A stretch of DNA of 64,000 nucleotides, from positions 124,001-188,000 of the forward strand of contig NZ_JAPZDS010000006.1 of NCBI RefSeq assembly GCF_029813115.1. The letters are read 5' to 3'. A program made the position numbers and the translations under genes. The notes under the pieces were generated by a model. The model was not told the origin of the DNA. It searched no databases and saw only the letters and a program-made list of their open reading frames with translations. The stretch is from Aureimonas sp. SK2 (GTDB lineage Bacteria; Pseudomonadota; Alphaproteobacteria; Rhizobiales; Rhizobiaceae). Of the stretch, positions 1 to 64,000 are shown one piece after another (the first letter of the stretch is position 1; each line of letters begins with the position of its first letter).

Positions 1-68
1 CTTGAGGATTTATCCTTCATAACGCCTTGACGACCCGTTCTTGGGTCACGTCTAGGGAGTTTGAGAGG

Positions 69-890
69 ATGCAGGCAGCGCGCTTGGCGATCTTCGGCGT
101 TGCCGCCGTGGCCGCGGTGGGAGCCGGTTTTCTCGCCCTGAACCTCGGCGCAGCTCCGCCCGAGCCCATCATCATCTCCGCCCAGCCCGTGCAGCCGCCG
201 GTCAAGCTGGTCGAGGTCCTCGTCGCCTCGAAGGACATCGGCATGGGCACCGGCACCGAAGGTGCCCTCGACTGGATGAAGTGGCCGGAGGACGGCCTTT
301 CGGCCACCCTGATCCGCCGCGACGAACGCCCGAATGCGATCGAGGAGCTGAAGGGCACGATCGCCCGGCAGAGCTTCTTCTCCGGCGAGCCCATCCGCGA
401 GGCCAAGCTGATCCGCTCCGATCGCGGCTTCATGTCGGCGATCCTGCCCTCGGGCAAGCGCGCTGTGGCCGTCCAGATCGCGGCCGACACCTCCGCAGGC
501 GGCTTCATCCTTCCCAACGACCATGTCGACGTCATCATGACCCGCGCCCGTCCGCCCAAGGAGGGGCAGCCCGTCAGCTACGACACCCAGACCGTTCTCA
601 AGAACCTCCGCGTCCTGGCGATCGACCAGACCATCGAGGAGAAGGAAGGCGAGCGCGTCGTCGTCGGCTCGACCGCCACGCTGGAAGTCGACGCCGGACA
701 GGCCGAGGCGCTCACCGCCGCCCAGCGCATGGCCGACCGTCTGGTGCTGTCTCTCCGCTCGCTGTCCGACTCCGTGCCGGGCACGGCCGGCTACGCGGCC
801 TTCCTGCTGGAGCAGGCCAAGTCCAACACCAGCTCGCAGATCAGCATCGTCCGCTACGGGCAGACGACCAACCTCACGACGAGGAACTGA
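69..890 (+). CDS. cpaB: Tad/Flp pilus assembly protein CpaB (RcpC)
   Basis: Periplasmic, inner-membrane-anchored component of the Tad pilus secretion channel, thought to work with the secretin CpaC. The 273-residue product begins with one hydrophobic segment (about residues 4-25). An SAF-like domain follows (about 40-110), then the RcpC/CpaB core with a VAVQIAADTSAGGF-like segment near residue 145 and PNDHVDVI just after it. I chose the ATG at 69 because AGGGAG lies 9 nt upstream; the frame is open back to 27, but that start would add 14 residues before the membrane segment. It is the first visible gene of a pilus operon that probably continues upstream, and cpaC follows 3 nt after its stop. 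Confidence 0.93.
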   Translation: MQAARLAIFGVAAVAAVGAGFLALNLGAAPPEPIIISAQPVQPPVKLVEVLVASKDIGMGTGTEGALDWMKWPEDGLSATLIRRDERPNAIEELKGTIARQSFFSGEPIREAKLIRSDRGFMSAILPSGKRAVAVQIAADTSAGGFILPNDHVDVIMTRARPPKEGQPVSYDTQTVLKNLRVLAIDQTIEEKEGERVVVGSTATLEVDAGQAEALTAAQRMADRLVLSLRSLSDSVPGTAGYAAFLLEQAKSNTSSQISIVRYGQTTNLTTRN

Positions 891-893
891 CCC

Positions 894-2489
894 ATGGTCA
901 CCCGCATCCTGCGCCCCATGGCCCATGCCGCGCTGGCGATCGTGGCCGCCGGTCTGCCCGAAGCCGCCTTTGCCGCCAGCGACGCGATCATCTCGGTGAA
1001 CCGCCTCAACCAGACGATCTCGCTCGGCCTGAACAAATCCAAGGTCGTGGACCTGCCGCGCGACGCCCACGACATCGTGGTCGCCAACCCGAAGGTAGCC
1101 GACGCCGTGACGCGTACCGCGCGCCGCATTTACCTGTTCGGCAAGGCGGTCGGCCAGACCAACATCTTTGTCTTCGACGCCGCCGGCCGCGAAATCGCCG
1201 TCCTCGACCTCAAGATCGAGCGCGACATCGAGGGCCTCGCCGCCACCATCCGCCGCTTCATCCCGACGGCCGACGTCAAGGCGGAGACGTTCAACGACAA
1301 CGTCATCCTGACGGGCACCGTGGAGAACGCGCAGGACGCCGCCCGCGCCGTGGACCTCGCAACCATCTTCACGCGCGGCGGCGAGGCCACGACCGGCCAG
1401 TTCGTCCAGACGGCATCGGCCTCCGGCAGCGCCGGGGCAGGCGGCGTCGGCGGCGCCTCGGTCTCGCAGCTCAGCCCGGAAATCCAGCGCAGCCAGATCG
1501 TCAACCTCCTCCAGATCCAGGGCGAGGACCAGGTCACGCTCAAGGTGACGGTTGCCGAGGTGCAGCGCTCCGTCGTCAAGCAGCTCGGCCTCAACGGCTC
1601 CGTCAGCGGCTCGCAGGACGGCGTCGGCTTCTTCGGCGGCGTCGACAATCCCTTCGCGCTCGGAAAGGCGCTGTCCTCGTCCGGCATCGCGGCCGCGGGC
1701 GCCATCGGCGACGTCAACTTCGACGCCATGCTCTCGGCGCTCGAGCAGGCCGGCGTCATGCGCACGCTCGCCGAGCCGAGCCTCACGGCGATTTCAGGCG
1801 AGAGCGCCAGCTTCAAGGTCGGCGGCGAATTCACCGTGCCGATCGGCCAGAGCTACACCTACGGCGAGCCAGAGAAGCGCGAGTTCAAGGGCTATGACGG
1901 CAACGGCCAGCCGGTCTTCGAGACGACGCCGGCCACGCGGGACTCGCGCACGATCCAGAAGAAGGACATCGACTACGGCATCGGGCTGGACTTCACGCCC
2001 GTCGTCCTGTCGCCGGGCCGCATCAGCCTGAAGATCCGGACCGCCGTGTCGGAGCCGACCTTCGAGTCGCCGCTGCACATCGCGGGCGGGCGCGACGGCG
2101 GCGTCGGGGCGGTCTCGATCCGCAAGCGCCTCGCCGACACGACGGTCGAGCTGCCCTCCGGCGGAAGCCTCGTGATCGCCGGCCTCGTGCGCGACGAGAT
2201 GCGCCAGGTGATCTCCGGCTATCCCGGTGTATCCAAGATCCCGATCCTCGGGACGCTGTTCCGCTCGCGCGACTTCCAGCGCTACGAGACCGAACTCGTC
2301 GTGATCGTCACGCCCTATCTCGTGCGCCCCGTGGCGCGCCAGGACCTCGCCCGGCCCGACGACAACCTCGCCTTCACCTCGGACGGCGCCGGCAATCTCC
2401 TCGGCCGGATCAACCGGGTCTACGGCCATTCCGAAGTCGCCCCTCCGCCCGGCCGCTACCACGGCACCGTTGGATATATCTACAAATGA
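894..2489 (+). CDS. cpaC: Tad pilus outer-membrane secretin CpaC (RcpA)
   Basis: Forms the outer-membrane ring through which the Flp pilus leaves the cell. The 531-residue protein has a Sec signal peptide ending near AAFAAS (about residue 27). An N-terminal pilus-secretin domain follows (about 30-100, with VADAVTRTARRIYLFGKAVG), then a BON-like segment (about 105-175) and the secretin core (about 280-480). The core carries the family signature in LVIAGLVRDE and ELVVIVTPYLV. Length and domain order are normal for alphaproteobacterial CpaC. Its stop overlaps the cpaD start by 4 nt (ATGA), so translation of the two is probably coupled. Confidence 0.95.
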   Translation: MVTRILRPMAHAALAIVAAGLPEAAFAASDAIISVNRLNQTISLGLNKSKVVDLPRDAHDIVVANPKVADAVTRTARRIYLFGKAVGQTNIFVFDAAGREIAVLDLKIERDIEGLAATIRRFIPTADVKAETFNDNVILTGTVENAQDAARAVDLATIFTRGGEATTGQFVQTASASGSAGAGGVGGASVSQLSPEIQRSQIVNLLQIQGEDQVTLKVTVAEVQRSVVKQLGLNGSVSGSQDGVGFFGGVDNPFALGKALSSSGIAAAGAIGDVNFDAMLSALEQAGVMRTLAEPSLTAISGESASFKVGGEFTVPIGQSYTYGEPEKREFKGYDGNGQPVFETTPATRDSRTIQKKDIDYGIGLDFTPVVLSPGRISLKIRTAVSEPTFESPLHIAGGRDGGVGAVSIRKRLADTTVELPSGGSLVIAGLVRDEMRQVISGYPGVSKIPILGTLFRSRDFQRYETELVVIVTPYLVRPVARQDLARPDDNLAFTSDGAGNLLGRINRVYGHSEVAPPPGRYHGTVGYIYK

Positions 2490-3193
2490 GCGCGCACGCG
2501 ATTTCCTCCGCCGCCCGCCGCTTCGCAACGGCCGGCTTCGCCCTGGCGACACTGAGCCTCGCCGGCTGCGCCCAGCGGCCCGACGGCACTGTGAACTCGA
2601 TCCCGGACGACTACCGCGTCCGCCATCCCATCATCGTCGGCGAGGCGGTCCAGGATCTCGACATCCTGGTCGCCTCCTCGGAAACGCGGCTGACGCATGC
2701 CGACGTGACGCGCGTCGAGAGCTTCGCGACCCGCTTCCGTTCCGCCCGAGCCTCGGTGATGCGCATCCAGGTTCCGGCCGGCGCGCGCAACGGGCCGGCC
2801 GCCGAACAGGTCGCCCGGGACATGGTCCGCGTCCTCGGCCGCCAGGGCGTGCCGCGCTCGCGCATCATCGTTTCGCCCTACGACACCGGCCCGAGCGCCG
2901 AGGCCCTCCCCATCCGCCTGTCCTTCAGCGGCATCTCGGCGGGGCTCGACCATCCCTGCGGCGAGTGGCCCGAGGATCTCGGCAACACCTACCAGAACCG
3001 CAACTACCAGAACTTCGGCTGCGCCAGTCAGGCGAACCTCGCCGCGCAGATCGCCGACCCGCGCGACCTTCTCGGGCCGCGCGGCATGGGCGAGATCGAC
3101 GCCGAACGCCGCACCAAGGTGATTCAGGACTACCGCTCGGGCGAGCCCACGGCTTCCCGGCCGAGCCGCACCGAATCGAGATACGACTGGTAG
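2486..3193 (+). CDS. cpaD: Tad pilus lipoprotein CpaD
   Basis: Outer-membrane-associated lipoprotein of the Tad pilus channel, expected to help place or stabilise the CpaC secretin. The 235-residue product starts with a lipoprotein signal peptide and lipobox LSLAGC, with the acylated Cys at residue 28. The family-typical DYRVRHPI segment follows at about residue 42. The C-terminal half holds the conserved segments NYQNFGCASQANLA and DPRDLLGPRGM (about residues 170-203). It starts inside the cpaC stop codon (ATGA overlap) and is followed 13 nt later by cpaE. Confidence 0.93.
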   Translation: MSAHAISSAARRFATAGFALATLSLAGCAQRPDGTVNSIPDDYRVRHPIIVGEAVQDLDILVASSETRLTHADVTRVESFATRFRSARASVMRIQVPAGARNGPAAEQVARDMVRVLGRQGVPRSRIIVSPYDTGPSAEALPIRLSFSGISAGLDHPCGEWPEDLGNTYQNRNYQNFGCASQANLAAQIADPRDLLGPRGMGEIDAERRTKVIQDYRSGEPTASRPSRTESRYDW

Positions 3194-3206
3194 GAGGGCA
3201 CGCGAC

Positions 3207-4481
3207 ATGTCCCAGACGACCTTTTCCGATTCGGCCTACCACCTGGACGACGACCTCCTGCGGGAACGTCTGGAGGCGCTGCGGCCGATTCCGCGGATTT
3301 CCATCCAGGCCTTCTGCGAGACGGCGGAAGTGGCCCAGGTGATCGAAGCGGCGGGCGGCGATCGCCGCATGGCCAAGGCGCACATGCGCGTCCACACCGG
3401 CGGCATCCGCGCGGCGGCCGAGCACTACGCCTCGGCGCCGACGCCCAACCTCGTCATCCTGGAATCCCAGTTCGGACCGGCCGAGCTCCTCGCCGAGCTC
3501 GACACGCTCGCCGACGTCTGCGATCCCGGTTCCAAGGTGGTGGTGGTCGGGCATTGCAACGACGTCTCGCTTTATCGCGAGCTGACGCGTCGCGGCGTGT
3601 CGGAATACGTGCTGGCGCCCCTCAGCCTGTCCGACCTCATCGGCCTCGTGTCCCAGCTCTTCGCCGCGCCGGACGCCGCGCCGCTCGGCCGCTCGATCGG
3701 CTTCGTCGGCGCCAAGGGCGGCGTCGGCTCGTCCACGGTCTGCCACAACGTCGCCTGGTCGATCGCCAAGCTCTTCGCGTCCGACGTCGTCCTGGCCGAT
3801 CTCGACCTCGCCTTCGGCACGGCCAACATCAACTTCGACAAGGACCCGCCGCAGGGTGTGGCCGAGGCCGTCTTCTCGGCGGACCGGCTGGACGACGTGT
3901 TCCTCGACCGCTTGCTCGCCAAGTGCGGCGACCACCTCTCGCTCCTGGCGGCGCCCTCGACGCTGGACCGCACCTACGACTTCGAGGCGGAGGCGTTCAC
4001 GCCCCTCATCGAGGCGGCCCAGCGCGGAACGCCGTCCGTCCTCCTCGACGTGCCGCATGCCTGGAACGACTGGACCCGCAGCGTGCTGCAGCGGATCGAC
4101 GAGATCGTGATCGTGGCGACGCCGGATCTCGCCAACCTGCGCAACGCGAAGAACCTCGTCGATACGCTGAGGCGGCTCCGGCCGAACGACGCGCCGCCGC
4201 GGCTCGTCCTCAACCAGACCGGCATTCCCAAGCGCCCCGAAATCGACGCGGGCGAGTTCGCCGAACCGCTCGGCCTCGTGCCGCTCGCCTCGATCGCCTT
4301 CGATCCGGCGGTCTTCGGCATGGCCGCCAACACCGGCCGGATGGTCTGCGAGAGCGAGCCCAAGCACCCCTCGGTCCAGGCCTTCGCCGAGATCGCCCAC
4401 ACCGTCACCGGCCGCAATTCCGCCAAGCGGTCGCAGAAGCCCGCCCGCTCCAGCCTGTTCGGCCTGATGCGCCGTCGCTAG
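3207..4481 (+). CDS. cpaE: Tad pilus localisation ATPase CpaE (TadZ)
   Basis: MinD/ParA-like cytoplasmic protein that marks the site of Tad pilus assembly. The 424-residue product has an N-terminal atypical receiver-like domain (about 20-140, with VVVVGHCNDVSLYRELTRRG) and a C-terminal ParA/MinD-type ATPase. The P-loop reads GAKGGVGSST at about residues 168-177: the Lys of the deviant Walker motif (KGG) is present, but the usual second Lys is Ser, as in other CpaE proteins. Nucleotide hydrolysis may therefore be weak or absent (inference). A good Shine-Dalgarno (GGAGGG) precedes the ATG. Confidence 0.93.
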   Translation: MSQTTFSDSAYHLDDDLLRERLEALRPIPRISIQAFCETAEVAQVIEAAGGDRRMAKAHMRVHTGGIRAAAEHYASAPTPNLVILESQFGPAELLAELDTLADVCDPGSKVVVVGHCNDVSLYRELTRRGVSEYVLAPLSLSDLIGLVSQLFAAPDAAPLGRSIGFVGAKGGVGSSTVCHNVAWSIAKLFASDVVLADLDLAFGTANINFDKDPPQGVAEAVFSADRLDDVFLDRLLAKCGDHLSLLAAPSTLDRTYDFEAEAFTPLIEAAQRGTPSVLLDVPHAWNDWTRSVLQRIDEIVIVATPDLANLRNAKNLVDTLRRLRPNDAPPRLVLNQTGIPKRPEIDAGEFAEPLGLVPLASIAFDPAVFGMAANTGRMVCESEPKHPSVQAFAEIAHTVTGRNSAKRSQKPARSSLFGLMRRR

Positions 4482-4547
4482 CGCGCATTGTCCGGACGCG
4501 GGCGCCGGTGAGGCGCCCGCTGGAAATGCTCAAGTCCCGGAGGAACC

Positions 4548-6014
4548 ATGTTCGGTAAGCGCGGACCCGATACGCCGGCCAAGACCGCCACGCCGCTCGC
4601 GGTGGCGGCCGCACCCGCGCGCGCGCCGGCTCCCGCTCCGGCATCCGCCGCCCCCGTCGCCGCGGCGCCCGCCCGCCGCGCGCCCGAACCCGCGCCCGCG
4701 CCCGCTGCGCCGCGAGTGCGCCCCGACAGCTACTACGAGACCAAGAGCAAGGTCTTCGCCGCGCTGATCGACACGATCGACCTCAGCCAGCTCGCCCGCC
4801 TCGAGACCGAAGCGGCGCGCGAGGAGATCCGCGACATCGTCAACGACATCATCGCGATCAAGAACTTCGCGATGACGATCGCCGAGCAGGAGGACCTGCT
4901 CTCCGACATCTGCAACGACGTCCTCGGCTACGGTCCGCTGGAGCCGCTCCTCGCGCGCGACGACATCGCCGACATCATGGTCAACGGCGCGCGGCAGACC
5001 TTCATCGAAGTGGGCGGCAAGGTGCAGGAAACGGGTGTCCGCTTCCGCGACAACCAGCAGCTCCTCAACATCTGCCAGCGCATCGTCAGCCAGGTCGGCC
5101 GGCGCGTCGACGAATCTTCGCCCATCTGCGACGCGCGCCTGCCCGACGGCAGCCGCGTCAACGTCATCGCCCCGCCGCTCGCCATCGACGGCACGGTGCT
5201 GACGATCCGCAAGTTCAAGAAGGACAAGCTGACGCTCGACCAGCTCGTCAACTTCGGCGCCATCTCGCCGGAGGGCGCGGAAATCCTCCAGATCATCGGG
5301 CGCGTCCGCTGCAACGTCGTCATCTCCGGCGGCACGGGCTCGGGCAAGACGACGCTCCTCAACTGCCTCACGCGCTACATCGACGAGGACGAGCGCATCA
5401 TCACCTGCGAGGACTCGGCCGAACTCCAGCTCCAGCAGCCCCATGTCGTGCGCCTCGAAACGCGCCCGCCCAACATCGAGGGCGAGGGCGAGATCACCAT
5501 GCGCGACCTCGTCAAGAACTGCCTGCGCATGCGTCCCGAGCGGATCATCGTCGGCGAGGTGCGCGGACCCGAGGTCTTCGACCTCCTGCAGGCGATGAAC
5601 ACGGGCCACGACGGTTCGATGGGCACGATCCACGCCAACAGCCCGCGCGAGTGCCTGAACCGTATCGAATCCATGATCGCGATGGGCGGCTTCTCCCTGC
5701 CGTCGCGCACGGTCAAGGAGATCGTCACCGGCTCGGTCGACGTCATCGTCCAGGCCGCGCGCCTGCGCGACGGCTCGCGCCGCATCACGCACATCACCGA
5801 AGTGCTGGGCATGGAAGGCGACGTGATCACGACGCAGGATCTCTTCGTCTACGACATCCTCGGCGAGGACACGCGCGGCAAGCTGATCGGTCGCCATCGT
5901 TCGACCGGCGTCGGCCGTCCCGCCTTCTGGGATCGCGCACGCTACTACGGCGAGGAACAGCGCCTTGCGCGCGCGCTGGACGCCGCCGAGGTCAAGGGGG
6001 CCGGACCGCAATGA
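4548..6014 (+). CDS. cpaF: Tad pilus secretion ATPase CpaF (TadA)
   Basis: Hexameric type II/IV secretion ATPase that powers pilus extension, and probably retraction, at the inner face of the membrane. The 488-residue protein has an Ala/Pro-rich N-terminal stretch (about 10-60), a linker domain, and the VirB11/GspE-type ATPase core. Walker A is GGTGSGKT at residues 261-268. The Asp-box and Walker B region ([16 protein letters not shown]) and the His box ([10 protein letters not shown]) follow in order. SD AGGAGG sits just upstream (CCCGGAGGAACC). Its TGA overlaps the tadB start by 4 nt. Confidence 0.96.
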
Positions 6015-7009
6015 TCGCGATCGCCTTCGTCGCGCTCGCCACCCTGTCGCTGGGCGCGCTGGCCTACGCCATTCTCGAGCCGCGAATGCAGGTGGAGAAG
6101 AACGCCCGCAATCGTCTTGGCCAGTACAAGCAGAGCGAGGGCGACGCGCAGGCCAAGCGCGTGGCGCGCGACCGCCTTCAGGAAGTGGCCAAGCGACGCA
6201 GGACGATCCAGAACTCGCTGGACGAGTTCGACACGAAGCAGAAGGCTAAGTACCAGAGCACGCGCAACCTCCCGATCGACCGGCGTATCGCGCAGGCCGG
6301 CCTGAAGCTCTCGATGCGCGGCTTCGTGATCGGCAGCGTCGTGCTGGGCTTCGCGACCGCGTTCGTGTCCTTCGTTCTGGGGTTCCCGGCCTTCCTGGCG
6401 CTCGGCTGCGGCGTCGTCGGGGGCTTTGGCCTGCCGCGCTGGATCCTCGGCTACCTGCGCAAGCGCCGTCAGAAGAAGTTCATCGAGGAGTTCGCCAACT
6501 CGATCGACGTGATCGTGCGCGGCATCCGATCGGGCCTGCCGCTCAACGACACGCTGCGCATGGTGGCAACCGAGACGCCCGAGCCGGTGCGCTCCGAGTT
6601 CGCCCGTGTGGTGGAAGCCTTGCAGATGGGCCTGTCGATGCCCGAAGCGGTGGAGCGGCTCTATCAGAACATGCCGACGGCCGAGACCAACTTCTTCGCC
6701 ATCGTCGTCTCCATCCAGAGCCAGGCAGGCGGCAATCTCGGCGAGGCCCTGTCCAACCTGTCGAAGATCCTGCGCGAGCGAAAGCGCATGCAGGCCAAGA
6801 TCCAGGCGATGTCGATGGAGGCCAAGGCGTCCGGCGCGATCATCGGCGCTCTGCCCTTCATCGTGGCCGTGCTCGTCTACCTCACCTCGCCCAACTACAT
6901 CTCGGTCCTCTTCAACACCACGGCGGGCAACCTCGTCCTCGCCGGTTCGGGCGTGTGGATGGCGACCGGCATCATCGTCATGCGCAACATGATCAACTTC
7001 GACTTCTGA
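6011..7009 (+). CDS. tadB: Tad pilus inner-membrane platform protein TadB
   Basis: One of two GspF/PilC-like polytopic proteins forming the platform on which CpaF acts. The frame is open from much further upstream, but the ATG at 6011 gives the 4-nt ATGA overlap with cpaF and an immediate N-terminal membrane helix ([20 protein letters not shown]). The 332-residue product then shows a charged cytoplasmic stretch, two membrane segments (about 95-145), a T2SSF domain (about 155-290, with GIRSGLPLNDTLRMVA and QAGGNLGEALSNLSKILRER) and C-terminal membrane segments. Confidence 0.93.
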   Translation: MIAIAFVALATLSLGALAYAILEPRMQVEKNARNRLGQYKQSEGDAQAKRVARDRLQEVAKRRRTIQNSLDEFDTKQKAKYQSTRNLPIDRRIAQAGLKLSMRGFVIGSVVLGFATAFVSFVLGFPAFLALGCGVVGGFGLPRWILGYLRKRRQKKFIEEFANSIDVIVRGIRSGLPLNDTLRMVATETPEPVRSEFARVVEALQMGLSMPEAVERLYQNMPTAETNFFAIVVSIQSQAGGNLGEALSNLSKILRERKRMQAKIQAMSMEAKASGAIIGALPFIVAVLVYLTSPNYISVLFNTTAGNLVLAGSGVWMATGIIVMRNMINFDF

Positions 7010-7074
7010 CGGCGCGCCCGACACCGCCGCCGTGCGGGCCGGGCGCTTCCGATACATCCTGGGAACCCACCCGC

Positions 7075-8064
7075 ATGGACGCCGTCCTCAGCCTCCTCGG
7101 CATATCGAGCCAGACCGCGCTCGGCCTTCTCGTGGCCGTGGCGGTGTTCGCCACCTTCGTGTCGGTGGCGCTGCCCATCCTGAACGGCCAGCAGATGAAG
7201 ACGCGCATGCGCTCCGTGGCGCTGGAGCGGGACGAGATGCGCGCGCGGGAGCGGGCGCGCCTGGCCAGCGAGCGGGATCCGACCCGAGGCAAGAGCCTGC
7301 GCCAGCAGGCGGACCGCTCCTTTGCCGCGCGGGTGGTGGAGAAGCTGGACCTGCGCAACGCGCTCCTGGACGAGGCGATGCTCGCCAAGCTGAGGGTGGC
7401 GGGCCTTCGCACGCAGCGCTCGACCACGCTGTTCCTGTTCTGCCGCGTGACCATGCCGCTGGGCTTCGGGCTCCTGACGGCCTTCTACGTCTTCGGCCTC
7501 GGCCTCCTGGCCGATTCCGCGCCGGCCATCCGATTCTTCGCCTGTATCCTCGGCGCCTATGCCGGCTTCTACGCGCCCAACATCTACGTCAGCAACAAGG
7601 CCAAGAAGCGGGCGTCCTCCATCACGCGCGCCTGGCCGGACGCGCTGGACCTCCTCTTGATCTGCGTGGAATCGGGCAATTCGATCGAAGCCGCCTTTCG
7701 GCGCGTCGCCGACGAGATCGGCATCCAGTCGCTGGAACTGGCAGAGGAACTGATGCTCGTCTGCGCCGAGCTGTCCTACCTGCCCGAGCGCCGCCAGGCT
7801 TACGAGAACCTCGTCGCGCGCACCGGGCTCGATCAGGTCAAGGCCGTCGCGACCGCGCTGATCCAGGCCGAGCGCTACGGAACGCCGCTCGGCGTCGCGC
7901 TGCGGACCATGTCGCAGGAAAGCCGCGACATCCGCATGGCCGCCGCCGAGAAGAAGGCTGCCGCCCTGCCGCCCAAGCTCACCGTGCCGATGATCGTGTT
8001 CTTCCTGCCGGTGCTGTTCGCCGTGATCATCGGCCCCGCCGTGATCCAGATCATGGGGCCGTGA
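7075..8064 (+). CDS. tadC: Tad pilus inner-membrane platform protein TadC
   Basis: Partner of TadB in the pilus platform. The chosen ATG (7075) has GGGAA about 9 nt upstream and places a membrane helix at about residues 14-35; the frame is open further 5' but without family-like sequence. The 329-residue product has a charged linker, two membrane helices (about 115-165) and a T2SSF domain (about 175-310). That domain carries WPDALDLLLICVESGNSIEAAF and ends in a hydrophobic tail near PMIVFFLPVLFAVI. The 65-nt gap from tadB contains no other gene. It is the last plus-strand gene of this pilus run. Confidence 0.93.
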   Translation: MDAVLSLLGISSQTALGLLVAVAVFATFVSVALPILNGQQMKTRMRSVALERDEMRARERARLASERDPTRGKSLRQQADRSFAARVVEKLDLRNALLDEAMLAKLRVAGLRTQRSTTLFLFCRVTMPLGFGLLTAFYVFGLGLLADSAPAIRFFACILGAYAGFYAPNIYVSNKAKKRASSITRAWPDALDLLLICVESGNSIEAAFRRVADEIGIQSLELAEELMLVCAELSYLPERRQAYENLVARTGLDQVKAVATALIQAERYGTPLGVALRTMSQESRDIRMAAAEKKAAALPPKLTVPMIVFFLPVLFAVIIGPAVIQIMGP

Positions 8065-8095
8065 CAGCGACGGTCGCGCCGCTTTCCCCAACCGA

Positions 8096-8134
8096 AAGCG
8101 GCCGCCCGGTTTCCCGCGCGGCCGTTCTTCGTTT
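8096..8134 (+). terminator. Candidate terminator after tadC
   Basis: CGGCCGC (8099-8105) and GCGGCCG (8118-8124) form a 7-bp GC stem with a 12-nt loop, extendable by a G-U and an A-U pair. It is followed by TTCTTCGTTT. It lies between the convergent tadC and tadD, 35 nt after the tadC stop. The T-tract is imperfect, so termination is only probable. Confidence 0.5.
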
Positions 8135-8156
8135 CGGGCGGCCCGATCCTTGCCGT

Positions 8157-9038
8157 TCAGCCGCGGTCTTCGGCGGCGAGCTCGGACCATGTGTTTTTCT
8201 GGGACAGCATCTGCCGGAGATAGGCGACGTTGGCTTTGGCCTCGTCGGGGCTGAGGACGGCGGAAGCCGTGCGCTCCGCCTCGTCGAATCGGCCCTGGAG
8301 GCCCATCACCAGCGCGAGGTTCTGCCGCACGCGGCTGTCGGCGCCTGGCAGCGCCACGGCGCGCGAGAGATAGCTCTCCGCCTTCGGCAGATCGTTCGCC
8401 AGAAGGTAGGACATGCCGAGATTGGAGAGGATCGAGGGCTCGTTCGGCTGGATGACCAGCGCCTTCTCGTAGAGGACGCGCGCCTTGTCAGCCTGGCCGA
8501 GCTGGTCGAGGATCGCCCCTTCCGCCGACAGGAGGCGCCAGTCGGGGCGGTCGGGCGTCTGGGCGCGGCGCACCGTCTCCAGCGCCTTGGGCAGGTCGCC
8601 CGCCGCGGCCAAGGCCTTGCCGTAGGCCGACAGGACCTCGCGGTCGTCGGAATAGGCGATGGCCATCTGGCGCATGACCGCCAGCGACTGGTCGTTGCGC
8701 CCGGCCATCTGGAGGGCCGAGGCATAGGCGAGGCCCGTCGTCTTGTCCTTGGGGTTGCCGTCGTAGCGGGCGCCATAGGCGCGCACGGCGCCGGCCAGTT
8801 CGGCCGACGACATCTCCGCCAAGGGTTTCTCGCCGCGCGGAGCGCCGGCGTCGGCAGTGGCGGCAGAAGGCTTGATCGAGCCGGTGTGCATGCGCGAGGT
8901 CTGATTGCAGCCGGCGAGCAGCGCCAGCGCGAGGACGCCTCCGGCCAGCGCCGCGCGCCTTGCCAGCGGCCGCGGGCGGGCGTAGGCCGCTCCATCGAGC
9001 GAAGCGGCGGACCGGCTGAAGGGTTCGTTGGCGCGCAT
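8157..9038 (-). CDS. tadD: TadD-like TPR lipoprotein
   Basis: Tetratricopeptide-repeat lipoprotein of the Tad pilus locus; TadD proteins support pilus assembly from the periplasm. A long basic N-region is followed by a lipobox ending LALALLAGC. At least four helical repeats follow, for example DPKALETVRRA-like, DKARVLYEKALVIQPNEPS and LPKAESYLSRAVALPG, then LQGRFDEAERTASAVL. The start is uncertain. The ATG at 9038 has AGGA nearby, while an in-frame ATG at 9077 would add 13 residues. It is convergent to tadC, so it is transcribed separately from the rest of the cluster. Confidence 0.85.
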   Translation of the reverse strand: MRANEPFSRSAASLDGAAYARPRPLARRAALAGGVLALALLAGCNQTSRMHTGSIKPSAATADAGAPRGEKPLAEMSSAELAGAVRAYGARYDGNPKDKTTGLAYASALQMAGRNDQSLAVMRQMAIAYSDDREVLSAYGKALAAAGDLPKALETVRRAQTPDRPDWRLLSAEGAILDQLGQADKARVLYEKALVIQPNEPSILSNLGMSYLLANDLPKAESYLSRAVALPGADSRVRQNLALVMGLQGRFDEAERTASAVLSPDEAKANVAYLRQMLSQKNTWSELAAEDRG

Positions 9039-9137
9039 GGGTCCTGATCCGGCTCCTGTGGTCTGCCGCCAAGCCATAAATCGTTAACCTTACCGCTCCC
9101 TTAATCCTTCGGAGCGCCCCCGAGGAACCGATCGTCT

Positions 9138-10520
9138 ATGACCTCCCGCCTCCTGTCCGAATCCTCCGCCGCACGCCCCGTCCATCTCGCGAGCGAAGGG
9201 GAGGCGGGAAGCCTGCCGGCGCCGCTCGGAGCCTGGGCGGGCGCCACCGGCTGGAAGGCGGGCGCCGGCAGCGTGCTCGTCGCGCCGGGGTCTGATGGGA
9301 CGCTCGGCGCGGCCGCCCTCGGCCTCGGCGGGTCGGGGGCGAGCCTTGCGGAGCGCTCCCTCCTGACCGGCGCGCTGGCGACGGCGTTGCCCGCCGGCGA
9401 CTGGACCCTTTCCGACCCGCACGGGCTCGACCCGGACCTGGCCGCGCTCGGCTTCCTCATGGGTGCCTACCGCTTCGACCGCTACCGCTCCAAGCCGGCG
9501 GAGGAGGGCGCCCGCTTGGTCCTGCCGAAGGGCGCCGGCGCGGCGCGGGTCCGGCTCCAGGCGGAGGCCGTCGCGCTGGTGCGCGACCTCGTCAACACGC
9601 CGACCAACGATCTCGGGCCGGACGGGATCGAGGCCGCCGCACGATCGCTGGCCGCGGAGTTCGACGCCGAGGTCTCGGTGACCGTCGGCGACGACCTTCT
9701 CGCCGCCAACTTCCCGATGATCCACGCCGTGGGCCGGGCGAGCGCCGTCGCCCCGCGCCTGATCGACATCCGCTGGGGCGCCGCCGACGCCCCGCGCGTC
9801 ACGCTGGTCGGCAAGGGCGTCGCCTTCGACACGGGCGGGCTCGACATCAAGCCGGCCTCGGGCATGCTTCTGATGAAGAAGGACATGGGCGGGGCGGCCA
9901 ACGTGCTGGGGCTCGCGCGCATCGTGATGGGCGAGGGGCTGCCCGTCCGCCTGCGCGTCCTGATCCCGGCGGTCGAGAACGCGATCGCCGGCAACGCCTT
10001 CCGGCCGGGCGACGTCCTCCAGAGCCGCGACGGCAAGACGGTTGAGATCGGCAACACCGACGCGGAAGGACGCCTCATCCTCGCCGACGTCCTGTCGCTC
10101 GCCGATGAGGAAGCGCCCGAGATCCTGATCGACATGGCGACGCTGACCGGCGCCGCGCGCGTCGCGCTCGGGCCGGACCTGCCACCCTTCTACACCGACG
10201 ACGAGGCGATGGCGTCCGCCATCGCGGCGGCGAGCGTCGCCGTCCACGACCCGCTCTGGCGCCTGCCGCTCTGGAAGCCCTATGCCAGGAACCTCGCCTC
10301 CAAGATCGCCGATATCAACAACGTCACCACCGACGGCTTCGCGGGCTCGGTGACCGCCGCCCTGTTCCTCCAGGGCTTCGTGTCGAAGGCGAAATCCTGG
10401 GTCCATTTCGACGTCTTCGGCTGGCGTCCGCAGGCCGGCCCGACCGGCCCCGTGGGCGGCGAGGCGCAGGCGATCCGAGCGCTCGCGCGCGTTCTCATGG
10501 AGCGTTATCCGTCCTCTTGA
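9138..10520 (+). CDS. Leucyl aminopeptidase family protein (M17)
   Basis: Cytoplasmic di-metal aminopeptidase that removes N-terminal residues from peptides. The 460-residue protein has a variable N-terminal domain (1-160) and the M17 catalytic domain. Visible catalytic features are VGKGVAFDTGG (about 222-232, Lys and Asp of the active site), KKDMGGAANVLG (about 248-259) and the signature NTDAEGRL (306-313). It is shorter than classical PepA (about 500) and fits the PepB-like or uncharacterised M17 branch common in rhizobia. It is divergent from tadD across about 100 nt. The MarR and NlpC/P60 genes downstream may belong to one peptide and cell-wall turnover unit. Confidence 0.92.
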   Translation: MTSRLLSESSAARPVHLASEGEAGSLPAPLGAWAGATGWKAGAGSVLVAPGSDGTLGAAALGLGGSGASLAERSLLTGALATALPAGDWTLSDPHGLDPDLAALGFLMGAYRFDRYRSKPAEEGARLVLPKGAGAARVRLQAEAVALVRDLVNTPTNDLGPDGIEAAARSLAAEFDAEVSVTVGDDLLAANFPMIHAVGRASAVAPRLIDIRWGAADAPRVTLVGKGVAFDTGGLDIKPASGMLLMKKDMGGAANVLGLARIVMGEGLPVRLRVLIPAVENAIAGNAFRPGDVLQSRDGKTVEIGNTDAEGRLILADVLSLADEEAPEILIDMATLTGAARVALGPDLPPFYTDDEAMASAIAAASVAVHDPLWRLPLWKPYARNLASKIADINNVTTDGFAGSVTAALFLQGFVSKAKSWVHFDVFGWRPQAGPTGPVGGEAQAIRALARVLMERYPSS

Positions 10521-10591
10521 AACGGCCTCATTTAGGCTGTCCTCTGACCGAACCGGCGCCGAAACGAGGGCCGGATTCGGTGGGGGCCGGA

Positions 10592-10942
10592 ATGGGTATC
10601 GAAATTCGCCCGGCGCAGGCGCTTCGCCTGCTCCACGGCAACGCGTTGAAGCAGACGCGCGAGGCGGGGCCGGACCTCACCACGCGCCAGACCGCCATCC
10701 TCCTCACCGTCTATCTCGAGCCGCCGCCGCACACCGTGCGAGGCCTCGCCAGCAAGCTCAAGGTGACCAAGCCCGTGGTCACGCGCGCGCTCGACACGAT
10801 GGGACGCCTCGAACTCCTCGAGCGGCGGCGCGACCCGGCGGACCTTCGCAACGTGCTCGTGCGCCGCACGGTGAAGGGCAGCCTCTTCGTCTCGCAGATG
10901 GCCGACCGGCTGGTGGACGAGGCGGGGGGGCTCGCCCGATGA
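10592..10942 (+). CDS. Short MarR-family transcriptional regulator
   Basis: A winged-helix DNA-binding protein of 116 residues. Helix-turn-helix and wing residues are visible in LASKLKVTKPVVTRALDTM (about 53-71) and the following RRRDPADLRNVLVRRT (the MarR wing with Asp-Arg). The ATG at 10592 has a strong GGGGG purine tract 7-11 nt upstream. The frame also reaches a TTG at 10517 that overlaps the upstream stop, but that start has no SD. Its stop overlaps the next start (ATGA), so it is made together with the NlpC/P60 enzyme and may control this small operon. The ligand is unknown. Confidence 0.85.
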   Translation: MGIEIRPAQALRLLHGNALKQTREAGPDLTTRQTAILLTVYLEPPPHTVRGLASKLKVTKPVVTRALDTMGRLELLERRRDPADLRNVLVRRTVKGSLFVSQMADRLVDEAGGLAR

Positions 10943-11802
10943 CCGCCGCCCTCGACCGCCGCCTCCACGCCATACGCCCCGATCTGGCCGACGAGCGGCT
11001 GCGCGGGCGGGTGACGGCCGACCGTTTCGTGCCGGGCGAGGCGGCTCGTGTCGACGCGCCGCTCGCCGATCTGCGCCGTCATCCGTCTCCGGACGCGCCG
11101 CTGGAAACGCAGGCGCTTTACGGCGAGGCCGTGACGGTCTTCGAGGAAACGCCGGAAGGCTGGTGCTGGGTGCAACTCGCCCGCGACCGCTATGTCGGAT
11201 GGATGCCGACGGCCGCTCTCCTCGCCGGGCCGGCGCCGGAGGCGACGCATCGCGTGCGCGTCGCCCGGACCTTCGTGTTCCCCGGACCCGACATCAAGCG
11301 GCCGCCGATGCGCGAACTGACCCTCGGCGCGGAAGTCGCGGCGCGCGGAGAGGCGAGCGATCCCAACGCGACCTATGCGCTGATCGCCCCGTTCGGCGCC
11401 GTCGTGGTCCAGCATCTGGAGCCGATCGATGCCCACGCGGCCGACTTCGTTTCGGTCGCGGAAGGGTTTCTCGGCGTGCCCTATCTCTGGGGCGGCAAGT
11501 CGCCGTCCGGCATCGACTGCTCCGGGCTGGTGCAGCTCTCGCTGGGGCTCGCCGGCCTCGACGTGCCGCGCGACACCGACCTCCAGGGCGCCTCGATCGG
11601 CCGGGAGATCCCAGCCGGTGAACCGCTTCGCCGAGGCGACCTCGTGTTCTGGCGCGGCCATGTCGGTATCATGTGCGACGGCGAGACGCTGCTCCACGCC
11701 AACGCTCATCACATGATGACCGCCGCCGAGCCGCTGGCCGACGTGGAGGCGCGGGCGCTCGCCAGAAATTCGCCCGTCACCGTCCGCCGGCGCCTCGGCT
11801 GA
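10939..11802 (+). CDS. NlpC/P60 family peptidoglycan endopeptidase
   Basis: Cys peptidase expected to cut gamma-D-Glu-meso-diaminopimelate bonds in peptidoglycan peptides. The 287-residue protein has two SH3-like stretches (about 45-95 and 100-150, with GWCWVQLARDRYVGWMP) and a C-terminal NlpC/P60 domain. The catalytic Cys194 is in SGIDCSGLVQ, His241 is in GHVGIM, and the third polar residue is probably His253 in LLHANAHH. No signal peptide is visible, so it may act on cytoplasmic muropeptides during recycling (inference). It starts within the stop of the MarR gene. Confidence 0.92.
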   Translation: MTAALDRRLHAIRPDLADERLRGRVTADRFVPGEAARVDAPLADLRRHPSPDAPLETQALYGEAVTVFEETPEGWCWVQLARDRYVGWMPTAALLAGPAPEATHRVRVARTFVFPGPDIKRPPMRELTLGAEVAARGEASDPNATYALIAPFGAVVVQHLEPIDAHAADFVSVAEGFLGVPYLWGGKSPSGIDCSGLVQLSLGLAGLDVPRDTDLQGASIGREIPAGEPLRRGDLVFWRGHVGIMCDGETLLHANAHHMMTAAEPLADVEARALARNSPVTVRRRLG

Positions 11803-12744
11803 TCAGTAGCCGGCGCTGCGGTCCACGACGTTATCCAGTGCTTCGCCCCGCCGATGCGCCGCGATCTGCGCCATGATGATGGGCGCGAGCGCCGCCGGAT
11901 CCGACGAAGCTGCGGCGTGGGGCGTCACGAACACGCGCGGGTGGCGCCAGAGCGGGCTGTCCGAGCTGAGCGGCTCGCGCTCGAAGACGTCGAGCGAGGC
12001 TTCCATTAGCCGTCCGTCGTTCAGCGCGCGCAGGATCGCCGAATCCATCTGCAGTCCGCCGCGCCCGGCATTGATCAGGGAGGGCGTGCCGAGCGGCGTC
12101 TCGCGCTTCAGCTTAGACAGGAAGCCGTCGTCGATCATGCCGCGCGTGTCGGGTGTCAGCGGAAGGAGCACGACCAGGATGTCGGCCCGTCCGAGCACCG
12201 CCTCGAGTCCTGCCTCGCCGTCGAAGCACTCGACGCCTTCGATCGTCTTAGGCCGCCGGCTCCAGCCGGACACGCGGAAGCCGAGGGTCTTCAGCTTCAG
12301 CGCCGCGTCGCGGCCGAGCTCGCCGAGGCCAAGAATGCCGACCTCGATTTCGGACGCCGCCGGCTGGCGGCGCTCGTTCCAGATGCGGACGGCCTGCTGC
12401 GCCCGGTAGGTCATCCCCCGGCGGTGGTGATCGAGCACCCGCCAGACGACGTATTCGCTCATCCGGGCGGTGAGGTCGTCGGCCACGATGCGCAGGATCG
12501 GCACGTCGGGCAGCGTCCTATCCTGCAGGATATGGTCGACGCCCGCGCCGAGCGAGAAGACCGCTGGCAGATTCGGCAGGTTGGAGAGGACGCCCGGCGG
12601 CTGCTTCCAGACCACGGCATAGTCGATGCTCTCGTCCGCCGCGCTTGCGGGGCGCAGGACGATGGACTCCTCCGGTGCGGCGGCGAGCAATGCCTCCATC
12701 CAGCGCGAGGGATCGAAGCCGGTGACGGAAAGAAGGATGCTCAA
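11803..12744 (-). CDS. GhrA-like glyoxylate/hydroxypyruvate reductase
   Basis: D-2-hydroxyacid dehydrogenase that reduces glyoxylate or hydroxypyruvate with NAD(P)H. The start is taken as TTG at 12744, whose TTGA overlaps the stop of the upstream Nudix gene and gives 313 residues, the normal GhrA length. The ATG at 12813 would add residues unlike the family. Rossmann motif GILGLGELGRDAA is near residue 138. Catalytic residues are the Arg of INAGRGG, the Glu of DVFEREPL and the His of TPHAAA. It is the last gene of the minus-strand yej run; its link to peptide uptake is unclear. Confidence 0.9.
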   Translation of the reverse strand: MSILLSVTGFDPSRWMEALLAAAPEESIVLRPASAADESIDYAVVWKQPPGVLSNLPNLPAVFSLGAGVDHILQDRTLPDVPILRIVADDLTARMSEYVVWRVLDHHRRGMTYRAQQAVRIWNERRQPAASEIEVGILGLGELGRDAALKLKTLGFRVSGWSRRPKTIEGVECFDGEAGLEAVLGRADILVVLLPLTPDTRGMIDDGFLSKLKRETPLGTPSLINAGRGGLQMDSAILRALNDGRLMEASLDVFEREPLSSDSPLWRHPRVFVTPHAAASSDPAALAPIIMAQIAAHRRGEALDNVVDRSAGY

Positions 12745-13397
12745 GATGCGGTGTCCGTTTGAATGGAATCGGCAAGAAGCTTGGCACGCGCGCGGCCGTG
12801 GCGCGCGAACCAATGTGTCGCTGCCACCAGAAACCCGTTCTGCACCGCACCCCGGTCCACCGCCTCCAGAAGGTCTTCGAAGGGAGCTGGGATGACGAGG
12901 ATGTCCTCGTCTTCGTCGGCCTTGCCGCCGTGTCCGGACAGTTTGGCCGTGTCCACGATGGCGAGGAAAACCATGGCCAGCTCGTCGGTGAGACCGGGCG
13001 TCGAAAGGACCGAGAAGCAGTGCCCGACGGCGCCGGCGACGAGGCCGGTTTCCTCCGTCAGCTCGCGCGCGGCACCGGCTGCCGGATCCTCGCCATCGTC
13101 GATGCCGCCGGCCGGCAGCTCGAGCGGCGCGGCGTGGGGCGTGGCGAGCGCGGCGCCGATGCGGAACTGTCGGATCACCACAATTGCGTCCCGCGCGGGA
13201 TCATAAGGGATCACAACGGCGCACCGGGCGCCGCGCACGATCTCGCGCCGCACGCGCGCCGGCTGCGCATCGCCGAGCGGCGCGTGGCTCAGCGTGAGGA
13301 CGTCGAGCGGGCGGAACCCGTCGAAGACGCGGCGCTCCTCGCGGATTTCGAAGTCGAGCGCCTGGTCCTCCAAACGCGTGCGATAGCTGCCGCTCAT
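12741..13397 (-). CDS. Nudix hydrolase (ADP-ribose pyrophosphatase-like)
   Basis: Hydrolyses a nucleoside diphosphate linked to another moiety; the family branch suggests ADP-ribose or a sugar nucleotide. The 218-residue protein contains a perfect Nudix box, GX5EX7REUXEEXGU, running from GGIDDGE to RELTEETGL at about residues 96-119. A beta-rich N-terminal part includes VIPYDPARDAIVVIRQFR, typical of NudF/ADPRase proteins. Its start overlaps the upstream ATPase stop (ATGA), and its stop overlaps the reductase start (TTGA), so all three are translationally coupled. Confidence 0.9.
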   Translation of the reverse strand: MSGSYRTRLEDQALDFEIREERRVFDGFRPLDVLTLSHAPLGDAQPARVRREIVRGARCAVVIPYDPARDAIVVIRQFRIGAALATPHAAPLELPAGGIDDGEDPAAGAARELTEETGLVAGAVGHCFSVLSTPGLTDELAMVFLAIVDTAKLSGHGGKADEDEDILVIPAPFEDLLEAVDRGAVQNGFLVAATHWFARHGRARAKLLADSIQTDTAS

Positions 13398-15049
13398 TGC
13401 GCCACGTCCGCAGCGCCTGCGGCCTCGATGCGAAAGGCCGCCGCCATCAGGGCCTTGGTGTAGTCGCTCTTCGGGCGCTCGAAGATCTCCTCCGAGGTGC
13501 CCCGCTCCACGACCTCGCCGCCGCGCATGACGATCACCTCGTTGGCGAGCGCGCGCACGACCTTGAGATCGTGGCTGATGAAGAGATAGGCGAGGTCGTG
13601 TTTCTTCTGGAGGTCGCGGAGGAGGTCCACCACCTGCGCCTGAACGCTCATGTCCAGCGCCGAGGTCGGCTCGTCCAGCATGACGAAGCGTGGGTTGAGC
13701 ACCATGGCGCGCGCGATGGCGACGCGCTGGCGCTGGCCGCCGGAGAACTCGTGCGGGTAGCGGAAGCGGGTGGCGGGGTCGAGACCCACTTCGGTGAGCG
13801 CCGAGACCACGCGCGCGTCGCGCTCCGCGGCCGAGAGCTTCGGCTGGTGGACCTGCAGCCCTTCCGCCACGATGTCGGCGATCGGCATGCGGGGGCTCAG
13901 CGAGCCGTAGGGGTCCTGGAACACGATCTGGATGCGGTCGCGCCAGTCGCGCATCTCGCGCGAGGACTTGGTGTCGATCCGCTCCCCGTCGAAGCGGATC
14001 TCGCCTTCGCTCGCGATCATGCGGCAGAGCGCGAGGCCGAGCGTCGTCTTGCCCGAGCCCGATTCCCCGACGACGCCCACCGTCTGGCCCGCGCGCACGG
14101 CGATATCGATGCCGTTGACGGCCTTCACGTGATCGGTCACGCGGCGCAGGAGGCCCGTTCGCACGGGGAACCAGACCTTCACGCCCTTGCCCTCCATCAC
14201 CAGCGGCGCGTTGGCGTTGGCGGCGGGCGGGCGGCCCTTCGGCTCGGCGGCCAGAAGGTGCCTGGTATAGGCGTGCTGCGGGTTGGCGAAGATCTCTGCG
14301 GTCGGGCCGGTCTCGACGATCTCACCCCGATACATCACGCAGACTCGGTCGGCGATGCGCCGGACGATCCCGAGATCGTGGGTGATGAAGAGCAGCCCCA
14401 TGTCGCGCTCCGCCTGGAGGCGCTTCAGGAGCTCCAGGATCTGCGCCTGCACCGTCACGTCGAGCGCCGTCGTCGGCTCGTCGGCGATCAGGAGGTCGGG
14501 CTCGTTGGCGAGCGCCATCGCGATCATCACGCGCTGGCGCTGGCCGCCCGAAAGCTGGTGAGGATAGGAGCCGAGCCGCTTTTCCGGCTCGCGGATGCCC
14601 ACTTGATGGAGAAGTTCGAGCGTGCGGTCGCGCGCGGCCTTGTCGGACAGGCCGCGATGGATCTTCATCACCTCGCCGATCTGCCGTTCGATCGTGTGGA
14701 GCGGATTGAGCGAACTCATCGGCTCCTGGAAGATCATCGAGATCCTGTTGCCGCGAACGCCGCGCAGTTCCTTGTCGGGAGCGGCGATGAGGTCGCGCCC
14801 CTCGAAAAGCACGGCGCCGCCCGGGTGGCTCGCGGCGGGATAGGGCAGGAGCTTCAGGATCGACAGCGCCGAGACCGACTTGCCCGATCCCGACTCGCCG
14901 ACCAGCGCCACCGTCTCGCCCTTGTGGATCGCAAAGGACACACCCTTCACGGCGTGGCTGGTCTCGCCGTTCTGGTGGAAAGCGACCTGAAGGCCGCGCA
15001 CGTCGAGAAGCGGGGCGTCGGCGTCGGGGCGGGGGGCGGGTTGGCTCAA
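13394..15049 (-). CDS. yejF: Peptide ABC transporter double ATPase (YejF-like)
   Basis: Supplies ATP hydrolysis for the Yej-type oligopeptide importer. The 551-residue protein holds two complete ABC domains. Walker A GESGSGKS and signature LSGGQRQRV are in the first (about 15-270). Walker A GESGSGKT and signature FSGGQRQRV are in the second (about 290-535). Walker B segments are LLIADEPT and FVMLDEPT. The start is a TTG with GAGAGGA about 10 nt upstream, 15 nt after the metal exporter gene. One protein carrying both ATPases is the normal YejF arrangement. Confidence 0.94.
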
Positions 15050-15064
15050 GGGGCGATGGTCCTC

Positions 15065-16138
15065 TCAGGCCGGACGGGGAAGCGCGCCGTGGGAACGGTC
15101 GTGCCCGTGCGCGTGGTCGTGGTGATGATGATCGTGATGATGCGCATGGCCGTGGTCGTGCGCATGGTGGTGATGGGCGTGACCGCCCTCGTGCCCATGA
15201 TCGCCGCCGCAGGCCGCCCCCGCATCGGCGCAGTGGCCGTGTTCGAGTTCCACGGTGGCGTGATCGATAGAGAAGGCCGAGCGCAGTTCCGCCTTCACGC
15301 GCCGGACGACGTCCATGCCGTCGCTGCCTTCGGGCACACAGACATGCAGCGTCGCGGCCCGGCGGCGCGGCGTGATCATCCAGACATGAACGTGATGCAC
15401 GTCCTCGATCCCCGGAACGCTCGTCCGCAGGTGCCGGCCCATTTCGGCTCCGTCGACGCCGGCGGGGGCGCCTTCGAGCAGGACCTGTGCGGACTCGCGC
15501 ACGAGGCGCCAGGCATTGGCGAGGATCAGGAGGCAGACGAGGACGGACAGGATCGGATCGATCTGCGTCCAGCCCGTCGCCATGATGACCAGCGAGGCGA
15601 CGATCGCGGCCACCGAGCCGAGGAGATCGCCGAGGACATGCAGCAGCGCGCCGCGCATGTTGAGGTCTTCCTTGTCCCCGCCGTGGAGGACGAAGAAGGC
15701 CGCGATGTTGACGAGAAGGCCGCCGATCGCGACCGCCAGCATCGGCCCGGCGAGAATCTCAACGGGATCGGCGAAGCGCCGCCACGCCTCGTAGATGATG
15801 ACGGCGGTGATGCCGAAGAGGACGAGGCCGTTGGAAAACGCGACCAAGACGCCCAGCCGGTCGTAGCCGTAGGTCCGCCTGGCATCGGCCGGACGCTGCG
15901 CCAACCGCGCCGCGGCGAAGGCGAGGACGAGGCCGGCGAAGTCCACGAACATGTGCCCGGCGTCGGCGAGAAGCGCGAGCGACCCCGAGATCAGGCCACC
16001 CGCGACCTCCGCCAGCATGAAAAGGCCGGTAAGGGCCGCCGCGATGCCGAGCCGCCTGGTGCTCGCATGCGCGGCGTGGTCGTGGCCGGAATGATCGTGG
16101 CCGCCGTGGTCGTGGGAATGGCCGTGATGGGCGCTCAT
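15065..16138 (-). CDS. Cation diffusion facilitator (Zn/Co/Cd-type) metal exporter
   Basis: Inner-membrane proton-coupled exporter of divalent metal ions. The 357-residue protein has a His-rich N-terminus (HGHSHDHGGHDH), six membrane helices (about 28-215) with the two metal-site motifs DAGHMFVD and HVLGD, a cytoplasmic domain (about 220-300) and a second, very His-rich tail (about 310-350). The family position resembles ZitB/CzcD/DmeF; the metal cannot be decided by eye. It sits between yejE and yejF with gaps of only 7 and 15 nt, so it must be cotranscribed with the peptide importer, which is unexpected. Confidence 0.93.
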   Translation of the reverse strand: MSAHHGHSHDHGGHDHSGHDHAAHASTRRLGIAAALTGLFMLAEVAGGLISGSLALLADAGHMFVDFAGLVLAFAAARLAQRPADARRTYGYDRLGVLVAFSNGLVLFGITAVIIYEAWRRFADPVEILAGPMLAVAIGGLLVNIAAFFVLHGGDKEDLNMRGALLHVLGDLLGSVAAIVASLVIMATGWTQIDPILSVLVCLLILANAWRLVRESAQVLLEGAPAGVDGAEMGRHLRTSVPGIEDVHHVHVWMITPRRRAATLHVCVPEGSDGMDVVRRVKAELRSAFSIDHATVELEHGHCADAGAACGGDHGHEGGHAHHHHAHDHGHAHHHDHHHHDHAHGHDRSHGALPRPA

Positions 16139-16145
16139 GGCAGTC

Positions 16146-17369
16146 TCAACGGAAGCTCTTGCGGGGGTCGAACGCGTCGCGCACCGCTTCGCCGACGAAG
16201 ACGAGGAGCGAGAGCATCAGGGACAGGACCACGAAGCCGGAGATGCCGAGCCAGGGCGCCTGAAGGTTGTTGCGCCCCTGCGCCAGGAGTTCGCCGAGCG
16301 AGGGCGAGCCCGGCGGCAGGCCGAAGCCGAGGAAGTCGAGCGAGGTGAGCGTCGTAATCGAGCCGTTCAGGATGAAGGGCAGGAAGGTCAGCGTCGCGAC
16401 CATGGCGTTGGGCAGGAGGTGCCGGGCCATGATCGTCCAGTCGCCGACGCCGAGCGCGCGGGCCGCGTTGACATATTCGAAGTTGCGCGCGCGCAGGAAC
16501 TCGGCGCGCACTACGCCGACGAAGGCCACCCACGAGAACAGGAGCATGATGCCGAGCAGGATCCAGAAGCCGGGCGGCAGGATCGCGGCGACGATCAGGA
16601 GGAGGTAGAGGACCGGGATCGACGACCAGATCTCGATAAAGCGCTGGAAGAGAAGGTCCACCCAGCCGCCGAAATAGCCCTGGACGGCGCCGGCGAAGAC
16701 GCCGATGACCGCCGAGGCGGCGGTGAGGATCAGGCCGAACAAGACGGAGATGCGGAAGCCGTAGATGAGCCGCGCCAGCACGTCGCGCGCCTGGTCGTCG
16801 GTGCCGAGCCAGTTCCAGTTGCCGACGACGCAGTTGGGGTCCTCGACGCCCAGCGGATAGCGCGCGCAGCGCTCCTCCTTGGAAAAGGTCCAGGAGGGCG
16901 GGGCGGGGGCCGGCGTCGGAATTTCGTTGTTGACGCTCTGGTAGGAATAGCGGATCGGCGGCCAGACCATCCAGCCGTTGGCCGCGATCTCGTCCTGGAT
17001 GAACGGGTCGCGGTAGTTGGTGACCGGCAGGAACCCGCCGAAGACCTCTTCCGGGTAGTCGGTGAAGATCGGCGTGTAATATTCGTTCTTGTAGGAGATC
17101 AGGATCGGCTTGTCGTTGGCCACGAACTCGGCGAACAGCGTCACGACGAATAGGATCGAAAAGATCCAGAGCGACCACCAGCCGCGCCGGTTGGCCTTGA
17201 AGTTCTGCCAGCGGCGCTGGTTGAGCGGCGACAGGCGGGGCGGGCGCTCCATCGCCACCACCGGCGGCGCGTTCTGCACCACACCGCTCGCGCCCCCTTG
17301 CGCCTCGCGCAGCGTCGCGGGCTCGGGCGGGCGATCCTTGGCGTTGCGATCCTCGACGGTGTCGGTCAT
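16146..17369 (-). CDS. yejE: Peptide ABC transporter permease (YejE-like)
   Basis: Second membrane subunit of the Yej importer. The 407-residue protein has a Pro-rich cytoplasmic N-terminus, one early membrane helix (about 60-80), a long periplasmic region and a five-helix BPD_transp_1 core (about 200-400). The EAA loop reads NAARALGVGDWTIMARHLLPNAM. The ATG at 17369 has GGGAGGT about 8 nt upstream. It is longer than E. coli YejE (about 340) mainly at the N-terminus. It is followed 7 nt later by the metal exporter gene and preceded by a 63-nt gap containing a duplicated tail of yejB. Confidence 0.93.
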   Translation of the reverse strand: MTDTVEDRNAKDRPPEPATLREAQGGASGVVQNAPPVVAMERPPRLSPLNQRRWQNFKANRRGWWSLWIFSILFVVTLFAEFVANDKPILISYKNEYYTPIFTDYPEEVFGGFLPVTNYRDPFIQDEIAANGWMVWPPIRYSYQSVNNEIPTPAPAPPSWTFSKEERCARYPLGVEDPNCVVGNWNWLGTDDQARDVLARLIYGFRISVLFGLILTAASAVIGVFAGAVQGYFGGWVDLLFQRFIEIWSSIPVLYLLLIVAAILPPGFWILLGIMLLFSWVAFVGVVRAEFLRARNFEYVNAARALGVGDWTIMARHLLPNAMVATLTFLPFILNGSITTLTSLDFLGFGLPPGSPSLGELLAQGRNNLQAPWLGISGFVVLSLMLSLLVFVGEAVRDAFDPRKSFR

Positions 17370-17373
17370 CGGA

Positions 17374-17430
17374 TCAGACCTCCCGCCGCATGGGCCGGAC
17401 GGAAAACCGCTTCGCACTTTTCCTGGCCAT
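17374..17430 (-). other. 18-residue basic mini-ORF between yejB and yejE
   Basis: An ATG 2 nt after the yejB stop opens a frame of 18 codons (MARKSAKRFSVRPMRREV) ending in TGA 4 nt before the yejE start codon. Its last four codons plus stop copy the yejB end, as part of a 15-bp direct repeat. Placement after a stop codon would allow termination-reinitiation. Whether it is translated is unknown; it could equally be spacer left by a small duplication. Confidence 0.3.
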
Positions 17431-17447
17431 GCTCAGACCTCCCGCCG
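17374..17447. repeat. 15-bp direct repeat flanking the yejB-yejE gap
   Basis: TCAGACCTCCCGCCG occurs at 17374-17388 and again at 17433-17447. Read on the minus strand, each copy is CGG CGG GAG GTC TGA. The upstream copy is the natural end of yejB; the downstream copy supplies the GGGAGGT Shine-Dalgarno of yejE. This looks like a local duplication that gave yejE its own ribosome-binding site. Confidence 0.75.
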
Positions 17448-18518
17448 CTCGAAATCGATGCGCGGATCGATCCAGGTGTAGGTGAGGTCGGAGATCAGCG
17501 TCGTCAGGAGCCCGATCAGGGAGAAGATGTAGAGCGTGGCGAAGACCACCGGATAGTCCCGCTTGTAGATGCTCTCGAAGGAGAGGAGCCCCAGCCCGTC
17601 CAGCGAGAAGATGGTCTCGATCAGGAGCGAGCCGGCGAAGAAGGCCGAGATGAAGGCGCCCGGAAAGCCCGCGACGATGATCAGCATCGCATTGCGGAAG
17701 ACGTGGCCGTAGAGGACGCGCCGCTCCGTCAGGCCCTTGGCGCGGGCGGTGGTCACGTACTGCTTGCGGATCTCGTCGAGGAAGGAGTTCTTGGTCAGGA
17801 GCGTCGTCGTGGCGAAGGCCGAAAGCGACAGCGCGATGAGCGGCAGCGTCAGGTGCCAGAAATAGTCGACGATCCGCTCGGGCCAGGAGAGTTGCGCCCA
17901 GTTGTCGGAGGTGAGGCCCCGCAGCGGGAACCAGTCGAAGAACGAGCCTCCGGCAAAGAGCACGATCAGGAGAACCGCGAACAGGAAGCCCGGGATGGCA
18001 TAGGCGACGATGATGACCGCGCTGGTCCAGGTATCGAAGCGCGAGCCCTCGTGCAGCGCCTTGCGGATTCCGAGCGGAATCGAGATCGCGTAGGACAGGA
18101 GCGTGATCCAGAGGCCGAGCGAGATCGAGACGGGCAGCTTCTGGATGATGAGATCGACCACGGTGGCGTTGGAGAAGAAGCTCGTGCCGAAGTCGAAGCG
18201 GGCGTAGTTCCAGATCATCTCGCCGAAGCGCTGCCAGGCCGGCTTGTCGAAGCCGAACTGCTCCTCCAGCCGCTTGATGAACTCGGGGTCCAGCCCCTGC
18301 GCGCCGCGATAGCCCGACGTCTCGCCGCTCTGTGCGGCCATGTCGCCACCCCCGCCCCCGAGGCGGTCGGCGGCGCCGCCACCCTGGCCTTGGAGACCGG
18401 CGATGACCTGCTCCACCGGGCCGCCCGGCGCGAACTGGATGACGACGAAGGACACGAGCATGATGCCGAGCAGGGTCGGGATCATCAGGAGAAGGCGTCG
18501 GAGGATGTAGGCTGCCAT
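17433..18518 (-). CDS. yejB: Peptide ABC transporter permease (YejB-like)
   Basis: First membrane subunit of the Yej oligopeptide importer in the inner membrane. The 361-residue protein starts with [19 protein letters not shown], followed by the family APGGPVEQ segment and a Gly-rich loop (about 40-75) that is also variable in E. coli YejB. The transmembrane core has an EAA loop, [20 protein letters not shown]. Length and C-terminal [11 protein letters not shown] match E. coli YejB (about 364). It lies 41 nt after the TAT-type binding-protein gene. Confidence 0.95.
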
Positions 18519-18559
18519 TCACCGGTCCCGTTGCGTCAAAGCCCGAGGCCTCGGCCGGA

Positions 18560-20440
18560 TCAAGCCCGGCCGGCCGCCTTGGCCTTGGATTCGTCGTACC
18601 ACCAGAGCTGTTCCACCGGGAAGCCGTAATCGGGCTTGGTGGGCGCCATGCCGAACATGTCCCACCAGGCGACATTGTGGCCCTTGGCGTGGATGTTGGG
18701 GATCCAGTCGAGCCGCCAGCGCAGCACCCGGTCGAGGACGCGCATCAGAAGCGTCAACTCGTCGCGGCTCTTCGCCTCGCCGATGCGGGCGAGGAGGGCG
18801 TCCACGGCGGGGCTCGCCATGCCGGGATAGTTGTAGGAACCCTGGCGGTCGCGCGAGTCCGAGCCGAAGAAGAGCGAGAACCCCTCGCGTGTCGGCGTGC
18901 CGTTCAGCCCGAAACGGCAGAGGATCATGTCGAAGTCGAAGCAGCCGAGGCGATCCTGGTACTGCGCGGCGTCCACCACGCGCATGGAAGCATCGACGCC
19001 GAGAAGCTTCATGTTCTCGACCATCTTGCCGTAGACGCGGCCCTGTTCGGGATCGTTCAGCATGTATTCCAGGCGGAAGGGCTGGCCGGCCTCGTTGACG
19101 AGAGCCGAACCCTTGCGCACCCAGCCCGCCGCCGCAAAGAGCTCCGACGCCTGCCGCAGGATCGCGCGGTCGCGGCCCGAGCCGTCCGTCACCGGCTGGG
19201 TCCAGACCTCGCCGAAGGCCTCGGGCGGCAGATCGGCGCGCAGCGGCTCCATCACCGCCAGTTCCTCCGGGCTCGGCGTGCCCGTGGCGACATAGTCCGA
19301 CAGCTCGAAGGGCGACTGCGAATGCTCGCGCAGCCCGAACAGGAGGTTGGCGTTGGTCCACTCGAAGTCGAAGCACAGGTTGATCGCCCGCCGCACGCGC
19401 GCGTCCGCGAATTGTGGCCGGCGCTGGTTCAGCGCCCAGCACTGGAAGTTCGGCCACTTCTCCTCCGGCAGGGTCCCGCGCTTCACGCGCCCGTCCTGCA
19501 CCGCCGGAAAATTGTATTCGCTGGCCCAGGCGCGTGTCGTGAACTCCTCGCGATAGGTCACGTCGCCCTTCTTGAAGGCCTCAAGCGAGGCTTGCCTGTC
19601 GCGGAAGCACTCGACGCGGATCGTCTGGAAATGGCCGAGGCCGCGGGCGAAGGGCATGTCACGACCCCAATAGTCCGCGCGCTTCTCGTATTCGATGAAG
19701 CGCCCGCCGACATAGCGCCCGACGGTCCAGGCCCCCGAGCCCGGAATCACGTCGAAGCCCCCTTGCGTGAAGGGGCGGTCGGCGAAGAAGGCGGCCGGCA
19801 CGATCGGCATCGACAGGGTGGCGAGCGCCGTAGGCACGGTCTGCCGGCCCGAGAAGACGATGCGCACCGTGCGCTCGTCCTCGGCGACGACCTCCACCAC
19901 CTCGACGAGCTGAATGGCCATCGAGGGATGCCCCTCGGTCTTCAGCTTGTCGTAGGAGAAGACGACGTCGGCGGCGGTCACCGGCGCGCCGGTCGAAAAG
20001 CGGGCTTCGGGGCGCAGCTTGAAGGTGAAGCGGTTGCCGTCGGCCGAGACGGAGACGGTCTCGGCCAGCAGGCCGTAGAGCGCATCGGGCTCGTCGAGGG
20101 TCGAGAGCATCAGCCCTTCGTAGAGCATCTCCATGCGCGGCGGCGCATTGCCCTGAAGGATCAGCGTGTTGAACGTGTCGAACGTGTCGGGCGCCTGGTT
20201 GAAGTACCAGGACGGCACGGTGAAGGTGAAGCGCCCGCCCTGCGGCGCGTCGAGGGTCGCATAGTCGAAATACTTATAGTCCGCCGGGTATTTCAGGTCG
20301 CCGAAGGCGGAGATGCCGTGGAGCGGCTTATCCGCCGGATTATCGGCGAAGGACAGGCGGGGCAGGGCGACTGACGCCGCAGCGCCGAGCGCGAGCTTGC
20401 CGAAGTGGCGTCGGCTGATGCGGATGAAGCTTTCGGTCAT
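18560..20440 (-). CDS. Peptide ABC transporter substrate-binding protein, TAT-exported (YejA-like 1)
   Basis: Periplasmic SBP_bac_5 family protein that binds oligopeptides for the Yej importer. The 626-residue product has a twin-arginine signal, SRRHFGK at about residues 9-15, then a hydrophobic stretch ending in a LSFADN cleavage region. Family segments DYKYFDYATLDAPQGG and EGLMLSTLDEPDALYGLLAE mark the YejA type. It is a paralogue of the gene just upstream (7-nt gap) but uses a different export route. The pair may widen the substrate range (inference). Confidence 0.93.
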   Translation of the reverse strand: MTESFIRISRRHFGKLALGAAASVALPRLSFADNPADKPLHGISAFGDLKYPADYKYFDYATLDAPQGGRFTFTVPSWYFNQAPDTFDTFNTLILQGNAPPRMEMLYEGLMLSTLDEPDALYGLLAETVSVSADGNRFTFKLRPEARFSTGAPVTAADVVFSYDKLKTEGHPSMAIQLVEVVEVVAEDERTVRIVFSGRQTVPTALATLSMPIVPAAFFADRPFTQGGFDVIPGSGAWTVGRYVGGRFIEYEKRADYWGRDMPFARGLGHFQTIRVECFRDRQASLEAFKKGDVTYREEFTTRAWASEYNFPAVQDGRVKRGTLPEEKWPNFQCWALNQRRPQFADARVRRAINLCFDFEWTNANLLFGLREHSQSPFELSDYVATGTPSPEELAVMEPLRADLPPEAFGEVWTQPVTDGSGRDRAILRQASELFAAAGWVRKGSALVNEAGQPFRLEYMLNDPEQGRVYGKMVENMKLLGVDASMRVVDAAQYQDRLGCFDFDMILCRFGLNGTPTREGFSLFFGSDSRDRQGSYNYPGMASPAVDALLARIGEAKSRDELTLLMRVLDRVLRWRLDWIPNIHAKGHNVAWWDMFGMAPTKPDYGFPVEQLWWYDESKAKAAGRA

Positions 20441-20447
20441 CGCGCCC

Positions 20448-22421
20448 TCAAGGCTTGGCGGGCGGGATGGCGGGGGCCGCCGCCGGGTCGGGCTCCGCCG
20501 CGGCCGCCTGGTCGGCCGGCGTGTTCACTGGCACCTCGCCCTTCACCCACCAGGAGAACGGGTCGATGCCGGCATAGGCCGGGCGCTTCTCCGGCATGCC
20601 GAACTTGTCCCACCAGGCTAGCCAGATGTTCGGGTTGTGGTACTGCGGCACGATGTAGAAGTTCCACAGGAGCACCCGGTCGAGCGCGTGCGTGGCGGCG
20701 ACGAGGCTCTCGCGGTCCGGCGCGTAGATGATCTTCTCGATGATCGCGTCGACGGCCGGGTTGCGGATGCCCGGCGAGTTGCGGCTGCCGGGCTGGCTTG
20801 CGGCGGCGCTGGACCAGAAGTCTCGCTGCTCGTTGCCGGGCGAGAGCGATTGGAGCATCAGGTCCGTCACGATGTCGTATTCGAAATTGTCCGTCAGAGC
20901 CTGGTACTGCGAGGCGTCGACGATGCGCGTCGAGGTCTCGATGCCGAGCCGCTTCAGCTGGTTGGCATAGGGGTCGATCACGCGGCTGGACGACGGGTCG
21001 GCGGCAAGGAACTCGATGCGGAACGGCTCGCCGCGCGCGTTGACGAGCTGGGTGCCCTGGCGCTTCCAGCCGGCCTGCGTCAGAAGCTCGAAGGCTTCGC
21101 GCAGATAGGTGCGCTCCGCGTTGGGCTGGCTGTAGTCCGGCAGGGTGAAGGGCGTCGTGAAGACCTCGGGCGGGATCTGGTCGCGCAAGGGCTCCAGGAT
21201 CTTCAGTTCGGCCTCGCTCGGCAGGCCGGAGGAGGCGAGTTCGGTGCCCTGGAAATAGCTCGTGGTGCGTGCGTACTGGCCGTAGAAGAGCGAGCGGTTC
21301 ATCTCCTCGAAATTGTAGGCCAGCGTCAGCGCCCGGCGCGTGCGCGGGTCGGCGAACTTGTCGCGCCGTGTGTTGAGCACGAAGCCCTGCATCGGCTCGC
21401 CGCTTTCGGAGGGGATCGCTTCCTTCTTCACGCGCCCATCGCGGAAGGCGGGGAAGTCGTAGCCCTGCGCCCAGCGGCCGGCGCTGTTTTCGGACCGATA
21501 GTCGGAGAAGCCGCCGCGCTTGAAGGCTTCCCAGCCGGCGCTCTGGTCGCGGAAATAGGTGTAGCGGATCTCGTCGTAATTGTAGCGGCCGACGCGGGGG
21601 CCTTTGTTCGCCGCCCAGTAGTCCGGCACGCGCTCCCAGGTGACGGTGGAGCCGGGCTGATAGGCCTTCACGCGGTAGGGGCCGGATCCGACGGGGATCT
21701 CCAGCGTCGGGTTGTCGATGTCGCGCTTTCGTCCTTGCGCGTCCGTGCCTTCCCAGAAGTGCTTGGGCAGGACCACGAGGTCGCCCATGATGTTGGGCAG
21801 CTCGCGATTTCCAGTCTGGTTGAAACGGAAGGTGACCTCGCGTTCGCCGGTGGCCTCCGCGCTCGTCACGTTGTGGTAGTAGTTGGCGTAGAGCGGCGAC
21901 AGGCGCGTCACCGTTTGGAAGGTCCAGATCACGTCCTCGGCCGTGATGGGCTGGCCGTCGTGGAATTTGGCGTCCGGATCGAGCCGGAACGTGACGGACG
22001 AGAAGTCGGCGGGATAGCGCATCGCTTCGGCGATCAGGCCATGACTGACCCCCGGCTCGTCGGGCGCCTGGTCCATCAGCGTGTCGTAGGCGATGCCGCC
22101 GCCGAACGCGAGGAAGCCGGCCGCCGGCGTGCCGCGCACGGGGAACGGGTTGAAGCTGTCGAACGTGCCGGCCGCCTGGAGGTTGAGGCGACCGCCCTTG
22201 GGCGCGTCTGGATTCACGTAGTCGTAGTGCCGGAAGTCGTTGCCGTATTTCGACGGGCGGATCAGCGACGACCATGTGCGCCATTCGCCCGCTTCCTGCG
22301 CCGGAGCGCTGGCAGTGGCCGGCGCCGGCGTGCCCTGCGCGAAGGCGGGGGCGCCGGCGAGGGCGAGGAGAGCGGTCAGGGCGGACAGGGCGCGCGAGAC
22401 TGGCGGCAAATCGATCTCCAT
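20448..22421 (-). CDS. Peptide ABC transporter substrate-binding protein, Sec-exported (YejA-like 2)
   Basis: Second SBP_bac_5 protein of the Yej importer, 657 residues. A Sec signal peptide (about 1-28, ending GAPAFAQG) precedes an Ala/Pro linker and the mature domain. The mature domain contains DFRHYDYVNPDAPKGGRLN and ITAEDVIWTFQTV, aligned in position with the paralogue downstream. It is the first gene of the minus-strand run that continues to 11,803. No strong SD precedes the ATG, so the start could be slightly different. The about 200 nt upstream hold the cytochrome terminator and presumably the operon promoter. Confidence 0.92.
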   Translation of the reverse strand: MEIDLPPVSRALSALTALLALAGAPAFAQGTPAPATASAPAQEAGEWRTWSSLIRPSKYGNDFRHYDYVNPDAPKGGRLNLQAAGTFDSFNPFPVRGTPAAGFLAFGGGIAYDTLMDQAPDEPGVSHGLIAEAMRYPADFSSVTFRLDPDAKFHDGQPITAEDVIWTFQTVTRLSPLYANYYHNVTSAEATGEREVTFRFNQTGNRELPNIMGDLVVLPKHFWEGTDAQGRKRDIDNPTLEIPVGSGPYRVKAYQPGSTVTWERVPDYWAANKGPRVGRYNYDEIRYTYFRDQSAGWEAFKRGGFSDYRSENSAGRWAQGYDFPAFRDGRVKKEAIPSESGEPMQGFVLNTRRDKFADPRTRRALTLAYNFEEMNRSLFYGQYARTTSYFQGTELASSGLPSEAELKILEPLRDQIPPEVFTTPFTLPDYSQPNAERTYLREAFELLTQAGWKRQGTQLVNARGEPFRIEFLAADPSSSRVIDPYANQLKRLGIETSTRIVDASQYQALTDNFEYDIVTDLMLQSLSPGNEQRDFWSSAAASQPGSRNSPGIRNPAVDAIIEKIIYAPDRESLVAATHALDRVLLWNFYIVPQYHNPNIWLAWWDKFGMPEKRPAYAGIDPFSWWVKGEVPVNTPADQAAAAEPDPAAAPAIPPAKP

Positions 22422-22567
22422 CTGGCAGGACGGTGGGGCGAGCCCGATGCCGAACCCCGCCCGAGCTTTGTGGCCTTCCTCGGGCGAAGGGCCGAAGTGA
22501 CGAAAGTGTAAGATTCGACGGGCCGGTGTCCACCCGCGAGGAAGCGGGAACGATAGCGTGAAACGAA

Positions 22568-22595
22568 GAAAGCCGGACCTCCCGGCCCGGCTTTC
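22568..22595 (-). terminator. Terminator of the cytochrome c gene
   Basis: GAAAGCCGG (22568-22576) pairs with CCGGCTTTC (22587-22595), a 9-bp stem with a 10-nt loop, 28 nt after the cytochrome stop. On the minus strand it is followed by the T-rich TTCGTTT. It separates the cytochrome gene from the peptide importer operon, which starts 147 nt further on in the same direction. Confidence 0.65.
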
Positions 22596-22623
22596 CCGAT
22601 GTCTCGCGATCGCGGAGGCGACC

Positions 22624-23670
22624 TTACTGGGCCGGCGCGGCCGGAGCCGGGACCGCGGGCGCCGCCGGGGCGGGAGCCGCAGGTGCTGCCGGAGCGGGTT
22701 CCGCCGGAGCCGGAGCGGCGGGTGCCGCCGGCGGAGTCGCTTCCGGCGTGGCGGGGGCCGGGGTCTGCTGTGGAGCCTGAGTGCCGGGCTGCGAGGGGGC
22801 CGCCTGGCCCGGCTCGGTCGGCGGCACCGGAGCGCCGGCCGGCGCGCTGGTGGCGTTGTCGCCCGTGGCCGGAACGGTGCCCGAGGGCGGCGCGGTCGGA
22901 GCGGCGCCCGTGGTCTGGTCCGTCGTGCCCGCGCCCTGAGGCTGGCTCACGGCGTCGCCCGGCAGGGCGTTGGAATTCGTGGTGGCGCTCGGCGCCGTCA
23001 CGGCCGGAGCCGCCGCATCGCCAGCCGGTGCGGCCGCGCCTTCGGCCGGAGCCGCAGCGCCTTCGGCCGGAGCCGCACCCTCTGCCGCCGCTTCGCCGCC
23101 GGCCGGCGCGCCGGCATCGGGAGCCGGCAGCGGGGGCGGGTTGTCCGAGAGCGTGCCGAGATAGGCGAGAAGATCGGCACGCTCCTGGTCGCGCGCGATG
23201 CCGGCGAAGCCCATGGCCGTGCCCTGGATGTACTGCTTGGGGCCGTGCAGGAAGTGGTTCAGGTGATCCCAGTCCCAGACCACGGTCTTTCCTTCAGAGA
23301 ATTCGGTCATGGCGGCCGAATAGCTGAAGCCCTCGTGCGAGGCGATCGGGCGGTTCACGATGTCCCAGAGATCGGGGCCGACCTTGTTGGGGCCGCCCTT
23401 CTCGCCCGAATGGCAGGCTTGGCAGCGCTTGAAGATGTTGGCACCCGCCTCGGCATTGGCGGTCTGCATGAGCTGGCCGACCGGGGTCACCTCGTTGGCG
23501 GCGGGCGCGGCGCCCCCGCCGGCCGGCGCGTCGGGCACGGCGATCGCGAAGCCCGGGGTCTCCGGCACCTCGGAATGGAAAATGCCTTCGGCCAGTAGGC
23601 TGCCGCCGAACAGAACGAACACGACGCCGAGCAGGGCGCCGAAGATCTTGTTGGCCTCGAACGAATTCAT
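22624..23670 (-). CDS. Membrane-anchored cytochrome c (CycM/c552-type) with long Ala/Pro tail
   Basis: Electron carrier expected to link the bc1 complex to a terminal oxidase. The 348-residue protein has an uncleaved N-terminal anchor (about 9-30). A class I cytochrome c domain follows, with CQACH at 83-87 and the probable axial Met153 in [11 protein letters not shown]-terminal tail of about 170 residues made mainly of Ala, Pro, Gly and Thr then follows. Alphaproteobacterial CycM proteins normally end soon after the heme domain (around 180-190 residues), so the tail is the odd feature. It is divergent from the kdsB-pheA frame. Confidence 0.93.
23036..23077. repeat. Tandem 21-bp repeat in the cytochrome tail
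   Basis: Two adjacent perfect copies of a 21-bp unit beginning GCGCCTTCGGCCGGAGCCGC lie at 23036-23056 and 23057-23077. On the coding strand they encode a repeated Ala-Ala-Pro-Ala-Glu-Gly-Ala pattern. This suggests the tail grew by slippage. Confidence 0.8.
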
Positions 23671-23801
23671 GATAAAGGGCGGCTCCCTCTGCAGCCGGCA
23701 TCAGGGGCCGACGACACGCGCTTTCGACGTTGCTTGGACGGAATCGCGGCCCGCCGGCACCGGCGGCCCCTGCTCTGCCCGTCAATTGGAAGCGTTCTGA
23801 C

Positions 23802-23815
23802 ATTCCGATCGGAAT
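23802..23815. promoter_or_regulatory. 14-bp perfect palindrome between cytochrome c and kdsB-pheA
   Basis: ATTCCGATCGGAAT is its own reverse complement and lies in the 210-bp divergent intergenic region, 66 nt before the kdsB start. A perfect palindrome of this kind fits a dimeric regulator site, but no regulator can be named. Confidence 0.35.
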
Positions 23816-23880
23816 CGATCAAGCGCCGTCCTGTCACAGCTTCGCCTAAATTTCCTGCGGCCGAACCAGAGCTACCATCC

Positions 23881-25479
23881 ATGTCTACCCTGATCCTCAT
23901 TCCGTCCCGGCTCGCCGCCACCCGTCTTCCCTCCAAGCCGCTGGCCGATATCGGCGGGCGTCCGATGATCGTGCGCGTGGCCGAGAGGGCGCGCGATGCG
24001 CAGATCGGCCGTGTGGTCGTCGCGACCGACGACACCTCGATCCACGACGTGGTGACCGCTGCGGGCTTCGAGGCGGTGATAACGGGCAAACACCACCAGT
24101 CCGGCTCCGACCGTATCTTCGAGGCGCTGCAGAGCCTCGATCCGGCGGGCGAGGTGGAGACGGTCATCAATCTGCAGGGCGACCTGCCGACCATCGAGCC
24201 GGAAACGATCCGCGCCGTCCTGCGCCCCTTCGCCGACCCCGCCTGCGACATCGCCACCGTGGCGGTGGAGATCGCCAACCAGCAAGACCGGGACGATCCG
24301 AGCGTCGTCAAGGTGATCGGCACGCCGATCGCCGAGAACCGGCTGAACGCGCTCTACTTCACCCGTGCCACGGCGCCGACGGGGGAGGGGCCGCTCTATC
24401 ACCATGTCGGCATCTACGCCTATCGCCGCGCCGCCCTGGCGCGCTTCGTGGAGCTGTCGCCTTCGCCGCTGGAGACGCGCGAGAAGCTGGAGCAGCTCCG
24501 CGCGCTGGAGGGGGGCCTGCGCATCGACGCCGAGATCGTGGACGCCGTACCGCTCGGCGTCGACATGCCCCACCAGCTGGAAGAAGCGCGCCGCTTCTAC
24601 GAGCCCGCCACGCGCTCGGGCCGGATTTCCTTCCAGGGTGAGCCCGGCGCCAATTCCGACACCGCCTGCCGGACCATGTATCCCGATCTGGAGCCGTTGC
24701 CCTGCCCGACCTTCGAGGACGCGCTGGCGGCGGTGACGCGCGGCGAGGCGGACCTCGCCATGATCCCGATCGAGAACACGATCGCCGGGCGCGTCGCCGA
24801 CATCCACCATCTCCTGCCGGTCTCGGGCCTCCAGATCGTGGGCGAGTTCTTCCTGCCAATCCGCTTCCAGCTCATGGCCAAGCCCGGCACCGGCCTTTCC
24901 GACATCCGCGAGGTGCACAGCCACATCCATGCCCTCGGCCAGTGCCGCGGCATCCTGCGCCGCAACGGATGGAAGCCGGTCATCTCCGGCGACACGGCGG
25001 GCGCCGCCCGGATCATCTCGCAGATGCCGGACCGCCACGTCGCGGCCCTCGCGCCCCGCCTCGCCGCCGAACTCTACGGGCTCGACATCCTGGCCGAGAA
25101 CGTCGAGGACGCCGAGCACAACACGACCCGCTTCGTGGTGCTGTCGCGCCCCGGCCGGGCGCAGGAGCTCTGGACGCCGCGCTCCGAAGAGCTGGTGGTG
25201 ACGACCTTCGTCTTCGAGGTGCGCAATCTGCCGGCGGCGCTCTATAAGGCGCTCGGAGGCTTCGCCACCAACGGCATCAACATGACCAAGCTCGAAAGCT
25301 ACCAGCTCGAGGGCAAGTTCGTGGCGACGCAGTTCTTCGCCGACATCGAGGGACACCCCAACGATCCCGGCGTGGCGCGGGCGCTGGACGAGCTCCGCTT
25401 CTTCTCCAAGCGCGTCTCGATCATGGGCGTCTACCCGGCTTCGCCCGATCGTCCAGCCCACCCGAACGCCCCGGACTGA
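23881..25479 (+). CDS. kdsB-pheA: KdsB-PheA fusion: CMP-KDO synthetase + prephenate dehydratase
   Basis: One frame of 532 residues joins two complete enzymes. Residues 1 to about 244 are KdsB, which activates KDO with CTP for lipopolysaccharide: [30 protein letters not shown] and [11 protein letters not shown] are visible. Residues 248-532 are PheA, which converts prephenate to phenylpyruvate. It begins [13 protein letters not shown], the usual PheA N-terminus, with [11 protein letters not shown], the TRF motif at 416-418 and a C-terminal ACT domain (about 440-520, KLESYQ near 470). Only about 10 residues ([10 protein letters not shown] region) link them, with no stop codon between. An in-frame ATG at 24565 could give a separate PheA but lacks an SD. 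The two genes are separate neighbours in many rhizobia (my recollection). Confidence 0.93.
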
Positions 25480-25506
25480 GGGGACGGCCGGTTTCTCGAC
25501 ACCAAC

Positions 25507-25536
25507 AAAAAAGCCCCGCGCGAGCGGGGCTTTTTT
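25507..25536 (+). terminator. Strong intrinsic terminator after kdsB-pheA
   Basis: AAAAAAGCCCCGC (25507-25519), loop GCGA, GCGGGGCTTTTTT (25524-25536): a perfect 13-bp stem ending in T6, 27 nt after the stop. Its A6/T6 symmetry means it can also stop minus-strand transcription from the DUF1127 gene. Confidence 0.92.
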
Positions 25537-25559
25537 CGTTCGGGCGGTGAAGCGGCGGC

Positions 25560-25706
25560 TTAGCGGCCGACGCGCACCATGCGGTCGATGTCGCCGCGCA
25601 TCACGCCGATGTCGCTCAGCATGCGGTCATCCATGCTGTTGAGTTCGATGACGGTGCGGCGGTGCGAGCGGTAGGACTGAAGGCGCTTGGCGATGGAGTT
25701 CAGCAT
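25560..25706 (-). CDS. DUF1127 small protein
   Basis: A 48-residue, Arg-rich protein read on the minus strand. It starts MLNSIAKRLQSYRSHRRTV and contains the family core LNSMDDRMLSDIGVMRGDI, ending in RMVRVGR. GAGG lies about 8 nt upstream of the ATG. DUF1127 proteins are 40-60 residues long and common in alphaproteobacteria. Some related proteins affect RNA turnover, phosphate or stress responses, but the role here is unknown. It shares the bidirectional terminator with the kdsB-pheA gene. Confidence 0.88.
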   Translation of the reverse strand: MLNSIAKRLQSYRSHRRTVIELNSMDDRMLSDIGVMRGDIDRMVRVGR

Positions 25707-25853
25707 GGAAGCCTCGGATGGATCAGAATTCGTTGACCCCGATATACGCTTCCCGGATGCCTAAAAGGAGAGCAGCTTTAGCACGTCTGTTGTGCATCGC
25801 GCGCATAACTCAGCCATTTCGGCGTTCACCTCATCTTAATGCCTTTTTGATGC

Positions 25854-26771
25854 TCACTCCCTGCCTCCTGCGAAGGCGGCCAGAAGGTGGTGCGCTATGG
25901 CAAAGCGCGCCGGTGCCGTCAGGCCGTCCGGATGGCGGTTTTCCAGAAGGGCCTGCACCTCCGTCCGGTCGAACCAGCGGCAGGCTTCCAGCTCGGCAGC
26001 GTCGAAGGTGATCGGCGCGTGTCTCGCCCGAGCGATGCAGCCGATCATCAGCGAGCCCGGAAACGGCCAGGGCTGGGAGGAGTGATAGCGCACCTCATCC
26101 ACCACGAGCCCGGCCTCTTCCAGCGTTTCCCGGCGCACGGCGTCTTCCAGGGTCTCGCCGGCCTCGACGAATCCGGCGAGGCACGACCACATGCCGACGG
26201 CGAAATGGGGCTGGCGGCCGAGCACGCAACGCCCTTCGCCGTCGTGTACCAGCATGATCGACACCGGATCGGTGCGGGGAAACACGAGGTGCCCGCAGGC
26301 TGTGCAGCGGCGGCGGAAGCCGGCGGCTTCGGACAGGGTTGGCGCGCCGCAGCGTCCGCAGAACCGGGCGCCGGCGTGCCAGTTGAGGAGATGAGCGGCT
26401 TGCGCGAGTTCGCCTTCGAGGTCGGGTGCCAGGATCTCGCGCATCCCGAGCGTGCGCAGATCCCACGGGACGATGCCTTCGGGCGGCTCGGGCAGATCGA
26501 TCGCCGCGGCGAGCCGAGGCGCCCCCGCCGCGTCATGGCCGAGCAGCAGTTCGATCGGTGCGCCCGCAAGGAGTGCTGAGGCTTCCGTCACCGTGAAGCT
26601 CGGATCGGGCGCATCCCCGCCCCGGCAGAGCCAGGGACCGCCGGCCGATAGGTAGACCCGCGCCTTCGGATGGCTGAGCGCCTCCGCCAGCGAGGCGTCG
26701 GTGCGCAACTCGCCGTCGCGCCGCAGCGTGTTGGCGGAAAAGCCGAGGCGGATGGGGGCGGCGGAATTCAT
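25854..26771 (-). CDS. nudC: NAD(+)/NADH pyrophosphatase NudC
   Basis: Nudix hydrolase that splits NADH to NMNH and AMP and can remove NAD caps from RNA. The 305-residue protein has an N-terminal domain, a zinc ribbon with four Cys (CGRCGAP and CTACG, about 138-160), a Nudix box (GFVEAGETLEDAVRRETLEEAG, shown here as GFVEAGE and RRETLEEAG) and the NudC signature SQPWPFP. Its ATG overlaps the HIT gene stop by 4 nt, so the two are coupled. Confidence 0.95.
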   Translation of the reverse strand: MNSAAPIRLGFSANTLRRDGELRTDASLAEALSHPKARVYLSAGGPWLCRGGDAPDPSFTVTEASALLAGAPIELLLGHDAAGAPRLAAAIDLPEPPEGIVPWDLRTLGMREILAPDLEGELAQAAHLLNWHAGARFCGRCGAPTLSEAAGFRRRCTACGHLVFPRTDPVSIMLVHDGEGRCVLGRQPHFAVGMWSCLAGFVEAGETLEDAVRRETLEEAGLVVDEVRYHSSQPWPFPGSLMIGCIARARHAPITFDAAELEACRWFDRTEVQALLENRHPDGLTAPARFAIAHHLLAAFAGGRE

Positions 26772-27187
26772 GCAAGGCCTTCCAGGATGGAGCGGATCAG
26801 CGGCTCGTCGGCGCCGGGAGCGTAGGGAACGGCGGTCTCGAAGCCCCAGACGGGCTTCGGCCAGTTCGGGTCGCCTTCCGAGCGCGCGATCACATGGAGA
26901 TGGAACTGCCGCACCATGTTGCCGAGGGCGCCGAGGTTGATTTTCTCAGGCGCGGTCGCCAGGGCTAGCGCCTGCGACACCATGTTCGCCTCCTCGATCA
27001 ATGTCCGCCGGTCGGCGGGGTCGAGGTCGAACAGCTCCACGATCCCTGCCCGGCGCGGCACCAGGATGAGCCAGGGCCAGCGGGCGTCGCGCATCATGAG
27101 GAGGCGGCAGAGCGGCAGGTCGGCGAGGAACCGCGTGTCCGCTTCCAGGCGCGGATCCAGCGAGAAGGCGAGGGGTTCTGCTTGCAT
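26768..27187 (-). CDS. HIT-domain protein
   Basis: Small nucleotide-binding hydrolase of the histidine-triad superfamily, 139 residues. The triad region reads QFHLHVIAR, so only two of the usual His alternations are present in the H-x-H-x-x core. This is the form typical of the rhizobial HIT-like proteins annotated as diadenosine tetraphosphate hydrolases. WPWLILVPRRAG near residue 40 is also characteristic. It is coupled to nudC (ATGA overlap). The -35 box of the divergent 4.5S RNA promoter overlaps its start codon. Confidence 0.88.
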   Translation of the reverse strand: MQAEPLAFSLDPRLEADTRFLADLPLCRLLMMRDARWPWLILVPRRAGIVELFDLDPADRRTLIEEANMVSQALALATAPEKINLGALGNMVRQFHLHVIARSEGDPNWPKPVWGFETAVPYAPGADEPLIRSILEGLA

Positions 27188-27210
27188 TTCGATGCGTTCT
27201 CCACGATATG
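27182..27210 (+). promoter_or_regulatory. Candidate promoter of the 4.5S RNA gene
   Basis: TTGCAT (27182-27187) and GATATG (27205-27210) are 17 nt apart, and the -10 box ends 7 nt before the first paired base of the SRP RNA (27217). The -35 box overlaps the divergent HIT start codon. The geometry is right, but the boxes are only partial matches to consensus. Confidence 0.5.
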
Positions 27211-27216
27211 GAAGCC

Positions 27217-27312
27217 GGGAGGTTGGTGGTGGACGAGCCGCTCGCCAACCGGGTCAGGTCCGGAAGGAAGCAGCCCCAACGAATCCGGCACGGGTCATCG
27301 TGCCAGCCTCCC
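27217..27312 (+). ncRNA. ffs: Signal recognition particle 4.5S RNA
   Basis: The universal SRP core is present: GGTCAGGTCCGGAAGGAAGC at 27252-27271, followed by AGCC. The ends pair perfectly apart from one G-U: GGGAGGTTGG (27217-27226) with CCAGCCTCCC (27303-27312), giving a hairpin of about 96 nt, normal for bacterial 4.5S RNA. With Ffh it directs membrane proteins to the translocon. Its place just before dnaX-ybaB-recR is conserved in alphaproteobacteria. The true ends may lie a few bases outside. Confidence 0.95.
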
Positions 27313-27519
27313 ACCCTTTCGTCCGGCATCCGGCACTCGGCTGATTCGCCTTCATAGGCGAAGGCGGCCTGGACCGCGAGATGCGGCCTTCCTCCCGATC
27401 CGTCGCCGATTGCCCGACTCGTCGCGCCTGCGACCGCCCGCCGATTGCATCTTGCGAAAAGCCGCGTAGGGTCGCGCCGGCATCGCCCGGCTTCCCGGCC
27501 GGCGGAGCCCCACAGTCGA
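27313..27519. other. Spacer between ffs and dnaX
   Basis: No gene is seen. A 7-bp inverted repeat, TTCGCCT (27345-27351) and AGGCGAA (27356-27362), lies 33 nt after the SRP RNA but has no T-run, so it is not a convincing terminator. The dnaX promoter, if separate, should be here. Confidence 0.5.
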
Positions 27520-29457
27520 ATGGAGCCGATGGCCGAGGATACCAGTCCCCCGACCGCCGCGACGCCCTACCGCGTCCTGGCGCGCAAGTATCGTCCCCGC
27601 TCCTTCGACGACCTGATCGGCCAGGAGCCGATGGTGCGCACGCTCACCAACGCCTTCGAGGCGGGCCGCATCGCGCAGGCCTGGATGCTGACGGGCGTGC
27701 GCGGCGTCGGCAAGACCACGACCGCACGCATCCTCGCCCGCGCCCTGAACTACGAGACCGCGACCATCCATCAGCCGACGATCCACATGATCGAGCCCGG
27801 CATCCACGATCAGGCGATCATGGAGGGCCGGCACGTCGACGTCGTCGAGATGGATGCCGCCTCGCATACCGGCATTGACGACATCCGCGAGATCATCGCG
27901 CAGGTGCGCTACCGACCGGTGTCGGCGCGCTACAAGGTCTATATCATCGACGAGGTCCACATGCTGTCGACGCAGGCCTTCAACGGCCTGCTGAAGACGC
28001 TGGAGGAGCCGCCCGAGCACGTGAAGTTCGTGTTCGCGACCACCGAGATCCGCAAGGTTCCCATCACCGTCCTGTCGCGCTGCCAGCGCTTCGACCTGCG
28101 CCGCGTCGAGCCCGCCACCATGATCGCGCACCTGCGCCGGGTGCTCGATGCCGAGAGCGTGCAGGCCGACGACGACGCCCTGCGCCTCCTCGCGCGCGCC
28201 TCCGAAGGTTCGGTGCGCGACGCGCTGTCACTCACCGACCAGGCGATCGCGCACGGCGCGGGCCATGTCGAGGCGGGCACCGTGCGCGACATGCTGGGCC
28301 TCGCCGACCGGGCGCGCATCGTCACCCTTTTCGAGCTCCTGATGCGGGGCGACGGGTCGGGGGCGTTGCGCGAGTTCGCCGGGCAATACGATTTCGGCGC
28401 CGATCCGCTTGTGGTCCTCACCGATCTCGCCGATTTCACCCATCTCGTGACCTCGCTTCGTTTCGTCCCCGAAACGGCCGGCGACGCCTCGCTCTCGCCG
28501 GTGGAGGTCGAGCGCGGCCGCGATTTCGCCGAGCGCCTGTCGGTGAAGACGCTGTCGGAAGTCTGGCAGATGCTCCTCAAGGCGATCGAGGAGACGCGCG
28601 CGGCCAGCGCGCCGCGCCAAGCCGCCGAAATGGCCCTGATCCGAATCGCCTATGCGACGACGCTGCCCTCGCCCGAAGACATCGCGCGCCTCCTGCGCGA
28701 AGGAGGCGGCCTGCCCACGCCAGCTCCCTCCACCCCGTCGAACGGGCAGGGCGCTCCCCGTGCCGAGGCCCCGAGCGCCTATTCCGCCCCTCCGGCCATG
28801 GCGCCGTCGAGCCCGCCGCCGACGCCGCAGATGCGCGCAAGCGGGCCGACGCTGGCCGCCCGCATGGTCGCTTCCGCGCCGCAGGCCCTGTCGCCCGTCG
28901 CCGCGCCCGCCGTGGTGGTCGATCCCGCCAGCCTCCCGTCCTCCTTGCGCGACCTGGAGAAGCTCGCTGGGGAGCGACGAGATTCGCGCATGAAGGCGTG
29001 GATCCGACGTTACCTGCGCCTCGTGCGCATCGAGCCCGGCCGCCTGGAAATCCAGCTTGCCGACGGCGCCCCCGTCACCCTGTCGGGCGAGCTGACCAAG
29101 AAGCTCTTTGACTGGACCGGCATGCGCTGGGTCGTCACCGTCGCCGGAAAGGGCGGCGGGCAGACGCTGGAGGAAGAGGACGCCGCACGCCGCGCGCGCC
29201 TGATCGCCGAGGCCGAGGCCGACCCGGAGGTCGCCGCGATCCTAGCGGCCTTGCCGGGTGCCAAGGTGCGGGAGGTGCGCCTGCGCGGCGAGCCGGAGGT
29301 CGAAGAGGTCGAAGACGACGCTTCGCCGCTTGCCGAGGACGACGGTCTGCCCGAGCGCATCGACATCGACCCATCGGACCTTGGTTTCGGGGCCGACGAT
29401 GACGACATGGGGGAGGGTGTCGCCTTCGACACCGACGCAGACCCCGAAGACGACTGA
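27520..29457 (+). CDS. dnaX: DNA polymerase III gamma/tau subunit
   Basis: Clamp-loader ATPase that joins core polymerases and helicase at the fork. The 645-residue protein has the AAA+ domain with [19 protein letters not shown], Walker [13 protein letters not shown] and Walker [13 protein letters not shown] Pro-rich linker (about 410-470) and a tau C-terminal domain ending in an acidic tail follow. The zinc module after Walker A has no Cys at all (the stretch [19 protein letters not shown] carries His instead), as is usual in this order. The start may be the ATG at 27520 or 27529; GGAG lies upstream of both. Confidence 0.95.
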
Positions 29458-29482
29458 ACGCAACCAACAGGGAAGAGCGCGC

Positions 29483-29806
29483 ATGAAGGATCTCATGGGC
29501 ATGATGAAGCAGGCCAAGGCCATGCAGGAGAAGATGCAAGGGTTGCAGGCCGAGATCGCCGAGACCACGGCCTCGGGCCAGGCCGGCGGCGGCGTCGTGT
29601 CCGTGACGCTGAAGGGCACCGGCGAGCTGGTGTCGGTCGAGCTCGATCCCTCGCTTCTCAAGCCCGACGAGAAGGACATTCTCGAGGACCTTCTCGTCGC
29701 CGCCCATGCCGACGCCAAGCGCAAGCTCGACACCGTCATCCAGGAGAAGACCCAGGCGCTGACCGCCGGCTTGCCGCTGCCGCCGGGCATGAAGCTGCCG
29801 TTCTAG
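29483..29806 (+). CDS. YbaB/EbfC nucleoid-associated protein
   Basis: Small dimeric DNA-binding protein of 107 residues. It starts [19 protein letters not shown] and has the family core [19 protein letters not shown], ending in [17 protein letters not shown] precedes the ATG by about 8 nt. It lies 25 nt after dnaX and 67 nt before recR, the conserved dnaX-ybaB-recR order of recombination and replication genes. Confidence 0.94.
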
Positions 29807-29873
29807 TCCTTTCGCATCGTTCCGGGCCGGGCGCCCCGCGTCCGGCTTGCGCTCTTCCGAGGCCGCGCTCTCC

Positions 29874-30479
29874 ATGTCCAAGACCATCGCCGGCCCCGAG
29901 ATCGAGCGGCTGATCCAGCTCCTGTCGAAGCTGCCTGGCCTCGGGCCCCGCTCGGCGCGGCGGGCGGCGCTGCATCTCGTGAAGCGCCGCGAGCAGATCC
30001 TGCGCCCTCTCGGCGACGCCATGGCCGAGGCCGCCGAGAAGGTGCGCGTCTGCTCCAATTGCGGCAACATCGACACGCGCGACCCCTGCACCATCTGCTG
30101 CGACCCCGCGCGCGACCAGACCACCGTGATCGTGGTGGAGGACGTATCGGACCTTTGGGCGCTGGAGCGCGCCAAGGCGCTGAACGCCGCCTACCATGTG
30201 CTCGGCGGCGTCCTCTCGCCGCTGGAGGGGGTCGGCCCCGACGACCTCACCATCCGGCGCCTCGTCGAGCGCGTCGCGGAAGGGACGATCAAGGAGCTGG
30301 TGATCGCGGTGAACGCCACCGTCGAGGGCCAGACCACCGCCCACTACATCATCGACCAGCTCGCCGACCTCGACGTCTCGGTGACGCGGCTTGCCCACGG
30401 CGTGCCGGTCGGCGGCGAGCTCGACTATCTCGACGAAGGCACGCTCTCGGCGGCCATGCGCTCGCGCACGAAGATCTGA
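29874..30479 (+). CDS. recR: Recombination mediator RecR
   Basis: Zinc-containing DNA clamp that, with RecF/RecO, loads RecA at gaps. The 201-residue protein has an HhH segment ([19 protein letters not shown]), a four-Cys zinc finger (VCSNCGNI and PCTICCD) and a Toprim domain ([16 protein letters not shown]). A C-terminal Walker-like segment, [20 protein letters not shown], follows. The ATG at 29874 matches the family start ([14 protein letters not shown]). An in-frame TTG 27 nt earlier is less likely. Confidence 0.95.
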
Positions 30480-30539
30480 CCGTTCCCCGCCGCGAGCCCG
30501 ACACAAGCTCCTCTCATTAGCCTTCCGGCAGGACGAGGC

Positions 30540-31781
30540 ATGCCGGGGTTGGGACACATGAAGAGAATCGCTTGGGCGCTGGCCGCCCTTCTGGCCGGCA
30601 GCGGACTGGCGCAGGCGCAGGACGTGCAGGCCGGCTTCCGCGCCTTCCTGCAGAACGACATCTGGCCGGAAGCTCGTGCTGCCGGCGTCTCCCGCCGCAC
30701 CTTCGAGACCGCCTTCGACGGCGTGAAGGCCAACACCAAGCTGCCCGACCTCCAGCTTCCCGGCGATAAGGCCAAGGTCGAGGAGATCAACCGGCAGGCC
30801 GAGTTCCAGAGCCCCACCGCCTATTTCGACGAGGCCAAGATGGCCGCGACCGCCGCGCGCGGCCGCGCCATGCTTCAGCGCCACGCGGCGGTCATCCAGC
30901 GCATCGAGCAGCGCTACGGCGTCCCCGGCCCGATCGTCGTCGCCGTCTGGGGGCGCGAGTCGGGCTATGGCTCGGCGAAGATCCCGCACGACGCCTTCGA
31001 GGTGCTGGGCACCAAGGCCTATCTCGCGCGGCGCAAGGAGATGTTCCGCGCCGAGCTGATCGCGGCCCTCCAGATCGTCGAGGACGGCGACCTGACGGCG
31101 GCGCAGATGAAGTCCTCCTGGGCCGGGGCGCTCGGACAGCCGCAGTTCATGCCGACGAAGTTCCGCAAGCTTGCGGTCGATTTCGACGGCGATGGCCGTC
31201 GCGACATCTGGAACTCGGTGCCGGATACCTTGGCCTCCATCGCCAACTATCTTCGCCAGTCCGGGTGGCAGCCCGGCCGCGACTGGGGCTTCGAGGCGAG
31301 CGTCCCGATGACGGTCTCCTGCACGCTGGAAGGGCCGGACCAGGGGCGCCCGATCGCCGACTTCGCCAAGGCCGGCGTCACCCGCGTCTCGGGCCGCGCC
31401 TTCCCGGCCGGCGAGATGCGCGCCACCGGCCATCTCCTGATGCCCGCCGGCCGCTTCGGCCCGGCCTTCATCGCGACCCCGAATTTCTATGTCATCAAGG
31501 AGTACAACAACTCCGATCTCTACGCCCTCTACATCGGCCATCTGGCCGACCGGATGGGCGGGGCCGGGCCGTTCTCCGGCGACTGGCGCAAGGTCTCGGG
31601 CCTCACCCGCGGCGACGTCGCCCGTCTTCAGGACCGGCTCGTCGCGCGCGGCTACGACGTCGGCAACCCGGACGGTCTCGCCGGCTTCAAGACGCGCCGC
31701 TCGATCGGCGGCTGGCAGGAAAAGGCGGGCCAGCCCGCCACATGCTGGCCGACCAAGGAACTGGCGGCGAGCGTCCGCTGA
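30540..31781 (+). CDS. Lytic murein transglycosylase (MltB family)
   Basis: Periplasmic enzyme cutting the glycan strand of peptidoglycan with formation of 1,6-anhydro-MurNAc. A Sec signal peptide (KRIAWALAALLAGSGLAQAQ) is followed by the SLT_2/MltB domain. The catalytic Glu is in VWGRESGYGS (about residue 140), and ALGQPQFMPTKFRKLAVDFDGDGR is conserved. A C-terminal peptidoglycan-binding segment (about 350-395, DVARLQDRLVARGYDVG) follows. The ATG at 30540 has AGGA 6 nt upstream; the ATG at 30558 would start directly at the signal peptide. Confidence 0.93.
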   Translation: MPGLGHMKRIAWALAALLAGSGLAQAQDVQAGFRAFLQNDIWPEARAAGVSRRTFETAFDGVKANTKLPDLQLPGDKAKVEEINRQAEFQSPTAYFDEAKMAATAARGRAMLQRHAAVIQRIEQRYGVPGPIVVAVWGRESGYGSAKIPHDAFEVLGTKAYLARRKEMFRAELIAALQIVEDGDLTAAQMKSSWAGALGQPQFMPTKFRKLAVDFDGDGRRDIWNSVPDTLASIANYLRQSGWQPGRDWGFEASVPMTVSCTLEGPDQGRPIADFAKAGVTRVSGRAFPAGEMRATGHLLMPAGRFGPAFIATPNFYVIKEYNNSDLYALYIGHLADRMGGAGPFSGDWRKVSGLTRGDVARLQDRLVARGYDVGNPDGLAGFKTRRSIGGWQEKAGQPATCWPTKELAASVR

Positions 31782-31796
31782 ACCCTGCAACGAGAA

Positions 31797-31817
31797 AGGG
31801 GGCCATGGAGGCCCCCT
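31797..31817 (-). terminator. Convergent hairpin between transglycosylase and ppa
   Basis: AGGGGGCC (31797-31804) and GGCCCCCT (31810-31817) form an 8-bp stem with a 5-nt loop. On the minus strand it is followed by TTCTCG, so it mainly serves ppa, though it lies between the two convergent stops. Confidence 0.6.
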
Positions 31818-31842
31818 CGTATCGATCCGGCCGCGGAAAGAC

Positions 31843-32418
31843 TCAGGCGTTTTCCTGGCCGACCGGCGTCTTGTTCTTTTCCGATTCCTTGGCGTTGTCG
31901 TAGCGCTCGACCGCCTCGCGGATCATCTGCTGCGCCTCGGCCGCGCCGGCCCAGCCGCCGATCTTGACCCACTTGCCGGGCTCCAGATCCTTGTAGTGCT
32001 CGAAGAAGTGCTCGATCTGCTTGAGCGTGATCTCCGGCAGGTCGGTGTATTCCGTCACCTTGACGTAGCGCTGAGTCAGCTCGGGCGAGGGGACCGCGAT
32101 CACCTTCTCGTCCAGGCCCTTGTTGTCCTCCATCTTGAGGACGCCGATCGGCCGGCAGTTGATCACGCAGCCGGGGAAGAGCGGGCGCGTCGAGCACACG
32201 AGCACGTCGATCGGGTCGCCGTCGTCCGAAAGCGTATGCGGCACGAAGCCGTAGTTTCCGGGATAGGTCATCGGCGTGTAGAGGAAGCGGTCGACGAAGA
32301 GCGCGCCGGACTCCTTGTCCATCTCGTACTTGATCGGGTGTCCGCCGACCGGCACCTCGATGATGACGTTGATGTCCTCGGGCGGGTTCTTGCCGCGAGC
32401 GATGGCGTCGATGCGCAT
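31843..32418 (-). CDS. ppa: Inorganic pyrophosphatase
   Basis: Family I soluble enzyme hydrolysing pyrophosphate to phosphate, which drives biosynthetic reactions forward. The 191-residue protein shows [19 protein letters not shown] and [20 protein letters not shown] with the Asp-rich metal site (DGDPIDVLV). [17 protein letters not shown] near the C-terminus is also conserved. The start [15 protein letters not shown] matches rhizobial enzymes. A tail of about 15-18 hydrophilic residues ([17 protein letters not shown]) goes beyond the usual length of about 175. Confidence 0.95.
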
Positions 32419-32515
32419 GGAAATCTCCGAGTTGAACTCGGCGGTTCCTATCCAATCGCCGGGCAGGTGGCAATCGACGGCGCACGGAAGGGTGAATGCC
32501 CTCCCGCGACGGGCC

Positions 32516-33022
32516 TCACATGAAGCAGTAGGCGACCTTGTGCAGGGTCTTGCCCTCGAAGGTCTCCGAGCCGGTGGCCACATCGGCCCCGCCCGCCGCC
32601 TCGTAGAAGCGCACCGCGTTCTCGTTGTCGGCGAGCGACCAGACCGCGACGCCTGAAAGCCCGCGGGCGCGCAGGAGCGTGCGGCAGGCGTCGAACAGGC
32701 GGCGGCCGAAGCCGACCCCCTGGAACTCGGGCCGCAGGTAGAGCTCGTAGACCTCGCCGTCGACGCTGAGGCCCCGCGTGCGGTTGCGCCCGACGGTGGC
32801 GTAGCCGACGACCTCGCCGCCATATTCCATGACCAGGATCGTGGCGCGGTTGGCGATGGCGCGCGACCACCAGTCCGGCCCGCGCCGCTCCACCATGGCC
32901 GACAAGGCCCGGTGAGGAACCAGCCCACGGTACGCCGCCATCCAGGATGCGGCATGAACGCACGACAGCGCGCCGGCATCGGCGGCTTCGGCAAGTCGGA
33001 CATCGGCGGCGATCGTCTTCAT
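32516..33022 (-). CDS. GNAT family N-acetyltransferase
   Basis: Acetyl-CoA-dependent acetyltransferase of unknown substrate, 168 residues. The acetyl-CoA loop is in [19 protein letters not shown] (about 96-114, pattern Q-x-x-G-x-G/R). The C-terminal strand [19 protein letters not shown] is typical of the family. It is followed about 100 nt later by ppa in the same direction. Confidence 0.88.
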
Positions 33023-33176
33023 GTCGCGTTAACTATAAACGCGGCCGGACGATCCACCAAATGTGACGAAAATCTGCACGGGGCGGGGAGGGGGCATTCC
33101 ATCGGGGCTTGGTAGCTCGGCCGGACGGGCGCCTCAATGCCCGGCTCGTCAATTCTCGGCGCCATTCACAAGCCGC

Positions 33177-33560
33177 TCACCCGCGGCCGAGAACGCCTAA
33201 GGCCAGCGCCTTCTGGATCCCGGCGAGGTTGGTGCCGCGGGCGAGATTCTGCAGGAAGGGCTGCGGTTGGCCGGAGACCCAGATCCGCAACTCGGCATCG
33301 GCGTCGAAGGAGCCGGCCGTTTCCACTGAGAACATGGTGATCGCGCGGTAGGGGATCGAGTGATAGGCGCGCTTGCGCCCCGTCATCCCCTGCTTGTCGA
33401 TGAGAATCACGCGCCGGTCGGTGAAGACCATCTGGTCGCGCACGATCTGGAAGGCGACTTCGATTGTCTCATTGGGGACCAGCACGGGCTCAAGTTCGCG
33501 GGCGAGCGCTCCGGTGTCGAGGTCGCTGGCAAGGCCCAGCAGGCCGGATAGAAGTCCCAT
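33177..33560 (-). CDS. PH-domain protein (bPH_3/YokE-like)
   Basis: A 127-residue soluble protein with a bacterial PH-like fold. LVPNETIEVAFQIVRDQMVFTDRRVILIDKQG and the following YHSIPYRAITMFSVETAG are the family hallmarks (split here as VFTDRRVILIDKQG and SIPYRAITMFS). Its biochemical role is unknown. It starts 3 nt upstream of the oxidoreductase stop region, so the order on the minus strand is oxidoreductase then PH protein with almost no gap. Confidence 0.85.
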   Translation of the reverse strand: MGLLSGLLGLASDLDTGALARELEPVLVPNETIEVAFQIVRDQMVFTDRRVILIDKQGMTGRKRAYHSIPYRAITMFSVETAGSFDADAELRIWVSGQPQPFLQNLARGTNLAGIQKALALGVLGRG

Positions 33561-33563
33561 GTC

Positions 33564-34589
33564 CTACATCCCTCCTTCCGCCGGCCAGCCGGCGATCACG
33601 GTCTTGCCGAGCGTGCGCCCCGTCTCCGACAGGCGGTGCGCCTCGCGCAGCGTCGCGGCCGAGATCGGGGCGAGCGTGCGCGTGCGGGTCGAGCGGATGC
33701 GCCCGGCGTCGACGAGGCGCGAGATCTCGGCCAGCAGCCGGTGCTGCTCGATCATGTCCGCCGTCTGGAAGACGGGGCGCGTGAACATGTACTCGAAATG
33801 CAGCGACACCGATTTGAAGCGGATGGGCGCGAGGTCCATCTCCGCGCTGTCGATCACGCAGAGGTGGCCGAACGGGCGGATGAGCTGGCCGATATCGGCC
33901 ATGTGGTGCGGCGTCTGCGTGACGCCGAACACGTAGTCCACCGGCCCGACCCCCAGCGCCTCGATCTGCGGTGCCATCGCCTGCGAATGGTCGATCACGT
34001 GGTGGCAGCCGTGATCGAGGGCAAAGGCGCGGCTCTCCTCGCGCGAGGCGGTGCCGACGACGGTGAGGCCTGTCAGTTCGCGGGCGATCTGCGTCGCGAC
34101 CGAACCGACCCCGCCCGCGGCGCCGATCACGAGAAGCGTGCCCTTCTCGCTGAGATCGGGCTGGATGCGGAACCGGTCGAACAGGGTCTCCCAGGCGGTG
34201 ATCGCGGTGAGCGGCAGCGCGGCGGCATCCGCGAAGTCGAGGCTCGAAGGTTTCCGCGCGACGATCCGTTCGTCCACCAGCTGGAATTCCTGGTTGGAGC
34301 CCTGGCGATCCACCGCGCCGGCATAGAACACCGCGTCGCCGGGGCGGAACAGCGTCGCGTCCTCGCCGACCGCCTCGACCACGCCCGCCGCGTCGAAGCC
34401 GAGCACGCGCGGCAGGCGCCGCTCGTCCGCCACGGGGCCGCGCTGCTTGGTGTCCACCGGGTTGACCGAGACCGCTACCACCCGGACCAGGATGTCCCGT
34501 CCCGTCGGCGCCGGACGTTCGAGGTCGAGATCGGCGAGATGCTCGACCGATCTGTCGGGAGGCGACGCCGCGTATCCAACCGCTCTCAT
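33564..34589 (-). CDS. Zinc-type alcohol dehydrogenase-like / quinone oxidoreductase
   Basis: NADPH-dependent medium-chain reductase of the quinone oxidoreductase branch, 341 residues. The GroES-like N-domain contains ILVRVVAVSVNPVDTKQR and LGFDAAGVVEAVG. The Rossmann motif is GAAGGVGSVATQIAREL (about 155-170). No Cys-based structural zinc site is visible, which fits the QOR/ZADH subgroup. The ATG at 34589 matches the family start (MRAVGYAA). The substrate is unknown. Confidence 0.9.
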   Translation of the reverse strand: MRAVGYAASPPDRSVEHLADLDLERPAPTGRDILVRVVAVSVNPVDTKQRGPVADERRLPRVLGFDAAGVVEAVGEDATLFRPGDAVFYAGAVDRQGSNQEFQLVDERIVARKPSSLDFADAAALPLTAITAWETLFDRFRIQPDLSEKGTLLVIGAAGGVGSVATQIARELTGLTVVGTASREESRAFALDHGCHHVIDHSQAMAPQIEALGVGPVDYVFGVTQTPHHMADIGQLIRPFGHLCVIDSAEMDLAPIRFKSVSLHFEYMFTRPVFQTADMIEQHRLLAEISRLVDAGRIRSTRTRTLAPISAATLREAHRLSETGRTLGKTVIAGWPAEGGM

Positions 34590-34760
34590 GCTGCGCTCCG
34601 TGCGTTTGCTCGGCTGACCTATCGCGCATGGGGGCGTCATCAAGATGCCACCCGCAACGCGGTCCGCCCCTGGCCGGCGGCTTTGCGCCGCTACCTGTTA
34701 GGGTTGATCGCACGAGCCGCCTGCTGCACAGCCTGCGGAAGATCGTAAGCAGGAGGAACG

Positions 34761-36200
34761 ATGTCCAAACCATCACCGGAGATTCGCGGCTCTGCCGCCG
34801 ATCTCTTCCCGACCCACGTCCTGGGCCGGCCGGAGGTCCGCGAGCTGCCGCCCGCGCCGGCCAGCACCGGCAAGCTCATCGGGCCGGGCATCGTGGCCGC
34901 CGGCGTCGGTCTCTCGTCGGGCGAGTTCATCCTCTACCCCTATATCGCTTCCCAGGTCGGCATGGCCTTCGTCTGGGCAGCGCTGGTCGGCGTGCTGACG
35001 CAGTTCTTCCTCAACATGGAGATCGAGCGCTACACGTTGGCGACCGGCGAGACGGTGCTGACCGGCTTCAGCCGATTCTGGCGGCACTGGGGCCTCGTCT
35101 TCGCGCTGATGACCTGCTTCGCCAACCTCTGGCCCGGCTGGGCCACGAGTTCGGCCACCATGCTGTCCTATATCGTCGGCGGCGAGCCGCGCTGGATCGC
35201 CATCGGCATGCTTCTGGCCATCGGCCTGATCCTGACGCTCGCGCCGGTGGTCTACGTCATGCTGGAACGCCTGCAGATGGTGAAGGTCGCCGCCGTCGGC
35301 GTCCTGATCCTGATCGCGGCCTTCTTCGTCATCACGGCGGAGGACTGGGCGGCGCTGCCGCAGATCGTCACCGCGGCGACGATCCCGACCGAGCTCGGCT
35401 ACGCGCTTCTTCTCGGCGCGCTGGCCTTCGCCGGCGCTGGCGGCGGGCAGAACCTCTGCCAGTCCAACTGGATCCGCGACAAGGGCTTCGGCATGGGCAA
35501 GTACGTGCCCCGCATCATGAGCCCGGTGACCGGCCAGCCGGAAGCCGCGCCCTCCACCGGCTTCGTGTTCGAGCCGACGGCCGAGAACATGGCGCGGTGG
35601 AACCGTTGGTGGCGCTTCGCCAACTGGGAGCAGCTCCTCACCTTCGTGCTCATCACCTTCGTGACGATCACCTTCACCTCGCTCCTCGCCTACGCCACGG
35701 TCTATGGAACGGAGGGGCTGCCCAACTCCGTCGCCTTCGTCCAGAGCGAGGGGCTGGTGCTGGCCGAGCGCGTCGGTGGCTGGTTCGGGGCGCTGTTCTG
35801 GTTCATCGGCGCCTTCTCGCTGTTCGGCGCGGCCACCGGCATCGTGGACTACACCGCCCGGCTCGCGGCCGACGTGCTGCGCACCTCCTATGTCCGGAAC
35901 GCGAACGAGAGCCGGCTGTATTTCTGGATCGTCTGGACGCTGGTCTCGATCGGCGTGGTGGTGCTGCTCGCGGGCGTCACCCAGCCGCTGGTGCTTCTTG
36001 TCATCTCGGCCTGCACGGGCGGTTTGATGATGTTCATCTATTCGGGCCTGCTGATCCTCCTCAACCGGAGGCTGCTGGTGCCGGAGCTGCGCCCGGGCGC
36101 CGGGCGCGTGGCGGCGCTCCTCTGGGGCTTCCTCCTGTTCGGCTTCTTGTCGGTGCTCACCCTTGGGCAGCAGATTCCGAAGCTCTGGGGCGCCGGCTGA
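34761..36200 (+). CDS. Nramp-related divalent metal transporter family protein
   Basis: Inner-membrane protein of 479 residues with about 11-12 hydrophobic helices and the LeuT-type layout of Nramp proteins. In place of the metal motif DPGN of helix 1 it has GPGIVAAGVGLSSGE (41-55). Helix 6 has AGAGGGQNLCQSNWIRDKG instead of the MPH motif. Canonical Mn2+/Fe2+ transport therefore cannot be assumed; related Nramp-like branches move other ions or are uncharacterised. AGGAGG lies just before the ATG (AGCAGGAGGAACG). It stands alone between divergent and downstream neighbours. Confidence 0.82.
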   Translation: MSKPSPEIRGSAADLFPTHVLGRPEVRELPPAPASTGKLIGPGIVAAGVGLSSGEFILYPYIASQVGMAFVWAALVGVLTQFFLNMEIERYTLATGETVLTGFSRFWRHWGLVFALMTCFANLWPGWATSSATMLSYIVGGEPRWIAIGMLLAIGLILTLAPVVYVMLERLQMVKVAAVGVLILIAAFFVITAEDWAALPQIVTAATIPTELGYALLLGALAFAGAGGGQNLCQSNWIRDKGFGMGKYVPRIMSPVTGQPEAAPSTGFVFEPTAENMARWNRWWRFANWEQLLTFVLITFVTITFTSLLAYATVYGTEGLPNSVAFVQSEGLVLAERVGGWFGALFWFIGAFSLFGAATGIVDYTARLAADVLRTSYVRNANESRLYFWIVWTLVSIGVVVLLAGVTQPLVLLVISACTGGLMMFIYSGLLILLNRRLLVPELRPGAGRVAALLWGFLLFGFLSVLTLGQQIPKLWGAG

Positions 36201-36279
36201 CGCGTCGGCCGGCGGCGCTCCATCGAGTGCCGCCGGCCCCTTGCGGGGATCGATTCCGTCCGGGCACCGTTGGGCCGGT

Positions 36280-37329
36280 ATGATGCCTTCCGATCCGGCT
36301 GTGCCCGCTCCCCGCGACTTCGACATCGTGTTGGTCCTCAGCGGAGGCAATGCGCTCGGCGCCTTCGAGGCGGGAGCCTTCGAGGTGCTTCATGCTCGTG
36401 GCCTCCAGCCCGACTGGGTCGTCGGGACCTCGATCGGCGCCCTCAACGGCGCTCTCATCGCCGGCACCCCGTCGGAACGCCGCGCGGAGGCGCTTCGAAG
36501 CTTCTGGCGCGTGGCGCCTCCGGAGCGAGGCCAGGCCGACCACCGGGCTTTGCCCTTTCCGTTTTCGCAGATCGAGACCTGGCGCCGCTCGGAAGCGGCT
36601 GCCTGGACCGTGGCCGCCGGACGGCCGGGTCTCTTCGGGCCGTTTCTATCGGCCATGGCGCCCTGGGCCGTGCGCGAGCCCTCGCTGTTCGAGACCGGAC
36701 AGATGCTCCGCACGCTCGAACGGCTGGTGGATTTCGAACGCCTGAACAAAGGCGCTTGTCGCTACAGTGCGACCGCGGTGGATCTCGAAAGTGGCGAAGA
36801 CGTCATCTTCGATAGCCGGCGGCACACGGTCGACGCACGGCATGTTCAGGCCAGCGCGGCGTTGCCCGTGCTCTTTCCACCGGTCGAAATCGCGGGTCGC
36901 TGGCACGTCGATGGCGGCCTGTCCGCCAACCTGCCGCTCGATCCGGTTTTCGCCGAGCCCCCGGCGCGTCCCATGCTCTGCATCGCGGTCGATCTCGTCC
37001 CGCTCCGCCGGCCGCGCCCTCGAACGCTCGGCGAGATCGCGAGCCGTTCCCAGGACCTGATTTTCGCGACCCAATCGCGACGCTCCATCGCTCGGTGGCA
37101 GTCCGTCTATGCCGGACGCGACGACGTGCAGGCGACCCTTCTGCGTATCGCCTACGAGCGGCAAGGCGAGGAGATCGCCGCCAAGGCGTTCGACTTTTCG
37201 GAGCCTACGGTCGGAAAGCGCTGGCGAGACGGCATGCACGCGATGGAGGCGGCCCTCCTGCGCCTGCCCGATGCGTGTCCGCTCCAGCGCCGGGGTCTCA
37301 CCTTGATCGACGGCGAAGGCGACCCTTGA
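36280..37329 (+). CDS. Patatin-like phospholipase
   Basis: Lipid acyl hydrolase with a Ser-Asp dyad, 349 residues. The oxyanion loop is LVLSGGNALGAFEAGAFEVL, the nucleophile Ser51 is in GTSIG, and the catalytic Asp211 is in VDGGL. No signal peptide is visible, so it acts in the cytoplasm or at the membrane face, or is exported by another route. The ATG at 36280 (ATGATG) is the closest start to the domain. The frame is open back to 36163, inside the upstream gene, without conserved sequence. Confidence 0.9.
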   Translation: MMPSDPAVPAPRDFDIVLVLSGGNALGAFEAGAFEVLHARGLQPDWVVGTSIGALNGALIAGTPSERRAEALRSFWRVAPPERGQADHRALPFPFSQIETWRRSEAAAWTVAAGRPGLFGPFLSAMAPWAVREPSLFETGQMLRTLERLVDFERLNKGACRYSATAVDLESGEDVIFDSRRHTVDARHVQASAALPVLFPPVEIAGRWHVDGGLSANLPLDPVFAEPPARPMLCIAVDLVPLRRPRPRTLGEIASRSQDLIFATQSRRSIARWQSVYAGRDDVQATLLRIAYERQGEEIAAKAFDFSEPTVGKRWRDGMHAMEAALLRLPDACPLQRRGLTLIDGEGDP

Positions 37330-37362
37330 GCGTGCCGTCGACGATCGACGGTCGCGCTCCGA

Positions 37363-37542
37363 TCAGCTTCTCGCGTCAGGGCGGAGGCGGGGCGGATCGC
37401 GGCGCAGCCACGGCGTGCCTTGCCCGTACTGGGCCATGCGGTTCGAGCCCGCCGACGATGCCCAAGCGTCATGGGTCATGTCCGTCGGCTGGCGGTTGTT
37501 GTCGGCGACGATTTCTTCGGCTTGGGGCGACAGGTACGACAT
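37363..37542 (-). CDS. Small conserved-looking protein of unknown function
   Basis: A 59-residue hydrophilic product starting MSYLSPQAEEIVADNNRQP. An excellent AGGAGG is placed 7 nt before the ATG, which is the main evidence that it is a gene. No membrane segment, signal or known motif is seen. It lies between patatin and typA on the minus strand, and is convergent with patatin. The frame is open further upstream to 37665, but only this start has an SD. I do not recognise the family. Confidence 0.55.
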   Translation of the reverse strand: MSYLSPQAEEIVADNNRQPTDMTHDAWASSAGSNRMAQYGQGTPWLRRDPPRLRPDARS

Positions 37543-37645
37543 CGGCCATCCTCCTCTTCGGGGAAACGGCAGGCCCGGTGCGGCGTTCCTCCCAATGATG
37601 AAGAAACCGGCACGATGATGAAGTCGTGAACAGCCAAACGAAGAA

Positions 37646-37669
37646 GGGGATGCGGCTTCCCGCATCCCC
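37646..37669 (-). terminator. Terminator after typA
   Basis: GGGGATGCGG (37646-37655), loop CTTC, CCGCATCCCC (37660-37669): a perfect 10-bp stem 28 nt after the typA stop. On the minus strand it is followed by TTCTTCGTTT. Confidence 0.75.
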
Positions 37670-37697
37670 TCAATTCAGACCGCTTTGAGTTCGCCGA

Positions 37698-39527
37698 TCA
37701 GGCGACCTTGCGGCTCTTTTCGAAGCGCTTGCGCTCGTTCGGATCGAGATAGAGCTTGCGCAGGCGGATGTTCTTCGGCGTCACCTCGACCAGCTCGTCG
37801 TCCTGGATCCAGGACAGGGCACGGTCGAGCGTCATGCGGATCGGGGTCGTCAGCTTCACCGCCTCGTCCTTGCCGGCGGCGCGGATGTTGGTGAGCTGCT
37901 TGCCCTTGAGGACGTTCACCTCGAGGTCGTTGTCACGGCTGTGGATGCCGATGATCATGCCCTCGTAGACCTTGACGCCCGGATCGATGATCATCGGGCC
38001 GCGGTCCTCGAGGTTGAACATGGCGTAGGCCACGGCCTCGCCGGCGGCGTTGGCGATGAGTACGCCGTTGGTCCGGCCCGCCAGCGCGCCCTTGTAGGGA
38101 GCGTAGGAGTGGAACAGGCGGTTCATGATCGCCGTGCCGCGCGTGTCGGTCAGGAGCTCCGACTGGTAGCCGATCAGGCCGCGGGTCGGCGCGTGGAACA
38201 CGAGGCGCTGGCGACCGCCGCCCGAAGGCCGCAGCTCCTTCATCTCGCCCTTGCGCTCGCTCATCTTCTGGACGACGACGCCCGAATGCTCTTCGTCGAC
38301 GTCGATCACGACCTCTTCGATCGGCTCCAGCGTCTCGCCGGTCGCCTCGTCCTTCTGCATCACGACGCGCGGACGCGAGACGCCGATCTCGAAGCCTTCG
38401 CGGCGCATGGTCTCGATCAGGACGGCGAGCTGCAACTCGCCGCGGCCCGACACGAAGAAGGAGTCCTTGTCCTCCGATTCCTCGATCTTGAGCGCGACGT
38501 TGCCCTCGGCCTCCTTGAAGAGACGGTCGCGGATCACGCGGCTCGTCACCTTGTCGCCTTCGGTGCCTGCGAGCGGGCTGTCGTTGACGATGAAGCTCAT
38601 GGTGACCGTCGGCGGGTCGATCGGCTGCGCCTTGAGCGCCTCCGTCACCGAGGGGTCGCAGAACGTGTCGGCGACGGTCCCCTTCGAAAGGCCCGCGATG
38701 GCGACGATGTCACCGGCTTCGGCGTAGTCGATCGGCGTGCGCTCCAGGCCCCGGAAGGCCAGGATCTTGGAGATGCGGCCGGTCTCGAGCTGCTGGCTCT
38801 CGCCGTTCAGGACCTTGATCGTCTGGTTCGGCTTGATCGAGCCGGACTGGATGCGGCCCGTGATCAGGCGGCCGAGGAACGGGTTGGCCTCGAGGATCGT
38901 GCCGATCATCTTGAAGGGCTCGTCCTTGCCGGCGGTGTCCGGCTCGGGAACGTGCTTGACGATCAGGTCGAACAAGGGCTCCAGGCCTTTGTCCTGCGGG
39001 CCGTCCGGCGCTTCCGCCATCCAGCCGCCGCGGCCCGAACCGTAGAGCACGGGAAAGTCGAGCTGCTCGTCGGTGGCGTCGAGGTTGACGAAGAGATCGA
39101 AGATCTCGTTCAGCACTTCCTCGTGGCGCTCGTCCGGGCGGTCGATCTTGTTGATCGCCACGATCGGCTTCAAGCCGACCTTCAGCGCCTTGCCGAGCAC
39201 GAACTTGGTCTGCGGCATCGGGCCTTCCGACGCGTCGACCAGGATGACGGCGCCGTCCACCATGTTGAGGATGCGCTCCACCTCGCCGCCGAAGTCGGCG
39301 TGGCCCGGAGTGTCGACGATGTTGATCCGCGTGTCCTTCCACTCCACCGAGGTGGCCTTGGCCAGGATCGTGATGCCGCGCTCCTTTTCGAGGTCGTTGG
39401 AGTCCATGGCGCGCTCTTCGGTGCGCTGGTTCTCGCGGAACGAGCCCGACTGGGCGAGGAGCTTGTCGACCAGGGTCGTCTTGCCGTGGTCAACGTGCGC
39501 GATGATCGCGATGTTGCGGAGCTTCAT
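37698..39527 (-). CDS. typA: Translational GTPase TypA/BipA
   Basis: Ribosome-binding GTPase that helps 50S assembly and adaptation to stress and low temperature. The 609-residue protein starts MKLRNIAIIAHVDHGKTTL (G1 P-loop), with RGITILAKA (G2), DTPGHADFGGEVER (G3) and NKIDRPD (G4). The EF-Tu-like domain 2, EF-G domains III and V, and a TypA-specific C-terminal domain follow. Length and motifs are normal. It is followed by a clear terminator and preceded by the M3 peptidase terminator. Confidence 0.97.
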   Translation of the reverse strand: MKLRNIAIIAHVDHGKTTLVDKLLAQSGSFRENQRTEERAMDSNDLEKERGITILAKATSVEWKDTRINIVDTPGHADFGGEVERILNMVDGAVILVDASEGPMPQTKFVLGKALKVGLKPIVAINKIDRPDERHEEVLNEIFDLFVNLDATDEQLDFPVLYGSGRGGWMAEAPDGPQDKGLEPLFDLIVKHVPEPDTAGKDEPFKMIGTILEANPFLGRLITGRIQSGSIKPNQTIKVLNGESQQLETGRISKILAFRGLERTPIDYAEAGDIVAIAGLSKGTVADTFCDPSVTEALKAQPIDPPTVTMSFIVNDSPLAGTEGDKVTSRVIRDRLFKEAEGNVALKIEESEDKDSFFVSGRGELQLAVLIETMRREGFEIGVSRPRVVMQKDEATGETLEPIEEVVIDVDEEHSGVVVQKMSERKGEMKELRPSGGGRQRLVFHAPTRGLIGYQSELLTDTRGTAIMNRLFHSYAPYKGALAGRTNGVLIANAAGEAVAYAMFNLEDRGPMIIDPGVKVYEGMIIGIHSRDNDLEVNVLKGKQLTNIRAAGKDEAVKLTTPIRMTLDRALSWIQDDELVEVTPKNIRLRKLYLDPNERKRFEKSRKVA

Positions 39528-39583
39528 AGGGTCAGGTCACCGGAAGGAGTTGAAACGCGTTTGGAGGCGCGTCTCGAAAGGAA

Positions 39584-39615
39584 ACGGCCCAAGGACGTCG
39601 CGGTCATTGGGCCGT
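39584..39615 (-). terminator. Terminator after the M3 peptidase gene
   Basis: ACGGCCCAA (39584-39592) and TTGGGCCGT (39607-39615) form a perfect 9-bp stem with a 14-nt loop, 39 nt after the peptidase stop. On the minus strand it is followed by TTCCTTTC. It separates this gene from typA. Confidence 0.6.
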
Positions 39616-39654
39616 CCATAACGGATTTTTTGCGAATGCGAAAGGTGGGGCTTG

Positions 39655-41715
39655 TCAGGCCGCGAAGCCGCGCTTCCTCATCAGGGCCTCCGGGTCGGGG
39701 GCGCGGCCGCGGAAGCGCTCGTAGAGCCGGGCCGGATCGTCCGAGTTGCCGGCGGCGTAGACGTGTTCGCGCAAGCGCTGCGCGGTCTGGGCGTCGAACG
39801 GGTTGCCCGTCTCGCCGAAGGCCTCGAAGGCGTCGGCGTCAAGCACCTCCGACCACATGTAGGAATAGTAGCCGGCCGAATAGCCGTCGCCCGAGAAGAT
39901 GTGGGCGAAGTGGGGCGAGCGGTGGCGCATGACGATCTGCCGGGGCATGCCGAGCCCTGCGAGGATCTCTGCCTCGCGCGCCATCGGGTCGGCGGGCGCC
40001 TCGCCTTCCTTGTGGAACAGGAGGTCCACCAGGGCCGAGGCGGTGAACTCCACCGTGTCGAACCCGGCGTCGAAGGTGCGGGCGGCTTCGAGCTTCTCCA
40101 CCTCGGACGCGGGCAGCGGCTCGCCCGTCTCGGCATGGAGCGCATGGCGCTGGAGAATCGCGGGAACGGTCAACCAGTGCTCGTAGAGCTGCGAGGGCAG
40201 TTCCACGAAGTCGCGCGCGACGTTGGTGCCGGCGAGCGAGGGATAGGTCACGTCCGACAGGAGGCCGTGCAGCGCGTGGCCGAACTCGTGGAAGAGCGTG
40301 CGCGCGTCGTCCACCGAGAGGAGCGCGGGCTGGCCCTTGGCGGGCTTGGCGAAGTTGCAGACATTGTAGATCACCGGCGTCTGGCCGCCGTCGATCTTGT
40401 GTTGGGAGCGCAGCGCGCTCATCCAGGCGCCCGAGCGCTTGGAGGTGCGGGCGAAGTAGTCGCCGATGAAGAGGCCGCGCTCGGCGCCGTCGGCGTCGCG
40501 CACCCGCCAGACGCGCGCGTCCGGGTGCCAGGCGCGGATCGCGGGCAGGGGCTCGAAGGTGAGGCCGAAGAGACGGCCCGCGACGTCGAAGGCGGCGTCG
40601 ATCATGCGGTCGAGCTGGAAGAAGCTCTTCAGGGCGCCTTCATCGATCGCGAACTCCGCCTGCCGGCGCTTTTCGGCATAGAAGCGCCAGTCGGAGGCCG
40701 CCAGCGGCGCGTTGTCGCCTTCGCCGGCCGCGAGCGCCGCGAGCTTGGCCGCATCGCCCTCCGCCCGCTCGCGCGCCTTGTCCCAGACGCGGCGCAGAAG
40801 GGCCTCCACCGTGTCCGGCGCCTTGGCCATCGTGTCGTCGAGCTTGTAGTGGGCGAAGGAGGGGAAGCCGAGGAGCTTCGCCTTTTCCGCGCGCAGCTGC
40901 AGGATCTCGGCAAGCACAGGACGGTTGTCGGTCGCGTCCGCCCGTTCCCCCCGTCGGGTCCAGGCGTCGAACACCTCCTCGCGAAGCGCGCGGTCCGGGC
41001 TATAGGTGAGGAAGGGCACGACGATGGAGCGCGAGAGGGTGACGACATGGCCGGACAGGCCGCGCTCCTCCGCCGCGTCCGCCATGGCCGAGACGAGGAA
41101 GGCCGGCAGGCCGGCGAGGTCGGCCTCCGTCACGGGGCGCGCATAGGCGCTCTCGTCGGCGAGGACGTTCTGCGAGAAGCGCGTGCCGAGTTCGGCAAGG
41201 CGGGCGTTGATGTCGGCGAAGCGCTGACGGTCTTCGCCCTCCAGCTTCGCTCCCGAGCGCACGAAGCCGGCATGGGTGCGCTCCAGGAGCCGCAGCGCCT
41301 GCGCGCCCAGCCCCGCCGCGTGGCGCCGCTCGTGCAGCACGTCGATCCGCGCGAACAGGTCGGCGTTCAGCGAGATGCGCGATCCGTGGCGCGAGAGCTT
41401 GGGCGAGACCTCGCGTTCGACCGCCTGGATGCCTTCGTTGGTGTTGGCGCCGGCCAGGGTGAAGAACAGCGCGGCGACACGCGACAGGGGACGGCCCGCG
41501 CGCTCCAGGGCCAGGATCGTGTTCTCGAAGTCCGGCTCGCCGGATCCTTTCGCGATCGCCTCGATTTCAGCCGCATGTGCTTCCATCGCCCGGTCGAACG
41601 CTTCGGAAAAGTCCGTCGGCGTCAGGCTCGCGAAGTCGGGCAGGAGTTGACCTTGGGGAAAGGCGAAGCGTGTATCAAAAGCCTCAATTCGAGATTCTGT
41701 CATGTTTAGAACCAT
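39655..41715 (-). CDS. M3 family oligopeptidase (oligopeptidase A / Dcp-like)
   Basis: Zinc metallopeptidase that degrades short peptides in the cytoplasm. The 686-residue protein carries HEFGHALH (zinc His pair and catalytic Glu) in DARTLFHEFGHALHG, with the downstream Glu ligand in RDFVELPSQLYEHW. GYSAGYYSYMWSEV near the C-terminus is also typical. Two starts are close: ATG 41715 with GGGAAG about 11 nt upstream, and ATG 41703. It is divergent from the MarR gene. Confidence 0.95.
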   Translation of the reverse strand: MVLNMTESRIEAFDTRFAFPQGQLLPDFASLTPTDFSEAFDRAMEAHAAEIEAIAKGSGEPDFENTILALERAGRPLSRVAALFFTLAGANTNEGIQAVEREVSPKLSRHGSRISLNADLFARIDVLHERRHAAGLGAQALRLLERTHAGFVRSGAKLEGEDRQRFADINARLAELGTRFSQNVLADESAYARPVTEADLAGLPAFLVSAMADAAEERGLSGHVVTLSRSIVVPFLTYSPDRALREEVFDAWTRRGERADATDNRPVLAEILQLRAEKAKLLGFPSFAHYKLDDTMAKAPDTVEALLRRVWDKARERAEGDAAKLAALAAGEGDNAPLAASDWRFYAEKRRQAEFAIDEGALKSFFQLDRMIDAAFDVAGRLFGLTFEPLPAIRAWHPDARVWRVRDADGAERGLFIGDYFARTSKRSGAWMSALRSQHKIDGGQTPVIYNVCNFAKPAKGQPALLSVDDARTLFHEFGHALHGLLSDVTYPSLAGTNVARDFVELPSQLYEHWLTVPAILQRHALHAETGEPLPASEVEKLEAARTFDAGFDTVEFTASALVDLLFHKEGEAPADPMAREAEILAGLGMPRQIVMRHRSPHFAHIFSGDGYSAGYYSYMWSEVLDADAFEAFGETGNPFDAQTAQRLREHVYAAGNSDDPARLYERFRGRAPDPEALMRKRGFAA

Positions 41716-41835
41716 TTTCAGAGAATCTTCCCTTGCCCGTAGCCATCGAATGAAGGACATGGTGCAGGCGATGCGTGACGGCTCGGCTGTGGAAGGAACA
41801 GCCTTTCTTTTGGCTGATGTAGAAGGCAGCGACCA

Positions 41836-42345
41836 GTGCCAGACTTGACGATGGGAAATGCGTTCGGGTTTCTGCTCACGGACACATCGCGACTTTTCCG
41901 ACAATATTTCGAGAAGACCGTCGCCGAAAACGGGCTGGGGCTTACGCCGGGTGAAATCCGCGCCCTCGGCCATGTGATCCGCTTTCGCGGCTCGCGACAA
42001 GCGATTCTCGCCGAGCGCATGGGCGTCGAGCCCATGACCCTCTCGGCCTATCTGGACCGGCTCGAGGCGCGCAAGCTGATCCACCGCACCATGGATCCGA
42101 ACGACCGCCGGGCGAAGCTCATCGAGCCGACGGAGGACGCCTTCCGCATCATGCGCGAGCTCGATCCGCTGTTCGACAAGATCTACGCCTATGCCACACA
42201 GGGCCTTTCCGAGGGCCAGATCCGGGAAGTGGGCGAGGCGCTGAAGATCATCCGCAGCAACCTGACGACGGATCCTCAGCTGGAGGAGCCCGTCAACCTC
42301 CTCTGCACCGAGAACCCGCTGCACCCCGGTTCCGGGACCGCCTGA
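41836..42345 (+). CDS. MarR family transcriptional regulator
   Basis: A 169-residue winged-helix regulator. The HTH is seen in RQAILAERMGVEPMTLSAYLDRLEARKLI (helix pair LAERMGVEP and MTLSAYLDRLEA) and the wing in RTMDPNDRRAKLIEPT. The chosen start is GTG 41836; the ATG at 41851 is possible. It lies 120 nt from the divergent M3 peptidase gene and ends only 4 nt from the convergent monooxygenase stop. Its targets may include the peptidase or itself, but no operator was recognised. Confidence 0.9.
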   Translation: MPDLTMGNAFGFLLTDTSRLFRQYFEKTVAENGLGLTPGEIRALGHVIRFRGSRQAILAERMGVEPMTLSAYLDRLEARKLIHRTMDPNDRRAKLIEPTEDAFRIMRELDPLFDKIYAYATQGLSEGQIREVGEALKIIRSNLTTDPQLEEPVNLLCTENPLHPGSGTA

Positions 42346-42349
42346 TCCC

Positions 42350-43363
42350 CTATTCGGCGGCCTGCGCGACGCTCGCGCCGAGCCCCTGCATCGCCTCCGC
42401 CGCCAGCGCGAAGGAGCGCACGCGCGCGGCGTGATCGTGGATCTGCCCGGTCAGGATCACCTCGTCCGGCCGGTAGCGCGAGATCAGCCGCTCCAGCCCC
42501 TCGCGAACCCGCGCCGGGCCGCCCACCACGGAAATCCGCAGCGCTTCGTCGACCATGGCGCGGGCGCCCGCGTCCAGAACCGCGTCGATGTCGTCCACCG
42601 GCCGGGGCAGGGGACCGGGCTGGCCCGAGCGCAGGCGGGCGAAGGCCTGCTGCATCGAGGACTGAAGGCGCCGACCCTCCGCATCGGTCTCGGCGGCGAA
42701 GACGTTGATCGCCAGCATGAAATGCGGCTTGTCCCATTCGGCCGAGGGACGGAACGTCTGGCGGTAGATCTCCACCGCGTCGTCCAGCGCCTGCGGCGCG
42801 AAATGCGAGGCGAAGGCGTAGGGCAGGCCGAGATGGGCGGCGAGCTGCGCGCCGTAGAGGCTGGAGCCGAGGATCCAGACCGGGACATGCGTTCCGGTGC
42901 CCGGAACGGCCCGCAGGCGCTGGTCGGCTCGCGCGTCGGCGAAGTAGCTCATCAGCTCGACCACGTCCTGCGGGAAACTGTCCGAGCTTTCGAGGTTCCG
43001 GCGCAACGCGCGGGCGGTCATCATGTCCGTGCCCGGCGCGCGGCCGAGGCCGAGGTCGATCCGGTCGGGATGGAGGGTCGCCAGCGTTCCGAACTGCTCG
43101 GCGATCACCAGCGGCGCGTGGTTCGGGAGCATGATGCCGCCCGCGCCGACGCGGATGGTGCTCGTGCCCGCAGCCACGTGGCCGATCACCACCGCCGTCG
43201 CGGCGCTGGCGATGCCCGTCATGTTGTGGTGCTCGGCGAGCCAGAAGCGCCGGTAGCCGAGCCGCTCGGCCTGCCGCGCCAGATCCAGCGAGTTGCGAAG
43301 AGCGTCGGCCGCCGTGCCGCCTTCGGGAATGGGCGACAGATCGAGAACGGAATAGGGGATCAT
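42350..43363 (-). CDS. LLM class flavin-dependent oxidoreductase (luciferase-like)
   Basis: FMN- or F420-type monooxygenase of the bacterial luciferase superfamily, 337 residues. It starts [18 protein letters not shown], followed by [31 protein letters not shown] and [12 protein letters not shown]. These features are typical of the rhizobial group annotated as MsnO8-like or LuxA-like. AGGGAAG precedes the ATG by about 8 nt. The substrate is unknown. The ORF extends 5' to 43519 without family similarity. Confidence 0.92.
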
Positions 43364-43545
43364 CGTTCGGCTTCCCTGTGTCTGTCCAACCCATTTGGTC
43401 GGCGGAACACGCAATTGTAAGAGCCGCGAAGCATTCAACCTCGTGTTCGTGATTGCAGCACCTCGCCTCCTGCGGTTGTCTGGGCGAAGACGGCTAGGGC
43501 GGGAGGCCCGGAGTCGCATCGACGGCCGCGGATCGGGAGGGTCTT

Positions 43546-45324
43546 TTGCCGCAATCCATTCTGTTCATTCTGGCATTGCTGCCGATCGCCGTGGTGCTCG
43601 TGCTCCTCGTCGTGATGCGGCGCTCGGCCAAGCTGGCCATGCTGGTCGCCTATGTGACGGCCGTGGTGCTGGCGCTCGCCGTCTGGGGGCAGAACGTCGG
43701 GACCGTCGCCGGAGCGACCGTCAACGGTCTCGTGACTGCTCTGACGCTGCTGTTCATCATCTTCGGCGCCATCCTGCTCCTTCAGACCGTGCAGGAAAGC
43801 GGCGCCATCCGGGCCATTCGCGACGGGTTCACGGACCTGTCGCCCGATCGGCGAATCCAGGCCCTGATCGTCGCCTGGCTCTTCGGATCGATGATCGAAG
43901 GCGCGTCGGGCTTCGGGACGCCGGCTGCGGTCGCAGCGCCGCTCCTGGTCGCGATCGGCTTCCCGGCCATGGCGGCCGTGCTCGTCACCCTGATCATCCA
44001 GTCGACGCCCGTGTCCTTCGGCGCGGTGGGGACGCCGATGCTGGTCGGGGTCGGAACGGGCCTTTCCAACAGCGAAGTCGTGACCCAGAGCATCGCGCCG
44101 CTGACGCTGTCGGACTACGTGGTGCAGCTTGCCGTCAACGTCGCGCTGGTCCATGCCCTCGTCGGCTTCGTCATTCCGCTGATCATGGTCGGCATGCTGA
44201 CGCGCTTCTTCGGCGCCGAACGATCGTTCCGCGAAGGCTTCGCCGTCTGGCCTTTCGCCTTGTTCTGCGGCTTCGCCTTCACCGTTCCCTACTTCCTCGT
44301 CGCGCTGCTGCTCGGCCCGGAATTTCCTTCGCTGCTCGGCGGTCTGATCGGGCTCGCGATCGTTGTGCCGGCGGCCCGTCGCGGCTTTCTCATGCCGGTG
44401 ACGCGCTTCGACTTCCCGACGCGGGCGGGCTGGAACGAAAGCTGGTTCGGACGCATGCAGGCGACGGACGTCGCCGAGAGCGCCGCGGTCCAAGGCCGCG
44501 GAATTTCGCTCCTGCGGGCCTGGTCGCCCTATCTCGTGGTCGCGGTCCTTCTGGTCGCGACACGGACGATCGCACCGCTCAAAAGCGCGCTGACCTCGCC
44601 CGATGCCACGATCGCCTTCACCGACCTTTTTGGATCGGGCATCAACGCGAGCGCTCAGCTCCTGTATTCGCCGGGCATGATCCTGATCCTCGCCTCGCTC
44701 CTTTCGTTCCTGATCTTCCGAATGTCCGGCAGCGCTTATGGCCGGGCGTGGCGCAATTCCGCCTCGACCATGGTGGCGGCGGCACCCGCGCTGCTGATCG
44801 CCGTGCCGATGGTGCAGGTCTTCATCAACACGGGGCGCGGCCCGCTGGAGTCCATGCCGCTCGTGCTCGCCGAGACGGTCGCCAGCGTGACAGGCAGCTT
44901 CTGGCCGCTGTTCTCGCCGCTGATCGGTGCGCTCGGAGCCTTCGTCGCCGGCTCGAACACCGTGTCCAACATGATGTTCTCGCTGTTCCAGTTCTCCGCT
45001 GCCGAGCAGATCGGGTTGACGGGCCTGTCCACCATTCTGGTCGTCACGCTGCAGGCGGTCGGCGGAGCGGCCGGCAACATGATCTGCGTCCACAATGTCG
45101 TAGCGGCCTCGGCCGTCGTCGGTCTCACCGACCGCGAGGGCGATGTGATCCGGATGACGCTGATTCCGATGGCCTACTACACGCTTCAGGCGGGGCTGAT
45201 CGGGATGGCGCTGATCTCGGGGGGCATCTGGTGGGCGCTGGCCGCTGTCTGGCTCGCCGTCGTGCTGACGGCGATGCTGCTCAACCGGGGTCGCACCGTG
45301 CCTGTCTCGGCCGCGACGGCGTAA
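43546..45324 (+). CDS. L-lactate permease family transporter (LctP)
   Basis: Inner-membrane transporter for lactate or glycolate with proton symport. The 592-residue protein has about 13-14 hydrophobic helices and the family segments [21 protein letters not shown] and [17 protein letters not shown]. The C-terminal part contains [18 protein letters not shown] and [17 protein letters not shown]. The start is TTG, preceded by GGGAGG at 5 nt. No lactate dehydrogenase gene is adjacent, so the substrate is from family only. Confidence 0.93.
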
Positions 45325-45344
45325 GGTACCTGTCGTTAAAGCAG

Positions 45345-45377
45345 AAAGGGCCGGCGGATCGCTCCGCCGGCCCTTTT
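45345..45377. terminator. Bidirectional terminator between lctP and argG
   Basis: AAAGGGCCGGCGGA (45345-45358), loop TCGC, TCCGCCGGCCCTTTT (45363-45377). The 14-bp stem with T4 on the plus strand and TTTC on the minus strand serves both convergent genes. Confidence 0.85.
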
Positions 45378-45396
45378 CGCATTGACCGCCCGTGGC

Positions 45397-46617
45397 TTAG
45401 AGGCCGTTGCGCTTGGCCAACGTGCGCAGGCGCAGGGCGTTGAGCTTGATGAAGCCGGCGGCGTCCTTCTGGTCGTAGGCGCCCTGGTCGTCCTCGAAGG
45501 TGACCAGCTTGTCGGAATAGAGCGACTTCGGGCTCGTGCGGCCGGTGACCATGACGTTGCCCTTGTAGAGCTTCAGCGTCACTTCGCCCTCGACATGCTC
45601 CTGGCTCTTGTCGATCAGCGCCTGCAGCATCTCGCGCTCGGGGCTGAACCAGAAGCCGTAGTAGATGAGTTCGGCATAGCGCGGCATCAGCTCGTCCTTG
45701 AGGTGCGCGGCGCCGCGATCCAGCGTGATGCTCTCGATCGCGCGGTGCGCGGCGAGCAGGATCGTGCCGCCCGGCGTCTCGTAGACGCCGCGCGACTTCA
45801 TGCCGACGAAGCGGTTCTCCACGAGGTCGAGGCGGCCGATGCCGTTGTCACGGCCGTAGTCGTTGAGCTTGGCAAGCAGCGAGGCGGGCGACAGGCGCTC
45901 CCCGTTGATCGATACCGCATCGCCGCGCTCGAAGCCGACGGTGATGACGGTTGCCTTGTCGGGCGCGGCCTCCGGCGAGATCGTGCGCATGTGGACGTAT
46001 TCCGGGGCCTCGACGCTCGGGTCCTCGAGCACCTTTCCTTCCGACGAGGAGTGCAGGAGGTTGGCGTCCACGGAGAAAGGCGCTTCGCCCTTCTTGTCCT
46101 TGGCGACGGGGATCTGGTGCTTTTCGGCGAAGTCCAGAAGGTCGGTGCGGCTCTTGAACGACCAGTCGCGCCAGGGGGCGATGATCTTGATGTCGGGATT
46201 CAACGCATAGGCCGACAGCTCGAAGCGGACCTGATCGTTGCCCTTGCCGGTGGCGCCGTGGGCGATCGCGTCGGCGCCGGTGCGCTTGGCGATGTCGATG
46301 AGGTGCTTGGAAATCAGCGGCCGGGCGATCGAGGTGCCCAGAAGATAGACGCCTTCGTATGTCGCGTTGGCGCGGAACATCGGGAACACGAAGTCGCGCA
46401 CGAACTCCTCGCGCACGTCCTCGATGAAGATCTCCTTGATGCCCAGCATCTCGGCCTTGCGGCGCGCGGGCTCGAGCTCCTCGCCCTGCCCGAGATCTGC
46501 GGTGAAGGTGACGACCTCCGCGTTCAGCTCGGTCTGGAGCCACTTCAGGATGATCGAGGTGTCGAGGCCGCCGGAATAGGCGAGAACGACCTTCTTGACG
46601 TCGCGCGGAAGAGCCAT
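45397..46617 (-). CDS. argG: Argininosuccinate synthase
   Basis: Cytoplasmic enzyme joining citrulline and aspartate with ATP to argininosuccinate, the penultimate step of arginine synthesis. The 406-residue protein starts [21 protein letters not shown] with the PP-loop [24 protein letters not shown] and the C-terminal [13 protein letters not shown] are conserved. The frame is open further upstream through the broken PAP2 gene, but the ATG at 46617 is the family start. Confidence 0.97.
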
Positions 46618-47569
46618 GCTTCGGAATGTTCCCGGATAGAGGACGATCGCGCCCGCAATGGTGAGCGCCGACGGTGCCGTTCGGGCGATAGGCTCCCGAG
46701 GGTTCCGTCGGGCGCTCTTAACAAAGCGCCGATGGCGAAGGAAGAGCTCAGGGCGCGGCGTGTCCGGGCGAATGGGCGTTGCAGGCATCCGTCCAGGGTC
46801 ATGTCGATCCGCGCCGCCCGAGAGGCCAGGCACCGCCATACCGTCATGGCCGACAGAGCCACCAGCACCCAGGAGACGAGGACGTCCGAGAGGAAATGGC
46901 TGCCGAACGCGATCCGGTTGACGGAGAAGGCGGCGGCGAGCACCGCAAGAAGCAGGACGACGGCCGCCCGCCAACGTCGAGGAACGAGCAGCGCCAGCAT
47001 CGGCAGCACGGCGGCCGACGCGGCTTCGCCCGACGAGAAGAGCAGTTGCGGAGGCAGGCATCCGAGAACTGCCAAGCGGTTGTGAAGCGATCCTGGCCAC
47101 CGAAAGCCAGAACATCCTGCGGGCGCGCGCGGCCGATCGTGTTCTTGAGGAGGTGCACGATTCCGAGCGGCCCGACCAGATAGGTCCCGAGGATGCTGAG
47201 GACGACGGTCGGACGGGGCAGGCGAACGACGAATGTCGTCGCACCGAGGCTGCGGCCGAGCAGCGCCATGATGAGACCGCCGACGATCCCGATCGGCAGC
47301 ACACGGTTGAGGTCGCGCAGCGCGAGGAGTGTCGGATCGTGCGACAGGGGAAAGCCGCCGCTTTCCGGAGCGAAGAGACCTGAAGCCCATAGGTCGAGCT
47401 TCGGGGCAGCGGCGAAGACGGCGCTCACGACGACGAGAGTTGCCACGAGGACGAGGGGCGTGTCGCTGCCGGTGCCGGAGGCGGCCAGTCTGTATCGACG
47501 GGTCGCGGACATACAGAAGGTCATCGCGCAGGGCATCGCGCCCCCATACCGCCTCGACGATGCCGACAT
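46545..47569 (-). pseudogene. PAP2 superfamily phosphatase broken by a frameshift
   Basis: Membrane phosphatase of lipid or isoprenoid phosphates read in two frames. The first frame starts at ATG 47569 (GGGGAG upstream). It contains membrane helices and the first PAP2 motif KNTIGRARP, and runs on to [16 protein letters not shown]. The second frame continues [16 protein letters not shown] and [17 protein letters not shown], the second and third PAP2 motifs in the SGE variant seen in rhizobial members. Joining them requires one inserted base near 47036-47046. The second frame then runs past the expected end into argG (stop 46545), so the C-terminus may be altered too. It may be a pseudogene or a sequence error. 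Confidence 0.8.
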
Positions 47570-47750
47570 ACCTGGCTCCCCTTGGTCCTTAGCTGGCGAA
47601 ATAGCGGCGCAGCTTTCCTAGGGGTGCGAGATGACGTAGGAGTGATCCTGCGATGACGGCGGTGCGACAGCGGCTCGCGACCGGCTGCCGCTGCTACGTC
47701 GCGCATCTCTGGAAGCGCCGGCTTCGGACCGGCACGTCGGTCGAGGCCGC

Positions 47751-48389
47751 ATGACCTTTCTGCCGGACTTTTCTGCGCTCCTGGCCTTCACGGTCGCGGC
47801 CGTGGTCCTGACGATCACACCAGGTCCGGACATGACGCTTTTCCTGGGGCGGACGCTCGCGCAGGGGCGGGCGGCTGGCTTTGCGGCCTATTGCGGCGCC
47901 TGTACCGGATCGCTGATCCACACGACGCTGGCCGCCGTTGGCCTGTCGACCCTGATCGCCGCCTCGCCCGAGGCGTTTCTGGCGCTGAAGGTGGTGGGGG
48001 CGGCCTATCTCGTGTGGCTCGCCGTCCAGGCCATCCGTCACGGATCGTCGCTTTCGGTGGAGCGGGGCAAGGTGCCGCCCCAGTCCTTCGCGGCCAACTG
48101 GGCGACGGGGATCGGGATCAACCTCCTGAACCCCAAGATCATCCTGTTCTTCGTGACCTTCCTGCCCCAGTTCGTCGCGGTGGGCGACCCGCATGCGGGG
48201 GGCAAGCTGTTCTTTCTCGGCGTCTACTTCATCGTCGTTGCGACGCCGATCACCGTGGCGATGATCTTCGCCGCCGACCGGATCGCGGCGACGCTGAAGG
48301 GCAAGCCGGCGGTGATGCGGTTCATCGACTGGCTCTTCGCCTCGGTCTTCTCCGCCTTCGCCATCCACATCCTGCTCGCCCGCGCCTGA
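47751..48389 (+). CDS. LysE/RhtB family amino-acid exporter
   Basis: Inner-membrane exporter of 212 residues with about five to six helices. It starts MTFLPDFSALLAFTVAAVVLT and has the family motif TPGPDM (about 23-28), GRAAGFAAYCGACTGSLIH (about 40-58) and NLLNPKIILFFVTFLPQF (about 123-140). The substrate is probably an amino acid or derivative. It is convergent with the glutathione transferase gene; the two stops are 3 nt apart. Confidence 0.92.
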   Translation: MTFLPDFSALLAFTVAAVVLTITPGPDMTLFLGRTLAQGRAAGFAAYCGACTGSLIHTTLAAVGLSTLIAASPEAFLALKVVGAAYLVWLAVQAIRHGSSLSVERGKVPPQSFAANWATGIGINLLNPKIILFFVTFLPQFVAVGDPHAGGKLFFLGVYFIVVATPITVAMIFAADRIAATLKGKPAVMRFIDWLFASVFSAFAIHILLARA

Positions 48390-48392
48390 TCC

Positions 48393-49052
48393 TCAGGCGT
48401 AGGCGTAGGGACCGCCCTTCTCCAGCGCCGCCCGGTAGGCGGGCCGCGCATGGATGCGCTCCACGAAGGCCGAGAGGTTCCGCCGCCCGTCGAAGCCGAT
48501 GCGCGAGCCGGCCGCCTCCAGCGGGAAGCTCATCATCACGTCGGCCAGCGTCGGCTCGAGGCCTGCGAACCAGCCCGTCTTCGCCAGCGCCTCATCCCAA
48601 TAGTCGAGAAGCTCGGCGAGGCGGGGCTTCAGAAGCTTCGCATCGACGCCCCGCATCAGCGCCTTGGCGACCGGCCGGATGGGGAACGGGGCCTGGGAGG
48701 GGATGCGCGCGAAGACCAGCTTCATGAAGAGCGGCGGCATGGCGGAGCCTTCCGCATGGTGCAGGAAGTGCTGCATCCGCCACCAGTCGGCGGTGTCCGG
48801 CGTGGGCTGGAAGCGGCCGCCGCCATAGGTCTCGGCGATATAGGCGACGATGGCGCCGGTCTCGGCGAGCGTCAGGTCGCCGTCGGTGAGGACGGGGGAT
48901 TTTCCAAGCGGATGCACCGCCTTCAGTTCCGGCGGCGCGGCCAAGCTCGGAAGACGCTCGTAGCGGCGGATCTCGTATGGGACGCCGAGCTCCTCGAGCA
49001 GCCAGAGGACTCGTTGCGAGCGCGAGTTGTTGAGGTGATGGATCACGATCAT
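48393..49052 (-). CDS. Glutathione S-transferase family protein
   Basis: A 219-residue protein with the thioredoxin-like N-domain, IHHLNNSRSQRVLWLLEELG (Ser/Asn of the glutathione site near residues 8-12), and the cis-Pro and glutathione gamma-Glu site in GKSPVLTDGDLTLAETGAI. The helical C-domain begins near residue 90 and contains EPTLADVMMSFPLE. It is probably a detoxifying transferase; the substrate is unknown. Confidence 0.93.
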   Translation of the reverse strand: MIVIHHLNNSRSQRVLWLLEELGVPYEIRRYERLPSLAAPPELKAVHPLGKSPVLTDGDLTLAETGAIVAYIAETYGGGRFQPTPDTADWWRMQHFLHHAEGSAMPPLFMKLVFARIPSQAPFPIRPVAKALMRGVDAKLLKPRLAELLDYWDEALAKTGWFAGLEPTLADVMMSFPLEAAGSRIGFDGRRNLSAFVERIHARPAYRAALEKGGPYAYA

Positions 49053-49097
49053 GCCCGGCGAACTGGCACGATCGGAGAGGGCGGCAAGGGGCGTGGC

Positions 49098-49320
49098 CTA
49101 CTTCCCCGCCGCCTTGCGCAGCGCCTCGGCCATCCGGTCCTGGCCAGCCCGGCCCTTCTTCCTGGAACCACTCCAGGACCTCGGAATCGACGCGCAGCGT
49201 CACCTGCTCGCGCCGTCCGGGGATCGCCGGCGCCTCGCGGACGCGCTCCGTGGGCTTCACGGTCGCGGCCTTGAAGGCCGCCTCGGCGGCATCGCGCGGG
49301 TTGGTCGGGCGTCGGGCCAT
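49098..49320 (-). pseudogene. BrnA-like antitoxin-family protein with a frameshift
   Basis: The ATG at 49320 opens MARRPTNPRDAAEAAFKAA and reaches the BrnA signature EQVTLRVDSEVLEWFQEEGPGW. At that point the frame changes: removing one C from GGCTGGCCAGG (near 49142) gives QDRMAEALRKAAGK followed by TAG at 49098. The length (223 nt, one more than a multiple of three) fits a one-base insertion in a 73-residue gene. As written, the frame runs on into unrelated sequence. No BrnT toxin gene is adjacent. It may be a real mutation or a sequence error. Confidence 0.75.
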
Positions 49321-49331
49321 GGGAGGTTCCT

Positions 49332-49769
49332 TCAGGCTGGGGGAGGGGGAGGCGTTGCCTCGCGACGGCGCCAGCCGCCTGCGCCGTGCCCGGCGACGAT
49401 CCAATAGACGAGACCGAAGGCGAGCCCGGCGACGATCATCGCCGTTTCCAGAGACGCGCTGCCCGCGCCCGGCGGGATGTGCGCGGCCATGAATCCGGCG
49501 GCGAGCCCGGCCGCCGCATGGAGGAGGATCGAGCGCTTGCCGAGCGCCTCGGTCAGAACCATGAACACGCCCCAGGGCAGCAGGGCGGCGGTTCCGACCT
49601 GAGCCGCCTGCGCGAAGAAGCCGAGCGACAGCTCCGTCCAGACGAAGGGGTCGATCGCCGCCGCGGAAGGCAGGTCGATGAAGGGCCAGAGCAGCGCGAA
49701 GCTCGCGGCGAAGCAGGCCAGCACGAAGCCGACCGGGATCAGGAACAGGAAGCGCAGGACCTGGGCCAC
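49332..49769 (-). CDS. Hypothetical membrane protein
   Basis: A 145-residue protein with four predicted hydrophobic helices (about 5-32, 48-68, 78-98, 108-128) and a short basic Pro-rich tail (RRREATPPPPPA). It starts MAQVLRFLFLIPVGFVLACF. No catalytic motif is visible. Similar small four-helix proteins next to rlmN occur in rhizobia (recollection, not checked). It lies 22 nt after the rlmN stop in the same direction, so cotranscription is likely. Confidence 0.75.
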   Translation of the reverse strand: MAQVLRFLFLIPVGFVLACFAASFALLWPFIDLPSAAAIDPFVWTELSLGFFAQAAQVGTAALLPWGVFMVLTEALGKRSILLHAAAGLAAGFMAAHIPPGAGSASLETAMIVAGLAFGLVYWIVAGHGAGGWRRREATPPPPPA

Positions 49770-49791
49770 GCGGGGGAAGCGCCTCGGTTCG

Positions 49792-51021
49792 TCAGCCCGC
49801 GACCGCCGCCTCCAGCGCCAGCCGGTCGCCGCGCTTCATGCGCTCGGACTCGGACTTGAGCTGGCCGCAGGCGGCGAAGATGTCGCGCCCGCGCGGCGTG
49901 CGGATCGGGGAGGCGTAGCCGGCCTGGTTCACGAGATCGGCGAAGCGCTCGATCTGATCCCAGTCCGAGCACTCGTAAGGCGACCCCGGCCAGGGGTTGA
50001 AGGGGATCAGGTTGATCTTGGCCGGAATGCCCTTGAGGAGCCGCACCAGCTCGCGCGCGTCGGCGAGGCTGTCGTTAACGCCCTTCAGCATCACGTATTC
50101 GAAGGTGATGCGCCGGGCGTTGGAGAGGCCGGGATAGGCGCGGCAGGCGTCCATCAGCTCCTTGATCGGGTACTTCTTGTTGATCGGCACGAGCACGTCG
50201 CGCAGCTCGTCCGTCACCGCGTGGAGCGAGATGGCGAGCATGACGCCCATCTCCTCGCCTGTCTTCGGGATCATCGGCACGACGCCGGAGGTCGAGAGCG
50301 TAATGCGGCGCTTGGACAGGGCCAGCCCGTCGCCGTCCGAGACGACGGCCAGCGCGGACTTCACGTTGTCGTAGTTATACAGAGGCTCGCCCATGCCCAT
50401 CATGACGACGTTGGACACGAGGCGCCCTTCGGACGGCACGATCGCGCCCTGCGGCGTCGCGGCGTCGGGGAAGTCGCCGAGCCGCTCGCGCGCGGTCAGC
50501 ACCTGGCCGACGATCTCGGAGGGCTCGAGATTGCGCACGAGGCGCTGCGTGCCGGTGTGGCAGAAGGTGCATGTGAGCGTGCAGCCGACCTGGGACGAGA
50601 CGCAGAGCGTGCCGCGCCCTTCCTCGGGAATGTAGACGGTCTCGATCTCGACCGGGCGCCCGGCGCCGCGCGAGGGGAAGCGGAACAGCCACTTGCGCGT
50701 GCCGTCGACGGAAATCTGCTCCTCGACGATCTCCGGCCGGGCGATCTCGAAATGCTGGTCCAGCGTCGCGCGCAGGTCCTTCGAGACATTGGCCATCTGC
50801 GAGATGTCCTTGACCCCGCGCACGTAGAGCCAGTGCCAGAGCTGCTGGACGCGCATCCTGGCCTGCTTGGCGGGAATGCCGGCCTCGACCAGCGCGGCGC
50901 CCATCTCCTCGCGCGACAGGCCGAGCAGCGAGCGCTTCGCAAGGGCCGGCGCCGCCGAGAGGGCGGGGGCGGCCGGACGCAGGGCTTGCGCGGAATTCGT
51001 GAGATCGATCGACACGCTCAT
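49792..51021 (-). CDS. rlmN: 23S rRNA / tRNA adenine-C2 methyltransferase RlmN
   Basis: Radical SAM enzyme that methylates A2503 of 23S rRNA and A37 of some tRNAs. The 409-residue protein has the CX3CX2C cluster site, GCTLTCTFC, after CVSSQV. SAM-binding [13 protein letters not shown] and the catalytic C-terminal Cys in FAACGQL are present. N-terminal helices (about 30-110) fit the RlmN HhH domain. Length and motifs are normal. A membrane-protein gene follows at 22 nt. Confidence 0.96.
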
Positions 51022-51163
51022 GGATGCACCTTGCCCATGCGAGGCGGCGATCTGCCCCGCTTTCCGCTCTGCTCTTCGTCTGGATCGGTTTCAAATGATC
51101 CGAAACGGGCGATTTCGCAAGGGCTTGGACGCGATTGCCTGCCATGCGGGGACACGCGGACAC

Positions 51164-51190
51164 GAAAAAGGCGCCGGATCGACCGGCGCC
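51164..51190 (-). terminator. Intrinsic terminator after ialB
   Basis: GGCGCCGG (51170-51177), loop ATCGA, CCGGCGCC (51183-51190). On the minus strand the 8-bp GC stem is followed by T5 (51169-51165), 30 nt after the ialB stop. Confidence 0.85.
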
Positions 51191-51220
51191 TCCGCACGTC
51201 TTCGGCTTTCGCCGGAATGC

Positions 51221-51721
51221 CTACTTGCAGCTCGACAGCGAGTTGATCGCCGCCGTCACGCCGGACAGGGAGTAGGTGTAGTTGGTCTGCGTGCCGCGCT
51301 GGGACACGGCATCCACCTTCATCGCCCTGCCGGCCTTGAGCGCCGCCACGAGTTGGGGTTCCTCGGCGGCGTTCTCCACCCAGGCGCTCTCGCCGCGCGT
51401 GAACAGGGTGAATTTCTTGCCGTCGATGTCGACCGTGACCTTGGAGCCGTCGCGCATGGGATAGCCCATGACGACCTGCGGCTCAAAGGCGCTCTTGTTG
51501 CTGGGCTTCTGGGAGACGAGGAAGAAGATGTCGCCGTGATCGACGCTGGAGGGCTGCATCGTCTTCGGCGTCGAAAGGATGTAGCACACCTTCGAGCCGC
51601 TGGCGTCGTAGGAATAGCTGCCCCAATCGTTGAACTGGTTGACGCGGGTCGGTGTCTGGGCGGCAGACGCCACGCTGGAGAGCGCCACCATCGCCACCGC
51701 CGCCGTCAGAGCATACTTCAT
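51221..51721 (-). CDS. Invasion-associated locus B (IalB) family protein
   Basis: Periplasmic protein of 166 residues with a Sec signal peptide (MKYALTAAVAMVALSSVASA). The mature part has NDWGSYSYDASGSKVCYILS, SKVTVDIDGKKFTLFTRG and the C-terminal Cys pair partner in INSLSSCK, as in IalB proteins. The founding member promotes erythrocyte invasion by Bartonella, but the family is widespread in harmless rhizobia and the role is unknown. The ATG at 51721 was chosen for the signal peptide. Confidence 0.9.
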   Translation of the reverse strand: MKYALTAAVAMVALSSVASAAQTPTRVNQFNDWGSYSYDASGSKVCYILSTPKTMQPSSVDHGDIFFLVSQKPSNKSAFEPQVVMGYPMRDGSKVTVDIDGKKFTLFTRGESAWVENAAEEPQLVAALKAGRAMKVDAVSQRGTQTNYTYSLSGVTAAINSLSSCK

Positions 51722-51971
51722 GGAAGAGTTTCCCCGCTTGGTCCGGAAATGCCATTCGACGCACGGCCCGTCGGCAGGCCGTGCGCGCTCAAGGCCGCAG
51801 GGTGGGCTCAAAGCCTTTCCACAGGGTAAACGAACCGGAAATTCCCGAACACGCGTTCGAGACGTCCCGTCGTCGGGTGAACGACCCCAAAGTGGCTGAA
51901 ACTTCGCCAGGCGACCGAGAGGACGAGAACGGAACGATTGGGGCGATAGTGGGACAGCGTCCTCGCAAGGT

Positions 51972-52433
51972 TCAGGCGGTGCGGGGGAAGGCCTCGTCCG
52001 CGTCCTTCAAGGTTTCGCGAGCCCGCTCGTAGTGCTCCGGCCGGATGTTCTTCTGGACCGCGGTGAAGGCCGCGAGGAGGACGGCGGCGTCGTCGGTGAA
52101 GCCGAGGCCGAAGATGAAGTCTGGCACCACGTCGAAGGGCAGCACGAAGTAGGCGAGCGCGGCGAGCAGCACGCCGCGCGAGGCGGCGGGCGTCTGCGGA
52201 TCGAGCGCGCAGTGGTAGGAGGCGACGACGTCCTCCATGAATGGGATGTGCCGCGCCGCGCGCTTCAAGGTCGAGAAGAAGCCCTTGCGCACCTTGTGTT
52301 CCTGCCGGGCCTGCTCCGCCTCGTCGCCGGGCAGGAGGATCTCGCCCACCAGAACCTCGTCCGGCGCGGTCGGAGCGGCATTGCCCGTTTCGCTGAGGCT
52401 CTTGCCGATCGTGGGTCCGCTCTCGCCCGTCAT
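51972..52433 (-). CDS. DUF1232 (YkvA-like) membrane protein
   Basis: A 153-residue protein with a hydrophilic N-terminus and the DUF1232 core LLAALAYFVLPFDVVPDFI (about 93-111), which contains the family LPxDxxPD motif. AGGAG lies 7 nt before the ATG at 52433. The function of the family is unknown. The 250 nt upstream of 51,972, towards ialB, contain no gene. Confidence 0.88.
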   Translation of the reverse strand: MTGESGPTIGKSLSETGNAAPTAPDEVLVGEILLPGDEAEQARQEHKVRKGFFSTLKRAARHIPFMEDVVASYHCALDPQTPAASRGVLLAALAYFVLPFDVVPDFIFGLGFTDDAAVLLAAFTAVQKNIRPEHYERARETLKDADEAFPRTA

Positions 52434-52509
52434 GCCCGTCTCCTGCCGTGGTATCCCGGCGATATGGCGCGCGCCCGGCCGGCTTTCAAACCGGCCGGGC
52501 CGCCGTTCG

Positions 52510-53091
52510 TCAGCGTGCGGCGTAGGCGAGGGCACTCGTGTCGCGCACCGGGGGGACGGCGTCCAGCGGGAACGCCTCCTCCATCACATAGGGGCCGCCG
52601 CCGACCGAATCCTTGGATGAGAAGAGCACGAAGCGAGAGGCCTGGAAGGCTGGGGCGCGAAAGCCGCCGCGCAGGGCGAGGTAGTGGGCAACCTCCTCGC
52701 TCTTGCCGTTGCGCAGGCGCGCCAGCGTCACGTGCGGGGTGAACTTGCGGGCGTCGCAGGGCAGGCCGAGGCGCTTGAGGATGCGGTCGATCTCGCCCTG
52801 GAGGAGGTCGAGCGGCTGCGACGGCTCGACATCGGCATAGACCGAATGCGGCTTCTTGCCGCCGAAGGCACCGAGGCCGCGCAGCGAGACGGGAAAGGGC
52901 GCGCGCGACACGCGGTCGAGCCCGGCCACAATCTCATCGGCCATTCGCGCCTCGACATCGCCGATGAAGCGCAGGGTGAGGTGGTAGTTCTCCGGGTCGA
53001 TCCAGCGGGCGGAAGGCAGGCCGCCGCGCAGGAAGGAGAGCGAAAGCGCGGCGTCGCGCGGGATCTCGAGGGCGGTGAACAGTCTCGGCAT
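52510..53091 (-). CDS. thpR: RNA 2',3'-cyclic phosphodiesterase (ThpR/LigT)
   Basis: 2H phosphoesterase that opens 2',3'-cyclic phosphates on RNA ends. The 193-residue protein has the two HxT motifs, YHLTLRFIGD (His37) and TPHVTLARL (about 128-136). It starts MPRLFTALEIP, the normal family start. It lies 76 nt upstream of the DUF1232 gene on the same strand. The upstream 189 nt to the esterase hold an 18-bp inverted repeat but no gene. Confidence 0.93.
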   Translation of the reverse strand: MPRLFTALEIPRDAALSLSFLRGGLPSARWIDPENYHLTLRFIGDVEARMADEIVAGLDRVSRAPFPVSLRGLGAFGGKKPHSVYADVEPSQPLDLLQGEIDRILKRLGLPCDARKFTPHVTLARLRNGKSEEVAHYLALRGGFRAPAFQASRFVLFSSKDSVGGGPYVMEEAFPLDAVPPVRDTSALAYAAR

Positions 53092-53280
53092 AGCACGATC
53101 CTTCCCGTTCAGGGTCACGCTCGAAACCAGACGCCTGCCTGCCACGAGAAACGCGACCGAGTGCCTTACCCCCGGAAAACTTTCATCACGTATCGTGGAC
53201 TTCAAGGCTTGGCCGAGGCTTCTGCACAGAAGCCGGGCATGCGTTGCTGCGGTGCACCAGCCGGACGGAGGCCTGGGCCG

Positions 53281-53931
53281 TCACCCTTGCGCGGCGGATG
53301 TCTCCAGCGCCTCGATCACTTGCGGCAGGATGCCCTTCACGATCACCGCCACCCCTTGCGCGTTGGGATGCATGTAGTCCCGCTGGTTCAGGGCGCCGTC
53401 GCCGGCCACGCCCTCAAGGAAGAACGGGTAGAGCGGAACGTCGTGCTTGGCCGCGAGCTCGGCATAGATCGGGTTGAAGCGGGCGGCGTAGTCCGGACCC
53501 ATGTTGGGCGGGCTCAGCATGCCTGCGAGGAGAACCTGCGTGTTCGGCCGCGCCGTCAGCTTTTCCAGGATCGCGTCGAGATTGGCGCGCGTCACGTCGG
53601 GGCTGACGCCGCGCAGCGCGTCGTTGGCGCCGAGTTCCACGATTACGACGTCGGCGGAGGCGGGCACCGACCAGTCGAGCCGGGCGAGACCGCCCGTGGT
53701 AGTGTCGCCGGAGACGCCCGCGTTGACGACCCTGGCAGGGTGGCCCGCCGCGTTCAGCGCCGCCTGGAGCTGTTCGGGAAAGGATTCGCCGGGACCGACG
53801 CCGTAGCCGGCCGACAGGCTGTCGCCGAAGGCCACGACTTCCCGGACGGGATCCTGAGCCTTCGCAGGGGCGGCGAGCGCCAGGCCGAGACCGATCGTCA
53901 CGAAGGCGAGAAGCGATTGGAAGCGCTGCAT
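53281..53931 (-). CDS. Arylesterase / TesA-like GDSL hydrolase
   Basis: Periplasmic SGNH esterase or lysophospholipase, 216 residues with a Sec signal peptide (about 1-26, ending APAKAQ). Block I is VAFGDSLSAGYG with nucleophile Ser38. Block III is VIVELGANDALRG and block V is DYMHPNAQG with the Asp-His pair. It is divergent from the ABC transporter genes ybbA-ybbP, the same arrangement as E. coli tesA-ybbA-ybbP, which suggests a joint role at the envelope. Confidence 0.93.
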   Translation of the reverse strand: MQRFQSLLAFVTIGLGLALAAPAKAQDPVREVVAFGDSLSAGYGVGPGESFPEQLQAALNAAGHPARVVNAGVSGDTTTGGLARLDWSVPASADVVIVELGANDALRGVSPDVTRANLDAILEKLTARPNTQVLLAGMLSPPNMGPDYAARFNPIYAELAAKHDVPLYPFFLEGVAGDGALNQRDYMHPNAQGVAVIVKGILPQVIEALETSAAQG

Positions 53932-54017
53932 GGGCCACCCATATTCCGCGTTGCGGCAAGACGCCGGGCGCCGCGCGCCCGGCCGTTTCATGCGCGGGAT
54001 ATAGGAAGGGCGTCGCC

Positions 54018-54725
54018 TTGGCTGAAGCAGCGGTCCGGTTACGAAATGTTCAACTGACGCTGGGAACGGGCCGCAGCGCGGTGCATGTCCTGAAAGGCAT
54101 CGATCTCGACGTGGGGCGGGGCGAGTCCGTCGGCATCGTCGGCCCGTCGGGCTCCGGCAAGTCGACCCTTCTGATGGTTCTTGCGGGCCTGGAGCGCGCC
54201 GACGAAGGGCTGGTCGAGATCGCCGGCCAGGCGCTCGGACCCTTGAGCGAGGACCAGCTCGCCGCCTTTCGCGGGCGGCACGTCGGCATCGTATTTCAAT
54301 CCTTCCACCTCATTCCCAACATGACCGCGCTGGAAAACGTCGCGGTGCCGCTGGAGCTCGCCGGCGTTCCCGACGCCTTCGCGCGCGCCGAACGAGAACT
54401 TGCCGCCGTCGGCCTCGCGCAGCGCGTCACCCACTATCCCGGCGAACTGTCGGGCGGCGAGCAGCAGCGCGTGGCGCTGGCGCGGGCTCTCGCGCCCGAG
54501 CCCGACATCCTGATCGCGGACGAGCCGACCGGCAATCTCGACGGCGAGACCGGCGCGCAGGTCGCCGACCTCCTGTTCTCCGAACAGGCGCGGCGCGGCA
54601 TGACGCTGATCCTCGTGACCCACGACAAGACGCTGGCCGCCCGCTGCGGGCGGGAGGTGGCGGTGCGCTCCGGCCTCATTGAGGCCGGCGGCAAGGCGCC
54701 CGTCTTCGCGGAAGCCGCACAGTGA
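54018..54725 (+). CDS. ybbA: ABC transporter ATPase (YbbA-like)
   Basis: ATPase of a MacB/LolD-type ABC system with the next gene. The 235-residue protein has Walker [10 protein letters not shown], signature [15 protein letters not shown] and Walker [13 protein letters not shown]. The start is TTG at 54018 with AGGAAGG 8-9 nt upstream, 86 nt from the divergent esterase start. Its TGA overlaps the GTG start of the permease gene by 4 nt. Confidence 0.93.
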
Positions 54726-57286
54726 GCGCAGCCGCCCCGTCAGCCCGCTCGCCCGCCGGCCTCCGGCTCGCCCTCCGCTTCGCCCTGCGCGAGATGCGCG
54801 GCGGTCTGCGCGGCTTCGTCATCTTCCTCGCCTGCCTGACGCTCGGCGTCGCCTCCATCGCGGCGGTGAACTCGGTGTCGGAGATGATGACGAGCGGCAT
54901 CCAGCGCGAGGGCCGCACGATCCTGGGCGGCGACATGCGCTTCGGCCTCAACCAGCGGCAGGCCTCCGCCGACGAGCGGGCCTTCCTGGCGGGCTACGGC
55001 ACGGTGGCGGAAAGCGGCTCGCTGCGCTCCATGGCGCGGCTGCCCGACGGCTCCAACCAGACCTTGAGCGAGGTCAAGGCGGTCGATGCCAACTACCCCC
55101 TCTTCGGCGCGGTCGGCTCCGAGCCGGCCGAACCCCTGCCGACGCTCCTCGCGGAGCGCGACGGGCGCTACGGCGCCCTGGCCGCCCCGGAGTTCTTCGA
55201 CCGCCTGGGCCTGCGGCCCGGCGCGACGATCCTCCTCGGCGGCATCGAGATCGAGCTGCGCGGCGTGCTCACCCGCGAGCCGGACGTCCTGTCCGACGGC
55301 TTCATCTTCGCGCCGCGCCTCCTCGTATCGCTGGATGCGCTGGCCGCCACCGGTCTCGTCCAGCCGGGCTCGCTGGTGGAATACGACTACAAGCTCCGCT
55401 TCGCAAATCCCGCGACCGAGGCAGACGCGGTGCAGGCCGAAGCCAACGCCCGCTTTCCGCAGGCCGGCTGGAGCATCCGCGACGCCAGCGAGGCGGCCCC
55501 CTCGCTCCAGCGCAACATCGAGCGCTTCTCGCAGTTCCTGACGCTCGTCGGCCTCACCGCGCTGGTGGTCGGTGGCGTCGGCATCGCCAACGCGGTGGCC
55601 GCCTATCTCGATTCCAAGCGCACGGTGATCGCGACCTTCAAGAGCCTGGGCGCCAGCGGGCGCTTCGTCGTCACGGTCTATCTCCTCCAAATCCTGATCC
55701 TCTCGACGGTCGGCATCGTGCTCGGGCTGCTGCTGGGCGCGACCGCGCCCTTCTTCGCCGCGCGCTTTCTGGAAGCGCACATCCCGATCGCGGCCGAGGC
55801 CTCCGTCTATCCCGTCGCGCTCCTGATCGGCGCCGTGTTCGGCTATCTCACCGCGCTCGCCTTCGCCGTCCTGCCGCTCGGGCGCACGCGCGACGTCGCG
55901 GCCACGGCCCTGTTCAGGTCCAACGACGGGCCGGGCAATTTTCGTATGCGCTGGGCCTATGCCGGCGCGGCGATCGCGCTCGCCGCCGCCATCGCGGGCC
56001 TCGCGCTCCTGATGTCGAGCGACAAGCGCGTGGCGGCGGTGTTCCTCGTCGCGACCGGTGTCGCCTTCGTCATCCTGCGGCTGGTGGCCGTCGCCATCCG
56101 GTGGGGCGCGGCGCGCCTGCCGCGCGTGCGCTCGACGCCGCTGCGATTGGCCATCGGCAACATCCACCGCCCCGGCGCGCTGACCGCCTCGGTGGTCCTC
56201 TCGCTCGGGCTCGGGCTGACGCTGCTCGTCACCCTGGCCTCCATCGACCGGAACCTGCGCAACGAGATCGGCGGGACGCTGGCGGCGCGGGCGCCGAACT
56301 TCTTCTTCGTGGATATCCAGTCCGCCGAGGTCGACGCCTTCCGCACGAAGATCGCCGAACTCTCGCCCGGCTCGACCCTCACCGACGTGCCGATGCTGCG
56401 CGGTCGCATCACGCAGCTCAACGGCACGGACGTGTCGAAGATCGAGGTCCCACCGGAAGGCGCCTGGGTGCTGCGCGGCGATCGGGGCATCACCTACGAC
56501 GCAACCCTTCCGGACGGCGCGACGCTCATCGCTGGCGAGTGGTGGCCGGCCGATTATGCCGGCGAGCCGCTAGTCTCCTTTGCCGCCGAGGAAGGGCGCG
56601 AACTCGGGCTCAAGCTCGGCGACACGATCACCGTCAACGTGCTCGGCCGAGAGATCACGGCGCGCATCGCCAATTTCCGCGAGGTGCAGTGGGAGTCGCT
56701 CGCCATCAACTTCGTGATGGTCTTCTCGCCCAACACCTTCGCCGGCGCGCCCCATGCCTGGCTGGCGACGCTGGAGATGGCGAACGACACGGCGGACGCC
56801 GAGCGCACGGTCCTGTCGGGCATTTCCAACACGTTTCCCGCCGTGACAACGGTTCGCGTGAAGGATGCACTGGATGCGGTCAACGCCCTGGTGGCGCAGC
56901 TCGCGCTCGCCATCCGCGCCGCGGCGGCGGTTGCGCTGGTGGCCTCCGTCCTCGTCCTGTCGGGCGCGCTGGCGGCGGGCAACCGGGCGCGCGTCCACGA
57001 CGCGGTCGTCCTGAAGACGCTGGGGGCGACGCGGGCGACGCTGATCCGCGCCTATGTCACCGAATACATGTCGCTGGGCGCGGCGACAGCCTTCTTCGCC
57101 GTAGGAGCGGGAGCGCTTGCGGCCTGGTACGTCGTCGCCCGGATCATGCGGCTGCCCTTCGCCTTCGACGGCGGGCTCGCGGTCGCGACGCTGGTCGCCG
57201 CGCTGGTCCTCACCGTCGGGTTCGGGCTGGCCGGCACCTGGCGCATCCTCGGCCAGAAGGCGGCGCCGGTCCTGCGGGAGCTGTGA
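54722..57286 (+). CDS. ybbP: FtsX-like ABC transporter permease (YbbP-like)
   Basis: Large membrane subunit, 854 residues, of the YbbA partner system. It has an N-terminal helix (about 15-45), a periplasmic domain, then two FtsX blocks with several helices (about 265-480 and 720-850). [26 protein letters not shown]-like and [20 protein letters not shown] are typical FtsX segments. The start is GTG within the ybbA stop. Such systems act mechanically on envelope lipids or lipoproteins; the substrate is unknown. Confidence 0.92.
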
Positions 57287-57498
57287 TCGCCGGACGCGGT
57301 TAACGCCGCGCAAATAACGGAAATTTAATCGCCAAAGCGCGGTTCGCCGTGCCTTGGGCCGCCCGACCGCCCTTGTGCACTGCGTGCCACCTTCGCATAT
57401 TTCCTCTGAAAGGTTGCTGCGAGTCCCGCCAGCGGCGCCCCGGCTCGACCATGAGCCGAACGACACCCGACGGGATGACATGCGAAAGGACGACGTTG

Positions 57499-58278
57499 AT
57501 GGCTGAAAAATGGAACAGTGGCGTCAGGAGCGTTCCGGCTGCGGGCAGCCGGGTCGACGCCTCGATCGACCAGGGCCTGCGGGCCTACATGCTCAAAGTC
57601 TACAACCTGATGGCCATCGGCCTCGTCATCACCGGCGTGGCGGCCTACGGCCTGTTCTCGCTGGCGACGACGACCGATCCGGCGCTCGCCGCGGCCGAAT
57701 TCAACGGCACGATGCTGACCCAGCTCGGCGTGACGGTGTTCGTCTCGCCGCTGAAGTGGGTGCTGATGCTGGCGCCTCTGGCGATGGTCTTCTTCCTGTC
57801 GTTCCGCGTCCATAAGATGAGCGTCTCGGCCGCGCAGACCACCTTCTGGGCCTATGCCGCGATGGTCGGCCTGTCCCTGTCGACGATCTTCCTCGTCTAC
57901 ACGCAGGAATCGATCGTCCAGGTCTTCTTCATCACGGCTGCCTCGTTCGGCGCGCTGTCGCTCTTCGGCTACACGACCAAGCGCGACCTGTCGGGCATGG
58001 GCTCGTTCCTGATCATGGGCGTGTTCGGCGTCATCATCGCGATGATCGTGAACATCTTCCTCCAGTCCTCGGCGCTGGGCTTCGCCATCTCGGTGATCGG
58101 CGTCCTCGTGTTCGCCGGCCTCACGGCCTACGACACGCAGCGCATCAAGGAGATGTACTGGGAAGGCGACGACACGCTCGTGGCCGGCCGCAAGGCGATC
58201 ATGGGCGCCCTGTCGCTCTACCTGAACTTCATCAACATGTTCATGTTCATGCTGCAGCTCTTCGGCAATCGCGACTAA
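57499..58278 (+). CDS. Bax inhibitor-1 family membrane protein (YbhL/YccA-type)
   Basis: Inner-membrane protein of 259 residues with seven hydrophobic helices. It contains the family segments RAYMLKVYNLMAIGLVITG near the start, STIFLVYTQESIVQVFFITA, and FAGLTAYDTQRIKEMYWEGD before a hydrophobic end, LYLNFINMFMFMLQL. Bacterial relatives bind FtsH or act as calcium leaks. GGAC-type SD (AAAGGA) lies about 10 nt before the ATG at 57499; earlier in-frame starts lack family sequence. Confidence 0.94.
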   Translation: MAEKWNSGVRSVPAAGSRVDASIDQGLRAYMLKVYNLMAIGLVITGVAAYGLFSLATTTDPALAAAEFNGTMLTQLGVTVFVSPLKWVLMLAPLAMVFFLSFRVHKMSVSAAQTTFWAYAAMVGLSLSTIFLVYTQESIVQVFFITAASFGALSLFGYTTKRDLSGMGSFLIMGVFGVIIAMIVNIFLQSSALGFAISVIGVLVFAGLTAYDTQRIKEMYWEGDDTLVAGRKAIMGALSLYLNFINMFMFMLQLFGNRD

Positions 58279-58303
58279 GCGATTGCGAGAGAAGCGGATA
58301 CCG

Positions 58304-58332
58304 GGGGCGGCCTGCGAGGGCTGCCCCTTTTT
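58304..58332 (+). terminator. Terminator after the BI-1 family gene
   Basis: GGGGCGGCC (58304-58312) pairs with GGCTGCCCC (58319-58327) with one G-U pair, followed by T5 (58328-58332), 25 nt after the stop. Confidence 0.85.
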
Positions 58333-58415
58333 CATGGGCGGGGAATGCCCCAGCGTTGAGGCGGCGGATTGGCGGCTCTAAGCTGACGGGACACGAATCC
58401 CCCACGGCAGTGACC

Positions 58416-58973
58416 ATGAGCGCCTTCACCCTTCGCGACGCCACAACCGGCGACATTCCCGCGATCACCCGCATTTACGAGGAGGCCGTGCTCCACGGCA
58501 CCGCCACCTACGAGCTGACGCCGCCCGACGAGGCGGAGATGGCCGCGCGCATGACCGCCACGCTTCGCCAGGACTACCCGTATTTCGTGGCCTGCGATGC
58601 CGAGGGCGCCGTGATCGGCTACGCCTATGCCGGCCCGTTCCGCGCCCGGCCGGCCTATCGTTGGACGGTGGAGGATTCGATCTACCTCGCGCCCGAGGCC
58701 AAGGGGAGGGGCGTCGGCACGGCGCTCCTGCGCCGCCTTCTGGATGCGGCCCAAGACAAGGGCTTCCGCCAGATGATCGCGGTGATCGGCGGGGCCGACA
58801 ACGCGCCCTCCATCAAGGTCCACGCCAAGCTCGGCTTCACCCATATCGGCGTGTTCGAAGGGTCCGGCTTCAAGTTCGGCCGGTGGATTGATACCGTCTT
58901 CATGCAATACGCCCTGAACGGCGGCAAGGCGACGCTGCCAGACGAGGCGGTCTATCCCGGCACGCTGACATGA
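58416..58973 (+). CDS. GNAT acetyltransferase (phosphinothricin-type)
   Basis: Acetyltransferase of 185 residues resembling PAT/MddA enzymes, which acetylate glufosinate, methionine sulfone or related amino acids. Conserved segments are IYEEAVLHGTATYELTPP, VIGYAYAGPFRARPAYRWTVEDSIYL (split: GYAYAGPFRARPAYRWTVED), the acetyl-CoA loop GRGVGTALLRRLLDAA and LGFTHIGVFEGSGFKFGRW. Its stop overlaps the next start (ATGA). Confidence 0.92.
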   Translation: MSAFTLRDATTGDIPAITRIYEEAVLHGTATYELTPPDEAEMAARMTATLRQDYPYFVACDAEGAVIGYAYAGPFRARPAYRWTVEDSIYLAPEAKGRGVGTALLRRLLDAAQDKGFRQMIAVIGGADNAPSIKVHAKLGFTHIGVFEGSGFKFGRWIDTVFMQYALNGGKATLPDEAVYPGTLT

Positions 58974-59539
58974 GCACGGCCCTCGTCGTGATCGACGTGC
59001 AGCTCGCCTTCGCGCAATGGGAGGCGGCGGGGCGGCGCCGCAACAATCCGGAAGCGCTCCGGCGCATCGCCGAGCTTCTGTCGGCCTTCCGGCAGGCCGG
59101 ACTGCCGATCGTCCATATCCGGCACGAGAACGCCACCCCCGGCTCGTCCTTCCACCCGCAGGCGAGCGGCTACGCGGTGGAAGACGTCGCGCGCGAGCGA
59201 CCCGGTGAACCGGTGATCGTGAAGACCGTCAACAGCGCCTTCATCGGCACCGATCTGGAAGCAAGGCTTCGGGCGGCCGGCGTGACGCGCGTGGTGATCT
59301 GCGGCGCGACCACGAACCATTGCGTCGAAACCACGACCCGAATGGCCGGCAATCTCGGCTTCGACGCGGTGCTGGTCGAGGACGCGGCGTGGACCTTCGA
59401 CCTCGCGGGGCCGGACGGACAAATTCACCGGGCCGAAGACGTCCACGCCATGACGCTCGCCAATCTCTCGGGCGAGTTCGCGACGATCGCCACGGCGGAG
59501 GCGGTGGCGCGCGAGATTCTCAGTCCTCGATCAGCTTGA
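58970..59539 (+). CDS. Isochorismatase-like cysteine hydrolase
   Basis: Cysteine hydrolase of 189 residues. The catalytic triad is visible as Asp9 (VVIDVQ), Lys85 (VIVKTVNSAF) and Cys118 (NHCVETT), with the cis-peptide segment GATTN just before the Cys. The substrate may be an amide such as nicotinamide or a ureido compound; isochorismate itself is not implied. It is coupled to the acetyltransferase gene, and its last 20 nt overlap the convergent DUF2794 gene. Confidence 0.92.
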   Translation: MSTALVVIDVQLAFAQWEAAGRRRNNPEALRRIAELLSAFRQAGLPIVHIRHENATPGSSFHPQASGYAVEDVARERPGEPVIVKTVNSAFIGTDLEARLRAAGVTRVVICGATTNHCVETTTRMAGNLGFDAVLVEDAAWTFDLAGPDGQIHRAEDVHAMTLANLSGEFATIATAEAVAREILSPRSA

Positions 59540-59900
59540 GGGCCTTGTCGAAGACGCGCAGCACGGGCTCAAGCTCGTGGCCGCGCTTGAGGACGAGGCC
59601 GCTTGCGGCGGTCACGCTGTAGGCGCCCTGGCGTCGGGCCAGCTTGGGATTCTTCTCGATGCGGAAAAGCGGCATCTCGGAAGCGCGGCGGAAGATCGAG
59701 AAGACGGCGCGGTCCCTCAACGTGTCGATCGCGTAGTCCCGCCACTCGCCCGCCGCCACCATGCGCCCGTAGACCCGGAGGATCTGGCCGAGCTCGTGCC
59801 GGTCGAAGGAGACGATCTCGGGAGCGGCGGAACCCCGGACCGTCGCGAGGTCGATCAGGGTGGCGGAAGGCTGCGGCAGTGAATCGGTCAAATCGTCCAT
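59520..59900 (-). CDS. DUF2794 protein
   Basis: A 126-residue protein confined to alphaproteobacteria. The core reads FDRHELGQILRVYGRMVAAG, WRDYAIDTLRDRAVFSIFRR and KLARRQGAYSV, ending in ELEPVLRVFDKALKLIED. Function unknown. The ATG at 59900 gives the family N-terminus; the frame continues to 59948. Its 3' end overlaps the isochorismatase-like gene by 20 nt on the opposite strand. Confidence 0.9.
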   Translation of the reverse strand: MDDLTDSLPQPSATLIDLATVRGSAAPEIVSFDRHELGQILRVYGRMVAAGEWRDYAIDTLRDRAVFSIFRRASEMPLFRIEKNPKLARRQGAYSVTAASGLVLKRGHELEPVLRVFDKALKLIED

Positions 59901-60046
59901 TCCCCATTTCCGTCCCGCCGGCATGCGAAGGCTCGGCGGGCAGGACACGCCACATCGGCCTCGCAGCCTGCGACATCATCCTGTCATGGAAATGGAGGCA
60001 GGCCCAGCCGGTTGCAACGCTTCACCCACCGAACGTCTCCTGACGC

Positions 60047-60826
60047 TCAGAACTCCAGCGCGGCGGCCGCCAGGATCGGGCCAGGCTTGTTGTCCGTGCC
60101 CACCATCTGGAGAATGGCCGCGTGGCCGGTTCGCCCCTTGCCGTCATTGTCCTCGGCCAGCAGGCCGAGCGGCATCTCCACCTCGATCGACTCGCGATCC
60201 ACCGAGCCGAGGATGCGCCAGTCGCGCACCGGGAAGTGGTCCACGCGGATCCCTCCGGTCTCGCCCTCCGGCACCGCGGTCTCGACCCGCTCGCTATAGG
60301 TGACGAGAATGAGCACGGGCGCCGGACGGCCGGGCTCGCCGCCCGAGGCCTTCGCCTCGATATGCAGGGCGTTTCCCTGCCGGCGCATGCGGATCTCACC
60401 GGTAGCGGTCGAAGCGCCGAGCGGTGTCTCGGCCATGGCGCTGGCGACAGCCTCTTCGTCGCCCCCGTCCACCGCCCGCCGGCCGTTGACGACCACCTGG
60501 GGTGTGACGAGCGCGCCGAGCTTCAGTCGCTTGGCGTAGCTCTTCTGGCGCTCCGTGTTCTTGCGATCGGCCAACTGGTCGCGCCAGCCCGTGTAGTCCC
60601 AGTAGTCCACATGATAGGCGAGCACCACGACGCCGGGCGCAGAACCCAGGCGTGCGGCGACGGCGCCGGCCGGCCGGCAGTCCACACAGCTCTGGCTGGT
60701 GAAGAATTCCAGGACGCCGCTCACCTCGCGGCTGGACGCGCTGCGATCCTGAGCCATTGCAGGTCCCGCAAATGCGAGGCCGGCAAGGCCGAGAAGCCAA
60801 AGGGACGACAATCCGCGTGACGCCAT
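60047..60826 (-). CDS. DUF1223 exported thioredoxin-fold protein
   Basis: A 259-residue protein with a Sec signal peptide (about 1-26, ending GPAMAQD) and a thioredoxin-like N-domain. The domain carries CVDC at residues 47-50 in ELFTSQS-like context (EFFTSQSCVDC). VLAYHVDYWDYTGWRD and VTPQVVVNGRRAVDGG are family hallmarks. The CXXC suggests a periplasmic redox role, not demonstrated. The ATG at 60826 starts directly at the signal peptide. Confidence 0.92.
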   Translation of the reverse strand: MASRGLSSLWLLGLAGLAFAGPAMAQDRSASSREVSGVLEFFTSQSCVDCRPAGAVAARLGSAPGVVVLAYHVDYWDYTGWRDQLADRKNTERQKSYAKRLKLGALVTPQVVVNGRRAVDGGDEEAVASAMAETPLGASTATGEIRMRRQGNALHIEAKASGGEPGRPAPVLILVTYSERVETAVPEGETGGIRVDHFPVRDWRILGSVDRESIEVEMPLGLLAEDNDGKGRTGHAAILQMVGTDNKPGPILAAAALEF

Positions 60827-60948
60827 GAGGTACGTACTCCATCCGCCTTCGACCATCTCCTAGATGGACCGGACGGGCTCCGGACAGAAGCGCGGATTGA
60901 TCGCGACGCGTTCAATTGGGGGTGAGCCCTCGGCTGCCCCAACGAAAA

Positions 60949-60974
60949 CGCCGCCGCCCTCTCGGGCGGCGGCG
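60949..60974 (-). terminator. Terminator after acnA
   Basis: CGCCGCCGCCC (60949-60959), loop TCTC, GGGCGGCGGCG (60964-60974): a perfect 11-bp GC stem followed on the minus strand by TTTTCGTT, 31 nt after the acnA stop. Confidence 0.85.
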
Positions 60975-61005
60975 CTGGAGACGCAGTCGAACGGGTGGCC
61001 GCCGA

Positions 61006-63759
<2,754 letters not shown>

Positions 63760-64000
63760 AGAACTCTCGTTCCTTCTCGAACCAAAGAATGTCCGAAAGG
63801 CGAACGACCGCCGTGCCCTCGGGCCGGGCACGATGGAGATGCGGGTACGACCATTTCCGCCCGTCCGCCTCAGTACCCGCCCGGAAAACGAGCGGGGCAC
63901 GGAGATCGGCGCTGATGACTCCACGCCGGTCGCTGGAGTGGTTGGGCGCCTTATAGGCAAGATTGTAATCGCTATAAAGGGGGAAAGCCGCGCCGCCGCG
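63760..64000. other. Upstream region of acnA
   Basis: No gene is visible in these 241 bases. On the minus strand TTTATA (63978-63973) and CTATAA (63956-63951) are 16 nt apart and could be a promoter for acnA, giving a 5' leader of about 185 nt. The same A/T-rich patch could equally serve a divergent gene beyond the window end. Confidence 0.3.

Follow-up and report, generated by a model that had tools for sequence, protein, structure and literature searches.

Why does a gene for a divalent-metal exporter lie within the operon of a peptide importer? We addressed this question in a 64,000-nucleotide stretch of the genome of Aureimonas sp. SK2 (contig NZ_JAPZDS010000006.1, positions 124,001 to 188,000), referred to here as the window, in which a CDF exporter gene (15065..16138, minus strand) is located between yejE and yejF. 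The initial annotation had placed the gene there with gaps of 7 and 15 nt, and we confirmed these coordinates. The reading frame is intact (357 aa, ATG start), the yejE stop codon lies at 16146, and yejF begins with TTG at 15049. The 7-nt yejE/CDF boundary (16139..16145, minus strand) is where antitoxin and PIN genes sit in relatives, and the 15-nt CDF/yejF boundary (15050..15064, minus strand) carries GAGG ahead of the yejF start. The minus-strand order is yejA1-yejA2-yejB-yejE-CDF-yejF-NUDIX, tightly packed, with a gene for a GhrA-like 2-hydroxyacid dehydrogenase (11803..12813, minus strand, start uncertain) close behind as the probable end of the run. Within it, yejA1 (20448..22421) and yejA2 (18560..20440) encode the first and second substrate-binding proteins (Pfam SBP_bac_5). 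YejB (17433..18518; NCBIfam 524 bits, cut-off 445) and YejE (16146..17417, start codon uncertain; NCBIfam microcin C ABC transporter permease, 457 bits, cut-off 439) are both permeases of the microcin C type, and the best NCBIfam match of the double ATPase (13394..15049) is YejF, at 772 bits against a cut-off of 834. The gene for a NUDIX hydrolase (12741..13397, ADP-ribose pyrophosphatase-like) overlaps yejF by 4 nt, and a NUDIX gene lies 3' of yejF in the loci of all five named relatives as well. The window has no contiguous yejA-B-E-F, since the CDF gene splits E from F as it does in 16 of 21 genomes of the genus. Because yejE-CDF-yejF recurs in those 16 genomes and in five named records, namely Aureimonas ureilytica (two), A. 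leprariae, A. psammosilenae and Consotaella salsifontis, an assembly fault is ruled out.

Cotranscription of the exporter with the importer had been called almost certain. A promoter-like site with a weak consensus match (TGGACA-16-TACACT, 22505..22532, minus strand) lies upstream of yejA1, and a terminator-like site (22570..22588, minus strand) precedes the operon. In a pattern scan of positions 11700-22800 we found no minus-strand promoter- or terminator-like site from yejB to yejF, while yejA2 contains one of each on that strand (19540-19511 and 18888-18874, respectively). The scan returned 2 promoter-like sites where 0.7 were expected and, on both strands, 3 terminator-like sites where 4.9 were expected, and such pattern matches are weak evidence. 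Because the genes are tightly spaced and such sites are lacking between yejB and yejF, cotranscription of the CDF gene with the yej operon is well supported, though at the level of sequence rather than as the near certainty first claimed. A promoter hidden in the 3' end of yejE was also considered and is not supported: in 13 genomes of the genus, third-position identity over its last ten conserved codons ranked 43rd of 237 such stretches. Upstream of the operon lies a gene on the minus strand (22624-23670) for a cytochrome c-like protein with a CxACH motif, identified by eye, and a long Ala/Pro-rich tail.

We found that the exporter contains the Pfam domains Cation_efflux (154 bits, cut-off 26.6) and ZT_dimer (42 bits, cut-off 26.7), both above gathering score. 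Its ends are rich in histidine, as had been noted, with 10 His among the first 25 residues and 23 among the last 60, and the length of the C-terminal tail differs widely among orthologs. These ends suggest a capacity for metal buffering. Against the NCBIfam equivalog for ZitB the protein scores 332 bits, below the cut-off of 408, which makes it a relative of ZitB and not ZitB by that rule. Its best relatives with a solved structure are human zinc transporters, ZnT8 first. An HxxxD motif is present in both TM2 (H62/D66) and TM5 (H167/D171), and both motifs align with ZnT8; the TM2 motif is invariant in the five natural sequences aligned, the window's protein and four orthologs. A pair of HxxxD motifs marks a zinc-type site, while FieF has DxxxD in TM2. 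The predicted substrate is therefore likely zinc, which would be transported by a proton-driven mechanism of the ZitB/ZnT type.

The importer itself belongs to a group with described roles in peptide uptake. Published reports describe import of muropeptides by Agrobacterium YejBEF with the binding protein YepA (PMC9790009), the gene order yejA1-A2-B-E-F in Brucella (PMC4994006), and entry of phazolicin, a peptide antibiotic, into Sinorhizobium through Yej (PMC10128002). Adjoining the operon in the window, genes for an M17 aminopeptidase, a MarR regulator and an NlpC/P60 protein with a dipeptidyl-peptidase SH3 domain occupy 9138-11802 on the plus strand. Aminopeptidase and NlpC/P60 genes are beside yej in all five named loci, and a MarR gene in three. 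The neighborhood may possibly serve muropeptide import and processing. Overall, the neighbors of yej fit peptide or muropeptide use, and none points to metals.

We then asked how widely the exporter occupies this place. The yejE gene was found in 156 of 161 family genomes and in 79 of 81 genomes of an order sample, and we examined 82 of the former, largely closest first, and 38 of the latter. The 141 loci read represent 137 genomes after removal of four duplicates whose sequence identity was checked (L011, L014, L119 and L126), and omission of L148 and L191, in which no yejF was found, left 135 scorable genomes of Hyphomicrobiales. The yejE/yejF boundary is empty in 75 of these, holds the CDF gene in 21, PIN genes followed by the CDF gene in 6, PIN genes of a kind that we call type B in 17, a type A pair in 14 and other sequence in 2; since near relatives are over-represented, these are not the boundary frequencies of the order. 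The exporter is thus present at the boundary in 27 of the 135 genomes and absent from it in 108, while PIN toxin-antitoxin genes are present in 37 (31 of them without the exporter), two of these as remnants. The initial annotation had held that yej operons usually lack such a gene, which is accurate across the scored genomes, but in this clade its presence is the rule. It had also held that finding the exporter in one place family-wide, with a known unrelated role, would speak against its reading. This applies only in part: within the clade the place is shared, and the role is deduced from family membership.

Several boundaries need comment. The 17 type B genomes include the remnants in G062 and G205, and the search seeds found no partner in G220, G188 and G197; an open frame is present in place of the partner in G188 and G197, and the PIN gene of G220 has no recognized partner. 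G250 (L188) was counted as carrying the exporter, although its frame appears interrupted in the assembly and gave no CDF match at 1e-60. At the G062 boundary (L112) there is also a short His-rich frame, seen by eye only, which we do not claim as a scar of the exporter gene. The boundary in G240 (L175) spans about 460 bp with no recognized gene pair and has, by eye, long G/C-rich stretches resembling inverted repeats. Outside the order, yejE and yejF abut in 27 of 28 genomes, and G292 has about 400 bp between them; this comparison covers 30 loci from a class search that gave a match in 68 genomes.

Among the three boundaries compared, insertion appears specific to this one. Among 40 genomes in which the upstream part of the operon was read, yejE/yejF is occupied in 23, while inserts above 400 bp are found in none of 40 at yejB/yejE and none of 38 measured at yejA/yejB, two genomes having no detected yejA. 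Some boundary states were already known when these control genomes were selected; this bears on the 23 but scarcely on the zeros. The type B toxin is also nearly confined to this place: a profile matched 20 times in 30 genomes, 18 times at yejE/yejF and twice at other places, and the 12 genomes lacking a boundary copy, the window's own among them, gave no match. The profile was built from junction copies, and leave-one-out profiles, in which each of the 20 junction toxins scored 92-163 bits, answer part of that bias. In a class sample, at least eight type B matches occur in 7 of 289 genomes, with at most 13 candidates scored per genome so that matches may be missed; the best, in G219 of the same order, is at yejE/yejF, and the other seven, in six genomes, have no yej gene within the flanks looked at. 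Type A toxins at the junction score 182-219 bits and the other matches listed in those genomes at most 126; type A, unlike type B, has many relatives elsewhere.

Both off-boundary type B matches in the set of 30 genomes are again intra-operonic, lying between two subunit genes of acyl-CoA carboxylase. There, a FitA-like antitoxin and PIN pair (about 1486-2198 in L339 of G040; 1228-1914 in L340 of G121) sits between carboxyltransferase and biotin carboxylase genes, the flanks having been scanned for L340 only. It is a second example, after yej, of a metabolic operon that houses such a pair.

The two kinds of occupant in relatives differ in their protein families. Type A pairs are VapBC modules: two antitoxins match PSK_trans_fac and one toxin matches PIN above Pfam cut-offs, and the rest of the 14 loci were assigned by similarity. 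In the scanned loci, type B toxins match PIN with scores exceeding the Pfam cut-off, and an alignment of 20 such toxins shows the acidic residues characteristic of PIN to be invariant or almost so. The type B partner is small, mostly 72-92 aa (starts uncertain, one longer), and matches no Pfam family over cut-off in any of the seven scanned; a EEAVARVRALRDEWD-like motif closes 16 of the 18 partners listed, for which the ending had been one ground of selection. We found that the toxin genes are closely joined to the gene that follows. With start codons assigned by frame, all 14 type A pairs have a toxin stop that shares nucleotides, as TTGA or GTGA, with a start codon of the yejF frame; among type B toxins without the exporter, 12 of 15 overlap the yejF start at their stop codon (exceptions L117, L122 and L190). 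In all six genomes that carry both cargoes, the stop codon of the toxin gene forms ATGA with a start in the CDF frame; the toxin of one of these six, G057, looks truncated.

In 12 of the 14 type A loci we saw by eye a ATGGTATAAT...TTCTACCAT-like element (GGTA...TTCTACC) close behind the yejE stop. Loci with the element include L129, L131, L132, L137, L139, L140, L214, L219, L220, L224 and L227; the element departs from this form in L205 and L218, and an exact TATAAT is present in six type A loci. This element is probably the operator and promoter of the type A pair. A like element precedes the type B pair in L130, and its left half only is seen in L203.

On a tree of the operon proteins, the boundary states require at least 36 changes, with 7 for presence of the exporter, 10 for type A and 20 for type B; an earlier tree with poorer yejF pieces gave 33 and is superseded by this one. 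Distances among CDF proteins follow those of yej (Mantel r 0.74, 0 of 5000 shuffles as high), and type B and type A distances also correlate with operon distances (r 0.48, 0 of 5000, and r 0.53, 7 of 5000, respectively). Since occupant distances track the operon, the occupants have largely been inherited with it or exchanged among near relatives, and not at random. By our data, the yej exporter arrived long ago, is spread across the clade and has mostly been passed on together with the operon. All yej-linked CDF proteins except that of G208 are set apart by a branch of modest support (73/89), while the protein of G208, a genome of another family of which G250 is the second genome, groups with a non-yej CDF (98/87). 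A second insertion at the boundary in G208 is therefore likely on this tree; one origin for all yej-linked CDF proteins including G208 is not rejected (p-AU 0.065), yet the tree favors two. Horizontal replacement of the exporter in G006 (L020), which grouped with another genus in a quick tree, was considered and dropped, as grouping with Aureimonas is not rejected (p-AU 0.12).

The order of events may be read from the genomes that hold both cargoes, all six of which have yejE-antitoxin-PIN-CDF-yejF, and from scars. Between yejE and the CDF gene of G042 we found an antitoxin remnant, whose score of 72 compares with a mean of 32 for shuffled sequences, none of 200 of which scored as high. Candidate scars of the exporter gene were not significant in G010 (7 of 200 shuffles as high) or G040 (55 of 200). 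We infer that the pair was in place, that the CDF gene was inserted after it and that the pair was then lost. The scar of G042 indicates loss of a pair in one genome, and that single clear scar does not establish that the pair came before the exporter.

Is the exporter tied to the importer elsewhere? Close CDF relatives were matched in 53 family genomes, 42 with the gene away from yej, 10 at yej and 1 unplaced. A metal regulator as the usual neighbor of these non-yej relatives is not general: in nine loci, with the nearest one or two genes scanned, we found a GNAT acetyltransferase gene in four, DUF1178 in one, no Pfam match in three and, in G001, an MFS gene preceding and an ArsR-type regulator following the CDF gene. 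The GNAT genes adjoin the CDF gene on the same strand (L286, L288, L292 and L295). Within the genus, five genomes lack the yej-linked exporter but keep yej; G001-G003 have another CDF (50% identity) elsewhere, and G003 and G005 have a ZntA-type pump. Such a pump (TIGR01512, E <= 1e-100) is present in 4 of 21 genus genomes, including 2 of the 16 with the yej-linked exporter. G010 has neither the yej-linked exporter nor another CDF or ZntA-type match at the thresholds used, so that members of the genus can do without the yej exporter. Besides this gene, the window's genome contains three other CDF genes. In that genome, most zinc efflux probably runs through the yej-linked exporter, which would be made together with the importer and has no metal regulator adjacent to its gene.

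Taken together, we propose, with a probability of roughly 0.7, that the window carries a zinc exporter with a general export role in a reusable cargo slot at yejE/yejF, read from the yej transcript. In Hyphomicrobiales this slot would accept two kinds of PIN toxin-antitoxin pair, the CDF exporter, or both in series. The exporter would have entered between a toxin gene and yejF in an ancestor of the Aureimonas/Consotaella group, and the pair would later have been lost from most lineages of that group, including the window's genome, leaving yejE-CDF-yejF. Expression of the exporter would thereby fall under the yej operon promoter and be tied to the importer, and metal export would need no particular connection to peptide import. 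The initial annotation had offered removal of metal that enters with peptides as one reason for the arrangement, and the fullest form of that idea is that the exporter clears zinc or another divalent metal arriving with peptides or muropeptides via YejABEF and must be produced jointly with the importer. Retention of the gene at the boundary in most of the genus and in several genera is consistent with such coupling, as are the His-rich ends with their suggested metal buffering, and a NikA-like score of one binding protein hints at metal-related relatives, albeit far below cut-off (84 versus 393 bits). Set against this, most close relatives of the exporter reside away from yej, four fifths of the scored yej operons do without it at the boundary, toxin-antitoxin genes occupy the same boundary, and five genus genomes keep yej without it. 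We consider coupling quite unlikely; metal entering with peptides is conceivable as a reason but is neither supported nor needed by the data. Because PIN genes use the same boundary, CDF relatives are common elsewhere and most operons lack the gene, simple insertion, also suggested at the outset, fits better than metal removal, although the insertion is not a one-off but old and clade-wide.

In its plainest form, insertion would mean that a metal gene arrived by chance and was tolerated because it shares the operon's strand, the boundary itself having no relevant property. Intact flanks, the absence by eye of a recognized mobile element at the boundary and the existence of five genus genomes without the exporter agree with this. 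The two other boundaries, empty in the matched set where yejE/yejF is occupied in 23 of 40, already disfavor chance, and two kinds of PIN pair and the CDF gene, the last probably twice, have entered at the same boundary, making plain chance quite unlikely in our view. A further explanation is that genes in the slot guard the operon: toxin-antitoxin pairs, or the CDF as an important exporter, would penalize loss of the importer, for example where yej mutants are favored by peptide antibiotics whose uptake depends on Yej. The overlaps of toxin stops with starts in the yejF or CDF frame and the near confinement of the type B PIN family to the boundary favor guarding, and Yej is described in Sinorhizobium as importing a peptide antibiotic (PMC10128002). 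Yet 75 of the 135 genomes have no cargo at all, and most type A pairs have their own conserved promoter-like element and so are not wholly tied to the yej promoter; guarding is therefore unlikely. Tentatively, a long-lived intra-operon slot might select cargo that punishes importer loss, with the boundary-specialized PIN family as the guard and the zinc exporter having taken over in the Aureimonas group, and this too we regard as a minority possibility.

The proposed slot, with its nearly confined PIN family, surprises us more than the exporter itself, and it may act as a shelter, a shared promoter or a guard. Most described insertion hotspots lie between operons or at tRNA genes. Here, one boundary inside a widely conserved transporter operon has been refilled with differing cargo across an order while two other boundaries have not, which raises the question of whether intra-operon cargo protects the operon or merely uses its transcription. 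It also offers a simple account of the window's unusual gene order and cautions against reading a metal-peptide function from adjacency alone. We found no mention of the boundary or its cargo in the open-licence papers searched, mostly as listings, which is weak evidence of absence.

Compared with known systems, the window's operon shares its gene order and two binding proteins with Brucella YejABEF (PMC4994006) and its importer type with Agrobacterium YejBEF-YepA (PMC9790009), and differs from both by the CDF gene between yejE and yejF. The type A occupants of relatives share with VapBC modules a PSK_trans_fac antitoxin and a PIN toxin, as predicted from their sequences; they differ in their place at yejE/yejF and in a toxin stop that overlaps the yejF start, and they are absent from the window's operon. 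With ZitB/ZnT (SLC30) transporters the exporter has in common Cation_efflux and ZT_dimer, the paired HxxxD site and a His-rich N end. It differs from them in scoring below the ZitB equivalog cut-off, in its long His-rich C-terminal tail, and in the location of its gene, among those of a peptide importer in a run that lacks a metal regulator.
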